The position numbers and the translations under genes are program-made. The notes below the pieces were generated by a model. It did no database searches and was not told the DNA's origin. It was given only the letters and a program-made list of their open reading frames with translations. From Bacteroidota bacterium (GTDB lineage Bacteria > Bacteroidota > Bacteroidia > Palsa-948), in the NCBI GenBank assembly GCA_016213405.1, contig JACRAM010000055.1, positions 1-50,828 of the forward strand: a DNA stretch of 50,828 bases, written 5' to 3'. Positions 1-50,828 of this stretch are shown here, piece by piece (within the stretch, counting starts at the first letter, position 1; each line of letters starts with the position of its first letter).

Positions 1-255
1 CGACCACTGGTCATCAATGTTCACCAAAACAGGAGTTCCGGTATTGTAAGAGAATGGTGTGTATGCAGTAGAAGCAACTGAATAAGACGTTGTAGCAACT
101 GAACCCTGCACGGTAGCGGTGAGCGTGGTGCAGCCGCTACAAATGCTTACGTTACCCGGAGTAACAGAAACAGATGGGCATGCAGATTGACCGAATGAGT
201 TGTTTCCAATAATGAAACAAAAAATTAAGGCAATAAATGATAAATATCTAACCAC
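1..255 (-). CDS. N-terminal part of a large secreted surface protein (runs off the left edge)
   Basis: An open frame on the minus strand runs from a GTG at 253-255 to the window edge without a stop. The first ~24 residues form a signal peptide (VVRYLSFIALIFCFIIG, then a polar stretch ending SFGQ). The mature part begins with a Pro/Val-rich stretch containing a Cys pair (ICSGC) and continues into SYSVASTAYTPFSYNTG and DDQWS. From memory, that last pattern is common near the N-terminus of long Bacteroidota proteins with T9SS type B (CHU_C) tails, where it precedes a beta-sandwich domain; that part is not visible here. The start is inferred from the signal peptide; an in-frame TTG lies further upstream. 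Function beyond secreted surface protein cannot be read from 85 codons. Confidence 0.6.
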   Translation of the reverse strand, partial: MVRYLSFIALIFCFIIGNNSFGQSACPSVSVTPGNVSICSGCTTLTATVQGSVATTSYSVASTAYTPFSYNTGTPVLVNIDDQWS

Positions 256-378
256 TTGTTGTGTTGGTTTGAAATTTAGACGCAGAAAAGTCAAAAAGGT
301 TGCTTACGTTCTCAAAAGATCAATGTTAATTATTGTAAGCTTCATGGCGATAATACAAAGATATAAGAAATATCAATG

Positions 379-1146
379 CTAAAGACTTTTCGCCATATTC
401 CAGTAAACATCCATTTCCGCGAGTGACATTTCTCCCATCTTCTTTCCGTCTTTTGCAGATTCTGTTTCAAGATACTGAAAACGCTTGATGAATTTACGGT
501 TGGTTTTTTCCAAGGCATCTTCAGGATTCACATTTATGAAGCGGGCATAATTGATGAGCGCAAAAAGAAGGTCTCCGAACTCTTCTTCAACTTTTCCGTT
601 ATTCAGAAACTCTTGTTGAAGTTCATTTGCTTCTTCATGTACTTTTTCAAGAACCTGTTCTGGTTTTTCCCAGTCAAAGCCCACGCCTCTCGCCTTTTCC
701 TGAATGCGGTGTGCTTTTATTATTGCAGGAAGCGAATTCGGCACTCCCTCAAGCGCGGATTTGTTTTTCGTTTTTCCTTCTTTTAGTTTCAGTTTTTCCC
801 AGTTGCTTTTTACTTCATGTTCGTCTTTCACTTTTACATCTCCGTAAATATGCGGATGACGGTGAATGAGTTTTTCACAGAGAGAATTGCAAACATCGGC
901 AATATTGAATTCATTTGTCTCTGATGCAATGCGGGAATAAAAAACAATATGCAAGAGCAAGTCACCAAGCTCTTTTTTAATCTTATCCATTTCCTTTTCC
1001 ATAATGGCATCGGATAATTCGTAAGTTTCCTCTATGGTTAAGTGTCGGATAGATTCTATTGTTTGTTTTTTATCCCAGGGACATTTTTCCCGCAGTTCAT
1101 CCATGATGGTGAGCAGGCGTTCAAAAGCAATAAGTTTCTCGTTCAT
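379..1146 (-). CDS. mazG: MazG-type nucleoside triphosphate pyrophosphohydrolase
   Basis: 255 aa, the usual size of a two-repeat MazG. MazG hydrolyses (d)NTPs to NMP and pyrophosphate, which cleans the nucleotide pool and can affect (p)ppGpp signalling. The N-terminal repeat carries CPWD (residues 22-25), the metal-binding helix EETYELSDAI and KKELGDLLLHIVFYS. The C-terminal repeat has HEEANELQQEF and EEEFGDLLFALINYARF, the acidic E-x2-E and E-x2-D helices that bind magnesium. The ATG at 1146 gives the canonical N-terminus (FERLLTIMDELR). A TAnnTTTG-type -7 element lies 20 nt upstream. Neighbours on the same strand, a small protein and an ECF sigma factor, are more than 90 bp away, so it probably has its own promoter. 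Confidence 0.95.
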   Translation of the reverse strand: MNEKLIAFERLLTIMDELREKCPWDKKQTIESIRHLTIEETYELSDAIMEKEMDKIKKELGDLLLHIVFYSRIASETNEFNIADVCNSLCEKLIHRHPHIYGDVKVKDEHEVKSNWEKLKLKEGKTKNKSALEGVPNSLPAIIKAHRIQEKARGVGFDWEKPEQVLEKVHEEANELQQEFLNNGKVEEEFGDLLFALINYARFINVNPEDALEKTNRKFIKRFQYLETESAKDGKKMGEMSLAEMDVYWNMAKSL

Positions 1147-1166
1147 GATTCTTCAGTTAAGAAAAA

Positions 1167-1174
1167 CAAAGGTA
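1167..1174 (-). promoter_or_regulatory. Putative -7 promoter element (TACCTTTG) of mazG
   Basis: The minus strand reads TACCTTTG, an exact match to the Bacteroidota housekeeping -7 consensus TAnnTTTG, ending 20 nt before the mazG ATG. I could not find a TTG at the usual 17-23 nt spacing for the -33 element, so this rests on the -7 box and its position. Confidence 0.5.
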
Positions 1175-1239
1175 ATGTTTCCCGATAGAGAGAATCAGGA
1201 ATAAAGCAACTTCGGCTTTGCTCACTAAAAAAGGGCTTT

Positions 1240-1425
1240 TCAGTTCAAAATAATCTCAATCAATCCAACTTCGCGGGATTTTGAAATCTTAAGCGCTTTT
1301 GAAAAGTTGATGATATTTTGAATCACTGCATCGCTGGGAAGTTCCAGAGATGAGATTTCCTTCATGTCTTTTTTGTCATGAGGAATAAACGAGGCGTTAG
1401 GAAAATGAGTAGAGTTTTTCTGCAT
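1240..1425 (-). CDS. Small conserved-looking protein, 61 aa, unknown function
   Basis: A 61-codon frame with an ATG at 1425, between mazG and the sigma factor on the same strand. The C-terminal half reads LPSDAVIQNIINFSKALKIS and ends IEIILN. I recall short Bacteroidota proteins with the same signature (P-S-x-x-V-x-x-N-I-x-x-(Y/F)-S-(K/R)-A-L near the C-terminus, ending in a hydrophobic strand), often near ECF sigma genes. No signal peptide, membrane helix or catalytic motif is visible. It is soluble, probably helical, and of unknown function. A coincidental frame is possible but unlikely given the codon use and the recurrent motif. Confidence 0.6.
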   Translation of the reverse strand: MQKNSTHFPNASFIPHDKKDMKEISSLELPSDAVIQNIINFSKALKISKSREVGLIEIILN

Positions 1426-1551
1426 ATAAAATTGTATTTGGTTAATTGTTTCATTGTTTCTACTGATGAAGTATGAAGAGATAACGTCACGAAAAAAAAA
1501 TTATTGTATGAGCAATAATTATTATTTACAGCCAGAAACTAACCGCTAAGA

Positions 1552-2196
1552 TTAATAACTAAGATTCTTCTCGTTTGCCATCTTTTTCAGGTTGATTATT
1601 GCATATCTCATGCGCCCCAAAGCCGTGTTCAGATTCATCTTTGTCATTTTGCATATCTCATTGAAACTCATATCTAAATACTCTCTCATTATAAGTACTT
1701 GTCTCTGTTCTTCCGGAAGACGTTTGATAAGATGTCTTATCTGCCTGTGTGCCTGGCGTTTTTCAATGCTCTTGATGCTTATTTTCTCTTTAACATGAAT
1801 CACATTAAAGATATCATCTGACTCTCCTTCATGGTTTCTAACTGTGCTTATCATGCGTATTCTGCTTGCCCTTCGAAAATGGTCAATAATCATATTGCGG
1901 GCTATGCGCATTGCCCATGGAAGAAATTTATCTTCTTCGTTATAATTGCCTGCTTTGAGCGAACGGATTACTTTGAAGAATGTTTCCTGAAAAACATCTT
2001 CAGCCAAGTCGCGGTTTCTTGTTCTTTTGATTATGAAGAAAAAAAGCCGTGTTTTGTGTCTTTCAATAAGAACAGTAAGGCACTGTTCATTGCCGTTCAT
2101 ATAAAAATCTATGAGTTCACGGTCGGTTAAATTTTTAAAATTAGATGGGACGGCTGTTTTAGTCCCGGTTTGCAGGGACATAGTTTGAACTTGCAT
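1552..2196 (-). CDS. RNA polymerase sigma factor, ECF (sigma-70 family)
   Basis: 214 aa. Region 2 spans about residues 25-110: LTDRELIDFYMNGNE, then DLAEDVFQETFFKVI (core-binding and -10 recognition helix) and LPWAMRIARNMIIDHFRR. Region 4 spans about 145-205: LPEEQRQVLIMREYLDMSF, then the helix-turn-helix NEICKMTKMNLNTALGRMRY. The EEDKFLPWAMRIA and NTALGRMRYAI signatures match a common Bacteroidota ECF group that lacks an adjacent anti-sigma factor, and none is seen here. The ATG at 2196 gives a ~25-aa lead before region 2; an internal start such as M6 cannot be excluded. The 296 bp upstream are AT-rich, and a -7-like TACCTTTG lies 185 nt before the start, which would give a long leader. Confidence 0.93.
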   Translation of the reverse strand: MQVQTMSLQTGTKTAVPSNFKNLTDRELIDFYMNGNEQCLTVLIERHKTRLFFFIIKRTRNRDLAEDVFQETFFKVIRSLKAGNYNEEDKFLPWAMRIARNMIIDHFRRASRIRMISTVRNHEGESDDIFNVIHVKEKISIKSIEKRQAHRQIRHLIKRLPEEQRQVLIMREYLDMSFNEICKMTKMNLNTALGRMRYAIINLKKMANEKNLSY

Positions 2197-2381
2197 AGTT
2201 TACACTGTTTTAATTCCTTTCCGCTTATGGCAAAAAGGAGATGATTGGTTAATAATTAAAACTTCAGCGTAAAAGTTTATCTATGCAATAAATTTTAAAA
2301 AAATAATAAAACTAACTTTTCAAAAATGGCGGGTAGATATTTATATCTATGCGGAGAGGAGGTTGATTTAGTTTCTTAACG

Positions 2382-2389
2382 CAAAGGTA
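2382..2389 (-). promoter_or_regulatory. Possible -7 element (TACCTTTG) upstream of the sigma factor
   Basis: The minus strand reads TACCTTTG, 185 nt upstream of the ECF sigma ATG. The nearest TTG on the correct side leaves only 14 nt of spacer, shorter than usual. If used, it would give a long untranslated leader across the AT-rich interval 2197-2380, where I see no clear hairpin or riboswitch. Confidence 0.3.
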
Positions 2390-2492
2390 AGAAAAAGGTT
2401 ACACAATAGACTATATTATTTTATAACAGTAATAAATTTAACAAATATTAACAGAAGAACCATCCATTAAGTAGCCAATTGAGCAAAAAAAC

Positions 2493-3626
2493 TTACTGTC
2501 CAACAAAAACCATTGGCTTCGTTATTTGTTGGGTAGAAGTTGAAATAGTGTAATAATATGCCCCTCCTGCAACGGTGTTGCCATCGTTATCATCACCAGC
2601 CCAATAGAACGTGTGTTCACCGGGAACAAGTTTTGAATCAATAAGGTCATTCACAACTTGCCCGAATGCATTGTACACTTTAATGGAAACATTATCTGTT
2701 GTGTTAAGAGTGAATCGCAACGCTGTACTATTTTTGAATGGATTGGGAATATTTTGTTTTACTTCGATAGAGTTCAATTCAGCATTTTCATGAACGCTTG
2801 TTAGTGTATTTTGCAGATAAACTTTAGCAGCATTCAATATGGAACGGGAATTAACACTTGTATTATAATAAGAAACAAAACCAACAATTGACATATGATT
2901 TGCATCCCAGGAAGAAGGTAATGTATATGTATATGACTGGCTAAAATTTTGCCCAGAAGTTACAGAAGCAGGAATCACTCCTGCTGTTCCAAAGTCGGGC
3001 GCAAGATTGGCACGCACTACATCTCTCTGAATATAATTTGAAATCTGACAAGGATAATTATACCATGGGCTTGAAGGGTCAGGAGAAGAGCATCCGTTGC
3101 CCATATAATTTTCCTGAGGATCGCTTGTATTAACTATGCTGTCTTCTTCCAGCACGCAGCTAATACGCATATCACCAGCAGCATTTGCAACAAAATTCGC
3201 TTTTACAGTTACACTTAACAGCCTTGAACCTATGTCGTAGGAACTGCTGACAACAACGCTGACAGGGGTAGTGGAAAGCAGGCGGTTTGCTGTTTTTGAT
3301 TTCCACACAGAGGTTACCATGCAAACATAGGTCTGTCCGGAGAAAAAATACCTGTCTACCATTCCGCCAGGATAACCATACGCATTCATTGCATTATCCA
3401 GATTTTGGGTGTACGTGTTCTGATACGTATCAGAACCTCCATTATGATTTGCTATGGTAATTGCATTCGGATAAGTATTTTCTATGTCTTCCGAAACTGT
3501 TCTTCCTCTAGGGCAATAGCCGCACCAGGTTCCTGTTTCATCTTCAACAATAACTTTTTTTGCAGCTTGTCCGAATAGTAGCCCACTGCTCGCAACAGCG
3601 ATGAAAAGAAGAGTAATTTTTTTCAT
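2493..3626 (-). CDS. Omp28-like thioredoxin-fold secreted protein with T9SS type A sorting domain
   Basis: 377 aa. An N-terminal signal peptide (MKKITLLFIAVASSGLLFGQ) is followed at once by a thioredoxin-like segment with a CxxC active site in TGTWCGYCPRG and a later cis-Pro-like stretch (AYGYPGGMVDRYFF). That arrangement is typical of Omp28-related outer-membrane proteins of Bacteroidota. A beta-rich middle region carries several Cys residues (SCVLEED, GNGCSS, YPCQ). The last ~85 residues form a FlgD-Ig/T9SS type A sorting domain: QNIPNPFKNSTALRF, IKVYNAFGQVV, AGGAYYYTIST and a basic terminal strand. It is predicted to cross the outer membrane by T9SS and stay on the surface or be released. 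A redox or disulfide role is inferred from CxxC alone. Confidence 0.85.
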   Translation of the reverse strand: MKKITLLFIAVASSGLLFGQAAKKVIVEDETGTWCGYCPRGRTVSEDIENTYPNAITIANHNGGSDTYQNTYTQNLDNAMNAYGYPGGMVDRYFFSGQTYVCMVTSVWKSKTANRLLSTTPVSVVVSSSYDIGSRLLSVTVKANFVANAAGDMRISCVLEEDSIVNTSDPQENYMGNGCSSPDPSSPWYNYPCQISNYIQRDVVRANLAPDFGTAGVIPASVTSGQNFSQSYTYTLPSSWDANHMSIVGFVSYYNTSVNSRSILNAAKVYLQNTLTSVHENAELNSIEVKQNIPNPFKNSTALRFTLNTTDNVSIKVYNAFGQVVNDLIDSKLVPGEHTFYWAGDDNDGNTVAGGAYYYTISTSTQQITKPMVFVGQ

Positions 3627-3779
3627 AATAAATATTTTGATTATTTGTGTAAATTTATAGAAGGAAGCCCCATGAAATTATGACCTCCATCATAAAATTC
3701 AAATTGCGTTTTATAAAATTATTTCGTTATCCACCTGAGCCACTCCGTATCCTATTAATACCCTCCAGTAAAATTCTTC

Positions 3780-3787
3780 TAACTTTG
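3780..3787 (+). promoter_or_regulatory. Putative -7 promoter element (TAACTTTG) of uvrA
   Basis: TAACTTTG matches TAnnTTTG and ends 23 nt before the uvrA ATG, giving a predicted 5' UTR of about 15-17 nt. No good TTG -33 box was found at the expected spacing. It sits in the 184-bp divergent interval between uvrA and the Omp28-like gene. Confidence 0.5.
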
Positions 3788-3810
3788 ATAATGTCTCAGA
3801 AAATAATATT

Positions 3811-6687
3811 ATGAAAACTCAAGAATATATCAAAGAAGTAAAAAACATTTCTATAAAAGGAGCGCGCGTACACAACCTGAAAAACATCAGCATAAACATT
3901 CCGCATAATAAACTTATTGTAATCACCGGAGTTTCGGGTTCAGGAAAGTCATCACTTGCTTACGATACAATTTATGCAGAAGGGCAAAGAAGATATGTAG
4001 AGAGTTTATCTTCTTATGCTCGGCAGTTCATGGGTAAAATGAACAAACCCGATGTGGATTATATTCACGGTATTGCTCCCGCCATCGCCATTCAGCAAAA
4101 AGTTATCTCTAGAAGTTCACGTTCAACAGTTGGCACATCCACTGAAATTTATGATTATCTGAAACTTCTTTTCGCCAGAATTGGTAAAACCTTTTCGCCT
4201 GTTTCAGGTAAACCGGTGAAAAGAAATACTGTTTCGGATGTAGTGAACTATATTAATGGATTAGAAAACGGAACACAAACTACTCTCCTCTCCCCTATTA
4301 AGATTGAAAAAAAATTAAATGAACAATTATTGCTTTTACAGAAGCAGGGATTTTCAAGAGTTGAAATTGATGGAGAAATTATTAAGATTGAAGAAGTTTT
4401 TGAAAACAAAAAAAAGAAAATAAATGTCGAAACTATTTTTCTTGTCATAGACCGATTCACTATTGAAAAGGAAAATAAAGAAAATGAAAACCGTATTGCA
4501 GATTCTATTCAAACAGCTTTTTATGAAGGACAGGGAGAACTTCAGGTAAAAAGTCAAAAGACAAAAGGCAAAAGTGAAATACAAGTTTTCTCAAATCGCT
4601 TTGAGCTTGATGGAATCACCTTTGACGAACCGAGTGTTCACCTTTTCAGTTTTAACAATCCCATTGGCGCTTGCAAAACCTGCGAAGGTTTCGGAAGCAT
4701 TATCGGCATTGATGAAAAACTTATTGTAACGAATACGAACCTTTCTATTTACGAAGAAACTATTGCCTGCTGGCGCGGAGAAAAAATGAGCAAGTGGAAA
4801 GATGAACTGGTTAAGAGCGCCCATCACTTTGATTTCCCCATTCACCGACCGTATAATCAGCTCACTGATAAGGAAAAAAAACTTTTGTGGACGGGCAACG
4901 AACATTTTGACGGGCTAAACGCTTTCTTTAGATTTCTGGAGCAGGAAAGTTTCAAAATTCAGTATCGCGTGATGCTGGCACGCTATCGAGGAAAAACAAT
5001 TTGTCCTGAATGCAAGGGAACACGATTGAAAAAAGAATCCGCTTATGTGAAAGTGACAGAAAAATCCATAGGAGAAATTGTTTCCATGCAAGTAAAAGAT
5101 TCGCTTCACTTCTTTAAAAACATTCAGCTTGATGCAAATGACAAGCAAATTGCCAAAAGATTATTAATAGAAATCACATCGCGGCTTCAGTTTCTGGACG
5201 ATGTAGGACTTGGGTATCTCACACTCAATCGTTTATCAAATACTTTGTCCGGAGGTGAATCGCAAAGAATAAATATTGCAACCTCTCTCGGAAGTTCTCT
5301 GGTTGGATCTATGTATATTCTCGATGAGCCAAGCATTGGTCTTCACCCACGCGATACGCAGCGCTTGATAAAAGTTTTGAAGTCGCTGCGGGATTTAGGA
5401 AACACCGTTATAGTGGTTGAGCATGATGAAGAAATAATGAATGCAGCTGACGAAATCATTGATATTGGACCAGGTGCCGGAACAAATGGCGGAGAAATTG
5501 TTTTTCAGGGAAATATTAATTCACAAATCACAAGTTTCAAGTCACAGATAAAAAGCTATACGATTGAGTATCTGACTGGGAAAGAAAAAATTCCTGTTCC
5601 TGTTAAAAGAAGGAAATGGAAAAATTATGTTGAAGTGAAAGGTGCTCATGAAAACAACCTCAAGAATATTGATGTAAAATTTCCTCTGAATGTTTTCACT
5701 GTTGTAACAGGCGTAAGCGGTTCGGGAAAAACATCTCTTATAAAAAAAGTTTTATATCATGAACTAAAAAGAATTAAAGACGGATATGTTGATCATACCG
5801 GAAGAGAAGACACCATAAAAGGAGATATACATAAAATTTCTTCCGTTGAAATAGTTGACCAGAATCCCATCGGAAAAAGTTCGCGTTCAAATCCCGTCAC
5901 TTATATTAAAGCATATGACGAAATAAGAAACCTTTTCGCTTCGCAACCGCTGGCAAAAATGCGCGGCTATAAATCATCCTCCTTTTCTTTCAACGTAGAT
6001 GGAGGAAGATGCGAAGTGTGCGAAGGAGAAGGCGAAGTGACGATTGAAATGCAGTTTATGGCTGATGTTCATCTCGAATGCGAAGCATGCAAAGGAAAAC
6101 GCTTTAAAGATGATGTGCTGGAAATTGAATACAAGAATAAAAACATTGCGGATATTCTTGAACTGACAGTTGATGAAGCGGTGGAATACTTTAGCCCCAT
6201 CCCGCCCCTCCCCATTAGGGAGGGAGAAAATATTTCCTCCCCTTCGGGGAGGTTAGGTGGGGCTGTAGTTTCTAAATTAAAATTACTGCAGGAAGTAGGA
6301 ATGGGTTACATCAAACTAGGGCAATCCTCCAGCACGCTCAGCGGTGGAGAAGCACAAAGGGTGAAACTGGCAACATTTTTATCGGGACATGGGGCAAGAG
6401 ACAAGGGACAAGGTAATTCACTTTTTATTTTTGACGAACCCACCACTGGATTACATTTTCACGACATAAAAAAACTTTTATATGCGCTAAACCGATTGGT
6501 TGATGAAGGGCACACGCTTATTGTGATTGAACATAACCCTGATATAATCAAATGCGCTGACTGGGTGATTGACCTCGGTCCCGAAGGAGGAAACGCAGGC
6601 GGACATTTGGTTTTTAATGGAACTCCTGAGGAATTAGTCAAGAGCGAGAAAAGCATTACAGGAAAATTTTTGGCGAACAAGTTATAA
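3811..6687 (+). CDS. uvrA: Excinuclease ABC subunit A (UvrA)
   Basis: 958 aa. UvrA is the ATP-dependent damage-recognition subunit of UvrABC nucleotide excision repair. Both ABC modules are complete: Walker A1 [14 protein letters not shown] (residues ~40-53), zinc-finger pairs CKTCEGFG and CPECKGTRL, signature 1 LSGGESQRI with Walker [14 protein letters not shown]; then Walker A2 [20 protein letters not shown] and CEACKGKRF, signature 2 [12 protein letters not shown] and [14 protein letters not shown]. Four stretches look foreign to the family and correspond to repeat DNA: residues ~246-258 ([12 protein letters not shown]), ~571-580, ~795-818 ([12 protein letters not shown]... SPSGRLGG) and ~859-868 ([10 protein letters not shown]). 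All lie in expected loops and keep frame, so the enzyme is probably active. The downstream acyltransferase starts 6 nt after the stop. Confidence 0.97.
4547..4585 (+). repeat. A-rich tandem word (AAAAGTCAAAAGAC-type) inside uvrA
   Basis: A run of variants of AAAAGNC/AAAAGGC encodes [13 protein letters not shown] between EGQGELQ and the conserved [12 protein letters not shown] of UvrA. Most UvrA proteins have a short, variable strand-turn here. The tandem word structure suggests a repeat-derived insertion kept in frame. Confidence 0.5.
5521..5550 (+). repeat. Short tandem word (TCACAAATCACAAGTTTCAAG) inside uvrA
   Basis: CACAAATCACAAG followed by TTTCAAGTCACAG reads as an iterated (A)AGTCACA/AATCACA word. 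It encodes the linker after the first ABC module ([11 protein letters not shown]), before the conserved TGKEKIPVP. Likely a repeat-derived insertion in the inter-module linker. Confidence 0.4.
6193..6264 (+). repeat. Palindromic repeat (family B) inserted in frame in uvrA
   Basis: A nested inverted repeat: outer arms AGCCCCA / TGGGGCT, inner hairpins CCCTCCCCATTAGGGAGGG and CCTCCCCTTCGGGGAGG. It encodes 24 residues between VEYF and [19 protein letters not shown], where other UvrA proteins carry a short segment. The length is a multiple of three (72 bp) and the frame has no stop. The same word family recurs at 7789, 19180, 26313, 29209, 30681, 37783, 43962 and 44096. Confidence 0.8.
6384..6414 (+). 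repeat. GGGACAAGG-type tandem word inside uvrA
   Basis: GGGACATGGGGCAAGAG followed by ACAAGGGACAAGG is a run of RGGGACAAG variants. It encodes [10 protein letters not shown] between the second ABC signature and the Walker B aspartate. Its complement-like word (CTCGTCCCTCGTCCC) lies inside the first TPR gene at 19493-19531, so this is another dispersed family rather than ordinary uvrA sequence. Confidence 0.55.
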
Positions 6688-6693
6688 AGTTAA

Positions 6694-7758
6694 ATGAGCA
6701 AATACATTAGCTATTTTCCAAAAATCGATTCATTGCGAACTATCGCAGTTACCATGACTCTGCTTGCTCATTTCATTACAGATGCAGGATGGAAAAGAAT
6801 AGAGTACATGAATCAAGGTGTATATTTATTTTTTACTATTTCTGGTTTTCTAATCACAAGCATTCTTCTTAAAGCAAAAGATAGAGGAAATGAAAAAGGC
6901 AAAATTTCAGTCGTAATAAACTTCATTATACGAAGAGGACTCCGACTGTTTCCTATTTATTATCTTTTTCTGCTGGCATTAATATGCATTAAATATTTCA
7001 CCAACTTATGGTTATGGAATGACGGATTTGGAATATATTATTTCACTTACACATCAAACTTTTTGTTTTTTTCCGAAGACATTGATCAATCATCGCTTGT
7101 AGGCCACATTTGGACACTTGGAGTAGAAGAGCAATTTTATATTTTATGGCCTTGGCTTATTATTTTTTTTAATAAGAAACCATTAAAATATTTAATTGTG
7201 TTTTTCATCCTTTGCGGATTGGTCTTTTCTTTATTTTATATAAAAAGATTCCCATTTTCCAATTATCATACTCTGGGAATTGGTGCATTTCTGGCATACA
7301 TTAATACGTATAAAGTTCAAAATGTTTTTTTTCAGCTGATCAATAAATACAATCCGGCTTCCTGTTTTCTTTTTATTCTGCTCTTTTTTTCAATCTCTCA
7401 GCTGATTGACCATCATTTAGTTTATTCAAATGCACTATTTATATGCAGAGAAATTTTTCTTATGCTTTCAACAGTATCTTTATTGATGATTGCTATAAGC
7501 GATAGAAAATACAAAATAATTTCTCCTTTATTGAATAACAAAATAATGCAGTATATAGGTAAAATAAGCTACGGAATTTATTTGTATCACAAACCTATTC
7601 CGTTCTTTATTAATATGCTTTGTAAAAAAAACAATTGGGATTTGCCTCCTGTCGTATTATTTATCATTTACATTATCATTACAATAATGATTGCAATATT
7701 ATCCTATAAATACATTGAATTGTTTTTTCTGAAACTGAAAGAAAAGTTTGACAAATAA
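6694..7758 (+). CDS. Membrane acyltransferase (acyltransferase-3 / OafA-YrhL family)
   Basis: 354 aa with about ten hydrophobic helices. The N-terminus has the family pattern IDSLRTIAVTMTLLAHF (conserved Arg and His), then QGVYLFFTISGFLITSILL and a cytoplasmic basic loop FIIRRGLRLFPIYYL. Further on come HIWTLGVEEQFYILWPW and, near the C-terminus, YIGKISYGIYLYHKPIPFF, both hallmarks of O-acyltransferases that move acetyl or other acyl groups onto extracytoplasmic sugars. The substrate is unknown, and no polysaccharide cluster is nearby. It starts 6 nt after the uvrA stop, so co-transcription is likely although no functional link is expected. GC is lower than in uvrA, consistent with a mobile or fast-evolving surface-modification gene. 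Confidence 0.9.
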   Translation: MSKYISYFPKIDSLRTIAVTMTLLAHFITDAGWKRIEYMNQGVYLFFTISGFLITSILLKAKDRGNEKGKISVVINFIIRRGLRLFPIYYLFLLALICIKYFTNLWLWNDGFGIYYFTYTSNFLFFSEDIDQSSLVGHIWTLGVEEQFYILWPWLIIFFNKKPLKYLIVFFILCGLVFSLFYIKRFPFSNYHTLGIGAFLAYINTYKVQNVFFQLINKYNPASCFLFILLFFSISQLIDHHLVYSNALFICREIFLMLSTVSLLMIAISDRKYKIISPLLNNKIMQYIGKISYGIYLYHKPIPFFINMLCKKNNWDLPPVVLFIIYIIITIMIAILSYKYIELFFLKLKEKFDK

Positions 7759-7788
7759 GTGCATGGCTTAGAACTGTGAGGTTGCTTC

Positions 7789-7824
7789 TCCGAAGGAGTC
7801 CTTCGGACTGGCGCGAAGCGCGCC
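7789..7824. repeat. Twin palindromes between convergent genes (terminator-like)
   Basis: TCCGAAGGA pairs with TCCTTCGGA (7789-7807), followed by GGCGCG-AAG-CGCGCC (7810-7824). They lie between the acyltransferase stop (7758) and the DUF3108 gene stop (7856). No T-run follows on either strand, so rho-independent termination is not clear. They may be REP-like units, related in sequence to family B. Confidence 0.6.
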
Positions 7825-7855
7825 TCCCAAACGGATGTATTCCCAATCACACTTC

Positions 7856-8686
7856 TTACTGCACTTTCGCTTCCAATTTATTTCGCAACCCTTTCCATCT
7901 TATAATTTTTGCTTTCACACTTCCCACAAGTATCGGGGCTTCCACATAAACCGGAATTCGGTTTTTATCATCAGTCGCCCACACGGTCATGCCTTCTCCA
8001 CCTTTAAAAATTGTTCCTTCCACCAGCTTTGGTTTGAACTTTATGCACCTGAATGAATTATTATCGTCCATTTTCAAAACTTCTTTTCCGTAATAACGGA
8101 GATAAAGCGGATACTCTTTGTTATCTAAAAAAAGTGTGATTGGAATTGTGTCGTTCGTTTTATATGCAGAATAATCAATGGTGCGGGAAAAGAAAATCAT
8201 GGTCATAGGATCAAAGGCGCAAGAAGAAATAGAAACAGTATCGAGGCGCGGCAGTTTTTTTTGCTCTTTGGTTACGCAATATGCTTTTAGTGTGTGGAAG
8301 TTGAAAAAACATTCGTTGTAAAAGGTTCTTCCACCCTCTTTCACATCGCGTATGTATCGGAATGGCTTCAAGGTGGCAGTATCCACCCAGCTTTCAAAAC
8401 GATCGCGCACTTTGTAAATCCAGTCATACGATGGATAGGTTCCGCCTGCTCCGATGATATGATAGCAGGGCGTTCCTTTATAGTCGTCCAGTTGAATCTT
8501 AAAAGTCACTTCGCCAGCATCCAGCCAGATGAATCCCCAGTTATACATGGTCATATAAGTTACTTCCTCTCCGGAAGAAAACATTTCATTTTTCACCTCA
8601 CATTCTGATAGAGAAGAAAGAAAACTTCTGAAGGAGGAAAATAAAATAAACAAAAGTAAAAAGATGTATGCAATTTCCCTTTTCAT
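7856..8686 (-). CDS. DUF3108 domain protein
   Basis: 276 aa. A hydrophobic N-terminal segment (residues ~5-24, IAYIFLLLFILFSSFRSFLS) acts as signal peptide or anchor. It is followed by CEVKNEMFSSGEEVTYMTMY and WGFIWLDAGEVTFKI, the start of the DUF3108 beta-barrel-like domain. Later segments RYIRDVKEGGRTFYNE, CAFDPMTMIFFSRTIDYS and GGEGMTVWATDDKNRIPVY also fit: the family typically ends with a (V/I)W-x-T/S-D-D motif and R-x-P. The role is unknown; the protein is exported and conserved in Bacteroidota. A -7 promoter element lies only 5 nt before the ATG, so translation may be nearly leaderless. Confidence 0.8.
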   Translation of the reverse strand: MKREIAYIFLLLFILFSSFRSFLSSLSECEVKNEMFSSGEEVTYMTMYNWGFIWLDAGEVTFKIQLDDYKGTPCYHIIGAGGTYPSYDWIYKVRDRFESWVDTATLKPFRYIRDVKEGGRTFYNECFFNFHTLKAYCVTKEQKKLPRLDTVSISSCAFDPMTMIFFSRTIDYSAYKTNDTIPITLFLDNKEYPLYLRYYGKEVLKMDDNNSFRCIKFKPKLVEGTIFKGGEGMTVWATDDKNRIPVYVEAPILVGSVKAKIIRWKGLRNKLEAKVQ

Positions 8687-8691
8687 TGATA

Positions 8692-8699
8692 CAAAGGTA
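8692..8699 (-). promoter_or_regulatory. Putative -7 element (TACCTTTG) of the DUF3108 gene
   Basis: The minus strand reads TACCTTTG, the same octamer as upstream of mazG, ending 5 nt before the ATG. If functional, transcription would begin at or within a few nt of the start codon. Confidence 0.45.
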
Positions 8700-8736
8700 A
8701 TTCAAATAAGAATAACGAATTTCAGGAGGATTTGTT

Positions 8737-8941
8737 GGGTGTAGGACAAAATGCACATTTAAAATATTTCGCCCCGATGGGGCTTAAATCTTATCTCGTA
8801 TGGACTATTTCTACCAATATAATGCTCCTAACGGAGCAAAATCCCGTAGGGATAAAATAGTGGTAGAGAGAGAGAGTCCATGCGTTCTTAATAAAGTTCC
8901 GTAGGAACGAAATAATGATTTGTACATTTTGTCCTACACCC
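8737..8941. mobile_element. MITE-like element, 205 bp, with 21-bp inverted ends and 8-bp target duplication
   Basis: The left end begins GGGTGTAGGACAAAATG and the right end is its inverted copy (CATTTTGTCCTACACCC); the inverted repeat covers 21 bp with one mismatch. The octamer GATTTGTT occurs directly before (8729-8736) and directly after (8942-8949), a perfect 8-bp target duplication. The inside is a nested structure: hairpin GCCCCGATGGGGC; arms ATGGACT / AGTCCAT and CTACCA / TGGTAG that enclose hairpins GCTCCTAACGGAGC and ATCCCGTAGGGAT; then hairpin GTTCCGTAGGAAC. No ORF is present. It is non-autonomous and would need a transposase elsewhere; 8-bp duplications are known for several IS families, so I do not assign one. 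Confidence 0.88.
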
Positions 8942-8950
8942 GATTTGTTT

Positions 8951-9018
8951 GGGATAAAAAGAAAAATCCCAACTGAGATTTATCCTGAATTTATTTCAGG
9001 GCTCTCAAAGGGGATTTT
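8951..9018 (-). terminator. Probable intrinsic terminator of the 1695-aa surface protein gene
   Basis: Read on the minus strand just after the gene stop, AAAATCCC (9018-9011) pairs with GGGATTTT (8970-8963). A small inner hairpin CCTGAA/TTCAGG lies between the arms, and the T-rich tract TCTTTTT follows. The long loop is unusual, so termination efficiency is uncertain. Confidence 0.5.
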
Positions 9019-9038
9019 CAATGTTGGCTGCAGCGTTT

Positions 9039-12000
9039 TTACCGTGTCATCACAAACTTCTGGTAAAGTTTCTTTTCATCAATAATGGCATTCACAAAGT
9101 AAACTCCTTTTACGAACTTTTCATCAAGCCTAATCTCCACGCCATCGCCTAAAGAATAATTTACTTTCTCTGAATAAATTTTAGTTCCCATCAGATTATA
9201 AATTTCTATCAGAACTTCTTCATCCTGTACAGCGCCTTCAACAGTGAAATAAACAGAACTTTCTGAAACAGGATTCGGATGCAGTGTTAAAGTGTAATCC
9301 TTTTCAGCGTTCGGTTGGAATGAGCGTAATAAAGGATCTTGTGATGCAGGTCCCGCAGGCGTTGTCACCGCACATATAACGCCATAACCGCCCCATACCG
9401 TATTTGAATAAGCCCTCACTTCTACATTATAGGTTTTTCCATACAAAATGCCCGGAACAGAAATCATCGCGAATGCATTATTGCCCGTACCCTTTGTATA
9501 TATATATGAAAAGCCCGATGATGGTTCTGTTACCCGATACTGATAGTTGGTTGCGCCTGAAACTGCAACGCAAAACAATGGCTGGCTAAGTGATGTAATT
9601 GTTATCGGGCAGTAAGGAGTCTGTAATTTTGTTAAAGGAGTTGTTGCAGGAGTTGTTATTGTGCAAATCTGCCCCCAGTTGCTCCATACAGCGCTCACAT
9701 AAACCCGTACTTCTACCTTGTAGGTTTTAGCATATTGAATACCGGGAACAGAAATCATCGCGAATGCATTATTGCCCGTACCCTTTGTATATATATATGA
9801 AAAGCCCGATGATGGTTCAGTTACCCGGTACTGGTAATTGGTTGCGCTTGAAACTGCAATGCAATACAAGGGCTGGCTAAGTGAAGTAATTGTTATACCG
9901 CAATATGCCGGCTGAAGTTTTGTTGGTCCGCAGGCAGTGGCACCTACGGTAACGGTTCCGGTTCCGGTGCATCCTTTATTATCCGTAACAGTGCAGGAAT
10001 AACTTGCAGCCGCCAGATTGGAAATTGTTTGTGTTGTTCCACCTGTGTTCCATGAATAGGTGTAGGGAGACGTTCCGCCAGATGGAGTGGCTGTTGCTGT
10101 TCCATTGGTGCTTGTACAAGTAGCATCTGTTTTGCTCATAACAACAGATGGAGAAGCCAGCACAGTAATGTATGCGGTTTTGTCCATGGTGTTGCTGCCG
10201 CTTAAATTAGTAGCGGTAAGAGAAACAGAATATGTTCCGGCAGAATTGTAAGTTACTGTAGGGTTTTGTAATGCGGATGAAGACGGACTTCCGTTTTCAA
10301 ATATCCAACTCCATGATGTGGGTGCACCGGTGCTTAAATCTGTAAAGCTGACCGTGCTTCCGGAACATACTGTTGTAGGTGAGCCGGAAAAATCAGCAAC
10401 AGGACCGCTGCAAGTATTTCCCACAGTAACAGTGCCAGTTTTAACACATCCGTTATTATCCGTAACAGTACAAGTATAATTTCCCGAAACAAGATTTGAA
10501 ATTGTCTGAGTAGCTCCTCCGCCAGGGGTCCACGAATAAGTATATGGAGAAGCGCCAGTCGGTGTTGCTGTAGCGCTTCCGTCATTCGTTGCGCAGGTTT
10601 CATCCGTCTTGCTCATGGAAACGGAGAGAGAATTCACAGTGATTGTTTTTGTTGCCGTGTTCGTACATCCACTCGCATTGGTTCCGGTTACAGTATACGT
10701 AGAAGTTGTAGTTGGTGACTTTGTAACGCTTGCCGTTGTTTGTCCACCGCCTGACCAACTATAGGTAGTTGCGCCCGATGCGGTTAGCGTAACACTTGAG
10801 CCATTGCATATAGTAGCAGAAGGAGTTACACTGATAGAAGGAGTTGGCAACGGAGCCATAGTAATTGTTTTTGTAGCGGTGTTTGTACAGCCACTGGCAT
10901 TTGTTGCAGTTACGGTGTAAGTAGCGGTTGCAGTAACCACCACTATTTTAGTTATTGTCGTTTGTCCGCCTGGCGCCCAGCTGTAGGTGGTGCCACCGGA
11001 TGCTGTAAGCGTAACACTTGAGCCATTGCATATCGTAGAAGAAGGAGTTGCGCTGATAGAAGGAGTGGGAGGCGCAGCCAGCGTAATTGTTTTGGTAGCC
11101 GTGTTAGTACAACCGTTGGCGTTTGTTGCCGTAACTGTGTAAGTAGCAGTAGAAGTTACTACAATAGTTTTAGTAGTAGTTGTTTGCCCGCCTGGCGCCC
11201 AACTATAGGTGGTGCCGCCCGATGCAGTTAATGTAACGATTGTTCCGGTACATACGGTTGCAGAGGGAGTAGCAGATATGCTTGGAGTGGGCAATGCATT
11301 AACAGTAATTGTTTTTGTTGTTGTGTTGGTACATCCGCTTGCATTCGTGGCAGTAAGCGTATAAGTAGTAGTGGTTGTAAGACCGGCTACCGTCTTGGTT
11401 ACAGTGGTTTGTCCACCGGGCGCCCAGCTATATGTTGAACCTCCCGAAGCTGTAAGCGTAATGTTTGAGCCGCTGCAAATGGTGGCGGACGGAGTAACGG
11501 TAATGCTTGCTGTTGGATTTGCATTTACAGTTATATAAGCCAATCTGTTTTTTGTATCGCTTCCTATTCCATTTGTTGCAGTAAGCGAAGCAGAATACGT
11601 TCCTGCCGCAGAATAAGTCACTACAGGATTTTGCGAAGTGGAAGTTGCAGGACTGCCTCCCTGAAATACCCAACTCCATGAAGTAGGAGTGTTGGTGCTT
11701 GCATCTGTAAATGTTGCATTGCTTCCTGCGCAAAGAGTTGTCGGAGAACCGGTGAAGTCAGCAACGGGCGCACCGCCTGCAGGAACAAAAACATCGGAAG
11801 AAAATAATCCTCTTCCGTGCGTGGCGGCAATCAGCATGTTGTCAGAACTGCGGTACTGAAACATGTCAACGCGAACGTTGGCAAGTCCGGTTACGTTGGC
11901 TGCCCACACGGGAGAACCAACTGTAACATCGGTTGTTGACCATACGCCCACTTCTGTTGCAAGCAAAACTTCAGATAAATTATTCGGGTTGTAAATTGCC

Positions 12001-14126
12001 CAGCGGATTGGCATATCCGGAAGATTTCCTTCTGCGTTTGCCCATGTGGTACCACCGTTAGTTGTTCTCCAAACAGAAACAACACCAAAGTTTGAAAACG
12101 TAACCAGAATATCAGATTCAGAGGCGCCAAGCGCTACGCATGAAATAGTTCCGGCAGCACTAAACGATGCGCCAGTAATATTGGTAACAGTGGGCGTTGC
12201 CTGCGCGTTTGTGGCTTTAAACAATTTTCCGTTTTGAGTTCCGATAAACAAAGTTGTTGTTCCTCCGGGAGCATAAGGAGATGATAGGATTGTTCCGGCA
12301 TAATCCGTCATTCCGGTAATGCTGATTTGGGTTGGCGCGCTGGGTGTACCTCTGATTCCTGTAATGCGATTCAACTGCGAAGTTGAGTAAGAAGAATAAA
12401 GTATTCCATTGGCATCGTCATAATCAGAAGGATTGATGAAATCTCCATTAACCTGATCGGTATTGATGGCAGAAAAACTTGTTCCTCCGTTTGTTGAACG
12501 GTAAACATAATTATATACATAAGCCGTAAGCTGGTAAGTTGAATTAGTTTGGTCAATATGGCAATAAGCCCCATCACCGCCAGTTGCCTGTGTGGTGGAA
12601 TTCATTCCTGCAGTAGTGAACTTTTGCGTTCCATTATCCTGCGCCCCTGCCAGAAAATAATTTGAACCGGATGTGCCATTCATAGCGCATGCGTAAAACT
12701 GGGTTACGTTGTATCCGCTGTTTCTGTTTGCTATAGTGGTTCCTCCATCTGAAGTGTAGTAGATTCCGCCATCGTTGCCAAAAAGAATAGTGGAAGAAGA
12801 TGCAGGTTGAAAAACAATCGCGTGCTGATCGGCATGAATGGTAACACCAGCGCATCCGCCAAAACTGCTCCATCGGGTTGCCTGCGTCCATGCAGTTCCT
12901 GAATTGGTGCTCTTCATTACATCCACACCTCCGGCAAAAACAGTGCTTGCTGAGTTAGGGTCAACTGCGAGAATCAAATCATACCATGCCTGTCCGCGGG
13001 TCATGTCAGTAGAAGAACTGCCCTGATCGCACCAGGTAGGAAGCGTTACACTTGACCATGAGCCGCCAGCATTTGTGGACTTCATTATTTTTTTCAATGT
13101 GTAGTCACTCTGCTGAACCATGGCATAAAGGGTATTCAAATCAGAAGGAGCGCAGGCAATTTCTATACGCTGTTCGCCAGCGGCTGAAGCATAACTGCTC
13201 GACCAGGTAGTTCCATCTGTGGATTTATAAATACCGCCTGTTGTAAATATTCCGATTGTGGCGAAGAGAGTTCCGTTAGCGCTGATCTCCAAATCGGCTG
13301 CTGCCCCGGCTAACACCTGCGTCCAGGTTGCACCATTATCAGTGGAACGCCTGACTCCACCAGCGCGAGTTGCGGCATACAGAACGCCTGTGCTTTCCAC
13401 AACAATTTTCTGCACGTTATAGAAAGTGGAATTATTGGTGCTGGCAAGCTGTGCCCATGTAGCACCTCCGTCTGTAGTTTTCCAGATACCGGCACCTCGT
13501 ATGGCATCTACATTATACCAGCCCTCGCCTGTTCCCACATAAAATATATTCGTGTTAGAAGGATCGTACGCAATGCATGACACAGCAAGGTTCGCCCAAA
13601 AGTCATCTACATTTACCCAGGTTGGTGAAGCCACTGTAATATCATTTGTGTAATGCAATCCACCCCCTACTCCGCCTGCCCATACTTTTTTCTTTGTTCC
13701 GTCATTGGGGTCAAACATGATGGCGCGTGTTCTGCCTCCTACGTTGTTGGGTCCGCGCTCTGTCCAGTTGGCTGTGGTGAGGGGAATTGGATTCGTATTT
13801 TTCTGCGCTTTCTGCTGCTGAACCATTGCCCATGCCGCAGCAAGGCGTTCGCGGGGAACAGTGCCTGTAGCGGGGTCTTTGGTGATTTTTATTTCCTGCT
13901 TCAACGCCAGATCAGGGCGGTCGGGATTGGGCATATCACCCTCTTCAAATGGTTTATCAAAGCTTTTCAAAATGAAAAAACCGCCAGCAATCATAGACAG
14001 GGCGGTTAGGGTGAGAATTGTTTTAATCGTTGTAGTGACGGTAGTAAACCCCGTAGGATTTTGGTTCTTGTGTCGTTGGATGAACATCCTACGGAAGTTA
14101 TCCAACGGGGTAAATAGGTTTTTCAT
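9039..14126 (-). CDS. Giant surface protein: BNR/Vps10-type propeller, PKD and Ig-like repeats, T9SS type A sorting domain
   Basis: 1695 aa. A hydrophobic N-terminal segment (TIKTILTLTALSMIAGGFF) serves as signal peptide or anchor. Residues ~115-780 form a BNR/Vps10-like propeller with recurring GIWKTTDGGATW-type loops (Asp boxes) and WTERGPNNVGGRTRAIMFDP. A PKD domain follows (PVADFTGSPTTLCAG... TDASTNTPTSWSW), then about four or five tandem Ig-like units (PSATICNGSSVTLTASGG), SprB-like units, a second PKD domain and two near-identical 97-residue modules around GFSYIYTKGTGNNAFAMIS. The C-terminus is a T9SS sorting domain (TLHPNPVSESSVYF ... KGVYFVNAIID). Likely a surface adhesin or glycan-binding protein. 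The first ~26 residues are encoded by a family A repeat (14046-14113), so the native start is uncertain; M14 is an alternative. Confidence 0.85.
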   Translation of the reverse strand: MKNLFTPLDNFRRMFIQRHKNQNPTGFTTVTTTIKTILTLTALSMIAGGFFILKSFDKPFEEGDMPNPDRPDLALKQEIKITKDPATGTVPRERLAAAWAMVQQQKAQKNTNPIPLTTANWTERGPNNVGGRTRAIMFDPNDGTKKKVWAGGVGGGLHYTNDITVASPTWVNVDDFWANLAVSCIAYDPSNTNIFYVGTGEGWYNVDAIRGAGIWKTTDGGATWAQLASTNNSTFYNVQKIVVESTGVLYAATRAGGVRRSTDNGATWTQVLAGAAADLEISANGTLFATIGIFTTGGIYKSTDGTTWSSSYASAAGEQRIEIACAPSDLNTLYAMVQQSDYTLKKIMKSTNAGGSWSSVTLPTWCDQGSSSTDMTRGQAWYDLILAVDPNSASTVFAGGVDVMKSTNSGTAWTQATRWSSFGGCAGVTIHADQHAIVFQPASSSTILFGNDGGIYYTSDGGTTIANRNSGYNVTQFYACAMNGTSGSNYFLAGAQDNGTQKFTTAGMNSTTQATGGDGAYCHIDQTNSTYQLTAYVYNYVYRSTNGGTSFSAINTDQVNGDFINPSDYDDANGILYSSYSTSQLNRITGIRGTPSAPTQISITGMTDYAGTILSSPYAPGGTTTLFIGTQNGKLFKATNAQATPTVTNITGASFSAAGTISCVALGASESDILVTFSNFGVVSVWRTTNGGTTWANAEGNLPDMPIRWAIYNPNNLSEVLLATEVGVWSTTDVTVGSPVWAANVTGLANVRVDMFQYRSSDNMLIAATHGRGLFSSDVFVPAGGAPVADFTGSPTTLCAGSNATFTDASTNTPTSWSWVFQGGSPATSTSQNPVVTYSAAGTYSASLTATNGIGSDTKNRLAYITVNANPTASITVTPSATICSGSNITLTASGGSTYSWAPGGQTTVTKTVAGLTTTTTYTLTATNASGCTNTTTKTITVNALPTPSISATPSATVCTGTIVTLTASGGTTYSWAPGGQTTTTKTIVVTSTATYTVTATNANGCTNTATKTITLAAPPTPSISATPSSTICNGSSVTLTASGGTTYSWAPGGQTTITKIVVVTATATYTVTATNASGCTNTATKTITMAPLPTPSISVTPSATICNGSSVTLTASGATTYSWSGGGQTTASVTKSPTTTSTYTVTGTNASGCTNTATKTITVNSLSVSMSKTDETCATNDGSATATPTGASPYTYSWTPGGGATQTISNLVSGNYTCTVTDNNGCVKTGTVTVGNTCSGPVADFSGSPTTVCSGSTVSFTDLSTGAPTSWSWIFENGSPSSSALQNPTVTYNSAGTYSVSLTATNLSGSNTMDKTAYITVLASPSVVMSKTDATCTSTNGTATATPSGGTSPYTYSWNTGGTTQTISNLAAASYSCTVTDNKGCTGTGTVTVGATACGPTKLQPAYCGITITSLSQPLYCIAVSSATNYQYRVTEPSSGFSYIYTKGTGNNAFAMISVPGIQYAKTYKVEVRVYVSAVWSNWGQICTITTPATTPLTKLQTPYCPITITSLSQPLFCVAVSGATNYQYRVTEPSSGFSYIYTKGTGNNAFAMISVPGILYGKTYNVEVRAYSNTVWGGYGVICAVTTPAGPASQDPLLRSFQPNAEKDYTLTLHPNPVSESSVYFTVEGAVQDEEVLIEIYNLMGTKIYSEKVNYSLGDGVEIRLDEKFVKGVYFVNAIIDEKKLYQKFVMTR
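9363..9897. repeat. Two near-identical in-gene copies, 291-bp period
   Basis: A block around 9454-9605 recurs at 9745-9896, displaced by exactly 291 bp (97 codons), with only scattered differences over about 150 bp. It encodes the duplicated GFSYIYTKGTGNNAFAMIS modules of the giant surface protein. The high DNA identity suggests recent duplication or continuing homogenisation. Confidence 0.8.
14046..14113. repeat. Family A repeat (CCCCGTAGGAT / ATCCAACGGGG) forming the N-terminal codons of the giant protein
   Basis: CCCCGTAGGAT opens and ATCCAACGGGG closes the unit, with GTTGGAT and ATCCTACGG inside, so each end-half has a partner. On the minus strand it encodes residues ~5-27 (TPLDNFRRMFIQRHKNQNPT) of the surface protein. 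Other copies: 14344-14374, 19331-19370, 35451-35483, 42208-42270, 48691-48740. Confidence 0.75.
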
Positions 14127-14224
14127 AGATATGTTGTGTTTGATTGGGGGAAATCAGGGCATTGTTAAAATTGCCTTTTGATACGCAAAAAAACCTATAG
14201 GGTTACACTTATTTTATTAACATG

Positions 14225-14398
14225 AGGGCACCTCGAATAATGAATACTGAACCCCACGAAATACGGGGCAGGCAAGGAATATCGAATGATGAAGTTGAAA
14301 TCCACTTCGAAATTCATTATTCCTTGTTCGATATTCGATATTCACCCCGTTGGATAAGTATCCTACGAGGTTCATTTGAGTTTTTAGAGGTTCCCATG
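14225..14398. repeat. Composite repeat G, copy 3 (divergent core)
   Basis: This lies in the 487-bp gap 14127-14613. It begins GGGCACCTCGAATAATG and ends with a family A unit followed by GAGTTTTTAGAGGTTCCC, the same borders as the copies at 35430-35611 (inverted) and 48564-48758. Its core differs in sequence but is again self-complementary (GATGAAGT ... ACTTC with flanking GAATA/TATTC-type words). The rest of the gap, 14399-14613, is AT-rich upstream sequence of the PQQ-propeller gene, where I recognise no clear promoter box. Confidence 0.7.
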
Positions 14399-14613
14399 AG
14401 TTTCGCATAAGCATTAGTCCCGTGAGGCTCACGTTATTAACAAAATCAAGAGAATATTGATTGCGATTATCCTCTGAAGGAACTTACTGTTTCCGGAAGT
14501 CTTCAGGATTTTTTGTCTGAATGGTACTATTCTTGTGGAATCAGGAAACATTCTGCATCTACAATAAAAATTCAATCTGCAAGTTTTAATACAAACCACT
14601 TAACACTTCACCA

Positions 14614-16161
14614 ATGAAAAAAATTCTCTTCGCTGCATTGTTCCCAATGGTTATCGGGATGGCAGCATTCACCACACAAGCCCCTTCTTTAAAAGATGAT
14701 GAAAACGGAACCCCTCCTGATTCAACCATCACTACCACTGCCGATGATGGCATTGACGTGCTCAAGCAGGTGCAGGCAATGAATAAAGGAACAAAGCCCA
14801 ATGACCGTTTTAACGCGGGGCACGTTTCGTTCACGGATATTTCAAACTATCTCACCAAAACAAAGGATGGTTTCGTTATTAAACTCCCCAGCAATACCAA
14901 TGTCCCTACCCCTACAGTGCACGATGGAAAGGTGTATGTGAGCGGTGGTTTCGGAAGCAAGCAGTATTTTGCTTTTGATGCCAAAACAGGCGACAAGAAA
15001 TGGGCGGTGGATATTGATGATGACGGTCCTTCTTCGGGAGTGATTGAAGATGATGTGCTGGTTTACAATACCGAGTCATGCACCATTTTCGCTACCGATG
15101 CAAAAAGCGGAAAATATCTCTGGAGCCACTGGCTGGGCGATCCGCTCATGAGCATGCCTGCAGTTGCCAACGGAAAAGTTTTTACCGCGTATCCCTGTTA
15201 TACCAATTCAGGTTTTAGCGAAGAAATAAAAGATAAAGGCAAGCTGGTTTACAACATGCATTCTTCTCACGTGCTTGCCGCGTTTGATTTGAAAACCGGA
15301 AACGTTTTATGGCAAAAGTGGATTGACGGAGATGTGATGAGCGCGCCTGTTGCCGATGGAGATAATCTTTATATCACTTCTTTCCCCGGCACTGTTTACA
15401 AGTTCAATCAGAAAGACGGAGAAATTCTTTCTGCCAAATACATGCGTGCCACTTCCGCGCCCATTATCAATGACGGAAACATGACCGTGAGCCGCAGGGC
15501 GGATAAATGGGATGGCTCAGGCAAAGCCATGGAATCTATCGCGCAGATGGATGAAACAAACATGACGGTGAACAAGCAATTCGCTAAAAAAGAAGCTAAT
15601 TATCTCAGCAAAGATGTTCAGGCGAAATCACAGCTTAAAACTACTTCCATGAGCAATGATGCAGGCAATGGTTTTGGCGGTGGCGCTCCTGCTTCATCAG
15701 GCGCTTATGTTGCCGAAGGAAACATAGGGCAGTCAAATGTTTCTTCGCTTCAGTCCTTTCAGGGTTCGCGCATTCTTTCTTATAAAGGAAATAATTACAA
15801 CACCATGGGCGATGAAATTGTTTGCACCGATAAAGAAGGAAAAATGCAGTGGACCTCCAAACTCTCGGGCGATATGCACACGGTGGGCGGATTTTTGGGC
15901 ACTCCACCGCTTGCTGTAGGCGGAAAAATAATTGTGGCTACTTACAACGGTGAAATTCAGATCATGGATGCTGAATCAGGAAAAATAGAAACCACTTACA
16001 AGACAGGAGAAAACATTCGCTATCAGCCCGTGGTGGAGGATGGATGGATTTATGTAACCAGCACCAGCGGAAAGCTGATTGCGATAAACACTAACAATTC
16101 TTCTCTTACCGGATGGCCTATGTGGGGAGGAAACGCTCAGCATACCAATATTGTGCAGTAG
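14614..16161 (+). CDS. PQQ-type beta-propeller repeat protein, secreted
   Basis: 515 aa. Signal peptide MKKILFAALFPMVIGMAAF is followed by an acidic linker. From residue ~90 there are repeated PQQ-like blades: YVSGGFGSKQYFAFDAKTGD-K-KWAVDID, IFATDAKSGKYLWSHWLGD, LAAFDLKTGNVLWQKWIDGD, IQIMDAESGKIETTYKTGE and LIAINTNNSSLTGWPMWGGN. The (A/F)xDxxTGxxxW signature defines blades of the PQQ-dependent dehydrogenase/BamB fold. A Gly-rich, low-complexity insertion (GNGFGGGAPASSGAY) sits near residues 350-365. Residues that bind PQQ in dehydrogenases are not evident, so a structural or binding role outside the cytoplasm is likelier than enzymatic activity. No T9SS tail is present. It stands alone between repeat-rich gaps. 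Confidence 0.85.
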   Translation: MKKILFAALFPMVIGMAAFTTQAPSLKDDENGTPPDSTITTTADDGIDVLKQVQAMNKGTKPNDRFNAGHVSFTDISNYLTKTKDGFVIKLPSNTNVPTPTVHDGKVYVSGGFGSKQYFAFDAKTGDKKWAVDIDDDGPSSGVIEDDVLVYNTESCTIFATDAKSGKYLWSHWLGDPLMSMPAVANGKVFTAYPCYTNSGFSEEIKDKGKLVYNMHSSHVLAAFDLKTGNVLWQKWIDGDVMSAPVADGDNLYITSFPGTVYKFNQKDGEILSAKYMRATSAPIINDGNMTVSRRADKWDGSGKAMESIAQMDETNMTVNKQFAKKEANYLSKDVQAKSQLKTTSMSNDAGNGFGGGAPASSGAYVAEGNIGQSNVSSLQSFQGSRILSYKGNNYNTMGDEIVCTDKEGKMQWTSKLSGDMHTVGGFLGTPPLAVGGKIIVATYNGEIQIMDAESGKIETTYKTGENIRYQPVVEDGWIYVTSTSGKLIAINTNNSSLTGWPMWGGNAQHTNIVQ

Positions 16162-16172
16162 TCAAAGTGAAG

Positions 16173-16263
16173 CCCAAAGTTCCAAATTCCAAGCTCCAAA
16201 TTCCAAGGAACTGCTGTTATGCTGGTTGTTTCTTGGGACTTGGGGCTTGATGCTTGGGACTTT
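16173..16263. repeat. Family C repeat (TTCCAAATTCCAAG / CTTGGGACTTGGGGCTTG)
   Basis: Arms of short iterated words face each other: CCAAATTCCAAGCTCCAAA on the left and TTGGGACTTGGGGCTTGATG on the right, so the unit can fold back on itself. A second copy at 20817-20900 forms the N-terminal codons of the middle TPR gene. This copy lies just after the PQQ-propeller stop and before the end of the convergent 240-aa gene. Confidence 0.75.
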
Positions 16264-16268
16264 CTCAG

Positions 16269-16991
16269 TTACACTATCACCGCTTCATGCATATTGCTCC
16301 AGGGACCGGCAAGGAGAGGGTATTTGGTATTGTACCACCGCGCAAAAACATAAATGCGCTTACCACTTTCTTTTGGTTCGAGGCGCAGAATAAATTTTGC
16401 GTGCGTGCTGATGTGCTGGGCGTTGCAATAGTTCAGATTTTTTGGAGGTGTTGTTCCTATCCTGTACACAATCATTACGCTGTTCGAAATCTTATGCCGG
16501 TGTCCGCGCCCTGTTCCCTTGATGGTTCGGCAAAAAATTTTCAGCATGGCTCCGCCCAGCGGTTTCAGCGCCAGCAGCACTGGTTCATTGATGGAGGAAG
16601 TGTGCACCGTGCGTTTGGTTTTTTCAAGCGAAGTTCCGCGCCTTATCCTGAAAAGAAGAAAATCAGTCAGCACCGTTCGGTTAGGGTTGGAGGCAATGCG
16701 GTCTAATAATTTTTGCTGCTGGTTGTATTTCACAGTGTCGCTCTGCACCTTGCGGATTTTATTTTTTATGACAACCGTGCGGAAAGCCATGCTGGAATAT
16801 TTCGGAAACAATTCTTCAGCCGTTTTGGTTAAAGATTCCCATTGAGAAAGTTCTGTTTCCGTCCAGTTAAAACGCTCCCAGTTCTTGCCGGTGAATGGAG
16901 CAGGGCTGGGCTTCCCCAAAAAATCAGTGGTGCGCTTCATGTACTGCACATACTCGCTCAAATTCCTTGGGATTCTTGATTCATCAGGCAT
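16269..16991 (-). CDS. Unknown protein, 240 aa, helical N-half and beta-sandwich-like C-half
   Basis: Starts at ATG 16991 (MPDESRIPRNLSEYVQYMKR). There is no signal peptide. The N-terminal ~130 residues are predicted helical (ERFNWTETELSQWESLTKTA, QQKLLDRIASNPN). The C-terminal half is strand-rich and ends LEPKESGKRIYVFARWYN and GPWSNMHEAVIV. I recall 200-240-aa Bacteroidota proteins with this plan and the ending Y-x-x-R-(W/Y)-x-N ... G-x-W-S; their function is not known to me. A truncated relative lies at 37524-37715 (QVGKMATYRLRYQNERG ... WSEEFG). A -7-like element and two palindromic sites lie upstream (17036-17240). Confidence 0.6.
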   Translation of the reverse strand: MPDESRIPRNLSEYVQYMKRTTDFLGKPSPAPFTGKNWERFNWTETELSQWESLTKTAEELFPKYSSMAFRTVVIKNKIRKVQSDTVKYNQQQKLLDRIASNPNRTVLTDFLLFRIRRGTSLEKTKRTVHTSSINEPVLLALKPLGGAMLKIFCRTIKGTGRGHRHKISNSVMIVYRIGTTPPKNLNYCNAQHISTHAKFILRLEPKESGKRIYVFARWYNTKYPLLAGPWSNMHEAVIV

Positions 16992-17035
16992 TTTCAGGTT
17001 GTTTTATAAGATATCATCGTTGCTTTACATTTTAG

Positions 17036-17055
17036 GAGTGTACACTCTCAGTATA
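17036..17055. promoter_or_regulatory. Palindromic site, copy 1 (GAGTGTACACTCTCAGTATA)
   Basis: The 12-bp palindrome GAGTGTACACTC is followed by TCAGTATA. The same 20-nt string recurs at 17226-17245 in direct orientation. It sits 45 bp upstream of the ATG of the 240-aa gene. An operator-like dyad recurring in one intergenic region suggests binding by a dimeric regulator, but no cognate protein is identifiable. Confidence 0.5.
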
Positions 17056-17132
17056 TCTTCTCTTGCTCAGAACCTATAATCCCTTTGTCATGATCCATCA
17101 AACATTCTTTTCATGATAGAATCATTGTTTTA

Positions 17133-17140
17133 CAAAGTTA
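17133..17140 (-). promoter_or_regulatory. Possible -7 element (TAACTTTG) of the 240-aa gene
   Basis: The minus strand reads TAACTTTG (consensus TAnnTTTG), 141 nt upstream of ATG 16991 and between the two palindromic sites. No -33 TTG was found at good spacing. Confidence 0.35.
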
Positions 17141-17220
17141 GACCTTTTGGCGACATAACGGCAGCATAGGTTATTATCATGGAAATACAATATTCTATTC
17201 TATAATCCAACGTTGATAAG

Positions 17221-17240
17221 CTGAGAGTGTACACTCTCAG
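17221..17240. promoter_or_regulatory. 20-bp perfect palindrome, copy 2
   Basis: CTGAGAGTGTACACTCTCAG equals its own reverse complement over 20 bp. It shares GAGTGTACACTCTCAG plus the following TATA with copy 1, about 190 bp away (roughly 18 helical turns). The 674-bp gap 16992-17665 holds these two sites, a -7-like box and the palindrome cluster described next; I see no convincing gene in it. Confidence 0.55.
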
Positions 17241-17360
17241 TATAGAAAACAACAGTACAATGACTAAAACCAGAAATACCATGTTGTGTTTCGAAGAAGT
17301 TTCTTTGCGAAGATGCGTTGTAAAGATGTTACGGAACGATGCAAGAAGATAATGATGTTA

Positions 17361-17600
17361 GGACTTACGCAGTTTTTGGACTGAAGTCCAGATGTGCGAG
17401 AAATTTAATAGCCACGACCTTAAGGTCGTGGCAAATGAATGACAAAAGAAACGGCTTTAGCCAAATTGCGAAAGTAATAGGTGTATTGATATGACTGCAC
17501 TCCACCGCAATGAGAGTTGCAGAGTTATGCGTATGTTTGCTGTAAGTATTACAAGTCCCGAAGGGATGTGGTCTCCACTCCTTCGGAGGATACCCATTCG
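17361..17600. repeat. Cluster of perfect palindromes (REP-like)
   Basis: Within 240 bp: TGGACTGAAGTCCA (17377-17390); a 22-bp perfect palindrome with half-site GCCACGACCTT (17411-17432); GGCTTTAGCC (17453-17462); TCCCGAAGGGA (~17553-17563); CTCCTTCGGAGG (~17578-17589). It begins GGACTTACGC, a word I recall from the ends of some mobile elements, but no matching inverted end was located. It lies upstream of the SprB/PKD gene at 17666 and may be a mobile or structural element that also separates transcription units. Confidence 0.6.
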
Positions 17601-17665
17601 CCTCAAACAAAAAATACAAAGCAACCTTTCGCAGTTAGTTTGCATCTTACAATAAAACAAATACA

Positions 17666-19258
17666 ATGAAAACAAAATTACTTATTACAGCCATCTGCAT
17701 AAGTTGGGCGTTAAATGCATTCAGCCAATGCACCGTATCTTTAACGACAACAAACACAACCTGCAATGGAATCTGTGATGGCGTTATTACAGCAACTGCT
17801 TCCGGTGGAACTCCTCCTTATACATATCTCTGGAACATGGGAGCAACCTCTGCCACCATCACTGGACTTTGTGCAGGAGTTTATTCAATTACAATTACGG
17901 ATGCAATCGCCTGCACAGCGACAGCAAGTGCTGCTATCAGCCAGCCAGTAATGCTTTTGCTCAGTACAAGCACAACACCCGCCTGTGGTGTCAATAATGA
18001 TGGAACTGCAACAGTAAATCCTTCAGGCGGTACACCGCCTTACACATATGTTTGGAATTCTACACCTGCACAAAGCACACAGACAGCAGTGAATCTTAGC
18101 GCTGCAAATTTCACAGTAACAGTATCTGATGCTAATGGCTGTACTGCAACCGCTATAGTTACGATTACAACTGGAATTCGTTGCTGGGATACAAACGGAA
18201 ACGGAATAAATGATGTTGCAGAAGATTTAAATGCTGATGGATTCTGGGATGCGCTTGATTGCGTTAGTTCACCTGTTTCCATTTGTGCAGGGCAATGTGC
18301 AACACTCAGCACAGCAGGAGTAGCAACTTATTGGTGGAATCCCTCCGGGCAGACTACTGCGTCTATAGTTGCTTGTCCTACTGTAACCACAACGTATACT
18401 GTAATGATTGCAGATGCTAATGGATGTAATGATACTGCAACCACTACCGTAACCGTTTATCCTGTTCCCGTAGTTACCCTTGCAGGCAACATAACAATTT
18501 GCATGGGGCAAAGCGCAACATTATGCGCAAGTGGTGGAACATTTTATTCGTGGAGCATTGGTGCGACTACTGCTTGTATTCTTGTGAGTCCTACTGCAAC
18601 TACAACTTATACTGTAGTTGCCTCAAATGGTGGTTGCTCGGATACAGCAAGCATAATTGTAGCAGTAGATAGTTTAAACGCAAGTTTAATCTTAACTCCT
18701 GATACCGCGAATCCATTATTATGGTATGGATACCCTACTATAACAGGCACAGCTCCGTTTACATATTATTGGGATTTTGGTGATGGAAATAATTCCACGC
18801 AACCCGCTCCATCGCATACATACACTGTGGCTGGTAATTACATAATATGCTTAACAGTTACGGATGCGAACGGATGCATAAGTTCTATTTGCGATACTAC
18901 CTATAAAATGTCGCCTTCTGGCTTGATGCAAACTCTTATAGTCGTAAATCCATTAACAGGCACTTCTGAGTTAACTGCTTTGCAAAACATTTCCATCTAT
19001 CCAAACCCTTTTTCCACTCAAACAACTTTACAGATAGAAGTTCCACTGAAGAACGCAACTCTCACCGTTTACAACTTACAAGGGCAGACAGTGAAACAAT
19101 ATAACAATATAACAGGTCATTCATTTACTCTCTCGCGTGACAATCTTCCAAGCGGACTGTATTTCATTCGGCTTTCAACTCCCTCTCCCAGCGGGGGAGG
19201 GACACAGGGAGGGGGCAGTGTAATTGCAACAGGCAAATTAGTAATCGCGGACAAATAA
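17666..19258 (+). CDS. SprB/PKD-repeat surface protein with T9SS type A sorting domain
   Basis: 530 aa. Signal peptide MKTKLLITAICISWALNAFS precedes two SprB-like repeats (SGGTPPYTYLWNMGATSATI; NPSGGTPPYTYVWNS). An EF-hand/dockerin-like acidic stretch follows (DTNGNGINDVAEDLNADGFWD, a run of Asp/Asn ligands suggesting calcium). Then come two Ig-like units (CAGQCATLSTAG; CMGQSATLCASGG) and a PKD domain (FTYYWDFGDGNNSTQP... VAGNYIICLTVTDANG). The last ~90 residues are a T9SS sorting domain (ISIYPNPFSTQTTLQI, LTVYNLQGQTVKQY, LPSGLYFIRLS), interrupted between its last two strands by a repeat-encoded loop (PSPSGGGTQGGG). Likely an adhesin or part of the gliding/adhesion surface. It stands alone. 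Confidence 0.88.
   Translation: MKTKLLITAICISWALNAFSQCTVSLTTTNTTCNGICDGVITATASGGTPPYTYLWNMGATSATITGLCAGVYSITITDAIACTATASAAISQPVMLLLSTSTTPACGVNNDGTATVNPSGGTPPYTYVWNSTPAQSTQTAVNLSAANFTVTVSDANGCTATAIVTITTGIRCWDTNGNGINDVAEDLNADGFWDALDCVSSPVSICAGQCATLSTAGVATYWWNPSGQTTASIVACPTVTTTYTVMIADANGCNDTATTTVTVYPVPVVTLAGNITICMGQSATLCASGGTFYSWSIGATTACILVSPTATTTYTVVASNGGCSDTASIIVAVDSLNASLILTPDTANPLLWYGYPTITGTAPFTYYWDFGDGNNSTQPAPSHTYTVAGNYIICLTVTDANGCISSICDTTYKMSPSGLMQTLIVVNPLTGTSELTALQNISIYPNPFSTQTTLQIEVPLKNATLTVYNLQGQTVKQYNNITGHSFTLSRDNLPSGLYFIRLSTPSPSGGGTQGGGSVIATGKLVIADK
19180..19217 (+). repeat. Family B repeat inside the T9SS sorting domain
   Basis: CCCTCTCCCAGCGGGGGAGGG is an inverted repeat and is followed by ACACAGGGAGGGGGC. 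It encodes PSPSGGGTQGGG between LYFIRLS and VIATGKLVIADK, splitting the final beta-hairpin of the sorting domain without changing frame. Confidence 0.75.
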
Positions 19259-19330
19259 TTTCTCTCCTGAGGGTTGTGCCGGCAGGCAGTTTGTTTTTTC
19301 ATAAGTTTGTATGGTATGGATTATAAGTAT

Positions 19331-19370
19331 GAACCCCGTAGGATATTGGATTTTATCCAACGGGGTGAAC
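19331..19370. repeat. Family A repeat immediately upstream of the first TPR gene
   Basis: CCCCGTAGGATATTGG and TTTTATCCAACGGGGTGAAC form the unit. An open frame runs through it in phase with the TPR gene, but the signal peptide begins at the ATG at 19379, 9 nt after the repeat, so the repeat forms the 5' leader. Confidence 0.8.
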
Positions 19371-19378
19371 CCGTGAAA

Positions 19379-20800
19379 ATGCTCCGTGTTTTTTATATCC
19401 TGATTCTCTCTTCTTTCTTCTTTCATTTTTCTTCCGCGCAAAACCAGAATATTGATTCTCTCCTAAACCTAGTAAAAAAAGATAACGCAACTCCCTCCTC
19501 CCTCGTCTCTCGTCCCTCGTCCCTTTCTTCCGACACCAACAAAGTAAACCACCTCAATGCCCTCGCTTGGGAATATAAATACACCAATCCCGATTCCACT
19601 ATTCTCCTCGCTAAAGAAGCACTTGCGCTATGCGAGAAACTATCTTCTGTCTCCGAACTCCGAACTCCTGTCTCCAAACTAAAAGCAAACGCTTACGGTA
19701 CTTGCGGTGTGGGCTATTGGGTAAAAGGCGATTATCCGAACGCGCTTGAAAATTTTTTCAAAGCGCTGAAATTTGATGAAGAACAAAAAAATAAAAAAGG
19801 AATTGCAACACGCCTCGGCAACATCGGAGGTGTTTATTGGAATCAAGCCGATTATCCCAAGGCGCTGGATTATTATTTCAGGGCATTAAAAACATTTGAG
19901 GAACTTGGAGAGAAAGATAAAATTGCCACTGTGCTCGGCAACATCGGAGTTGTCTATTTCCGTCAAGCCGAAGCCAACGTTCATCCTGAGGAACGCAATC
20001 CTCTTTTCAAAAGGGTGCTGGAGTATTACTTCAGGGCATTGAAAATGAATGAAGAACTTGGCAATAAGAATAGAATCGCAACAGACCTCGGCAACATTGG
20101 CAATGTCTATCATGCCCAAACTGATTATCCCCGGGCGCTGAATTATTATTTCAGGGCATTGAAAATGGCGGAAGAACTCGGAGATAAAAATCGAATTGTA
20201 ATCTGGCTCGGCAATATCGGCTCACTTGATATTACAACCGGAAAATTTGCTGAAGCGGAAAAGTATCTCAAACAATCCGTTTTACTTGCAGAAGAAATCG
20301 GTTCTCTTGATGATTTAAAAGTAGGAAACCAATCCCTCAGCCAGCTTTACGACACTACGGGCAGATATCAATCAGCTCTTGAGCATTACAAAAAATACAT
20401 AGCCGTACGTGACAGTATCACTAACGATGAAAATACTAAGAAGCAAACACGCACGGAAATGAACTACGAGTTTGAAAAGAAAGAAGCAAAGGCAAAGGCA
20501 GAGGTTGAGGTTAAGGAAGCAGTAGCAGAAGCGGAAAGCAAAAAGCAAAAGATTGTTATATGGTCGGTGATGGCTGTATTGCTGTTAGTTGTAATCTTCG
20601 CAGTATTTATTTTCCGTGCACTGCGCATTACGCAAAAGCAAAAGCAACTCATCGAACAGCAAAAGAAAATTGTGGAGGAGAAGCAAAGCGAAATTCTCGC
20701 CAGCATCCGCTACGCGAAACGGATTCAGGATGCCATTCTGCCGAAGGAGAAGTATATTAATAAAACGCTTTACCGCCTCAAAGCCAAAATGCCGAAGTAA
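19379..20800 (+). CDS. TPR - transmembrane - coiled-coil protein A, phosphatase-less SpoIIE-type sensor
   Basis: 473 aa. Signal peptide MLRVFYILILSSFFFHFSSA; four or five TPRs (about residues 60-340, e.g. GNIGGVYWNQADYPKALDYY); a helical AKAEAEVKE-type stalk; one TM helix (~391-413); then a cytoplasmic coiled coil ending IRYAKRIQDAILP. In many Bacteroidota proteins this last motif links to a SpoIIE/PP2C phosphatase, but here the protein ends 18 residues later (KEKYINKTLYRLKAKMPK). The ATG at 19379 is chosen over upstream in-frame codons because it begins the signal peptide. Compared with protein C it has extra residues ATPSSLVSRPSSLSS (repeat DNA CTCGTCCCTCGTCCC) and SSVSELRTPVSK. First gene of a three-gene operon, 3-nt spacing. 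Confidence 0.88.
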   Translation: MLRVFYILILSSFFFHFSSAQNQNIDSLLNLVKKDNATPSSLVSRPSSLSSDTNKVNHLNALAWEYKYTNPDSTILLAKEALALCEKLSSVSELRTPVSKLKANAYGTCGVGYWVKGDYPNALENFFKALKFDEEQKNKKGIATRLGNIGGVYWNQADYPKALDYYFRALKTFEELGEKDKIATVLGNIGVVYFRQAEANVHPEERNPLFKRVLEYYFRALKMNEELGNKNRIATDLGNIGNVYHAQTDYPRALNYYFRALKMAEELGDKNRIVIWLGNIGSLDITTGKFAEAEKYLKQSVLLAEEIGSLDDLKVGNQSLSQLYDTTGRYQSALEHYKKYIAVRDSITNDENTKKQTRTEMNYEFEKKEAKAKAEVEVKEAVAEAESKKQKIVIWSVMAVLLLVVIFAVFIFRALRITQKQKQLIEQQKKIVEEKQSEILASIRYAKRIQDAILPKEKYINKTLYRLKAKMPK

Positions 20801-20803
20801 AAG

Positions 20804-22435
20804 ATGAAGAATAAAGTCTCAAGTCTCAAGTTCCACATTCCAAGTTCCAAGGAATACAAATCTTCTCTTGGGACTTGGTGCTTGGTGTTTGGGATTTGGT
20901 ACTTCTTCTTTTGCCAACTGCCAACTGCCTATTGCCAACTTTCTAAAGTGGACTCCCTCAATTCAATCATAAACAATTCTTCTTCGTCCGACACAGCTGT
21001 TGCTTCTGCTTATCTCAGCTTATCTGAAATATTATATTCCTCAAATCCCGACACGCTGATCCCGCTATGTAAAAGAATATTGAAAATTGTTGATGAAAAA
21101 ATCTCAGGAAGCAATCAGAAAGAGCGGCATTCCTTTCTTGTAGCAAAATCATCCGCGCTTAATAATATCGGATATGCGTATAATTTTCTGGGAGATATTT
21201 CAAAAGCGCTGGACTATTACCGGCAATCAATAAAAATAGATGAAGAATTGTCTGACAAACAGGGCATGGCTTCCACGCTGAATAACATAGGCGGCATTTA
21301 TGACAATCTGGGAGATATTACAAAGGCATTGGATTATTATCATAAGAGTTTAAAAATAAAAGAAACAATTCCTGACAAGCTTGGAATGGCCTATTCGTTT
21401 CAAAACATAGGAACGATTTACATCGGTCAGGGAGATACCGCAAACGCATTGGAATATTTTAACAAGAGTTTATCTTTAAGAGAAGAGATTTCAGACAAAC
21501 GAGGCATGGCGCAATCTCTGAACAACCTTGGCTACACCTATTATCATTCAGGAAATATTTCCAAAGCCATGGAATATTTTCAGAAAAGTATCTCCATAGA
21601 AGAAGAAATCCACAACAAGCGAGGCATTGCCAGTTCACTCAATAATATTGGAGGCATTTACCTGAATTTTGGTGACCCTTACTGTCAGCCCGCTGGAAGC
21701 AAAGCCTGCACACATCAAGGCATTGAAAAAGCATTTGAATATTATAAAAGGTCTTTGCAAATCAGGTTGGAAATTGCAGATAAAAAAGGAATAGCGCAAT
21801 CACTTCACAATGTGGGCGGGGTGTTTTTCAGGCAAGCAGCGTTGCAGGAAAAATTTTCGCTGAAGAAAGAACTTTACACATCAGCGCGCCATTATGCCGA
21901 CAGCTCCCTTCTGGTGAGCAAAGAACTGGGCTACCCCGAAATTATTCTAAGTTCTTCACGAATGCTTAGCAGCATAGATTCTGCACTGGGCAATTACAAG
22001 CTGGCGTTTGAATATTATAAACTTTTTATTCAAATGTCCGACAGCATAAAAAATACTGAAACACAAAAAGCCACTGTAAAAAAACAAATGCAATATGAGT
22101 TTGATAAAAAAGAAGCAGCCACAAAAGCAGAGAGCGATAAGCACGCGGCAGTAGCAGAAGCAGAGAGTAAAAAGCAAAAGATTGTTATATGGTCGGTGAT
22201 TGCTGTATTGTTGTTAATGATTGTGTTTGCCGGTTTTATCTTTCGTGCGCTTCGCATTACCCAAAAGCAAAAACAACTCATCGAACAGCAAAAGAAAATT
22301 GTGGAGGAGAAGCAAAGCGAAATTCTCGCCAGCATCCGCTACGCGAAACGCATTCAGGATGCCATTCTGCCCACGGAGAAATATATTCATAAAACCCTCG
22401 AACGGCTAAGAGCGAAAATGCCGAAAGACAATTAG
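20804..22435 (+). CDS. TPR - transmembrane - coiled-coil protein B, phosphatase-less SpoIIE-type sensor
   Basis: 543 aa. Residues ~22-46 are a signal-peptide-like hydrophobic stretch (SLGTWCLVFGIWYFFFCQLP... AYC) encoded by the family C repeat and an iterated CCAACTG word. About seven TPRs follow (residues ~120-400, e.g. NNIGGIYDNLGDITKALDYY). A TM helix lies at ~460-482, then a coiled coil and IRYAKRIQDAILPTEKYIHK, ending MPKDN with no PP2C domain. The insertion DPYCQPAGSKACTHQGIE, with two Cys, interrupts one TPR turn. The TPRs are predicted periplasmic and the coiled coil cytoplasmic, so it may pass a signal across the inner membrane. Starts 3 nt after gene A; 3 nt before the open frame of gene C. 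Confidence 0.88.
   Translation: MKNKVSSLKFHIPSSKEYKSSLGTWCLVFGIWYFFFCQLPTAYCQLSKVDSLNSIINNSSSSDTAVASAYLSLSEILYSSNPDTLIPLCKRILKIVDEKISGSNQKERHSFLVAKSSALNNIGYAYNFLGDISKALDYYRQSIKIDEELSDKQGMASTLNNIGGIYDNLGDITKALDYYHKSLKIKETIPDKLGMAYSFQNIGTIYIGQGDTANALEYFNKSLSLREEISDKRGMAQSLNNLGYTYYHSGNISKAMEYFQKSISIEEEIHNKRGIASSLNNIGGIYLNFGDPYCQPAGSKACTHQGIEKAFEYYKRSLQIRLEIADKKGIAQSLHNVGGVFFRQAALQEKFSLKKELYTSARHYADSSLLVSKELGYPEIILSSSRMLSSIDSALGNYKLAFEYYKLFIQMSDSIKNTETQKATVKKQMQYEFDKKEAATKAESDKHAAVAEAESKKQKIVIWSVIAVLLLMIVFAGFIFRALRITQKQKQLIEQQKKIVEEKQSEILASIRYAKRIQDAILPTEKYIHKTLERLRAKMPKDN
20817..20942. repeat. Family C repeat plus CCAACTG tandem word within the start of TPR gene B
   Basis: AAGTTCCACATTCCAAGTTC and its facing arm TTGGGACTTGGTGCTTGG (to ~20900) repeat the unit at 16173-16263. 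They are followed by GCCAACTGCCAACTGCCTAT (iterated 7-mer CCAACTG). The whole stretch is translated in phase as the leader and hydrophobic core of the signal peptide. Confidence 0.75.
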
Positions 22436-22437
22436 CA

Positions 22438-22598
22438 GATGAGTAAATGTGAAGATGTGCAGATGAAGAAAATAAATAAATACATACTGGCTTTCATTAG
22501 CATATCTGCAAATCAGCACATTCGCACATCCGCTTTCATCCGCACATTTGTTTTCATCAGCATATCCGCACATCTGCTCATCTACACATTTGCTTTTG
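22438..22598. repeat. Family D repeat (GCACATCTGC words) encoding the signal region of TPR gene C
   Basis: Iterated words such as GATGTGCAGATG, GCACATTCGCACATCCGC and GCACATCTGCTCATC fill the first ~160 bp. The left part (ATGTG) is complementary to the right part (CACAT), so the whole can fold back. A related string (GATGTGAAGATGTGCTGATA) lies at 35714-35757 in the kelch gene. Confidence 0.7.
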
Positions 22599-23941
22599 CT
22601 CAGCAGAACAAAATTGATTCTCTTTTAACATTGCTTAAAAAAGATAAGGAGGATACGAATAAGGTAAATCACTTAAATAATTTATCCCGCGAATACAGAT
22701 ACATTAACGCATTCGATTCTTCTCTTGCCTTAGCTAATAGCGCATTGAAACTGGCGAATGTTATTCTAACACTGAATGATAAGAACGGAATGAATCAAAC
22801 TGTTAAACAAACGGCTCAAAAAGGAATTGCCATTGCTTACAACAACATTGGGCTTGTTTATGATTACCATGGTGATTATCCCAATGCGCTGGATTATTAC
22901 ATTAAGGGGCTTAAGGTGGCTGAAGTATTAGAAAATAAAAACATCATGGCAGCCATTCTCGGAAATATTGGAAATGTTTATGATGCACAAGACGATTACA
23001 CCAAAGCACTTGACTATTATTTGAAGGCATTGAAAATCGCAGAAGAACTTGGAGATAAAAAAAGAATTGCAATCCAACTCGGCAATATCGGAAATGCCTA
23101 TAAAGAGCCAGCGAAAGCAGCAAGTGGTATAAAAGGCGCTAGCGATTCCTTATATAAAAAATCGCTGGATTATTATTTCAGGGCATTGAAAATAGATGAA
23201 GAGTTGGGCAATAAAAACGGAATAGCAAGACATCTTGGCAACATCGGACTTACCTATGATTATCAAGGTAATTATCCTAAAGCGCTGGACTATTGTTTCA
23301 AGGCACTGAAAATAACGGAAGAATTGGGAAATAAAAATGACATTGCAGCATGGCTCGGCAACATAGGAGCGATTTATACTAGAACTGGAAACTATAAAGA
23401 AGCAGAGTTTTACCTTAAAAGAGCTATTTCCCTTGATGACAGTATTGGCTCAATGAATGAATCCAGACAATTTGAAGAATACCTCTCTCAACTTTACGAT
23501 ACCACCGGCAGATACCAACTTGCTCTGGAGCATTACAAAAAAGCAATGGCGTTAAAAGACACTTTGTTCAGCGAGGAGAAGAACAAAGAAATCACCCGCA
23601 AAGAAATGACTTACGAGTTTGAGAAGAAAGCAGCAGCAGCAAAAGCCGAAGCGGATAAACAAGCTGCCGTAGCAGAAGCAGAAAGCAAAAAGCAAAAGAT
23701 TGTTATATGGTCAGTGATTGCTGTATTGCTGTTAGTGATTGTGTTTGCCGGTTTTATCTTTCGTGCGCTGCGCATCACGCAAAAACAAAAGCGTATTATA
23801 GAACAGCAAAAGAAAATAGTAGAAGAGAAGCAAAGCGAAATCCTCGCCAGCATCCGCTATGCGAAACGCATTCAGGATACAATATTGCCCACGGAGAAAT
23901 ATATTGATAAAACGCTGAAACGACTGATGAAAAATAATTAG
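22463..23941 (+). CDS. TPR - transmembrane - coiled-coil protein C, phosphatase-less SpoIIE-type sensor
   Basis: 492 aa from the ATG at 22463 (MKKINKYILAFISISAN); an upstream ATG at 22439 is in frame. The region up to AFAQQNKIDSLL is a long, odd signal segment built from family D repeat DNA (e.g. FIRTFVFISISAHLLIYTFA). About five TPRs follow (YNNIGLVYDYHGDYPNALDY; GNIGNVYDAQDDYTKALDYY). A stalk rich in KAEA leads to a TM helix at ~413-435 and a coiled coil with IRYAKRIQDTILPTEKYIDK; the protein stops at LKRLMKNN without a phosphatase domain. The TM-coiled-coil DNA is almost identical to genes A and B while the TPRs differ, implying different ligands and a common output. Last gene of the trio; convergent with siaC 37 bp away. 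Confidence 0.88.
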   Translation: MKKINKYILAFISISANQHIRTSAFIRTFVFISISAHLLIYTFAFAQQNKIDSLLTLLKKDKEDTNKVNHLNNLSREYRYINAFDSSLALANSALKLANVILTLNDKNGMNQTVKQTAQKGIAIAYNNIGLVYDYHGDYPNALDYYIKGLKVAEVLENKNIMAAILGNIGNVYDAQDDYTKALDYYLKALKIAEELGDKKRIAIQLGNIGNAYKEPAKAASGIKGASDSLYKKSLDYYFRALKIDEELGNKNGIARHLGNIGLTYDYQGNYPKALDYCFKALKITEELGNKNDIAAWLGNIGAIYTRTGNYKEAEFYLKRAISLDDSIGSMNESRQFEEYLSQLYDTTGRYQLALEHYKKAMALKDTLFSEEKNKEITRKEMTYEFEKKAAAAKAEADKQAAVAEAESKKQKIVIWSVIAVLLLVIVFAGFIFRALRITQKQKRIIEQQKKIVEEKQSEILASIRYAKRIQDTILPTEKYIDKTLKRLMKNN

Positions 23942-23948
23942 ATGATGA

Positions 23949-23979
23949 GCGCGACACGCGCCATCCCGCAAGGCGGGAT
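23949..23979. terminator. Two hairpins between convergent TPR gene C and siaC
   Basis: GCGCG-ACA-CGCGC (23949-23961) and ATCCCGC-AAG-GCGGGAT (23963-23979) are perfect stems with 3-nt loops in the 37-bp gap; the second touches the siaC stop codon. No T-run follows, so termination may be structural or rho-dependent. A REP-like nature is also possible. Confidence 0.5.
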
Positions 23980-24353
23980 CAGCATGAGCGGAATTGGAAA
24001 TCTAAATCGTAGAGAGATTCGTAGTGTTCTCCCATTTCTTTCATCTCATCATCCGCTTCTTCAAAATACCAAATAATCATAACCGCATGCCCTTTCTCAC
24101 GCATGGAGTCAAGAATGTCGAAAACATCCGTAAAGCACTTGCGCGATGAAGAATTGAAATACTCCATTTGAAAAGAGCATTCTGTCAGAGCGGCAGGTTG
24201 AAGAGCATAACTCACCATCCACCGGAGAATGGGAGTGAAAAATTCTCTGCCATCTTCAGGAAGAGCCCTCCCGCTGAAAATTAACTTTCCTGTTTCTGCA
24301 ACGAGAGAAACAGAGGGCAAACGTTCTGTAGCCGGTATAATGAGCGCATCCAT
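23979..24353 (-). CDS. siaC: SiaC-family regulatory phosphoprotein (DUF1987)
   Basis: 124 aa, the family's usual length. Family hallmarks are visible in order: an N-terminal strand pair (LIIPATERLPSVSL), IFSGRALPEDGREFFTPILR, CSFQMEYFNSSSRKCFTDVF, MIIWYFEEADDEMKEMGEHY and a final strand LDFQFR. In Pseudomonas, SiaC is a small cytosolic phosphoprotein phosphorylated by kinase SiaB and dephosphorylated by the PP2C/SpoIIE phosphatase SiaA; unphosphorylated SiaC activates a diguanylate cyclase. As I recall the acceptor is a Thr in an N-T-S-S motif; here the motif is N-S-S-S, so a Ser may be used. It lies 8 nt downstream of lpdA (same strand) and faces the three TPR/SpoIIE-linker genes, a meaningful neighbourhood. 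Confidence 0.85.
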   Translation of the reverse strand: MDALIIPATERLPSVSLVAETGKLIFSGRALPEDGREFFTPILRWMVSYALQPAALTECSFQMEYFNSSSRKCFTDVFDILDSMREKGHAVMIIWYFEEADDEMKEMGEHYESLYDLDFQFRSC

Positions 24354-24361
24354 TTGTATTA

Positions 24362-25750
24362 TTATAAATGTATCACCTCTCCGTATGCCTGAGCTGCCGC
24401 TTCCATAATGGCTTCGCTCATGGTTGGGTGCGGGTGAACGGATTTAATTATTTCGTGTCCGGTTGTTTCTAATTTTCGGGCGACCACTATTTCGGCAATC
24501 ATTTCTGTTACGTTGAAGCCAATCATGTGCGCGCCTAATAGTTCGCCATACTTTGCATCAAAAATAAGCTTAACAAAACCATCTTTGGCTCCTGCCGCGC
24601 TTGCTTTGCCCGATGCAGAGAACGGGAACTTGCCCACTTTGATTTCAAAACCTTTTTCCTTTGCCTGCTTTTCGGTGTAGCCCACCGATGCAATTTCAGG
24701 AGAAGTATACGTGCAGCCGGGAATATTGTTGTAGTTGAGCGGTTCTGGATTCTGCCCTGCAATTTTTTCAACGCAAATGATTCCTTCGGCACTTGCCACA
24801 TGTGCGAGAGCTTGTCCGCCCACGCAATCGCCAATGGCATAGTAGCCGGGAATGTTTGTCTGGTAATACGGATTGGTGAGGATTTTTCCTTTATCGGTGG
24901 CGATTCCTACTTCTTCCAGTCCGATGTTCTCTAAGTTGGATTGAATTCCTACTGCGGAAAGAACGATGTCGCAGTCAACTATCTCTTCTCCAACCTTGGA
25001 TTTTATTTTCACTTTACATCCGTCACTTTTTGTATCCACCGACAAAACTTCCGATGAAGTCATGACGGTCATTCCCATTTTCTTGAACGAGCGCTCCAGT
25101 TGTTTTGAAACTTCTTCATCTTCCACAGGAACAACAGCAGATAAAAATTCCACCAGCGTAACTTTTGTTCCCATCGCTGCAAAGAAATACGCAAACTCGC
25201 TTCCAATCGCTCCTGAACCTACTACTACCATTGACTTTGGAAGTTTTGGAAGAACCATTGCATCGCGATAGCCGATTATTTTTCCGGCAGTGAACGGCAG
25301 ATTAGGAAGCTGGCGCGAACGTGCTCCAACTGCTATGATGATATTCTTAGAATCGTAAGTAGTAACTTTTCCTATTTCATCCTTCACCTCAACCTTTTTT
25401 CCTGCCATCACCTTTCCAAATCCTTTTATCACATCAATTTTATTTTTCTTCATCAGAAACTGAACGCCTTTGCTCATTCCATCTGCCACATCACGCGAGC
25501 GTTTAACCACAGCAGGAAAATCCGCCTCTCCTCCACTCACTTTAATTCCGTAATCGGCAGCGTGTTTCAGATATTCAAACACCTGCGCGGACTTCAGAAG
25601 AGCTTTAGTGGGAATGCATCCCCAGTTCAAACAGATACCACCAAGTTCAGAGCGTTCAACAATAGCCGTTTTCATTCCCAACTGCGATGCACGAATGGCA
25701 GCTACATATCCTCCGGGACCACTTCCGATAACGATTAAGTCGTATGACAT
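24362..25750 (-). CDS. lpdA: Dihydrolipoyl dehydrogenase (E3)
   Basis: 462 aa. E3 reoxidises dihydrolipoamide of the 2-oxoacid dehydrogenase and glycine-cleavage complexes, using FAD and NAD+. Visible features: FAD-binding GSGPGGYVAAIRASQLG (residues ~8-24), redox disulfide in GGICLNWGCIPTK (~37-49), NAD-binding VVVGSGAIGSEFAYFFAAMG (~175-194), second FAD motif YYAIGDCVGGQALAHVASAEG, and the C-terminal catalytic HPHPTMSEAIMEAA (His/Glu pair). All key residues are present. The ATG at 25750 gives the canonical N-terminus MSYDLIVIGSG. No E1 or E2 gene is adjacent, so this is a stand-alone shared E3. siaC follows after 8 nt and is probably co-transcribed. Confidence 0.97.
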   Translation of the reverse strand: MSYDLIVIGSGPGGYVAAIRASQLGMKTAIVERSELGGICLNWGCIPTKALLKSAQVFEYLKHAADYGIKVSGGEADFPAVVKRSRDVADGMSKGVQFLMKKNKIDVIKGFGKVMAGKKVEVKDEIGKVTTYDSKNIIIAVGARSRQLPNLPFTAGKIIGYRDAMVLPKLPKSMVVVGSGAIGSEFAYFFAAMGTKVTLVEFLSAVVPVEDEEVSKQLERSFKKMGMTVMTSSEVLSVDTKSDGCKVKIKSKVGEEIVDCDIVLSAVGIQSNLENIGLEEVGIATDKGKILTNPYYQTNIPGYYAIGDCVGGQALAHVASAEGIICVEKIAGQNPEPLNYNNIPGCTYTSPEIASVGYTEKQAKEKGFEIKVGKFPFSASGKASAAGAKDGFVKLIFDAKYGELLGAHMIGFNVTEMIAEIVVARKLETTGHEIIKSVHPHPTMSEAIMEAAAQAYGEVIHL

Positions 25751-25822
25751 TTTCTATTTAGGATTAAAAAATCAGGACTTTCTTGAACTACGAAAGTAAA
25801 AAAAATACAGAGCGGTTTAGTT

Positions 25823-25851
25823 TTGTGTATCAGGCAAATAAAATATCTTTG
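25823..25851 (+). promoter_or_regulatory. Promoter of the M61 peptidase: TTG - 18 nt - TATCTTTG
   Basis: A -33 TTG (25823-25825, within TTTTG), an 18-nt spacer and the -7 box TATCTTTG (25844-25851) form the best match in the window to the Bacteroidota housekeeping consensus. The TTG start codon at 25870 follows 18 nt after the -7 box. This argues that the in-frame TTG at 25783, upstream of the promoter, is not the start. Confidence 0.7.
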
Positions 25852-25869
25852 TCCTTCTTTCCAATAGCG

Positions 25870-27684
25870 TTGAAATATATCTTCTCATACAAAGAACCGC
25901 TCACTCATCTTATTGACATTGAGTTTATCGCTGATAGTATTAAAGGCGATGCCCGCCTGCCGGACGGGCAGGAAACAACTATTCAACTTCCTGCATGGAG
26001 ACCTGGGAGATATGAACTCGGAAACTTCGCGAAGAATGTAAAAGAGTTTTCTCCGAGTGATGAAAAAGGAAATCCGCTCCCCTTTCATAAAATTACAAAG
26101 GATTGCTGGAAGATTCAGACGAAAGGAGTAAAAAAACTTCACGTCAAATATTCTTATTATGCGGTTGACTTAAATGCGGGCTCCACTTATCTGGATGATA
26201 AACAACTTTACGTAAATCCGGTCAACTGCTGCGTGTATATTCCTGAAAGAATTAATGAAGCGTGCGAGGTGGAAATAAAGATTCCTGAAAAATATATTGT
26301 TGCAACTTCAATAGCCCCACCTAAATCCTCCCCAAAGGGGAGGACTTTACATGCAAACCCTCTCCCCTTCGGGGAGAGTTGGAGAGGGGCTACTTCTTCT
26401 TACCATGAACTCGCAGATTCTCCTTTCATTGCAAGCCCAACGCTTCAGCATAACATGTTTGTGATGGATGGTGTGGAATTTAATCTTTGGTTTCAAGGTG
26501 AATGCAAACCAAACTGGTCTAAAATTATAAACGATTTTTTCATTTTCATCAACGAGCAGTTTGTTACCATGAAGGGTCCGATTCCTTCAGATGAATATCA
26601 TTTCATTTTCCAGATTCTTCCTTATAGATTTCACCACGGTGTTGAACATCTTTCATCAACGGTGATTGCGATAGGACCTTCTTACGAAATCATGCGGGGC
26701 GATGTGTTTCTTGAATTGCTCAGCGTGAGTTCGCACGAATTGTTTCATTCCTGGAACATAAAGGCAATACGTCCTGCTGAGATGCTGCCTTATGATTACA
26801 CCAAAGAAAATTATTCGCGGCTTGGATTTGTGGCGGAAGGTGTTACCACCTATTACGGAGATTTCTTTTTATTCCGGTCAGGCATCTATTCCGAGTTTGA
26901 AGTGAACCGATGTCTTTCCAAGCATCTTCAGAATCACTTCGATAATTTCGGCAGATATAATCTCAGCGTGGCTGATTCTTCGTTTGATACATGGCTGGAT
27001 GGCTACACCGAAATTGTTCCGCATCGCAAAACATCTATCTACAGCGAGGGATGTTTAATTGCTTTGATGACCGATTTGATGATTCGCAAATATTCAAACA
27101 ATGAACGCTCGCTGGATGATGTGATGAGACATCTGTATAAGGAATATGGAAAAAAGGGTATAGGGTATATGGAGAGCGACTATAAGGCGATTATTGAAAA
27201 GATTGCTGGAACTTCCTTTGATGAATTCTTCAATAACTATGTTTACAAAGCCAATTCTTACGAAAACGCTTTAATAGAATGCCTTCATTACATCGGACTT
27301 GAATTATTAAACGTGCCCTCCAAGAAGTATCACGAAAGGTATTATGGATTCAAAGTCAGCGATCAGTCACCGGTCATTAAGGTAACCGCCCTCTATCCCA
27401 ACTCAGTGGCAGAAAAATCCCCAAAGGGGCAGGCAGGCATTCAGTTAGGCGATGAAATCATTTCCATTAATGGGTATCCGGTCAGAAACAACTTTGCTGA
27501 ATGGGCGCGCTACTTTGGGCAGTCAGAAGTGAAACTTAATGTAAGCAGTAACGGAAAAGTGAGGGAAATCATCTTTATTCCATCCGCAGAAGATTACTTC
27601 AAAATACATTATGTACAGAAAACTCCCTCTCCCACCGAGGAGCAGAGGAAGAACTTTACTGCATGGAGCAAAAGGCGGTTTTAA
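25870..27684 (+). CDS. M61-family metallopeptidase (glycyl aminopeptidase type) with PDZ domain
   Basis: 604 aa from a TTG at 25870 (read LKYIFSYKEPLTHLIDIEF), which matches the usual M61 N-terminus and follows a clear promoter. The family's N-terminal beta domain contains LPAWRPGRYELGNFAKNV. The zinc motif is SSHELFHSWNIKAIRP (HExxH), with the third ligand Glu in FVAEGVTTYYGDFFL. A PDZ domain near the C-terminus carries GIQLGDEIISINGYPV. No signal peptide is visible. Two or three repeat-derived stretches are embedded: ARLPDG (25951-25972), a 26-aa loop from 26313-26391 (PPKSSPKGR ... LPFGESWRG), and possibly PSPTEEQ near the end. They fall in the N-terminal beta domain and C-tail, away from the active site, so activity is probably retained. 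Confidence 0.9.
   Translation: MKYIFSYKEPLTHLIDIEFIADSIKGDARLPDGQETTIQLPAWRPGRYELGNFAKNVKEFSPSDEKGNPLPFHKITKDCWKIQTKGVKKLHVKYSYYAVDLNAGSTYLDDKQLYVNPVNCCVYIPERINEACEVEIKIPEKYIVATSIAPPKSSPKGRTLHANPLPFGESWRGATSSYHELADSPFIASPTLQHNMFVMDGVEFNLWFQGECKPNWSKIINDFFIFINEQFVTMKGPIPSDEYHFIFQILPYRFHHGVEHLSSTVIAIGPSYEIMRGDVFLELLSVSSHELFHSWNIKAIRPAEMLPYDYTKENYSRLGFVAEGVTTYYGDFFLFRSGIYSEFEVNRCLSKHLQNHFDNFGRYNLSVADSSFDTWLDGYTEIVPHRKTSIYSEGCLIALMTDLMIRKYSNNERSLDDVMRHLYKEYGKKGIGYMESDYKAIIEKIAGTSFDEFFNNYVYKANSYENALIECLHYIGLELLNVPSKKYHERYYGFKVSDQSPVIKVTALYPNSVAEKSPKGQAGIQLGDEIISINGYPVRNNFAEWARYFGQSEVKLNVSSNGKVREIIFIPSAEDYFKIHYVQKTPSPTEEQRKNFTAWSKRRF
25951..25972 (+). repeat. Short GC-rich palindrome in the M61 gene
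   Basis: GCCCGCCTGCCGGACGGGC is an imperfect dyad in an otherwise AT-rich stretch. It encodes ARLPDGQ, inserted between SIKGD and TTIQLPAWRPGRYELG; other M61 proteins have a shorter turn here. Similar CCTGCC/GGCAGG words occur at 32733-32752. Confidence 0.55.
26313..26391 (+). repeat. Family B composite palindrome inserted in frame in the M61 gene
   Basis: Outer arms AGCCCCACC and GGAGAGGGGCT, with inner hairpins CCTCCCCAAAGGGGAGG and CTCTCCCCTTCGGGGAGAG. This is the same double-hairpin architecture as in uvrA (6193-6264). It is translated as a loop between EKYIVATSI and TSSYHELADSPF, where family members have a short strand connection. Confidence 0.8.
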
Positions 27685-27825
27685 CATTTTCCAAATTCTT
27701 GTTAATAAGTTTATTGCCTCTTCTTTCAAAAAAAGTTCTTTGATTTGCACCAAATTAGTGAAACAGGCAATTTGCTCTTAAGCCTGTGTATTTTAAAAAT
27801 AACATAAACCAAAACAATTATTCAA

Positions 27826-28317
27826 ATGGAACAAACAACTACAGGACCAAAGCGTCCGACATTTCTGACAGTATTGTGTATTCTCACTTACGTTGGAGTT
27901 GGATTAGGAATCGTGATGAGTGTAGTAGCATGGTGGGGAATGCATGCCGCACAAGCAATGATGGATGCAACTTCCAGCATGGCTGAAGGAATGACCGAAG
28001 CTGCAGGAACAGACATGAGTTCTATCCCAGGAATGGGAGACGCAATGGCTGAGGCTAATGCTGCCATCAAATGGGCAAACGTTACGCTGATTGTTAGCAT
28101 TGTAGGTGCTCTTCTTTGCCTTGTAGGAGCTCTTCAGATGTGGAAACTTAAAAAGATGGGTTTTTTCATTTATGTTGTAGGCGAACTTGCTCCTGTTATT
28201 GCTACAGCAGTTCTCCTTGGCGGTTCTGCTTTTGGCGGAATGTCGCTTGTTATGGGCGCTGTGTTCCCGGTTCTTTTCGTAATTCTTTACGGATTGAATC
28301 TTAAACACATGAGTTAA
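27826..28317 (+). CDS. Small integral membrane protein, 163 aa, unknown function
   Basis: Four hydrophobic helices: FLTVLCILTYVGVGLGIVMSVV (residues ~11-35), VTLIVSIVGALLCLVGALQ (~86-104), FFIYVVGELAPVIATAVLL and SLVMGAVFPVLFVILYGLN. The first two are joined by a ~50-residue Ala/Met/Gly-rich, mildly acidic loop (AMMDATSSMAEGMTEAAGTD). No catalytic motif is apparent. The plan resembles small uncharacterised four-TM proteins common in Bacteroidota; I assign no function. The ATG at 27826 follows a 141-bp gap, and a strong intrinsic terminator follows the stop, so it is monocistronic and probably well expressed. Confidence 0.8.
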   Translation: MEQTTTGPKRPTFLTVLCILTYVGVGLGIVMSVVAWWGMHAAQAMMDATSSMAEGMTEAAGTDMSSIPGMGDAMAEANAAIKWANVTLIVSIVGALLCLVGALQMWKLKKMGFFIYVVGELAPVIATAVLLGGSAFGGMSLVMGAVFPVLFVILYGLNLKHMS

Positions 28318-28333
28318 TATTTATTGTTGCTCT

Positions 28334-28366
28334 AAAAAACCCAGGCAGAAATGCTTGGGTTTTTTT
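28334..28366 (+). terminator. Strong intrinsic terminator after the 163-aa membrane protein
   Basis: AAAAAACCCAGGCA, loop GAAA, TGCTTGGGTTTTTT: an 8-bp stem (CCCAGGCA/TGCTTGGG, one G-T wobble) with a GNRA-type tetraloop, flanked by A6 and T6-7 tracts, 17 bp after the stop codon. The symmetric A and T tracts allow bidirectional function. Confidence 0.9.
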
Positions 28367-28449
28367 ATGTTTTGAACAGACCACTCTGCCAGGAATTACT
28401 CTTCAACTGTCATAATTTACAAGCAAATAGACATTATTAACTTCGCCTC

Positions 28450-29001
28450 ATGAACTCAAGCTACAAACTATCAGCTATTCTTCCTGCAAATGAAACCGTT
28501 TTGCTTAACGATATTTATTTGGTTCTACTGTACGCCACACGCATTCCCCCACATTTGCTTGTTTCCATAAACGGAAAAATATTTACACTCAGCGTGAAAG
28601 GAGCCACCGTTGATGGAGAGCTTTCCGCGCTGCTCCAATTCATCCGCAGAAAAAAAGTGGAAACTGTTTTCATCCGGCTGCAAATGCCACCTCTCTTCTC
28701 ATCAGAGCAACTGCGGGACGAAATCCGTCAGTGCACCCTTGCCTACCCTCGCGCAGACATAGGCATTGCCACCTGCCTCACGCCCATAAAAGATTTCTGC
28801 CACTCGGTTTACCATACTGAAACAAAAAGCGTAAACCTGATTTTTGATTTGCTGCCACAACTGCAACACCTCAGCGCAGTGAAAGACTGCTATCACCTGA
28901 ATCTCGAAAAGCATTTGTCAGATAATTCCTTCCTGCTGAACAGGTACGAAGTAAATGATGTGTATGAAGCAATAAGAAAGTCATCACTTGTAATGGCATA
29001 A
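28450..29001 (+). CDS. Unknown soluble protein, 183 aa
   Basis: Starts at ATG 28450 (MNSSYKLSAILPANETVLLN). There is no signal peptide. Visible segments include LSALLQFIRRKKVETVFIRL, LPQLQHLSAVKDCYHLNLEK and RYEVNDVYEAIRKSSLV. The profile is alternating alpha/beta with several Cys and His residues, but no motif I can name. It ends 4 nt before the GTG of the acetyltransferase, so the two probably form an operon; whether they cooperate is unknown. Codon usage looks like neighbouring genes. I do not recognise the family. Confidence 0.7.
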   Translation: MNSSYKLSAILPANETVLLNDIYLVLLYATRIPPHLLVSINGKIFTLSVKGATVDGELSALLQFIRRKKVETVFIRLQMPPLFSSEQLRDEIRQCTLAYPRADIGIATCLTPIKDFCHSVYHTETKSVNLIFDLLPQLQHLSAVKDCYHLNLEKHLSDNSFLLNRYEVNDVYEAIRKSSLVMA

Positions 29002-29005
29002 CGCG

Positions 29006-29521
29006 GTGCATCTTCAGGGGAAAAAAATATTTCTGCGTTCTGTACTTCCCTCCGATGCCGCTCTGCTTTTCAGGTGGGAAAACGATAGAACCAATTGGCA
29101 AATCAGCAGAACAAAAAAACCATTCACCAAACAAGAAATAAGAAATTTCATTATCAATCAGAAAGATATTTATCTTGACAAACAACTTAGATTAATGATT
29201 GGTTTGTCCTCTCCCCGTCCCTCTCCCACAGGGAGAGGGAGTAAGGGTGAAGTCGGCTGCATTGACTTGTTTGATTTTGATCAGCCCAATCTCAAAGCAG
29301 GAATCGGAATACTGATTGAAAAAAAATATCGCAGAAAAGGTTACGCTTCTGAAGCCTTGTCGTTGCTGATTGCATACTGCTTTGAAATACTTTACCTGCA
29401 AGAGTTACATTGTAGCATCACAGAAGGCAATGAAGCAAGCATAAAGCTTTTCAGGAAACACAAGTTCAGGATTACAGGAAAGAAAAAGAATGTTTGCTCG
29501 CTTCGGTTAGTGAATCAGTAA
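29006..29521 (+). CDS. GNAT-family N-acetyltransferase (RimJ/RimL-like)
   Basis: 171 aa from a GTG at 29006 (then HLQGKKIFLRSVLPSDAALL). The GNAT fold is visible: beta1 LRSVLPSD, beta4 GCIDLFDFDQPNLKAGIGI, then the acetyl-CoA loop KKYRRKGYASEALSLLIAY (the R/Q-x-x-G-x-A pattern) and LHCSITEGNEASIKLFRKHK in the final motif. Substrates of this subfamily range from ribosomal-protein N-termini to amines; none can be predicted here. A family B repeat at 29209-29250 is translated as SPRPSPTGRGSKGE between beta3 and beta4, a surface loop. It is 4 nt downstream of the 183-aa gene and 47 nt upstream of the cytochrome gene. Confidence 0.85.
   Translation: MHLQGKKIFLRSVLPSDAALLFRWENDRTNWQISRTKKPFTKQEIRNFIINQKDIYLDKQLRLMIGLSSPRPSPTGRGSKGEVGCIDLFDFDQPNLKAGIGILIEKKYRRKGYASEALSLLIAYCFEILYLQELHCSITEGNEASIKLFRKHKFRITGKKKNVCSLRLVNQ
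29209..29250 (+). repeat. Family B repeat inside the acetyltransferase gene
   Basis: CCCTCTCCCACAGGGAGAGGG is a clean inverted repeat, preceded by CTCTCCCCGT and followed by AGTAAGGGTGA. It encodes SSPRPSPTGRGSKGE between MIGL and VGCIDLFDFD. The frame is kept. Confidence 0.8.
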
Positions 29522-29554
29522 TTCGTCATAGCAATGCCGAACTCTCCTTTTAAG

Positions 29555-29562
29555 TATTTTTG
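29555..29562 (+). promoter_or_regulatory. Putative -7 element (TATTTTTG) of the cytochrome gene
   Basis: TATTTTTG (TAnnTTTG) ends 6 nt before the ATG at 29569, which would give a nearly leaderless transcript. No good -33 TTG was located. This favours ATG 29569 over the TTG at 29560, which overlaps the box. Confidence 0.4.
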
Positions 29563-29568
29563 AATTCT

Positions 29569-31611
29569 ATGCACTCGCTCCTCCGAAATATTTTTCTCTC
29601 TTCCTTCTTATTCTTGATTCTGTTTTGTGTTTTGAAATGCGGTTCATCTACTGAGGAAAAAAAAGAAAACACTTCTCCTGAAAAAAAAACGTATAAGAAT
29701 CTATCTTCGGATATTAAATACGTTGGAATGATGCAATGCAGGATATGCCACATTGATAAATATGAAACCTTTATTGAAACCGGAATGGGAAAATCATTTG
29801 ATGTTGCAAGTAAAAAGAAAACTTCTGCAAAATTTGATAAACACGCTGTTGTCTACGATAAGTCATTGGATTTCTATTATCATCCGTTCTGGAAGGGCGA
29901 TACAATGAAAATTATGGAGTTCAGGCTGGAAGGAAAGGATACTATTTACAAAAGAGTTGAAAGCGTTAGCTACATCATTGGCTCCGGTCAGCATACTAAT
30001 TCTCACCTCTTCAGCACGAATGGGTATTTGCATCAAATGCCAATCACCTATTATACGCAGGAAGGAAAATGGGATCTCGCACCCGGATTTAAAAATGGCA
30101 GCAATCCAAGATTTTCAAGGCCCATCGGTTTAGAATGCATGTCCTGCCACAATGCTTTGCCTGATTTTGTAATGGGTTCTGAAAATAAATTTTCTAAAGT
30201 TGGAAACGGAATCATCTGCGAAAGATGCCACGGTCCGGGAGAAATTCATGTGAAAGAAAAAATGGCAGGAATGGTAATTGACATCTCGAAAGAAATTGAT
30301 TATTCCATAGTGAATCCTGCAAAACTTCCGATTGATTTGCAGTTTGATGTCTGCCAGCGCTGCCACCTTCAGGGAAATACTGTTCTGAAAGACGGAAAAT
30401 CATTTTATGATTTCCGCCCGGGAATGAAATTGTCAGATGTGATGACAACCTTTCTTCCAAAATATGAAAATGCGGAAGAGGATTTCATCATGGCATCGCA
30501 TGCCGACAGGCTGAAGATGAGCCAATGCTTTATCAAAAGTGCAGTGGTGGGGATTTCAAATCCCGACCAACAATTAAAGCCATATAAAAATGGTTTGACT
30601 TGTGTTACCTGCCACAATCCTCACCTGAGCGTGAAGGTCACAGGAAAAGATGTGTTCAATAACGCCTGCAAGAATTGCCACCTCACCCCCAACTCCTCTC
30701 CCATGGGGGAGGGGAACAAATCCTGCTCTGAAAAACCTGAAGCGCGAAATAAAGTGGATGACAATTGCGTTTCATGCCATATGCCAAAGTCTGGCGCTAT
30801 TGACATTCCGCACGTAAGAATCACCGACCATTTCATTCGCAAACCGATGAAGAAGAAAAATGTGGAGGAAATAAAAAAATTCATCGGACTGTATGCTATC
30901 AACGAAGAAAATCCTGCAGCAAAAGTAAAAGCTGAAGGATATATGAACCAATATGAAAAATTTGGAATCTCTCCCGGCTTTCTCGATTCGGTAAAAAAAT
31001 ATCTTCCTGAAAATTCAAAAGAAGATATCACAGAAAATTTCAATTTGCTGATTCGATATTACTTTCTAAAACAGGATTATAACAAGATTATTTCCTTGGT
31101 TTCAGGATTTCAACAAAAAGAATTACTTGGCAACCTCGGCACCACATCGTGGGACAATGATGATGCATGGACTTGCTACCGGATAGGAGAAACCTATACG
31201 CATCTGGGAAAAGCAGCCGAAGCATATATCTTTTACAACAAAGCCAATGAACTCTCGCCATTTAACATTGATTTCATGAATAAGCTGGCAGGAAATCTTG
31301 CCAGCCGGAATAAACCCGATGAAGCAAAAAACATTTACGAAAAAATAATTTCTGAAGATTCTAAATATGCTCCCGCCTATTGTAATCTTGGCTACATTTA
31401 TTTTTTGAAACAGGATTTTGTTTCGGCAGAAAAAAATTACAACCAATCGCTTGCGCTGGACCCCGATTATGAGCAGGCATTGATCAACAAGGCAGGACTT
31501 CTGCTGTATGAAAAGAAAAACAGCGAAGCGCTGGCAGTTGCTAAAAGAATTTTAAAAAAGAACCCCGAGAACGAACAGGCGCTCGCCATCCAAATGCGAT
31601 TCACCAAATAA
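29569..31611 (+). CDS. Heptaheme c-type cytochrome with C-terminal TPR domain, probable lipoprotein
   Basis: 680 aa. The N-terminus (SSFLFLILFCVLKCGSS) resembles a lipoprotein signal with Cys acylation and a following acidic linker, although the lipobox is not canonical. Seven CxxCH heme sites lie between residues ~57 and ~405: CRICH, CMSCH, CERCH, CQRCH, CVTCH, CKNCH, CVSCH. The fold recalls the cytochrome c554 / doubled-CxxCH group. From ~510 to the end are TPRs (GNLGTTSWDN... YCNLGYIYFLKQDFVSAEKN; YEQALINKAGLLLYEKKN). Heme and TPR modules on one exported chain suggest an electron-transfer protein that docks partners. A family B repeat (30681-30715) adds TPNSSPMGEG between the sixth and seventh heme motifs. 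mltG follows 7 nt later. Confidence 0.88.
   Translation: MHSLLRNIFLSSFLFLILFCVLKCGSSTEEKKENTSPEKKTYKNLSSDIKYVGMMQCRICHIDKYETFIETGMGKSFDVASKKKTSAKFDKHAVVYDKSLDFYYHPFWKGDTMKIMEFRLEGKDTIYKRVESVSYIIGSGQHTNSHLFSTNGYLHQMPITYYTQEGKWDLAPGFKNGSNPRFSRPIGLECMSCHNALPDFVMGSENKFSKVGNGIICERCHGPGEIHVKEKMAGMVIDISKEIDYSIVNPAKLPIDLQFDVCQRCHLQGNTVLKDGKSFYDFRPGMKLSDVMTTFLPKYENAEEDFIMASHADRLKMSQCFIKSAVVGISNPDQQLKPYKNGLTCVTCHNPHLSVKVTGKDVFNNACKNCHLTPNSSPMGEGNKSCSEKPEARNKVDDNCVSCHMPKSGAIDIPHVRITDHFIRKPMKKKNVEEIKKFIGLYAINEENPAAKVKAEGYMNQYEKFGISPGFLDSVKKYLPENSKEDITENFNLLIRYYFLKQDYNKIISLVSGFQQKELLGNLGTTSWDNDDAWTCYRIGETYTHLGKAAEAYIFYNKANELSPFNIDFMNKLAGNLASRNKPDEAKNIYEKIISEDSKYAPAYCNLGYIYFLKQDFVSAEKNYNQSLALDPDYEQALINKAGLLLYEKKNSEALAVAKRILKKNPENEQALAIQMRFTK
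30681..30715 (+). repeat. Family B repeat between two heme-binding motifs
   Basis: CTCCTCTCCCATGGGGGAGG, preceded by CTCACCCCCAA, forms a hairpin with a CATG centre. It encodes LTPNSSPMGEGN directly after CKNCH and before the CVSCH motif, in frame. Confidence 0.75.
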
Positions 31612-31618
31612 ACCCATT

Positions 31619-32680
31619 GTGGCAAAGAAAAAAAAGAACATACTCAAAAAAATAATTCTTTGGCTGCTGCCTGTTTTTCTTTTAGGCGGAGGCGTTGCTG
31701 CTTATATCGGATATAGAATGCTTTATCTTCCAAATGTTTCGCTCGGAGAAGAAAAATCAAAAATCATTTTCATCCCCACTGGTTCAAATTATGAGGATGT
31801 ACTTGCCATTCTTGCTGAAAACAAAATTCTGAAAGATGAAAAATCATTCGCGCGCCTGGCAGAATTAAAAAAGTATAAAGACAAAGTTAAACCGGGGCGC
31901 TACCGGATTCTGAATCATATCAGCAATAATGAGCTCATCAATCTTCTTCGTGCCGGATTGCAGGAACCCGTCACCGTTACGTTCAACAACATCCGCACAA
32001 AAGAACAATTAATATCACGCATCTGCAAAAAACTTGAGGCGGACTCAACAGAACTTTTTGCACTTCTTAATAACGATCATTACTTAAAAGAAAATCTGGG
32101 GCTGAGAAGCGAAACCGCGCTCACTCTTTTTATTCCGAACACCTACGAATTCAACTGGAACACCTCAGCAAAACAATTTATGGAGCGCATGCAAACCGAA
32201 TACAAAAAATTCTGGACAGAAGAAAGAAAGAGAAAAGCAAAAGAAATTAATCTCACCCAAACACAGGTTTCAATTCTTGCCTCTATCGTGCAAGCCGAAC
32301 AGTTGCAATTCCCGGATGAACGCCCGTCCATTGCAGGATTGTATCTGAACAGATTAAAAATAGGAATGGCACTGCAAAGCGACCCTACTGTGATTTATGC
32401 TATTGGCGATTTCAGCATCAACCGCGTGCTGGACAAAGACAAAGAGATTGATTCTCCTTACAACACCTACAAACACGCAGGTCTTCCTCCCGGACCCATT
32501 TACATTCCTGAAATTTCTTCCATTGATGGGGTGCTGAATTATCAAAAGAATGATTGCCTGTATATGTGCGCCAAGGAAGATTTTTCAGGAAAACATAACT
32601 TTGCCAAAACGCTTGCAGAGCATAATCGCAATGCGGAGAAATACCGAAATGCATTGAACAAGAATAAGATTTTAAGATAA
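31619..32680 (+). CDS. mltG: Endolytic peptidoglycan transglycosylase MltG (YceG-like)
   Basis: 353 aa from GTG 31619 (AKKKKNILKK). A basic N-terminus precedes one TM helix (IILWLLPVFLLGGGVAAYI), then a LysM-like subdomain and the YceG catalytic domain. MltG cleaves nascent glycan strands at the inner membrane and releases them from synthesis. Hallmarks: LASIVQAEQ (normally ASIVExE), AGLYLNRLKIGMALQSDPTV, SPYNTYKHAGLPPGPIYIP and AKEDFSGKHNFAKTLAEHN. The first acidic residue of the usual E-x-E is Gln here, the second is kept (see findings). It starts 7 nt after the cytochrome stop, suggesting co-transcription without an obvious functional tie. Confidence 0.92.
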   Translation: MAKKKKNILKKIILWLLPVFLLGGGVAAYIGYRMLYLPNVSLGEEKSKIIFIPTGSNYEDVLAILAENKILKDEKSFARLAELKKYKDKVKPGRYRILNHISNNELINLLRAGLQEPVTVTFNNIRTKEQLISRICKKLEADSTELFALLNNDHYLKENLGLRSETALTLFIPNTYEFNWNTSAKQFMERMQTEYKKFWTEERKRKAKEINLTQTQVSILASIVQAEQLQFPDERPSIAGLYLNRLKIGMALQSDPTVIYAIGDFSINRVLDKDKEIDSPYNTYKHAGLPPGPIYIPEISSIDGVLNYQKNDCLYMCAKEDFSGKHNFAKTLAEHNRNAEKYRNALNKNKILR

Positions 32681-32694
32681 AAACCCTTTTGCTG

Positions 32695-32775
32695 ATGGTT
32701 AATGGTTAATGGATAATGGAAATACATCAACCACCTGCCTGCGCAGGCAGGTTAACCATTAAACATTAAACATTC
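32695..32775. repeat. Family E fold-back repeat (GGTTAATGGTTAATGG / TTAACCATTAAACATT)
   Basis: Left words GGTTAATGGTTAATGGATA face right words TTAACCATTAAACATTAAAC, separated by the palindrome CCTGCCTGCGCAGGCAGG. The whole can form one long hairpin in the 148-bp gap between mltG and the first PorE-like gene. It has the same fold-back plan as families C and D but different words. Confidence 0.7.
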
Positions 32776-32778
32776 CAC

Positions 32779-32811
32779 TTGATGGCGGGTTGGGGCAAAT
32801 CATTATTTTTG
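32779..32811 (+). promoter_or_regulatory. Promoter of PorE-like gene 1: TTG - 22 nt - TATTTTTG
   Basis: TTG (32779-32781), a 22-nt spacer and TATTTTTG (32804-32811) fit the Bacteroidota consensus. The start codon at 32829 follows 17 nt after the -7 box. An upstream in-frame codon at 32790 lies inside the promoter and is therefore unlikely to be the start. Confidence 0.55.
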
Positions 32812-32828
32812 TGACTTATAATCATTCC

Positions 32829-35429
32829 ATGATTAGCAAAAAAACTAACCTGCTTTTTTCTTTCTCTCTTGTTTTGATTTTTCTTTCCGGGTTCGCTTTT
32901 TCTCAGGATTCCATCATGGTTGCAAAACCAAAATACAATAAAGCAAAATTCAAGGAACTTTTCACTCAGGCAAACATGATGATGCTGGAGAATTTTAATG
33001 ACACAGCGCTCGGCACATTTCTTCTTTTGCATCAATGGGATCCGGCAAATGCCAATGTGAATTTCAAAATCGGTCAGTTGTATCTTCTTTCATCTTCCGA
33101 AAAATCAAAAGCCGTTGACTATCTTGAAGCAGCATCTCCAAAAGCAACCCGCAGGTACATTCCGGATGAGCCGGCAGAAAAACGCTGTCCTGAATTAGTG
33201 TATTTTCTTCTCGGGCAGGCTTACCATTTCACCTATCGCTTTGATGAAGCAATCTCCATGTTTGAAAAATTTTCAAAGTGCATTAACATGAGCGATCTGG
33301 CAGCGGCAAAAGATTTGAAGCGAAGAACAGAAATCTGCCAGACAGCAAAAACGCTGGTAGGTTCGCCTGTCAAATGCTCCATCACCAATCTGGGAGACAG
33401 CATAAATTCTGACAAGCCCGATTACGGAGCAATTATTACCGCAGATGAATCACAGTTGTTTTTTACATCCCGCAGGTTCAATGCGGAAACGGGAGGAAAT
33501 GATAACAGGGATATTACAGACAAATATTATGAAGACATTTGGGTAAGCAACAAGAAAGAAGACGGTACATGGGGAGAAGCCCAACCCCTGAGCACACACA
33601 TCAATAGCTGGTACAACGAAGCAGTGGTAGGAATTTCTGCAGACGGTCAGCAGCTTTTTCTCTATAAAGACGACAAAGGCGGAAGCATTTATTACAGTCG
33701 CCTGGAAGGAGACCAATGGTCTTATGCCTACATGATTGGAACTGACGCTGGAGACATTACGGATATCAATAGCTCATCATGGGAACCCAGCGCTTGTCTT
33801 TCTCCCGATGGCAACACGTTGTATTTTGTAAGCAACCGCCCGGGCGGATTTGGCGGGCGTGATATTTATAAATGCGTTAAACTCCCTACAGGCAGATGGA
33901 GCAAGGCAACAAATCTGGGTCCCACCATTAACACAGAATACGATGAAGATGCTCCCTTCATGCACCCTGACGGTGTAACTATGTTTTTCAGTTCTAACGG
34001 GCACAAGACAATGGGCGGGTTTGATATTTTCTTTACCGTGCTTGCCGATTCGGGCTGGTATCCTCCGCAAAATATGGGCTATCCCATTAACACCACCGAT
34101 GATGATATTTTTTATGTGATGAGCACCGATGGAAAGCGCGCCTATTTTTCTTCCGTCCGCAATGAAGGATACGGGGAAAAAGATCTTTACATGGTCACCA
34201 TTCCGCAGCGCGTGGTAATTCCTGTCACGCTGATGAAAGGAAAGATTTCTTTCACCGGAATCAAAGATACCATGATGAGTTTTGTCACCATCACGGCAAC
34301 GGATATAGAAACCGGCAACCTGGTTCAGGAAATTCATCCCAACTCAAAAACGATGAAATACATTCTTCCCCTCAATCCGGGAAGAGCGGGAAAAACTTAT
34401 TCCGTGAAATATGAGGCAGACGGCTTTCGCCCGCATACCGAATTGATCTCTGTTTCACCCGAAGGAGAATACAAAGAGGTGGACAAAGATTTTGATTTTA
34501 AACCGCTCGGCAGTATTTCAGTTTTCGGAAAGGTGGCAACCCGAACAGGAGAAACTATTGCGGGCGTAAAAATTTCTGCCAAGGATAATGCAACTAAAAA
34601 ATTAGTGGGCGTGTATGCACCCAAGCCGGACGGAACTTATTCTTTTGACCTATCCGGAAAAGGCGGAGAAAGTTATTCTTTTACCTATGAAGCAGAGGGC
34701 TATCTACTCATGAATGAATCGCTCGATCTGCCCCAGGCGCTTACCGATTATGATTTCAAAATAGAGGTGGTGATGGAAACCTCCAAAATGCTTGGAACCA
34801 TTTCTGTGGGCGGCATGCTCACCGATAAAGAAAAACAGCCCATCAAAAAATCGCGCATCGTTGTTACCGATAACAAAACCGGCACACCCATCGGAACATT
34901 CAATCCCACCGATAAAGGCGTGTATTATTTTAATCTTGAACGCGGAAAAGATTACAACATCTCATTTGAAGCAGACGGCTACCTTTTTCAATCGGAGAAC
35001 ATAAATGCCCCGAAAGACAAATCCTATTCCGAGATCAATAAAGACATTCAGCTCGATAAAATAAAGAAGGGCGCAAAGGTGGCGCTCAACAATGTTTTTT
35101 TCGACAGCGGAAAATCCACCCTTCGAAAAGAATCAAATGTGGAATTGGATAAAGTGGTAAAACTCCTTAACGAACAGATGAGCATAAAGGTGGAAATAGG
35201 CGGGCACACCGATAATGCCGGCAAGCCCGATGCCAACCTGAAACTCTCGCAGTCAAGAGCCGATGCCGTGGTTCAATATATCATCATTAAAGGAATTGAC
35301 AGAGCCCGCCTGGTGGCGCAGGGCTATGGCGATGCGCAGCCCGTTGCGCCAAACACGCTTAACAAAAAACCTAACCCCAAAGGAATGCAGATGAACCGCA
35401 GGGTGGAGTTTAAGATACTTAATGACTAA
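32829..35429 (+). CDS. PorE-like protein 1: TPR, PD40 propeller, carboxypeptidase-regulatory repeats, OmpA domain
   Basis: 866 aa from ATG 32829, chosen because it opens a signal peptide (MISKKTNLLFSFSLVLIFLS). A TPR-like region spans ~25-160 and a PD40/WD40-like propeller ~180-480, with SADGQQLFLYKDDKGG, SPDGNTLYFVSNRPGGFGGR and HPDGVTMFFSSNGHKTMGGF. Three carboxypeptidase-regulatory-like beta units lie at ~490-740. A complete OmpA C-terminal domain (~750-866) has FFDSGKSTLRKES, the peptidoglycan-binding IGGHTDNAGKPDANLKLSQS plus RAD, and MQMNRRVEFKIL. This order is that of PorE, a T9SS-associated outer-membrane/periplasmic protein; Bacteroidota carry several paralogues, so PorE itself is not certain. 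It probably bridges the outer membrane and peptidoglycan. Confidence 0.88.
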   Translation: MISKKTNLLFSFSLVLIFLSGFAFSQDSIMVAKPKYNKAKFKELFTQANMMMLENFNDTALGTFLLLHQWDPANANVNFKIGQLYLLSSSEKSKAVDYLEAASPKATRRYIPDEPAEKRCPELVYFLLGQAYHFTYRFDEAISMFEKFSKCINMSDLAAAKDLKRRTEICQTAKTLVGSPVKCSITNLGDSINSDKPDYGAIITADESQLFFTSRRFNAETGGNDNRDITDKYYEDIWVSNKKEDGTWGEAQPLSTHINSWYNEAVVGISADGQQLFLYKDDKGGSIYYSRLEGDQWSYAYMIGTDAGDITDINSSSWEPSACLSPDGNTLYFVSNRPGGFGGRDIYKCVKLPTGRWSKATNLGPTINTEYDEDAPFMHPDGVTMFFSSNGHKTMGGFDIFFTVLADSGWYPPQNMGYPINTTDDDIFYVMSTDGKRAYFSSVRNEGYGEKDLYMVTIPQRVVIPVTLMKGKISFTGIKDTMMSFVTITATDIETGNLVQEIHPNSKTMKYILPLNPGRAGKTYSVKYEADGFRPHTELISVSPEGEYKEVDKDFDFKPLGSISVFGKVATRTGETIAGVKISAKDNATKKLVGVYAPKPDGTYSFDLSGKGGESYSFTYEAEGYLLMNESLDLPQALTDYDFKIEVVMETSKMLGTISVGGMLTDKEKQPIKKSRIVVTDNKTGTPIGTFNPTDKGVYYFNLERGKDYNISFEADGYLFQSENINAPKDKSYSEINKDIQLDKIKKGAKVALNNVFFDSGKSTLRKESNVELDKVVKLLNEQMSIKVEIGGHTDNAGKPDANLKLSQSRADAVVQYIIIKGIDRARLVAQGYGDAQPVAPNTLNKKPNPKGMQMNRRVEFKILND

Positions 35430-35611
35430 GGTTATCCTCTAAAAACTCATGAACCCCGTAGGATACTTATCCAACGGGGTGAACAATAGAATAATTGAAC
35501 AATAGAACAACGAATAGCGAAGTAAAATGCACACTACAGAACAAATCCGATGTTTCCTTACTTCTTTATTCGTTATTCAAATGTTCAAATGTTCGTTATT
35601 CGAGATGCCCT
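35430..35611. repeat. Composite repeat G, copy 1
   Basis: Order: CCTCTAAAAACTCATGAACC, family A unit (35451-35483), GAACAATAGAATAATTGAAC, a fold-back core with arms AACGAATAGCGAAGTAA and TTACTTCTTTATTCGTT, then words of ATTCAAATGTTCAAATGTTC and TTCGAGATGCCC. An inverted copy lies at 48564-48758; over the ~128 bp after the family A unit the two differ at only about six positions. It fills the gap between PorE-like gene 1 and the kelch gene. Confidence 0.88.
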
Positions 35612-35615
35612 GAGT

Positions 35616-37403
35616 TTATCTCATCAGCACCACTTTCTTGCTTACTATCCCCTGCTCGGTTTCAATCTTTACAAAATAAATTCCTTCGGGCGCTTCGCGC
35701 AAATCAATTTGCTGATGTGAAGATGTGCTGATATGCTGATGAATACATTCTCCAAATACATTATAAACTTCTATGCTGTTCATCTGCATATTGGCTAATC
35801 CACTCATCTGCACATTAAACTGCCCGCTGGTGGGGTTGGGATAAATATTTATTTGCAAATCATTTACCAGTTTTTGCACAGAAGTGTTTGCATAATTCTG
35901 TTGGGTATTGGAACGGGCAGAACTATAACCGGAAGACATGGGCAGCGGATTTTTTATTGACGGTGTGCATCCTGCCGGATTAAGCGCTTCTATTAAATAG
36001 GCAATCGTATCGCTCACAGCATAACAGGTGCCATCCGTCCAGGATGTGTTTCCGAAACTCAGCGAGTCCACCACCTTCCATCCCGTGCGTGCGCTGTCTC
36101 TGTATATGAGATATTGTGTTATCGGAAAACCTATGTAGTCATTCCAGATAAGATTGTATCCGCAGGGAGAAGCAGGGCTCATGGCAACATGAATGGTTTT
36201 ATGAAACGCACTCAGCGTGGTTTCATTCCCGCAGGTATCTTTCACTGAAATTTCATATTTGTAAGCGGCAATATTCGGGTTCACTCCCGTTGTCATATCC
36301 GTGAAAACGCTGAGTGAGGAAAACGGAACACTTCCAACATGCTTATAGACAGACGAAACTTCTCTGTAAATTCTGAAGCTGTCAATGGGTTGGACAGTGA
36401 TTGGTTTTTCCCAAACAATTACATTTTTGTTGGTGCTGTCAACGGTTACAAGACAAATCGAAGCAGGGGAAACGCTGCATGATGGATTAAACTCCCAGAA
36501 ATCATTCGTATTTGCAACCGTATCATTGCCTGTTCCTACATATCCTCTATTACCTATAGAAAAACCAACTGCACGGCATCTCTTTCCTCCGCCATAATTT
36601 GCAACTTGCATCCAAGTATTGTTTGCCTGATCCCATTCCCAGAAATCATTCGTTTTAATATTGCCTCCGATATTTAATCCAGTTCCTAAATAACCTATTG
36701 TTCCTATGGAGAAAGCAACGGCTGAATATCTTAGCGTTCCAGGAAAATTTGCTTTTTGTGTCCATGTATTTGCAGATTGGTCATATTCATAAAAATCCTG
36801 ATAACCAGAAACACCGCTTCCTGTTCCAATGTATCCTTTATTACCAATAGAGAAACCTGCAGCACCTAATCTTCCAACTCCGCCAAAATTTGTTTTTTGT
36901 GTCCATGTATCGAATGAAGGATCGTATTCCCAGAAATCATTATTGTTATTGCCATTATTATTACCAGTACCGATGTATCCTTTATTTCCAATAGAAAATC
37001 CAACAGCACCTACCCTTGCTGTTCCGCCAAAGTTTGCTTTTTGAGTCCATACATTTGTTGCTTGATCCCATTCCCAAAAATCTTTTGTATCAGAACCATT
37101 AGTTCCTGTTCCAATATATCCTTTCGTGCCTATTGAAAAACCAGACCCCCATTCTCTTGCTCCTCCGCCAAAGTCCGCTTTTTGGGTCCATGTATTGCTA
37201 AGTTGATCCCATTCCCAAAAATCCTGTTTATAATCCCCTGTTCCAATATATCCTTTTGTACCTATGGAAAATCCAACAGCGCGGTATCTTGCCGTTCCGC
37301 CAAAGTTTGCTTTTTGTGTCCATGTGCTCTGAGAAAAGTTGTAAGATGTAAAATGGCAGAGGGCAAATGTGAAAAGGATGCTGAGTAAAGTTTTTGTTTT
37401 CAT
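35616..37403 (-). CDS. Kelch-repeat secreted protein with T9SS type A sorting domain
   Basis: 595 aa from ATG 37403, where a signal peptide begins (MKTKTLLSILFTFALCHFTS); an in-frame upstream ATG at 37442 has no such feature. Six kelch-type repeats follow, each with WTQKANFGGTAR, a GFSIGTKGYIGTG core and DFWEWDQ, forming a propeller. Next come fibronectin-like beta domains (IVWEKPITVQPIDSFRIYRE) and a T9SS sorting domain: INIYPNPTSGQFNV, IEVYNVFGECI, APEGIYFVKIETEQG and a terminal KKVVLMR. Repeat words of family D occur in the coding strand at 35714-35757 (HQHISTSSHQQ), inside the sorting domain. Predicted surface protein; ligand unknown. It is flanked by composite repeat G and the relic at 37524. 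Confidence 0.88.
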   Translation of the reverse strand: MKTKTLLSILFTFALCHFTSYNFSQSTWTQKANFGGTARYRAVGFSIGTKGYIGTGDYKQDFWEWDQLSNTWTQKADFGGGAREWGSGFSIGTKGYIGTGTNGSDTKDFWEWDQATNVWTQKANFGGTARVGAVGFSIGNKGYIGTGNNNGNNNNDFWEYDPSFDTWTQKTNFGGVGRLGAAGFSIGNKGYIGTGSGVSGYQDFYEYDQSANTWTQKANFPGTLRYSAVAFSIGTIGYLGTGLNIGGNIKTNDFWEWDQANNTWMQVANYGGGKRCRAVGFSIGNRGYVGTGNDTVANTNDFWEFNPSCSVSPASICLVTVDSTNKNVIVWEKPITVQPIDSFRIYREVSSVYKHVGSVPFSSLSVFTDMTTGVNPNIAAYKYEISVKDTCGNETTLSAFHKTIHVAMSPASPCGYNLIWNDYIGFPITQYLIYRDSARTGWKVVDSLSFGNTSWTDGTCYAVSDTIAYLIEALNPAGCTPSIKNPLPMSSGYSSARSNTQQNYANTSVQKLVNDLQINIYPNPTSGQFNVQMSGLANMQMNSIEVYNVFGECIHQHISTSSHQQIDLREAPEGIYFVKIETEQGIVSKKVVLMR

Positions 37404-37523
37404 GTAAAGTGGTTTTATGTTATAGATGCAATAATGCTCCAATCAGTTGCTTCGGCAAATAACTTTTCCCAAAGGAACAAAAATTAATTGGCATTGGCAA
37501 TGATAAAAAGCAGTAAAAGACTG

Positions 37524-37715
37524 CTACGAAATCATCGCACCAAACTCTTCGCTCCAATCGCCTTTATCACCGCGCTCGTTCTGGTAGCGCAGGCGGTAGG
37601 TTGCCATTTTTCCAACTTGCGCATCCACAAAATGCACAGTGAATAAAAAACGTGTGGCAGGGCTGTGCTCTGCGGTAGTCCAGCTGAAACCCGCAGTAGA
37701 ACAATGAGTCGATTT
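37524..37715 (-). pseudogene. C-terminal relic of the unknown protein family found at 16269-16991
   Basis: A frame ending at 37524 reads STAGFSWTTAEHSPATRFLF, VHFVDAQVGKMATYRLRYQN and GDWSEEFGAMIS. This matches the C-terminal beta half of the 240-aa protein at 16269 in plan (basic Y-x-x-R-(W/Y)-x-N, then G-x-W-S). No N-terminal helical half is present upstream: the frame opens into PorE-like gene 2's repeat-rich 5' end. It may be a truncated gene or a short free-standing domain; a frame opening at 37805 would give 93 aa. The surrounding gap 37404-37767 (364 bp) otherwise holds nothing I recognise. Confidence 0.45.
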
Positions 37716-37767
37716 AAAAATCTCCTTTTTTGCCAATTCGTTATTTAATGTAATATTTGCAATCCCA

Positions 37768-40700
37768 ATGAAAAAAAGTAAAAGCCCATCCCCCACCCTT
37801 CCCAAAGGGAAGGGAGTGTGTAGATGTTTTCTTCCCCCCTTCGGAATAGTTGGAATAAGTTTCTTATTTTTCTTTCTCCCCTTCCTTTGGAAGGGGGCGG
37901 GGGTAGGCAGTCAGCCCATCTCCAAAGGGCAGTTCAAGCAATACTTCACGCAGGGCAACCTGATGATGCTCGATAATTTTTACGACACCGCCTGCAAAAC
38001 TTTTCTTGCCCTCAACAAAACCGATGCATCCAACGCAAACGTAAATTATAAAATAGGAATTTGCTACCTGCATCTTCCGGCAGACAAGCTCAAATCAATT
38101 GCCTATCTTGAAAACGCCATCAAGCAAACATCGGGCTCTTACCGCGAAGACGACCCATCGGAAAAAAATGCTCCTGAAGATGCCCTGTATTATCTCGGGC
38201 AGGCATACCATTACGCCTATCGCTTTGACGAAGCCCTGGTGCAGTTTCAAAAGTTCCGCGATATTGTTGGCAAGTGGAATCTGAATCTGGTAAAAGAAAT
38301 TGACCATTGGATGGATGCCAGCAAAAACGCAAAAGAACTTACCGCCAAACCCGTTGAATGCACCATCACCAATCTGGGCGACAGCGTGAACTGCGAGTTT
38401 GCCGATTACAGCCCCGTGATTACTGCCGATGAATCCATGCTGTGCTTTACCTCGCGCAGAGAAGGAACGGGCGGACCCGATAACAAAACCATTGATGATG
38501 ATTTTTTTGAAGACATTTTTGTTTGCACCCGCGGTGAATACGGAACCTGGAGCAAAGCAAAAGGAATCAGCCGCACCATCAATACCGATGGCAACGAAGC
38601 CACCATCGGGCTTTCTGCTGACGGGCAGCAACTCTATGTTTACCGCGATGATATGGGAGACGGCAATATTTACATCAGCAAACTGGATGGAGATTACTGG
38701 AACGCTCCCTACAAAATGGATGCAAGCAATGTGAACAGCCCCAGTTGGGAACCCAGTGCCTGCATCAGCGCAGATGGAAACACCATGTATTTTGTAAGCA
38801 ACCGCGCAGGCGGACTGGGCGGCAGAGATATTTATCAGTGCCACCGTTTGCCCAACCGTTCATGGAGCGCGCCTGAAAACCTGGGACCCACCATCAACAC
38901 GCCTTACGATGAAGATGCTCCGTTCATTCACCCCGATGGAATCACTTTCTTTTTCAGTTCAACCGGGCATAACTCAATGGGCGGGTTTGATATTTTTTAT
39001 TCCACCAAAGTGGCAAACAATGTTTGGACTGCTCCCATCAACATGGGCTACCCCATTAACACCACCGATGACGATATTTATTTTGTGGCGTCATCAGACG
39101 GCAGGCGCGCCTACTATGCTTCGTTCCGCCCCGAAGGAAAAGGAGAAAAAGATATTTACATGGTGAGCATGCCAAAACCATTTGTAAAATCAGTAGCCAT
39201 TCTTGTTGGATGGCTGAAGAACCGCGATGGCTCTCCCATTCCAAAATATTCTTCGGTTACTGTAAAATCAAAAAAAGGAGAAATCAATTCAAGCAAACCC
39301 AACGAAGCTACAGGCAAATTTGTTCAGTCGCTTTTTCCGGGGCAGGAATATGAAATAACCATTGAAACCAATGGCAATAAAGTGTTCACTGATAAATTTT
39401 TTCTTCCCGAAGACAGTTCGTATCAAAGCTTAGGAAGAGGATTTTTTCAGCGCACCATTTATCTGGGCGATACCGCCCGCCTGTTCTCCATGAATAAAGT
39501 GAAAGACACTACTTCCCGCATACAGATGGTGCCGATGGATGGAAAAATACTTCTCAGTCAGAATGCAAATGATGCGGCTGCGAATGTTACCATTCAGATG
39601 TTAAACGCTCAGGGAAACATTATTGCATCAACCGTTACCGACAGCAAAGGAAATTTCAAGTTTCAAAATATTCCGTCTAATCAGAAGTACATAATAAAAA
39701 TTGATGAGAACGATGGAATATTAAAAACACATAACCAGTTTTACCTTGCCAATACCGATGGAAAAGTAATTATGCCTTCTGCTCAGGAAGGAAAATTCTT
39801 TCTTTTCAAAAATGTTTCTCCTGATATAAACAGGCTAAACACTGTTGAAACAAAAGACACCACGCTGGCGCTTGCTTCCATGCAGGGAAAGATTGCTCAA
39901 AGCGAAGACGGAAAGCAGGCGGCAGGCAAAGTCAGAATTAACCTGATGGATAATAAAGGAAAAATCATTCAGTCCAAAACCACCGATAAGTCAGGGCGCT
40001 TTACGTTTGAAAATATTCCGGGCGCCAGCAACTATACTATTTCCATAGACGAAAAAAATCCTTCCCTGACAAACAAGGACCGTCTGTTTCTGCTTAACCA
40101 GAAAGAAGAAATAATAAAAAAAGTTGCCAAGAACGGAGACTACTTTGTTTTTGAAAACCTGCCGGTTGATTTGAACAGACTGGGCGCCATTAATACCACA
40201 GACGAATCTAAATTAATTGCCATGAACGGAAAATTGCTCAGAAGCAATAATCCGGACGATGGAATAGGCAATCTGAAGATTGACCTTGTTGACAGCAAAG
40301 GAAAACTCATTGAAAAGACCACCACCGATGCTTCCGGAAAATTCAGATTTGAAAAATTATCAGCAGATAAAAACTATACCATCAAGCTGAACGAAAACGA
40401 TTCGCTTCTTTCCTCGCTTAAAAAAGTTTATCTGGCAAATGAAGCGGGCAAAGTAGTGAAGGTGATTGACATTGGCAGGAAGACAATTGTTTTCAAAAAC
40501 CTTCCGGCAGATTTAATGCAACTGGCTGAGCTGAAAGATGTGTTTGTCACTTCATTTAATAAAGACACGGTTACTGCCATTGTGCACAAAAACGTGATGT
40601 ACCCCGGTGATGAAAAATTTGATTTCGTTGTTTACTTCCCCTATAACAAAAAAGAAATTGATATTTCCATCGGCTCTTTCCTCTCGCTCATGGAAAAAGT

Positions 40701-40983
40701 AGCCAATGCAATTAATGATAACGGAGCGGCAACCATCAGCATTATCGCGAGTTCTTCTACTGTTCCCACTACAACATTTGCCAGCAACGAGGCTCTTTCT
40801 GAAATGCGCGCCAATGAAGTAAAAGACAAAGTGCGGGCTTCCATGAGTTTAAAAAATCTTGACCCTGCAAAAATTACCTATGAAATAAGCACCAAGGTGC
40901 AGGGTCCTGACTATAAGAATGACGCAGTAAGCAACCGCAAAGAATACGAAAAGTGGCAGTTTGTTAAGGTCATCGTTAAGTAA
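37768..40983 (+). CDS. PorE-like protein 2: TPR, PD40 propeller, three regulatory beta repeats, degenerate OmpA domain
   Basis: 1071 aa. The signal region (residues ~1-48) contains two family B repeats on either side of the hydrophobic core IVGISFLFFFLPFLW. TPR-like region ~50-165; PD40 propeller ~180-480 (SADGQQLYVYRDDMGDGN, SADGNTMYFVSNRAGGLGGR, HPDGITFFFSSTGHNSMGGF). Three similar beta units lie between ~590 and ~890, each with a core such as TVTDSKGNFKFQNIP, TTDKSGRFTFENIP or TTDASGKFRFEKL. The C-terminal ~125 residues resemble OmpA (FDFVVYFPYNKKEIDIS ... EALSEMRANEVKDKV), but the G-H-T-D loop is replaced by ASSSTVP. Paralogue of PorE-like protein 1. ispH overlaps its stop by 1 nt (TAATG), so they are translationally coupled. 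Confidence 0.85.
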   Translation: MKKSKSPSPTLPKGKGVCRCFLPPFGIVGISFLFFFLPFLWKGAGVGSQPISKGQFKQYFTQGNLMMLDNFYDTACKTFLALNKTDASNANVNYKIGICYLHLPADKLKSIAYLENAIKQTSGSYREDDPSEKNAPEDALYYLGQAYHYAYRFDEALVQFQKFRDIVGKWNLNLVKEIDHWMDASKNAKELTAKPVECTITNLGDSVNCEFADYSPVITADESMLCFTSRREGTGGPDNKTIDDDFFEDIFVCTRGEYGTWSKAKGISRTINTDGNEATIGLSADGQQLYVYRDDMGDGNIYISKLDGDYWNAPYKMDASNVNSPSWEPSACISADGNTMYFVSNRAGGLGGRDIYQCHRLPNRSWSAPENLGPTINTPYDEDAPFIHPDGITFFFSSTGHNSMGGFDIFYSTKVANNVWTAPINMGYPINTTDDDIYFVASSDGRRAYYASFRPEGKGEKDIYMVSMPKPFVKSVAILVGWLKNRDGSPIPKYSSVTVKSKKGEINSSKPNEATGKFVQSLFPGQEYEITIETNGNKVFTDKFFLPEDSSYQSLGRGFFQRTIYLGDTARLFSMNKVKDTTSRIQMVPMDGKILLSQNANDAAANVTIQMLNAQGNIIASTVTDSKGNFKFQNIPSNQKYIIKIDENDGILKTHNQFYLANTDGKVIMPSAQEGKFFLFKNVSPDINRLNTVETKDTTLALASMQGKIAQSEDGKQAAGKVRINLMDNKGKIIQSKTTDKSGRFTFENIPGASNYTISIDEKNPSLTNKDRLFLLNQKEEIIKKVAKNGDYFVFENLPVDLNRLGAINTTDESKLIAMNGKLLRSNNPDDGIGNLKIDLVDSKGKLIEKTTTDASGKFRFEKLSADKNYTIKLNENDSLLSSLKKVYLANEAGKVVKVIDIGRKTIVFKNLPADLMQLAELKDVFVTSFNKDTVTAIVHKNVMYPGDEKFDFVVYFPYNKKEIDISIGSFLSLMEKVANAINDNGAATISIIASSSTVPTTTFASNEALSEMRANEVKDKVRASMSLKNLDPAKITYEISTKVQGPDYKNDAVSNRKEYEKWQFVKVIVK
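37783..37912 (+). repeat. Two family B repeats flanking the signal-peptide core of PorE-like gene 2
   Basis: Copy 1: CCCACCCTTCCCAAAGGGAA with GGGAG; copy 2: CCCCTTCCTTTGGAAGGGGG with CGGGGGTAGG. A third arm, CTTCCCCCCTTCGG, lies between them. They encode PSPTLPKGKG, LPPFG and LWKGAGVG around a hydrophobic stretch. Confidence 0.75.
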
Positions 40984-42218
40984 TGAAAAGTTTCAACATA
41001 CCCGGTTTTTACAAAAGCAATATCATTTCGAAAGTAAAAGAACTCAGGCGCAATACCGACCCGCGAAAAAAAGATTACTCCCCCACCCTTCTTGATTTTG
41101 GTTCTGTTAAATTTTACATCGCCCGCCATTTTGGATTTTGCTATGGCGTGGAAAATGCCATAGAGATTTCATTCAAAGCGGTGGATGAAAATCCGCACAA
41201 GCGGATTTTTCTGCTGAGCCAGATGATTCATAACCCTGAAGTGAACAGCGACCTGCTGAAAAGGGGCGTAAAATTTATGATGGATACTTCGGGCAACCAA
41301 ATAATTCCTTTCGAAGAATTAAAAAAAGACGACATAGTAATCATTCCCGCTTTCGGAACAACACTGGGCATTGAAGAGCACTTGCAGAAAATCGGCATTG
41401 AGGTTCATAAATACGATACCACCTGCCCGTTTGTAGAGCGCGTATGGAAAAAAGCTCAAAAACTCGGAGAAGATAAATACACCGTCATCATACACGGAAA
41501 ACATAATCACGAAGAAACACGCGCCACTTTTTCACGCAGCGAAATTCACTCTCCCGCTATAATCATAAAGAACATGCACGAAGCCGAAAAACTTGGCTCT
41601 TTTATCATGGGAGAAATAAGCAAAGAAGAGTTTAATGATTTTTTTTCAGGAAGAACTTCTTCCGGATTCAATCCTGAAAAAGACCTTGAGCACGTAGGCG
41701 TAATTAACCAGACCACCATGCTTGCCAGCGAAACACAGGATATTTCTGATTACTTCCGAAACGTAATGATTAAAAAATACGAAAAGAAAAACATCAGCCG
41801 GCATTTTGCCGATACGCGCGACACACTCTGCTATGCCACTAACGAAAATCAGGAAGCTACGCTTGCATTGCTCGGTCAGCCGGCAGACCTTGCCATTGTG
41901 GTGGGCGGATATAACAGTTCCAACACTTCTCACATAGTTGAACTTTGCGAGCAAAAATTTCCTACCTACTTTATTTCTTCGGAAACTGAAATTGTATCTG
42001 AAGAAAAAATAAATCATTTTAATTTTCATTCTCAGACACACTTAACTTCCGAAGGTTATTTGAAAAAAAAATCTGAAATCAGAATCATCCTCACAAGCGG
42101 TGCCTCCTGCCCCGATGCCGTTGTTGAAAGAGTTATGATGAAGATTCTGTCTTTCTTTCAGGGAACAAAGTCAACGAACGATGTAATGGCAGAAGTGTTG
42201 GCTATGAAAACCCCGTAG
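40983..42218 (+). CDS. ispH: 4-Hydroxy-3-methylbut-2-enyl diphosphate reductase (IspH/LytB)
   Basis: 411 aa. IspH is the last enzyme of the MEP isoprenoid pathway; it makes IPP and DMAPP with a [4Fe-4S] cluster. The three cluster cysteines are visible in HFGFCYGVENAIEISF (~55), YDTTCPFVERVWKKA (~153) and TSGASCPDAVVERVM (~375). Substrate residues lie in GKHNHEETRATF and GYNSSNTSHIVELC. The N-terminal extension and longer middle region match the ~400-aa Bacteroidota form. The ATG at 40983 overlaps the stop of PorE-like gene 2. The last codons and the TAG stop (KTP*) lie in a family A repeat. porQ and cmk, frequent genomic companions of ispH in Bacteroidota as I recall, are next door but convergent. 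Confidence 0.95.
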   Translation: MKSFNIPGFYKSNIISKVKELRRNTDPRKKDYSPTLLDFGSVKFYIARHFGFCYGVENAIEISFKAVDENPHKRIFLLSQMIHNPEVNSDLLKRGVKFMMDTSGNQIIPFEELKKDDIVIIPAFGTTLGIEEHLQKIGIEVHKYDTTCPFVERVWKKAQKLGEDKYTVIIHGKHNHEETRATFSRSEIHSPAIIIKNMHEAEKLGSFIMGEISKEEFNDFFSGRTSSGFNPEKDLEHVGVINQTTMLASETQDISDYFRNVMIKKYEKKNISRHFADTRDTLCYATNENQEATLALLGQPADLAIVVGGYNSSNTSHIVELCEQKFPTYFISSETEIVSEEKINHFNFHSQTHLTSEGYLKKKSEIRIILTSGASCPDAVVERVMMKILSFFQGTKSTNDVMAEVLAMKTP

Positions 42219-42270
42219 GAAACTTGCCCCGTTGGTCGTCCGACCTACGGGGTGAATCCAACGGGGTGAA
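42208..42270. repeat. Family A repeat, double copy, between ispH and cmk
   Basis: ACCCCGTAGGAAACTTGCCC, CGTTGGTCGTCCGACCTACG and GGGTGAATCCAACGGGGTGA: two overlapping family A halves around a GGTCGTCCGACC dyad. It supplies the ispH stop codon on one strand and abuts the cmk stop on the other, so it may also act as a bidirectional terminator. Confidence 0.75.
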
Positions 42271-42960
42271 TTAATTTTCAATCCTTGTTTTAGCGAGTTG
42301 CAGGGCAAACTGCAGTTGTTCGCCAACGGTCATGGTTGTATTATCAAGCACTACCGCATCATCGGCTTTGCGAAGCGGGTTATGCTGGCGGTGTGTGTCT
42401 TCGTAATCACGGTGTGCAATATTTTTTTTCACTTCCTCCAGCGATGTGGAGATTCCTTTTTCATTCAACTCTTTCCATCTGCGCTGTGCCCGTATATTTT
42501 CATCGGCAGTCATAAAGATCTTTAACTCCGCACCGGGGAACACATTGGTGCCAATGTCTCTTCCATCCATTACAATTCCTCTTCCATTTCCAAACTCCCT
42601 CTGCAAACCGACAATTTTTTCCCTCACTCCCTTTATCGCGCTGATGGGGCTCACAAAGGAAGAAACATCCATTCCGCGGATTTCTTTTTCCACATTCACT
42701 CCGTTAAGATGCATTTCAGAAACATGCGAAGATGAATTGAGAATAAACTTAAGCTGTATCGCTTCCATCGCATTCACAACTTCCTGTTCATTGAATTTTC
42801 CGTTGTGGATAATATTATTCTGCATGCAATACAAAGTGACTGCCCTGTACATGGCACCCGAATCAATATAAACATAACCAAGTTTTTTTGCCAGCTCTTT
42901 TGCAACAGTGCTCTTGCCGCAGGAAGAATAGCCGTCTATCGCAATGGTAATTTCTCCCAT
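42271..42960 (-). CDS. cmk: (d)CMP kinase
   Basis: 229 aa. Cmk phosphorylates CMP and dCMP in pyrimidine nucleotide recycling. The P-loop is IDGYSSCGKSTVAKELAKKL (~8-27), followed by YIDSGAMYRAVTLYC. The CMP-binding insert contains SSFVSPISAIKGVREKIVGL and GIVMDGRDIGTNVFPGAELK. The lid region shows KIFMTADENIRAQRRWKELN and IAHRDYEDTHRQHNPLRKAD, both signatures of bacterial CMP kinases; it ends with the usual VLDNTTMTVGEQL. The ATG at 42960 is 6 nt downstream of the porQ stop, so porQ-cmk form an operon, an arrangement I recall from other Bacteroidota. Confidence 0.96.
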   Translation of the reverse strand: MGEITIAIDGYSSCGKSTVAKELAKKLGYVYIDSGAMYRAVTLYCMQNNIIHNGKFNEQEVVNAMEAIQLKFILNSSSHVSEMHLNGVNVEKEIRGMDVSSFVSPISAIKGVREKIVGLQREFGNGRGIVMDGRDIGTNVFPGAELKIFMTADENIRAQRRWKELNEKGISTSLEEVKKNIAHRDYEDTHRQHNPLRKADDAVVLDNTTMTVGEQLQFALQLAKTRIEN

Positions 42961-42966
42961 GAAAAC

Positions 42967-44040
42967 TTACTGCTTCCTGGAATAAAATTCAGAAAAGTTA
43001 GTACTGATGGTAAAATGATTGGGTCCGCCAGCCATGTGGTATTTTGCATAGCCATAGCTCAGATTAAATTTATAAACCTTCAAACCAAATCCAAAAGAAA
43101 ATCCAACAATACCGGGATGCGCTTCTAATTTTAATTCCTGCCTTCGCTGATAATTATATCCAACGCGAAGGTTGAAATTTTTTGTGAGCAATACTTCTCC
43201 ACCCACAATAATATGACGCCCCAGTTTGTCTGCGAATTTACTGATTCCGCTCTTTTTAATTGTTTCAGATGTAATGGGATCAACAGACAAAATGGTTGGG
43301 TCAGTATAAGTCAAATCCCACTTTTCCAGGTGGGTAGCGGTACTATTAATCCTGAACGGTGCGTGAGTGATTTTCTTAGAGAATCCAAGCTGAATTTCAA
43401 AAGGCATAGGTTCGCGCACTTCGTTATATTTTTTCCATTGCATGCCAATGTTTTTTATAACCAGCGCGGTTGAGTAAAGATGGCGGCTGTTATTGTATAT
43501 GCCCCCGATGTCCAGAGCGTTTCCGAAGGAAGTATAATCGGCAAGTTTTGAGTAAATCGTTTTCAATGTTCCGCCAACGGCAAATGCAGAATCAATCGGA
43601 CGCGAATAGCCAAGATTGAAAGCGTATTCAGCCGCGGTAAACTGCCCGGTGATTTCTCCGGTGACTGAGGCAGCAGTAAAATTTCCATAGTCGAGATATT
43701 GTATTCCAGCGCTGAAGTTTCCTACATTTTTATACTTGCGTGCATAGGCAGCGTATCCATAACGAATATCGGTGAAGTAATCAATGTAACTAAGTGCAAG
43801 GTTATTGTGCATGGTGCTGTCAAGCAATGATGGATTCTGAAAGGAAAGGTTTAGGTCGTTATCTTTTACTGAAATCAAAGTGCCACCAAGCGAAGCAACA
43901 CGAGCCGGAACAGACAGGTTTAAGAATTCATACGTATTGTTGCCGCCAGTTTGGGCAAAGATGCCCATCCCCGACCCTTCCCAAAGGGAAGGGAGAACTG
44001 TTATCGCACAACAATAAAGCAAATAAAATGATGATTTCAT
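42967..44040 (-). CDS. porQ: Type IX secretion system protein PorQ
   Basis: 357 aa. An outer-membrane beta-barrel of the PorV/PorQ (FadL-like) group; with PorU, PorV and PorZ it forms the T9SS attachment complex. Family signatures: NTYEFLNLSVPARVASLGGT, NDLNLSFQNPSLLD, LALSYIDYFTDIRYGYAAYA, AGIQYLDYGNF and FGFGLKVYKFNLSYGYAKYH near the C-terminus. The N-terminal signal region (LLYCCAITVLPSLWEGSGMG) is partly encoded by a family B repeat at 43962-43996. It leads the porQ-cmk operon. The presence of PorQ agrees with the many T9SS sorting domains in the window. Confidence 0.92.
   Translation of the reverse strand: MKSSFYLLYCCAITVLPSLWEGSGMGIFAQTGGNNTYEFLNLSVPARVASLGGTLISVKDNDLNLSFQNPSLLDSTMHNNLALSYIDYFTDIRYGYAAYARKYKNVGNFSAGIQYLDYGNFTAASVTGEITGQFTAAEYAFNLGYSRPIDSAFAVGGTLKTIYSKLADYTSFGNALDIGGIYNNSRHLYSTALVIKNIGMQWKKYNEVREPMPFEIQLGFSKKITHAPFRINSTATHLEKWDLTYTDPTILSVDPITSETIKKSGISKFADKLGRHIIVGGEVLLTKNFNLRVGYNYQRRQELKLEAHPGIVGFSFGFGLKVYKFNLSYGYAKYHMAGGPNHFTISTNFSEFYSRKQ
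43962..43996. repeat. Family B repeat in the porQ signal-peptide region
   Basis: ACCCTTCCCAAAGGGAAGGG is a near-perfect inverted repeat, preceded by GCCCATCCCCG. On the minus strand it encodes VLPSLWEGSGMG, between the hydrophobic LLYCCAIT and the cleavage-site region IFAQ. Confidence 0.75.
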
Positions 44041-44082
44041 AGGCGCAAGGTACTTATTTTCATTTCCCTGAACGTATGTGCT

Positions 44083-44859
44083 TTACAAATATTTCACCTT
44101 CCCTTCGGGAAGGATGGGATGGGCTTCTCCTCGTCTTCTGAATTCTGAACAAATCACTGCCGTGGCAACAGCGGCATTCAGCGAATCAGCTCCTGAAGAA
44201 AAATTCGGAATCGAAATCTTGTTCGATACACATTTAATCAGGTTCTCAGAAATTCCTTTGGACTCATTTCCAATCAATATGACCCCTGTGGAAGATAGTT
44301 TTTCTGAATAAATGTTTTTCCCATCTAATACAGCAGCATAAACAGGTTTACTATTTTTTAATGTGTTTCCTAAATTCACGTAGTGCGCACAAACCCTCGC
44401 CATGGAGCCCATAGAAGCCTGCACTGTTTTCGGATTATAAATATCCACACAGGTTTCGGAACAAAGAATGTGATTTATGCCAAACCAGTCCGCAATGCGT
44501 ATAATAGTTCCCATGTTGCCGGGGTCACGGATATCATCGAGCGCGAGAACGAGTTTGTCGCTCACCGAATTAATAGTAAACTGCTGAGTAACAATTTCAA
44601 ACACAGCAAGAACCTGATTGGGTGTTGTAAGTGCAGATATGCTTTCCAGTTCCTTCTCACTTATTTCCTGAACTTTGTCCCGATAAAAATCGGGATGAAC
44701 TTTGAACTGATTTGTTGCAAATATTTCTTTCGCTCTGTAATTTGAATGAAGAAGTTCATTCACCACTTTCGGACATTCCGCAATGAACAATCCTTCTGCA
44801 TCACGGTATTTCTTTTGATGAAGAGAGCGGACAAATTTAATTTTCGATTTTGAAATCAT
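44083..44859 (-). CDS. SpoU/TrmH-family RNA 2'-O-methyltransferase
   Basis: 258 aa. An N-terminal substrate-binding domain (SKIKFVRSLHQKKYRDAEGL, FIAECPKVVNELL) precedes the SPOUT fold. Motif 1 is LALDDIRDPGNMGTIIRIAD, motif 2 is GVILIGNESKGISENLI, and motif 3 is ISIPNFSSGADSLNAAVATA, the trefoil knot that binds S-adenosylmethionine. It probably methylates a ribose in rRNA or tRNA; the exact target cannot be read. The C-terminal codons (EAHPILPEGKVKYL) come from a family B repeat (44096-44125), which may have extended the natural C-terminus. It is divergent from tamL, a neighbour I recall for this methyltransferase in other Bacteroidota. Confidence 0.92.
   Translation of the reverse strand: MISKSKIKFVRSLHQKKYRDAEGLFIAECPKVVNELLHSNYRAKEIFATNQFKVHPDFYRDKVQEISEKELESISALTTPNQVLAVFEIVTQQFTINSVSDKLVLALDDIRDPGNMGTIIRIADWFGINHILCSETCVDIYNPKTVQASMGSMARVCAHYVNLGNTLKNSKPVYAAVLDGKNIYSEKLSSTGVILIGNESKGISENLIKCVSNKISIPNFSSGADSLNAAVATAVICSEFRRRGEAHPILPEGKVKYL
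44096..44125. repeat. Family B repeat at the 3' end of the methyltransferase gene
   Basis: CACCTTCCCTTCGGGAAGGATG includes the stem CCTTCCC / GGGAAGG, followed by GGATGGGC. It encodes the last residues (AHPILPEGKV), so the annotated C-terminus is partly repeat-derived. Confidence 0.65.
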
Positions 44860-44862
44860 GAT

Positions 44863-44910
44863 TAGTTATTAGCCATTAGCGATTAGTCATTAGCAACCGC
44901 CAATGACCAG
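44863..44910. repeat. Family F tandem word (TTAGCCATTAGCGATTAGTCATTAGC)
   Basis: Variants of the 8-mer (C/G)ATTAGNN repeat five times, followed by CCAATGACCAGCGACTACTG, whose words are partly complementary. It lies in the 93-bp divergent gap between the methyltransferase and tamL. Confidence 0.55.
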
Positions 44911-44944
44911 CGACTACTGACAATTCGTAAATTCGCTTCGAAGA

Positions 44945-44952
44945 CAAAAGTA
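44945..44952 (-). promoter_or_regulatory. Possible -7 element (TACTTTTG) for the methyltransferase
   Basis: The minus strand reads TACTTTTG directly beside the tamL ATG. If used it gives an ~80-nt leader that carries the family F words. Weak: no -33 partner was identified. Confidence 0.3.
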
Positions 44953-47427
44953 ATGAAGATTCACAACTTCCTTTTATTCGCTGCCGCTGCCGTTGCTTCC
45001 TGCTGCTTTCTTCCCTCCTGCAATCCAACCAAAAAAATAACAGAAGGCGAACTGCTCCTTGACAAAAACGTTGTTATAGATAAATTCGGTAAAGTTGACA
45101 AAAGCAATATGGAATCCTACATCAAGCAAAAGCCGAACCGAAAAATTCTTTTCTGGAGAATGTATCTGCATATTTATAATAGCGTTGACGGAAATAAATT
45201 GGATAAAATAAAAATGAAACGCACTGCAAGAAGAGAAACTTACAATTCAGGAAAAATTGAAAAATACAATCGCATCAATGCAAAGCGGGAGGCAAAAGGG
45301 AGAAAAGCCAAAAAAGTTCCGCTGAAGAAAAAAGAGCCGTTCATTTTCAGGGAATGGTGGAAAAGCAACGGAGAGCCGCCTGTGATTTATGATTCTCTGC
45401 TTTCCAAAAAATCAGCCAGGCAGATAAAATTATTTCTGAACAATAAAGGATACTTCAACAGCACCGTGAAGGATTCCATTCATGCGCAAAATAAAAAAGT
45501 CACTTCCTGTTACGTTGTTAAAGAAGGAACACCCTATACCATCCGCAATCTCAGCTATGAAGTTAAAGACGAACAATTAAGTTATTATGTTCTTGCCGAT
45601 GCCTACGGTTCGCTTATCAAACGCGGAATAAATTACGATGTGGATATACTTCAGAAAGAACGCGACCGGATTACCTCCATGCTCCGCAATAACGGTTATT
45701 TTTATTTTTCCAAAGAATATGTTTATTATGAAGCTGACACTGCACTCGGCACGCATGAAGCAGATATTACGCTGGGAATAAAAAATCCGCTTATCAAAAT
45801 TGAAAGTGAAAGAGATTCTACTCTGGAAACTTCACACATTCGGTATTATATCAATAACATTTATATTTACACTGATTACGATCCTAAAAATAAAACTGCG
45901 CCAAAAGACACCTTCTTTGCAAATGACTCCACTGTTTATTTGTTAAGCAACGGAGCCATCAGATACAAACCCAGTTTGCTTACCAATGCGCTGTTCATTT
46001 CAAAAGGAGAGCTCTACCAGCAAAGCCATGCCGACCAGACTTACAGGCGGCTTTCTGAACTGAAGCTTTTCCGCAGTGTGCAGATGCAATTTGCCGCCAG
46101 CGGAACTAATCGCCTCAACTGCTTTATTTATTTATCCAACATACCCAAACAATCGTTCTCTGCTGAAACAGAAGGCACCAATACATCGGGCACGCTTGGC
46201 ATTGCCGGCAATCTTGTTTACCAGAATAAAAATATTTTCAAAGGAGGAGAAATATTTGAATGGAAACTGAAAGGCGCGCTCGAAGTTCAGAAAACTGAAA
46301 CGAAGAAAAAAAATATCATTATCTCAGAATCTCCCCTTCCGTTCAACACGCTGGAACTGGGAACAGAAGCAAGTATGCTCGTGCCGCGTTTTCTCACGCC
46401 CTTTCATATCAGCGGAACAAAAAGCAACAACGCGAAAACAAATTTTACAGGCATGTATAATTTTCAAAGGCGCCCTGATTACGGCCGCTCCATCGGAAAC
46501 CTTGCTTATGGATATACCTGGAAAGAAACTTCTTCCAAACAGCACCTTATCAATCCAATTGAATTTAATCTGGTGAATATATTTAAGGTAGATACCCAAT
46601 TGCAAAATACGATTGACAACAGCAAAGACCTTTTTCTGAAAAGCAGTTACTCCGACCACTTTACGCTGGGTTCTCGCTATGCATTTATTTTTACCAACCA
46701 GGATATCCGCAAAAAGAAAAATTTTTCTTACCTGCGCATGGTAGCCGAAGGAGCCGGCAATGCCATGAGGGGGGTTTTTAATCTCATTGACCTGTATGCA
46801 AAAGGAATCAACCTGGAATACAAATATCCAAGCTTTATGATTGACAGCATTCCGTTCTCTCAATACCTGCGCTTTGATTTTGATTACCGCTATTATAAAT
46901 TAGTGAATGACAAAGACAAGTTGGTTTACCGCATTGCCTTTGGCGTTGGCAAACCCTTGCATAATAACCGCACGCTTCCGCTTGAGAAAAGTTTTTTTGC
47001 CGGTGGACCCAACAGTGTGCGCGCCTGGGAAGCAAGAACGCTGGGACCTGGCGGATACAGTAATGAAACCAGCAGCAGCTTTGCCGATAAAATTGGCGAT
47101 GCAAAAATTGAAACCAACTTTGAGTACCGGTTTAACGTGATAAAAGCATTGAACGCTGCCCTGTTTGTTGATGCGGGAAATATATGGCTGCGGAAAAAAT
47201 ATCCCAGTTATCCGCTGGGAGAGTTTCATATAACCGGAGACAGCACATTCATTGGTCAGATTGCCATTGGTGCCGGCATGGGCATTCGGCTGGATTTTAA
47301 TTTCTTTATCATCCGCCTTGATGGAGCTTTAAAAATAAAAGACCCCGCGCGGAAACCCGGAGACCGATGGATGTTCGGAAGAAGAGACCTGCCGGTGTTC
47401 AACTTCGGAATCGGGTATCCGTTCTGA
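44953..47427 (+). CDS. tamL: TamL-like BamA/Omp85-family outer-membrane lipoprotein
   Basis: 824 aa. The N-terminus is a lipoprotein signal (LLFAAAAVASCCFLPSCNPT) with the acylated Cys in LPSC. Next come KKITEGELLLDKNVVIDK, typical of Bacteroidota TamL, and POTRA domains (~190-420; GTPYTIRNLSYEV, RRLSELKLFRSVQMQF). The C-terminal ~400 residues form a 16-strand Omp85 barrel, with loop-6 motif SFFAGGPNSVRAWEARTLGP and a final aromatic strand FNFGIGYPF. Bacteroidota lack classical TamA; TamL, a lipid-anchored BamA relative, works with a TamB-like partner in outer-membrane assembly or lipid transport. No tamB is in view. It is divergent from the SpoU methyltransferase; its 3' end faces the 21-bp array. 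Confidence 0.9.
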   Translation: MKIHNFLLFAAAAVASCCFLPSCNPTKKITEGELLLDKNVVIDKFGKVDKSNMESYIKQKPNRKILFWRMYLHIYNSVDGNKLDKIKMKRTARRETYNSGKIEKYNRINAKREAKGRKAKKVPLKKKEPFIFREWWKSNGEPPVIYDSLLSKKSARQIKLFLNNKGYFNSTVKDSIHAQNKKVTSCYVVKEGTPYTIRNLSYEVKDEQLSYYVLADAYGSLIKRGINYDVDILQKERDRITSMLRNNGYFYFSKEYVYYEADTALGTHEADITLGIKNPLIKIESERDSTLETSHIRYYINNIYIYTDYDPKNKTAPKDTFFANDSTVYLLSNGAIRYKPSLLTNALFISKGELYQQSHADQTYRRLSELKLFRSVQMQFAASGTNRLNCFIYLSNIPKQSFSAETEGTNTSGTLGIAGNLVYQNKNIFKGGEIFEWKLKGALEVQKTETKKKNIIISESPLPFNTLELGTEASMLVPRFLTPFHISGTKSNNAKTNFTGMYNFQRRPDYGRSIGNLAYGYTWKETSSKQHLINPIEFNLVNIFKVDTQLQNTIDNSKDLFLKSSYSDHFTLGSRYAFIFTNQDIRKKKNFSYLRMVAEGAGNAMRGVFNLIDLYAKGINLEYKYPSFMIDSIPFSQYLRFDFDYRYYKLVNDKDKLVYRIAFGVGKPLHNNRTLPLEKSFFAGGPNSVRAWEARTLGPGGYSNETSSSFADKIGDAKIETNFEYRFNVIKALNAALFVDAGNIWLRKKYPSYPLGEFHITGDSTFIGQIAIGAGMGIRLDFNFFIIRLDGALKIKDPARKPGDRWMFGRRDLPVFNFGIGYPF

Positions 47428-47479
47428 AGAATTGATTGTGGTTGTGTTCTTGATGTTACAAACGCGCGCCAGATGGGGT

Positions 47480-47731
47480 AAACCAGAATAGTGTTTTACT
47501 AAACCAGAATAGTATTTTACTAAACCTGAATAGTATTTCACTGAATCAGAATAGTATTTCACTAAACCAGAATAGTGTTTTACTAAACCAGAATAGAGTT
47601 TCACTAAACCAGAATAGTATTTCACTAAACCAGAATAGTGTTTTACTAAACCAGAATAGTATTTCACTAAACCAGAATAGTGTTTCACTAAACCAGAATA
47701 GTATTTCACTAAACCAGAATAGTGTTTTTGA
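47480..47731. repeat. Perfectly phased 21-bp tandem array, 12 units
   Basis: Twelve consecutive units of AAACCAGAATAGTGTTTTAC plus T start every 21 bp from 47480 to 47731 (47480 + 11 x 21 = 47711, the last unit). Variation is limited to positions such as GTG/GTA and TTTTAC/TTTCAC. Each unit contains the dyad ACTA-N8-TAGT when the junction is included. 21 bp is two helical turns, so all units face the same side. It lies in the 374-bp gap between tamL and the convergent 240-aa gene; read on the minus strand it encodes a YYSGLVK heptad, but I do not call a gene. Confidence 0.92.
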
Positions 47732-47740
47732 GAAAAAAAG

Positions 47741-47796
47741 ATGCCCATGCCCTAAAGGGTGAAAATATTCAAAGTCCCTTTAGGGATTTAAGGCAT
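47741..47796. repeat. Large hairpin (CCCTAAAGGG ... CCCTTTAGGG with outer ATGCC/GGCAT arms)
   Basis: CCCTAAAGGG (47750-47759) pairs with CCCTTTAGGG (47776-47785), and outer ATGCC (47741-47745) pairs with GGCAT (47792-47796). It sits 6 bp beyond the stop of the minus-strand 240-aa gene and just after the 21-bp array. It is a plausible terminator for that gene, or another REP-like unit; there is no clean T-run. Confidence 0.6.
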
Positions 47797-47801
47797 ATAC
47801 T

Positions 47802-48524
47802 TTAAGGCGCTGGAGGCGGTTGCACGTCTGTTACGGTAACGGTGGCTGATAGGTCTAATGTTTCTCCGTCCGGGGCGGTGGCGGTGAGGTTATAAGTGGT
47901 GGTTTGTGCCGGAGTTACGGACAGGTTTCCTGAAGGGGTTACTGCTCCAATGCCATTATCAATCGCCACGCTTGCCGAGCCGGTGATGTTCCGGGAAAGA
48001 GTGGATGGCTGTCCCGCTGAAATGGCGGAAGGGTTTGCGGTGAAAGTGCCGGCAAGAGCGGCTGTTCCTTGTCCTTCAAACAAAGTTCCTAAATCATCTG
48101 CCACGGCATCAGCGCCCGGCACCTGATTGGCAGATGCATCTTTAGACGTGTTGTAGAGTACGCGGGTAAAAGTGTATGCTTCGCTGCCCGCCACCTGCTG
48201 CGTGTCTTCGTATATTTCAGTTACTTGACGCAGTTGCAGTATGAATGATTTCATCTGGTCGTAAAAAGTCAAATCGTTGGTGGCTTCGGCTGTGGTGCCT
48301 GCAAAGCCGTTCACTAAATTGGGGTTTGTTGGCGCATGGTTTTGTATGGCGCGCTGCACATACGGATAGCGCTCGTTGCTGATGTTGGGCACACTCTTGC
48401 GCTCTGCTTTTGTGAGGTTGAACTGCACGGGCATGTTTGCAGGGGCTTTCAGCGCTGTGATGGCGTTTTGAATAGCGGTGATTTGCGCGCCTGTGAGGAC
48501 GATGTTGATGTTTGAAAATGGCAT
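47802..48524 (-). CDS. Unknown protein, 240 aa, helical domain fused to a bacterial Ig-like domain
   Basis: Starts at ATG 48524 (MPFSNINIVLTGAQITAIQN) with no signal peptide. The N-terminal ~160 residues are helical (ITAIQNAITALKAP, LTKAERKSVPNISNERYPYV, DLTFYDQMKSFILQLRQVTE) and resemble, from memory, short Bacteroidota proteins with an L-T-(P/K)-x-E-R-(R/K)-x-x-P motif of unknown function. The last ~80 residues form an Ig-like sandwich: FTANPSAISAGQPSTLSRN, IDNGIGAVTPSGNLSV, TPAQTTTYNLTATAPDG; the usual Trp of the T-L-S-W strand is Arg here. The tail PPPAP suggests a linker truncated after the Ig domain. Upstream is composite repeat G. Confidence 0.6.
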   Translation of the reverse strand: MPFSNINIVLTGAQITAIQNAITALKAPANMPVQFNLTKAERKSVPNISNERYPYVQRAIQNHAPTNPNLVNGFAGTTAEATNDLTFYDQMKSFILQLRQVTEIYEDTQQVAGSEAYTFTRVLYNTSKDASANQVPGADAVADDLGTLFEGQGTAALAGTFTANPSAISAGQPSTLSRNITGSASVAIDNGIGAVTPSGNLSVTPAQTTTYNLTATAPDGETLDLSATVTVTDVQPPPAP

Positions 48525-48563
48525 GGTGAAAAGGTTAAGGTTTAAGGTATGAGTTTAAATTGA

Positions 48564-48758
48564 AGGGCATCTCGAATAACGAACATTTGAACATTTGAAT
48601 AACGAATGAAGAAGTAAGGAAACATCGTATTTGTTCTGTATTCTGCATTTTACTTCGCTATTCGTTGTTCTATTGTTCAATTATTCTATTGTTCACCCCG
48701 TAGGATTCACCCCGTTGGAAATTCTTCCTACGGGGTTCATGAGTTTTTAGAGGTTCCC
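48564..48758. repeat. Composite repeat G, copy 2 (inverted relative to copy 1)
   Basis: Runs from GGGCATCTCGAATAACGAAC to GAGTTTTTAGAGGTTCCC. Its core and words match 35430-35611 in reverse orientation with about six mismatches over ~128 bp. The family A part is longer here (CCCCGTAGGATTCACCCCGT plus TGGAA ... CCTACGGGG). It fills the gap between the 240-aa protein and the S74 protein gene. Confidence 0.88.
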
Positions 48759-48767
48759 TGAATTTTA

Positions 48768-50711
48768 TTATTTTGTTTTGATCATTTGCTTGCTGTCAAT
48801 AGTTTTTCCATCCACAACAATTGAATAAGAATAAATTCCGCTGGCGAGGTTTTGGGTGCTGGCTTCAATCTTGCCGAAACCTTTTTCTGTGATGGCAATT
48901 TTATTTACTTCGTTGCCATACATATCAAGAAAAGTTATGTAGGCGCTGCCTGACATATCTTCGGGAATGAAATAACGGATAACCGTGCTGGTTGAAAATG
49001 GATTGGGCTGCGCATCGTATAAAATAATTTTGTTCATGTTGGCAAGTTCTACCTGCAAAGTGGTTTCGGTTTTGCCTTGCCCATCGCTGCCGCTTTCATT
49101 AGTGCGCTGACCAGATTTTACTGCAAGCAAACTATCTACTGTATGAGAAAGTTCTTTAATAGAATTAATCATAACATAAATTAATCCATCATAACTATAA
49201 GTCAATGGACTAATTATGCTATGGATTTCTCCTGAAGAATCAGCTGGCAATGTTGCCACTACATCTGTGCCAAAATTTTGAGCTTCAGATTCTTTTACCA
49301 TAAGCTTCCCTGAACCTATGCAATAGGGAGCAACTTTTTTTACATCCTGTGCAATAATTCCTATGTTTGTTTTTTCTGTTGGTAAGTCACCAATTCCGTT
49401 GAATTTATATGTTATTGGATTTATTTGCTTTAACACATTGAGACCATCGTTGAATGGTGCAATATCTTTTTTCAATCGTTCATCAGAATATCCAGCCCAA
49501 CTGCCACTAGTAGGTTTTTCAGGAGAATCATTTGTTGTTCTTATTAAACCAGCAAAATATCCTGCATACTGTGCTGGAACACTTACTGGAGATGCGAATG
49601 ATCCATATATACTCGCTCCATTACCAGCAACAAGTTTTCCATAAACTCCATAATTATAACCAGTTGGTACATTACCAGCTATACCATATACACCTATAGA
49701 TACACCACCAGTTTGAGTAGATCCATTGGATGCATCGCCTTGCACTCCATAACCATTAGAAGTTCCGCTTGGAACAGTGCCTATTACTCCATAATTATTG
49801 CCAGAAGTTCCAGCAGGCATTTCAGCTTTAAGGGCTGCTCCTCCTGTAGTTAACGAATTATAAAAATATCCTTTAATTGTTGTTCCTCCAACTCCTCCAA
49901 CACTTAGCGGTGATAATATTGCCGAAGAACTGCTTGATAAATTAATTCCAACCTTAGTGTTATTATCGCCAAGAACCATATTGTTTGAGAATTTTACAAC
50001 AGCATCTGCACCAATTGCGGCAGCATTATTAATAGTTGTTGCACCTGTATTGTCAGCATTATATCCGAGAAATGTATTGTTATATCCAGTAGTGTTCGCA
50101 TATCCTGCATTGTGGCCTACAGCAGTATTTTTAATTCCAGTGCTGGAACTGGTGGGGTTGTTGGAGAAAAGTGCGTTGTTGCCTATCGCTGCGTTATAAG
50201 AATTCCACGCTGTTGTTCCATAATCCTGCTTTGCCAATGCCTGGTATCCAATTGCAACATTTTCCTGTGCATAAGTATTGAGCGAGCATGCTTCAAAGCC
50301 CATAGCAATATTATTGCCTGCGGTTTTATTTGTATAACCCGCATGGTAACCAAAAAAGCAATTGTTAGAAAAAGAATATGCTGCTAATGCGCCATCCCCA
50401 CCGGCTTCATACCCAGCAATGGTGTTATTGCTACCTGTTTGATTATTATAACCCACTCTAACTCCAAGAAATGAATTATACTGGCCACTTGTGTTACTTG
50501 GCCCAGCCGAATATCCGATGAATATATTATTGGAACCAGAATTAATATATCCTGCGCCTTCACCAATAAAAATACCATAATTGCCGTTATTATTTTGCCC
50601 AGCTGCCTGTCCAATAAAAGTGTTGCCCGCTCCTGTATTTGAACCACCTGCAAGTTTACCTACATGGAGATTAATATTGGTAAAATCAAATTGTAAAGAA
50701 CCCTGCGCCAA
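48768..50711 (-). CDS. YadA-head-like / peptidase S74 chaperone / T9SS protein, apparently 5'-truncated
   Basis: 647 codons from a TTG at 50711; the frame is closed by a TAA ~12 nt further upstream, and no ATG or signal peptide is present. The N-terminal ~270 residues are left-handed beta-roll repeats (NTFIGQAAGQNN, NIFIGYSAG, NTAVGHNAGYANT), like trimeric adhesin heads. The centre has GYG-rich repeats (NYGVIGTVPSGTSNGYGVQG). Residues ~405-540 hold an S74 intramolecular chaperone with the catalytic Ser and Lys in GYSDERLKKDIAPF and GIIAQDVKKVAPY. The end is a T9SS sorting domain (DAQPNPFSTSTVIRYF, MYGNEVNKIAI, LASGIYSYSIVV). Since a hairpin and the end of another gene directly precede it, the native 5' end was probably removed by an insertion. 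Confidence 0.8.
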   Translation of the reverse strand: MAQGSLQFDFTNINLHVGKLAGGSNTGAGNTFIGQAAGQNNNGNYGIFIGEGAGYINSGSNNIFIGYSAGPSNTSGQYNSFLGVRVGYNNQTGSNNTIAGYEAGGDGALAAYSFSNNCFFGYHAGYTNKTAGNNIAMGFEACSLNTYAQENVAIGYQALAKQDYGTTAWNSYNAAIGNNALFSNNPTSSSTGIKNTAVGHNAGYANTTGYNNTFLGYNADNTGATTINNAAAIGADAVVKFSNNMVLGDNNTKVGINLSSSSSAILSPLSVGGVGGTTIKGYFYNSLTTGGAALKAEMPAGTSGNNYGVIGTVPSGTSNGYGVQGDASNGSTQTGGVSIGVYGIAGNVPTGYNYGVYGKLVAGNGASIYGSFASPVSVPAQYAGYFAGLIRTTNDSPEKPTSGSWAGYSDERLKKDIAPFNDGLNVLKQINPITYKFNGIGDLPTEKTNIGIIAQDVKKVAPYCIGSGKLMVKESEAQNFGTDVVATLPADSSGEIHSIISPLTYSYDGLIYVMINSIKELSHTVDSLLAVKSGQRTNESGSDGQGKTETTLQVELANMNKIILYDAQPNPFSTSTVIRYFIPEDMSGSAYITFLDMYGNEVNKIAITEKGFGKIEASTQNLASGIYSYSIVVDGKTIDSKQMIKTK

Positions 50712-50721
50712 GAGCGCAGGG
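50701..50721. terminator. Perfect 8-bp hairpin CCCTGCGC / GCGCAGGG
   Basis: CCCTGCGC-CAAGA-GCGCAGGG overlaps the putative start of the S74 gene. On the minus strand it follows the stop of the edge gene by ~17 nt and is followed by TTCTTT; on plus a T-rich stretch (TTATTATTTTATTTTTC) follows. It may be the terminator of the edge gene or a subterminal hairpin of a mobile element. Confidence 0.6.
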
Positions 50722-50738
50722 CGTTATTATTTTATTTT

Positions 50739-50828
50739 TCACAATTCAAAAAGTTTCAACTGCTTGACATCATTATGACGACCTTGATTACGAATATAAT
50801 TCTCAATCGTCTTTTTACTTCCTCGACC
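50739..50828 (-). CDS. C-terminal 29 residues of an unidentified protein (runs off the right edge)
   Basis: From the edge the frame reads RGSKKTIENYIRNQGRHNDV and ends KQLKLFEL before TGA at 50739-50741. The ending Y-I-x-N-Q-G ... Q-L-x-L-F recalls the C-termini of some Bacteroidota Y1 (IS200/REP-type) transposases, but 29 residues are too few to be sure. If correct, the adjacent hairpin at 50701-50721 would be its right-end structure and would explain the missing start of the S74 gene. Confidence 0.4.
   Translation of the reverse strand, partial: GRGSKKTIENYIRNQGRHNDVKQLKLFEL

Follow-up and report, generated by a model that had tools for sequence, protein, structure and literature searches.

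Dispersed and heptanucleotide repeats in signal peptides of a Bacteroidota genus: in-frame enrichment and orientation sorted by the encoded peptide

In this work, we found that repeat DNA is enriched in the signal peptides (SPs) of a genome from an uncultured Bacteroidota genus, that it lies there in frame and in an orientation sorted by the peptide it encodes, and that conserved mature N-termini are preceded by different repeats in different species. Plain tolerance is not the whole story, since period-7 tandem tracts reach a higher density in SPs than between genes and their orientation follows the encoded peptide. In type IX C-terminal domains, which constitute a second export signal, the same tracts are enriched about 10-fold. 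We consider it probable that SPs are permissive slots colonised repeatedly by repeats and filtered by the encoded peptide, which then acts as the signal.

Materials and methods

The window, that is, the whole stretch of DNA analysed (50,828 nucleotides), is contig C55 of a 3.65 Mb metagenome-assembled genome (MAG) of 127 contigs, and the genome-wide test sample covered 1.63 Mb of this MAG (45%) as well as parts of two congeners. Genes were called by hexamer score using a home-made caller, and SPs by home-made, repeat-blind rules consisting of a basic n-region, a hydrophobic window, and a small residue followed by Q, or a lipobox. From the 1.63 Mb, 330 SPs were called in 1328 genes, totalling ~24 kb or 1.5% of the scanned sequence; the false-call rate of nearly identical rules was 2.9% of mid-protein controls. 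Period-7 densities were counted with up to 2 mismatches in 16 and are given per 100 kb, and type IX C-terminal sorting domains were located by a PNP motif near the C-terminus.

Results

Signal peptides of five exported proteins

The initial annotation had placed repeats in the SPs of five exported proteins, namely TPR proteins A, B and C, PorQ and PorE-like protein 2; reading and translating the window, we found them in B, C, PorQ and PorE-like 2, and not in protein A. Pfam classed A, B and C with the TPR proteins and PorE-like 2 with the PD40-repeat proteins; no Pfam match was obtained for PorQ, whose closest named matches came from groundwater Bacteroidetes MAGs. All five SPs end X/Q (the slash marks the predicted cleavage) and, according to the SP caller and the translations, display the Q-rule layout of basic n-region, hydrophobic core, and small residue followed by Q. 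The features are the following:

19331..19369, plus strand: family A hairpin repeat upstream of protein A, outside its SP
19379..19438, plus strand: ordinary SP of protein A, MLRVFYILILSSFFFHFSSA/Q
19491..19525, plus strand: TCCCTCG heptad tract in the mature N-terminus of protein A, TPSSLVSRPSSLS, hydrophilic orientation
20804-22435: gene of TPR protein B, SP MKNKVSSLKFHIPSSKEYKSSLGTWCLVFGIWYFFFCQLPTAYC/Q
20804..20935, plus strand: SP of TPR protein B, almost wholly repeat-encoded in translation, predicted cleavage C/Q at 20935/20936
20814..20852, plus strand: family C heptad arm (AAGTTCC words), B n-region, encoding polar basic VSSLKFHIPSSK
20867..20905, plus strand: inverted family C arm (CTTGGGA words), B h-region, encoding LGTWCLVFGIWYF
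20911..20940, plus strand: CCAACTG heptad tract, B c-region, encoding CQLPTAYC/QL and giving the cleavage site and the +1 glutamine
22439-23941: gene of TPR protein C, SP MKKINKYILAFISISANQHIRTSAFIRTFVFISISAHLLIYTFAFA/QQN
22463..22600 (or from ATG 22439), plus strand: SP of TPR protein C, with GCACATCTGC-type (family E) words throughout 22500-22600
37768..37911, plus strand: SP of PorE-like protein 2, mature QPISKGQF conserved in congeners
37784..37816, plus strand: forward family B arm, PorE-like 2 n-region, encoding SPSPTLPKGKG
37876..37908, minus strand: inverted family B arm, PorE-like 2 h/c-region, encoding LPFLWKGAGVG
43954..44040, minus strand: SP of PorQ, MKSSFYLLYCCAITVLPSLWEGSGMGIFA/Q
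43963..43995, plus strand: family B unit inside the PorQ SP, encoding LPSLWEGSGMG, 97% identical to 37784-37816

Protein B is the most striking of the five, with a family C arm, an inverted family C arm and CCAACTG words in succession, and its mature start QLSKVDSLN resembles the Q..IDSLL start of paralogues A, C, C88 and others. The view that the N-terminal hydrophobic segments of B and C consist almost wholly of repeat DNA is borne out by translation for both proteins, as is the presence of family B repeats inside or around the SP cores of PorQ and PorE-like 2. In PorE-like 2, the hydrophobic core sits between an inverted pair of family B arms, and the minus-strand reading of the PorQ unit corresponds to the c-region orientation. 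Conversely, the family A unit described as the leader of protein A had to be reassigned: this hairpin repeat stops before ATG 19379, with an ordinary SP downstream, and protein A is the only one of the five for which the start lies downstream of the repeat.

Other repeats were observed in the window. A 21-bp tandem array of ~12 copies (TAAACCAGAATAGTATTTCAC; 21 = 3 x 7) lies between convergent genes at 47479-47727; an inverted duplication of ~190 bp (143 bp at 97%) carrying family A hairpins occupies 35436-35611 and 48564-48753, 13 kb apart; and an inverted pair of GTGTACACTCTCAGTATA motifs (17019-17057 and 17215-17253) precedes a SprB-repeat protein in a region with few genes.

Genome-wide distribution of the repeats

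A tandem-period scan of the 1.63 Mb revealed 97 strict period-7 tracts, whereas none of the other periods between 4 and 13 had more than 8 (range, 0-8), so that period 7 is the lone outlier besides its own multiples; 72 different canonical words are represented. SPs, with 1.5% of the sequence, hold 23 of these 97 strict tracts. The density of period-7 tracts per 100 kb was 140 in SPs (34 tracts in 24 kb), 34 in intergenic DNA and 5.9 in gene bodies, i.e., 24 times the gene-body density and 4 times the intergenic one (SP versus intergenic, P = 2e-9). The first 30 codons of non-SP genes displayed a density of 10 and the last 30 codons one of 2.5; in the 30 codons following the cleavage site it was again 10, and the excess is therefore sharply bounded by that site. 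The N-termini of non-SP genes show hardly any enrichment, which led us to discard a general effect of 5' ends. Chance arising from a biased SP composition was also rejected, as the enrichment is confined to period 7, with just 0-2 tracts in SPs for each of the other periods from 3 to 13 in the 1.63 Mb.

Dispersed k-mer families had densities per 100 kb of 238 (SPs), 287 (intergenic DNA) and 32 (gene bodies). Altogether, 69 of the 330 SPs, about one in five, contain repeat DNA. The 16-base core of family B, allowing at most 1 mismatch, matched the genome at 61 forward and 61 reverse sites, with none for a reversed-pattern control. The genome also holds 8 Y1_Tnp matches; in the search for a RAYT link of family B, words of this family were near only one of the four Y1 loci examined, which does not convincingly tie a mobilising enzyme to the repeats.

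The proposal that SPs are tolerated landing sites for repeats is thus backed by an SP enrichment in two species, found both in the 45% of the genome scanned and in the second species described below.

Strand choice and encoded peptides

Words occur in both directions, although non-randomly. The coding strand was the more hydrophobic one in 32 of 34 SP tracts versus 24 of 71 gene-body tracts (hydropathy difference, P = 2e-10). For SPs, part of this sorting follows from the hydrophobic window required by the caller; the hydrophilic bias of the body tracts and the polarity of family B are unaffected by this requirement. Body tracts commonly encode polar stretches such as PSTINHQ, PSPKSQV or LPTPNSQ, and within the SPs of three species the hydrophobic strand was used in 42 of 45 h/c parts versus 6 of 10 n-parts.

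Family B arms were also sorted: all 12 in the second half of SPs are inverted and none forward, whereas the first half has 4 forward arms and a single inverted one (P = 0.002). Elsewhere, the counts were 19 inverted and 28 forward in other coding DNA, and 22 inverted and 23 forward in intergenic DNA. The inverted arm is used in all three reading frames, encoding FSLPFGKGWGWA, LPSLWEGSGMG and SPFPWGRVGDG.

Type IX C-terminal domains and other coding sites

Type IX C-terminal domains contained 51 tracts per 100 kb, compared with 5.1 in the gene body (P = 5e-8), and 96 per 100 kb in the second species; of 43 family E elements, 18 are located in such domains. The following domains have GCACATCTGC-type inverted word pairs in common with the SP of protein C:

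C116:129377-129477 (L014): type IX C-terminal domain with GCACATCTGC-type pairs
C100:54175-54275 (L047): type IX C-terminal domain with GCACATCTGC-type pairs
C54:13658-13772 (L051): type IX C-terminal domain with GCACATCTGC-type pairs

Tracts also occur in loops of putative housekeeping enzymes. An in-frame heptad tract, a family C inverted pair, was observed in an RnpA-like reading at C125:66759-67280 (L027), and another in-frame heptad tract lies inside a putative leucyl-tRNA synthetase at C84:12972-13003 (L071).

Congeners and paralogues

Among six congeners, PorQ keeps the mature start QxGG, with a variable SP. It is built from family B in the genome studied here; G005 has a decayed B-like stretch at this place, G003 another inverted repeat and G006 a TGAGCGAAGTCGAA-like remnant, and the SPs of the remaining congeners are plain. 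Likewise, the SP of PorE-like 2 carries B-like fragments in two congeners and a GAGCGAAGTCGAAGAA repeat in G006, and the TPR paralogues share the Q..IDSLL start after SPs that are plain or built from other words. In G006, a further dispersed repeat, CATTCTGAGCGAAGTCGAAGAATC, was observed at the SP c-region of loci L085 and L159.

The initial annotation had also suggested that repeats can create new export signals. The almost wholly repeat-encoded signals of B and C agree with this proposal, and the ordinary signals of some paralogues and orthologues speak against it; exported relatives with an ordinary signal at the same place indicate that repeats replace or rebuild an existing one.

The enrichment was also found in the second species, G006, where a first sample gave 134 tracts per 100 kb in SPs, 4.4 in gene bodies and 30 in intergenic DNA, and a larger one gave 178 in SPs and 19 in intergenic DNA; in G001, 3 tracts were found in 3.1 kb of SP. 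A tendency of the same genes to carry tracts in both species (P = 6e-4 in the first sample, only P = 0.04 in the larger one) is not leaned on here. Compared with congeners, several body tracts are in-frame insertions opposite gaps in the orthologue, as observed in putative TruA-like and GMP-synthase-like proteins, and QLQTPNSKLHTP and LLTPNSQL are among the peptides facing gaps; other body tracts face a different word at the same spot or align without a gap. In 80 loci (1.27 Mb) from other Bacteroidia, 32 of 39 period-7 tracts were intergenic and 1 was in an SP, and G026, a distantly related member of the class, had no SP excess of period-7 tracts. The spread of repeats into coding DNA therefore appears to characterise this genus or its close relatives.

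Discussion

According to the reading that we consider probable, repeats of two kinds would keep entering permissive slots, which would comprise SPs, type IX C-terminal domains and some protein loops; one kind is palindromic and dispersed, with families A and B among others, and the other consists of tandem tracts of period 7 with many different words. A copy would survive in a gene only when in frame and when its peptide fits the place, and such a filter would account for h-regions having the hydrophobic strand, n-regions and loops the polar one, and c-regions the inverted family B arm. The repeat-encoded peptide would then be a working export signal, cut at the X/Q usual in the phylum. The pattern suggests selection on the peptide rather than biased insertion, and the repeat-encoded signals probably work in export.

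A strictly neutral tolerance, in which an in-frame insert is harmless in an SP and no repeat peptide aids export, would agree with SPs being variable and removed, and with the dispersed families being about equally dense in SPs and intergenic DNA. Nevertheless, we regard it as rather unlikely, given the hydrophobic strand in 32/34 SP tracts, the hydrophobic cores of B, C and many other proteins that are largely repeat, and heptad tracts above the intergenic density in SPs. Permissiveness alone seems insufficient for the latter, and our guess is slower decay under selection; the heptad excess could equally reflect local birth by slippage. Such local birth, where replication slippage in 7-nt steps makes tracts inside SP genes and selection for hydrophobicity keeps them, concerns the heptad tracts only and is compatible with colonisation of permissive slots; we hold it as a tentative possibility. 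Period 7 is a specific signal comprising 72 canonical units, orthologous SPs that both have tracts have different words, and heptanucleotides are reported to be the most abundant 5-11 nt repeat class in most genomes examined, with a proposed origin in polymerase slippage (PMC4679880). However, a single 7-bp step breaks the frame, making the intermediates null alleles. The same words recur at numerous sites and in either orientation, slippage is not enough to account for inverted arm pairs, and family B would be left unexplained.

The usual role of out-of-frame tandem repeats is phase variation. The heptad tracts might accordingly act as switches, the gain or loss of one 7-bp unit shifting the frame and turning a secreted protein off; the unit length is no multiple of 3, the site is near the start of secreted-protein genes, and other bacteria use repeat-number switches (PMC2651432, PMC8262952). 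This role is very improbable here, as 27 SP tracts are in frame and none of the 52 tested tracts near non-SP gene starts revealed an out-of-frame (off-state) SP (control, 4/951); in addition, the tracts are short (3-6 imperfect units) and some are in loops of putative housekeeping enzymes. It might also be argued that the repeats lie in untranslated leaders with true starts downstream, an annotation artefact which is true for protein A, and coding-potential scores alone place starts downstream of several repeats. As a general explanation it is extremely unlikely: a conserved mature N-terminus with a +1 Q directly follows the repeats, [ASGC]Q is found within 15 residues after 28 of 61 5' tracts versus a background of 13%, and downstream starts would strip exported Por and TPR proteins of any signal.

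The colonisation of permissive slots proposed here can be compared with several known systems. Rickettsia palindromic elements (RPE) measure 105-146 bp and have been reported in 19 reading frames (Ogata et al., 2000, reviewed in PMC2229807). They resemble the present repeats in being small, dispersed, intergenic and in frame within conserved protein genes, and the congener alignments revealed in-frame insertion in conserved genes opposite gaps in orthologues. They differ in that the words described here measure ~20-45 bp, belong to many families, concentrate in export signals and are sorted by orientation; no 105-146 bp element of RPE type, with terminal inverted repeats and a long hairpin, was found among these ~20-45 bp units, and inverted arm pairs occur only in some family B and C copies. 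The Yersinia YPAL/RU-2 repeat, a mobile 168-bp element, partly forms a predicted SP in YPO1552 (Delihas, 2007; PMC2229807); that case is a single locus, whereas here 69/330 scanned SPs and several unrelated repeat families are involved. With REP/REPIN sequences, the family B core shares the trait of a short palindromic repeat in high copy. Like the heptanucleotide class, which is sporadic across phyla including some Bacteroidetes (PMC4679880), the tracts consist of few copies of period-7 tandem words, with an exact 7-nt period above others. In contrast, the TAACTGA arrays of Beggiatoaceae consist of one word and are mostly intergenic, just upstream of starts (PMC4679880); here ~70 words occur in coding DNA and are densest in SPs. 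The X/Q ending common to all five SPs is that of Bacteroidetes Q-rule SPs (PMC10653852), a rule that says nothing on repeat DNA. In the open-licence literature, YPAL was the only case of repeats in bacterial SPs that we found, and we came across no description of repeats clustering in export signals or being sorted by strand. The scale and the sorting appear to be new, with RPE and YPAL as single precedents.

In annotation, these observations constitute a warning, as gene finders that avoid repeat-like DNA will truncate true SPs; starts chosen by coding score cut off the SPs of protein B, PorQ and PorE-like 2.

Coding repeats have so far been regarded as rare selfish insertions tolerated by proteins; here they gather in both export signals, in the fitting orientation, and differ between close species at one slot. 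We put forward only tentatively that export signals in this genus draw continually on repeat DNA as their raw material, with N- and C-terminal signals rebuilt repeatedly, possibly giving some proteins their first export signal. Heptad words and inverted palindromic pairs would then furnish n-, h- and c-regions in finished form; in an inverted pair, a basic arm is followed by a hydrophobic or small-residue arm. Taken together, these repeats amount to a natural experiment that bears on the range of peptides able to act as SPs and on the turnover of targeting signals.
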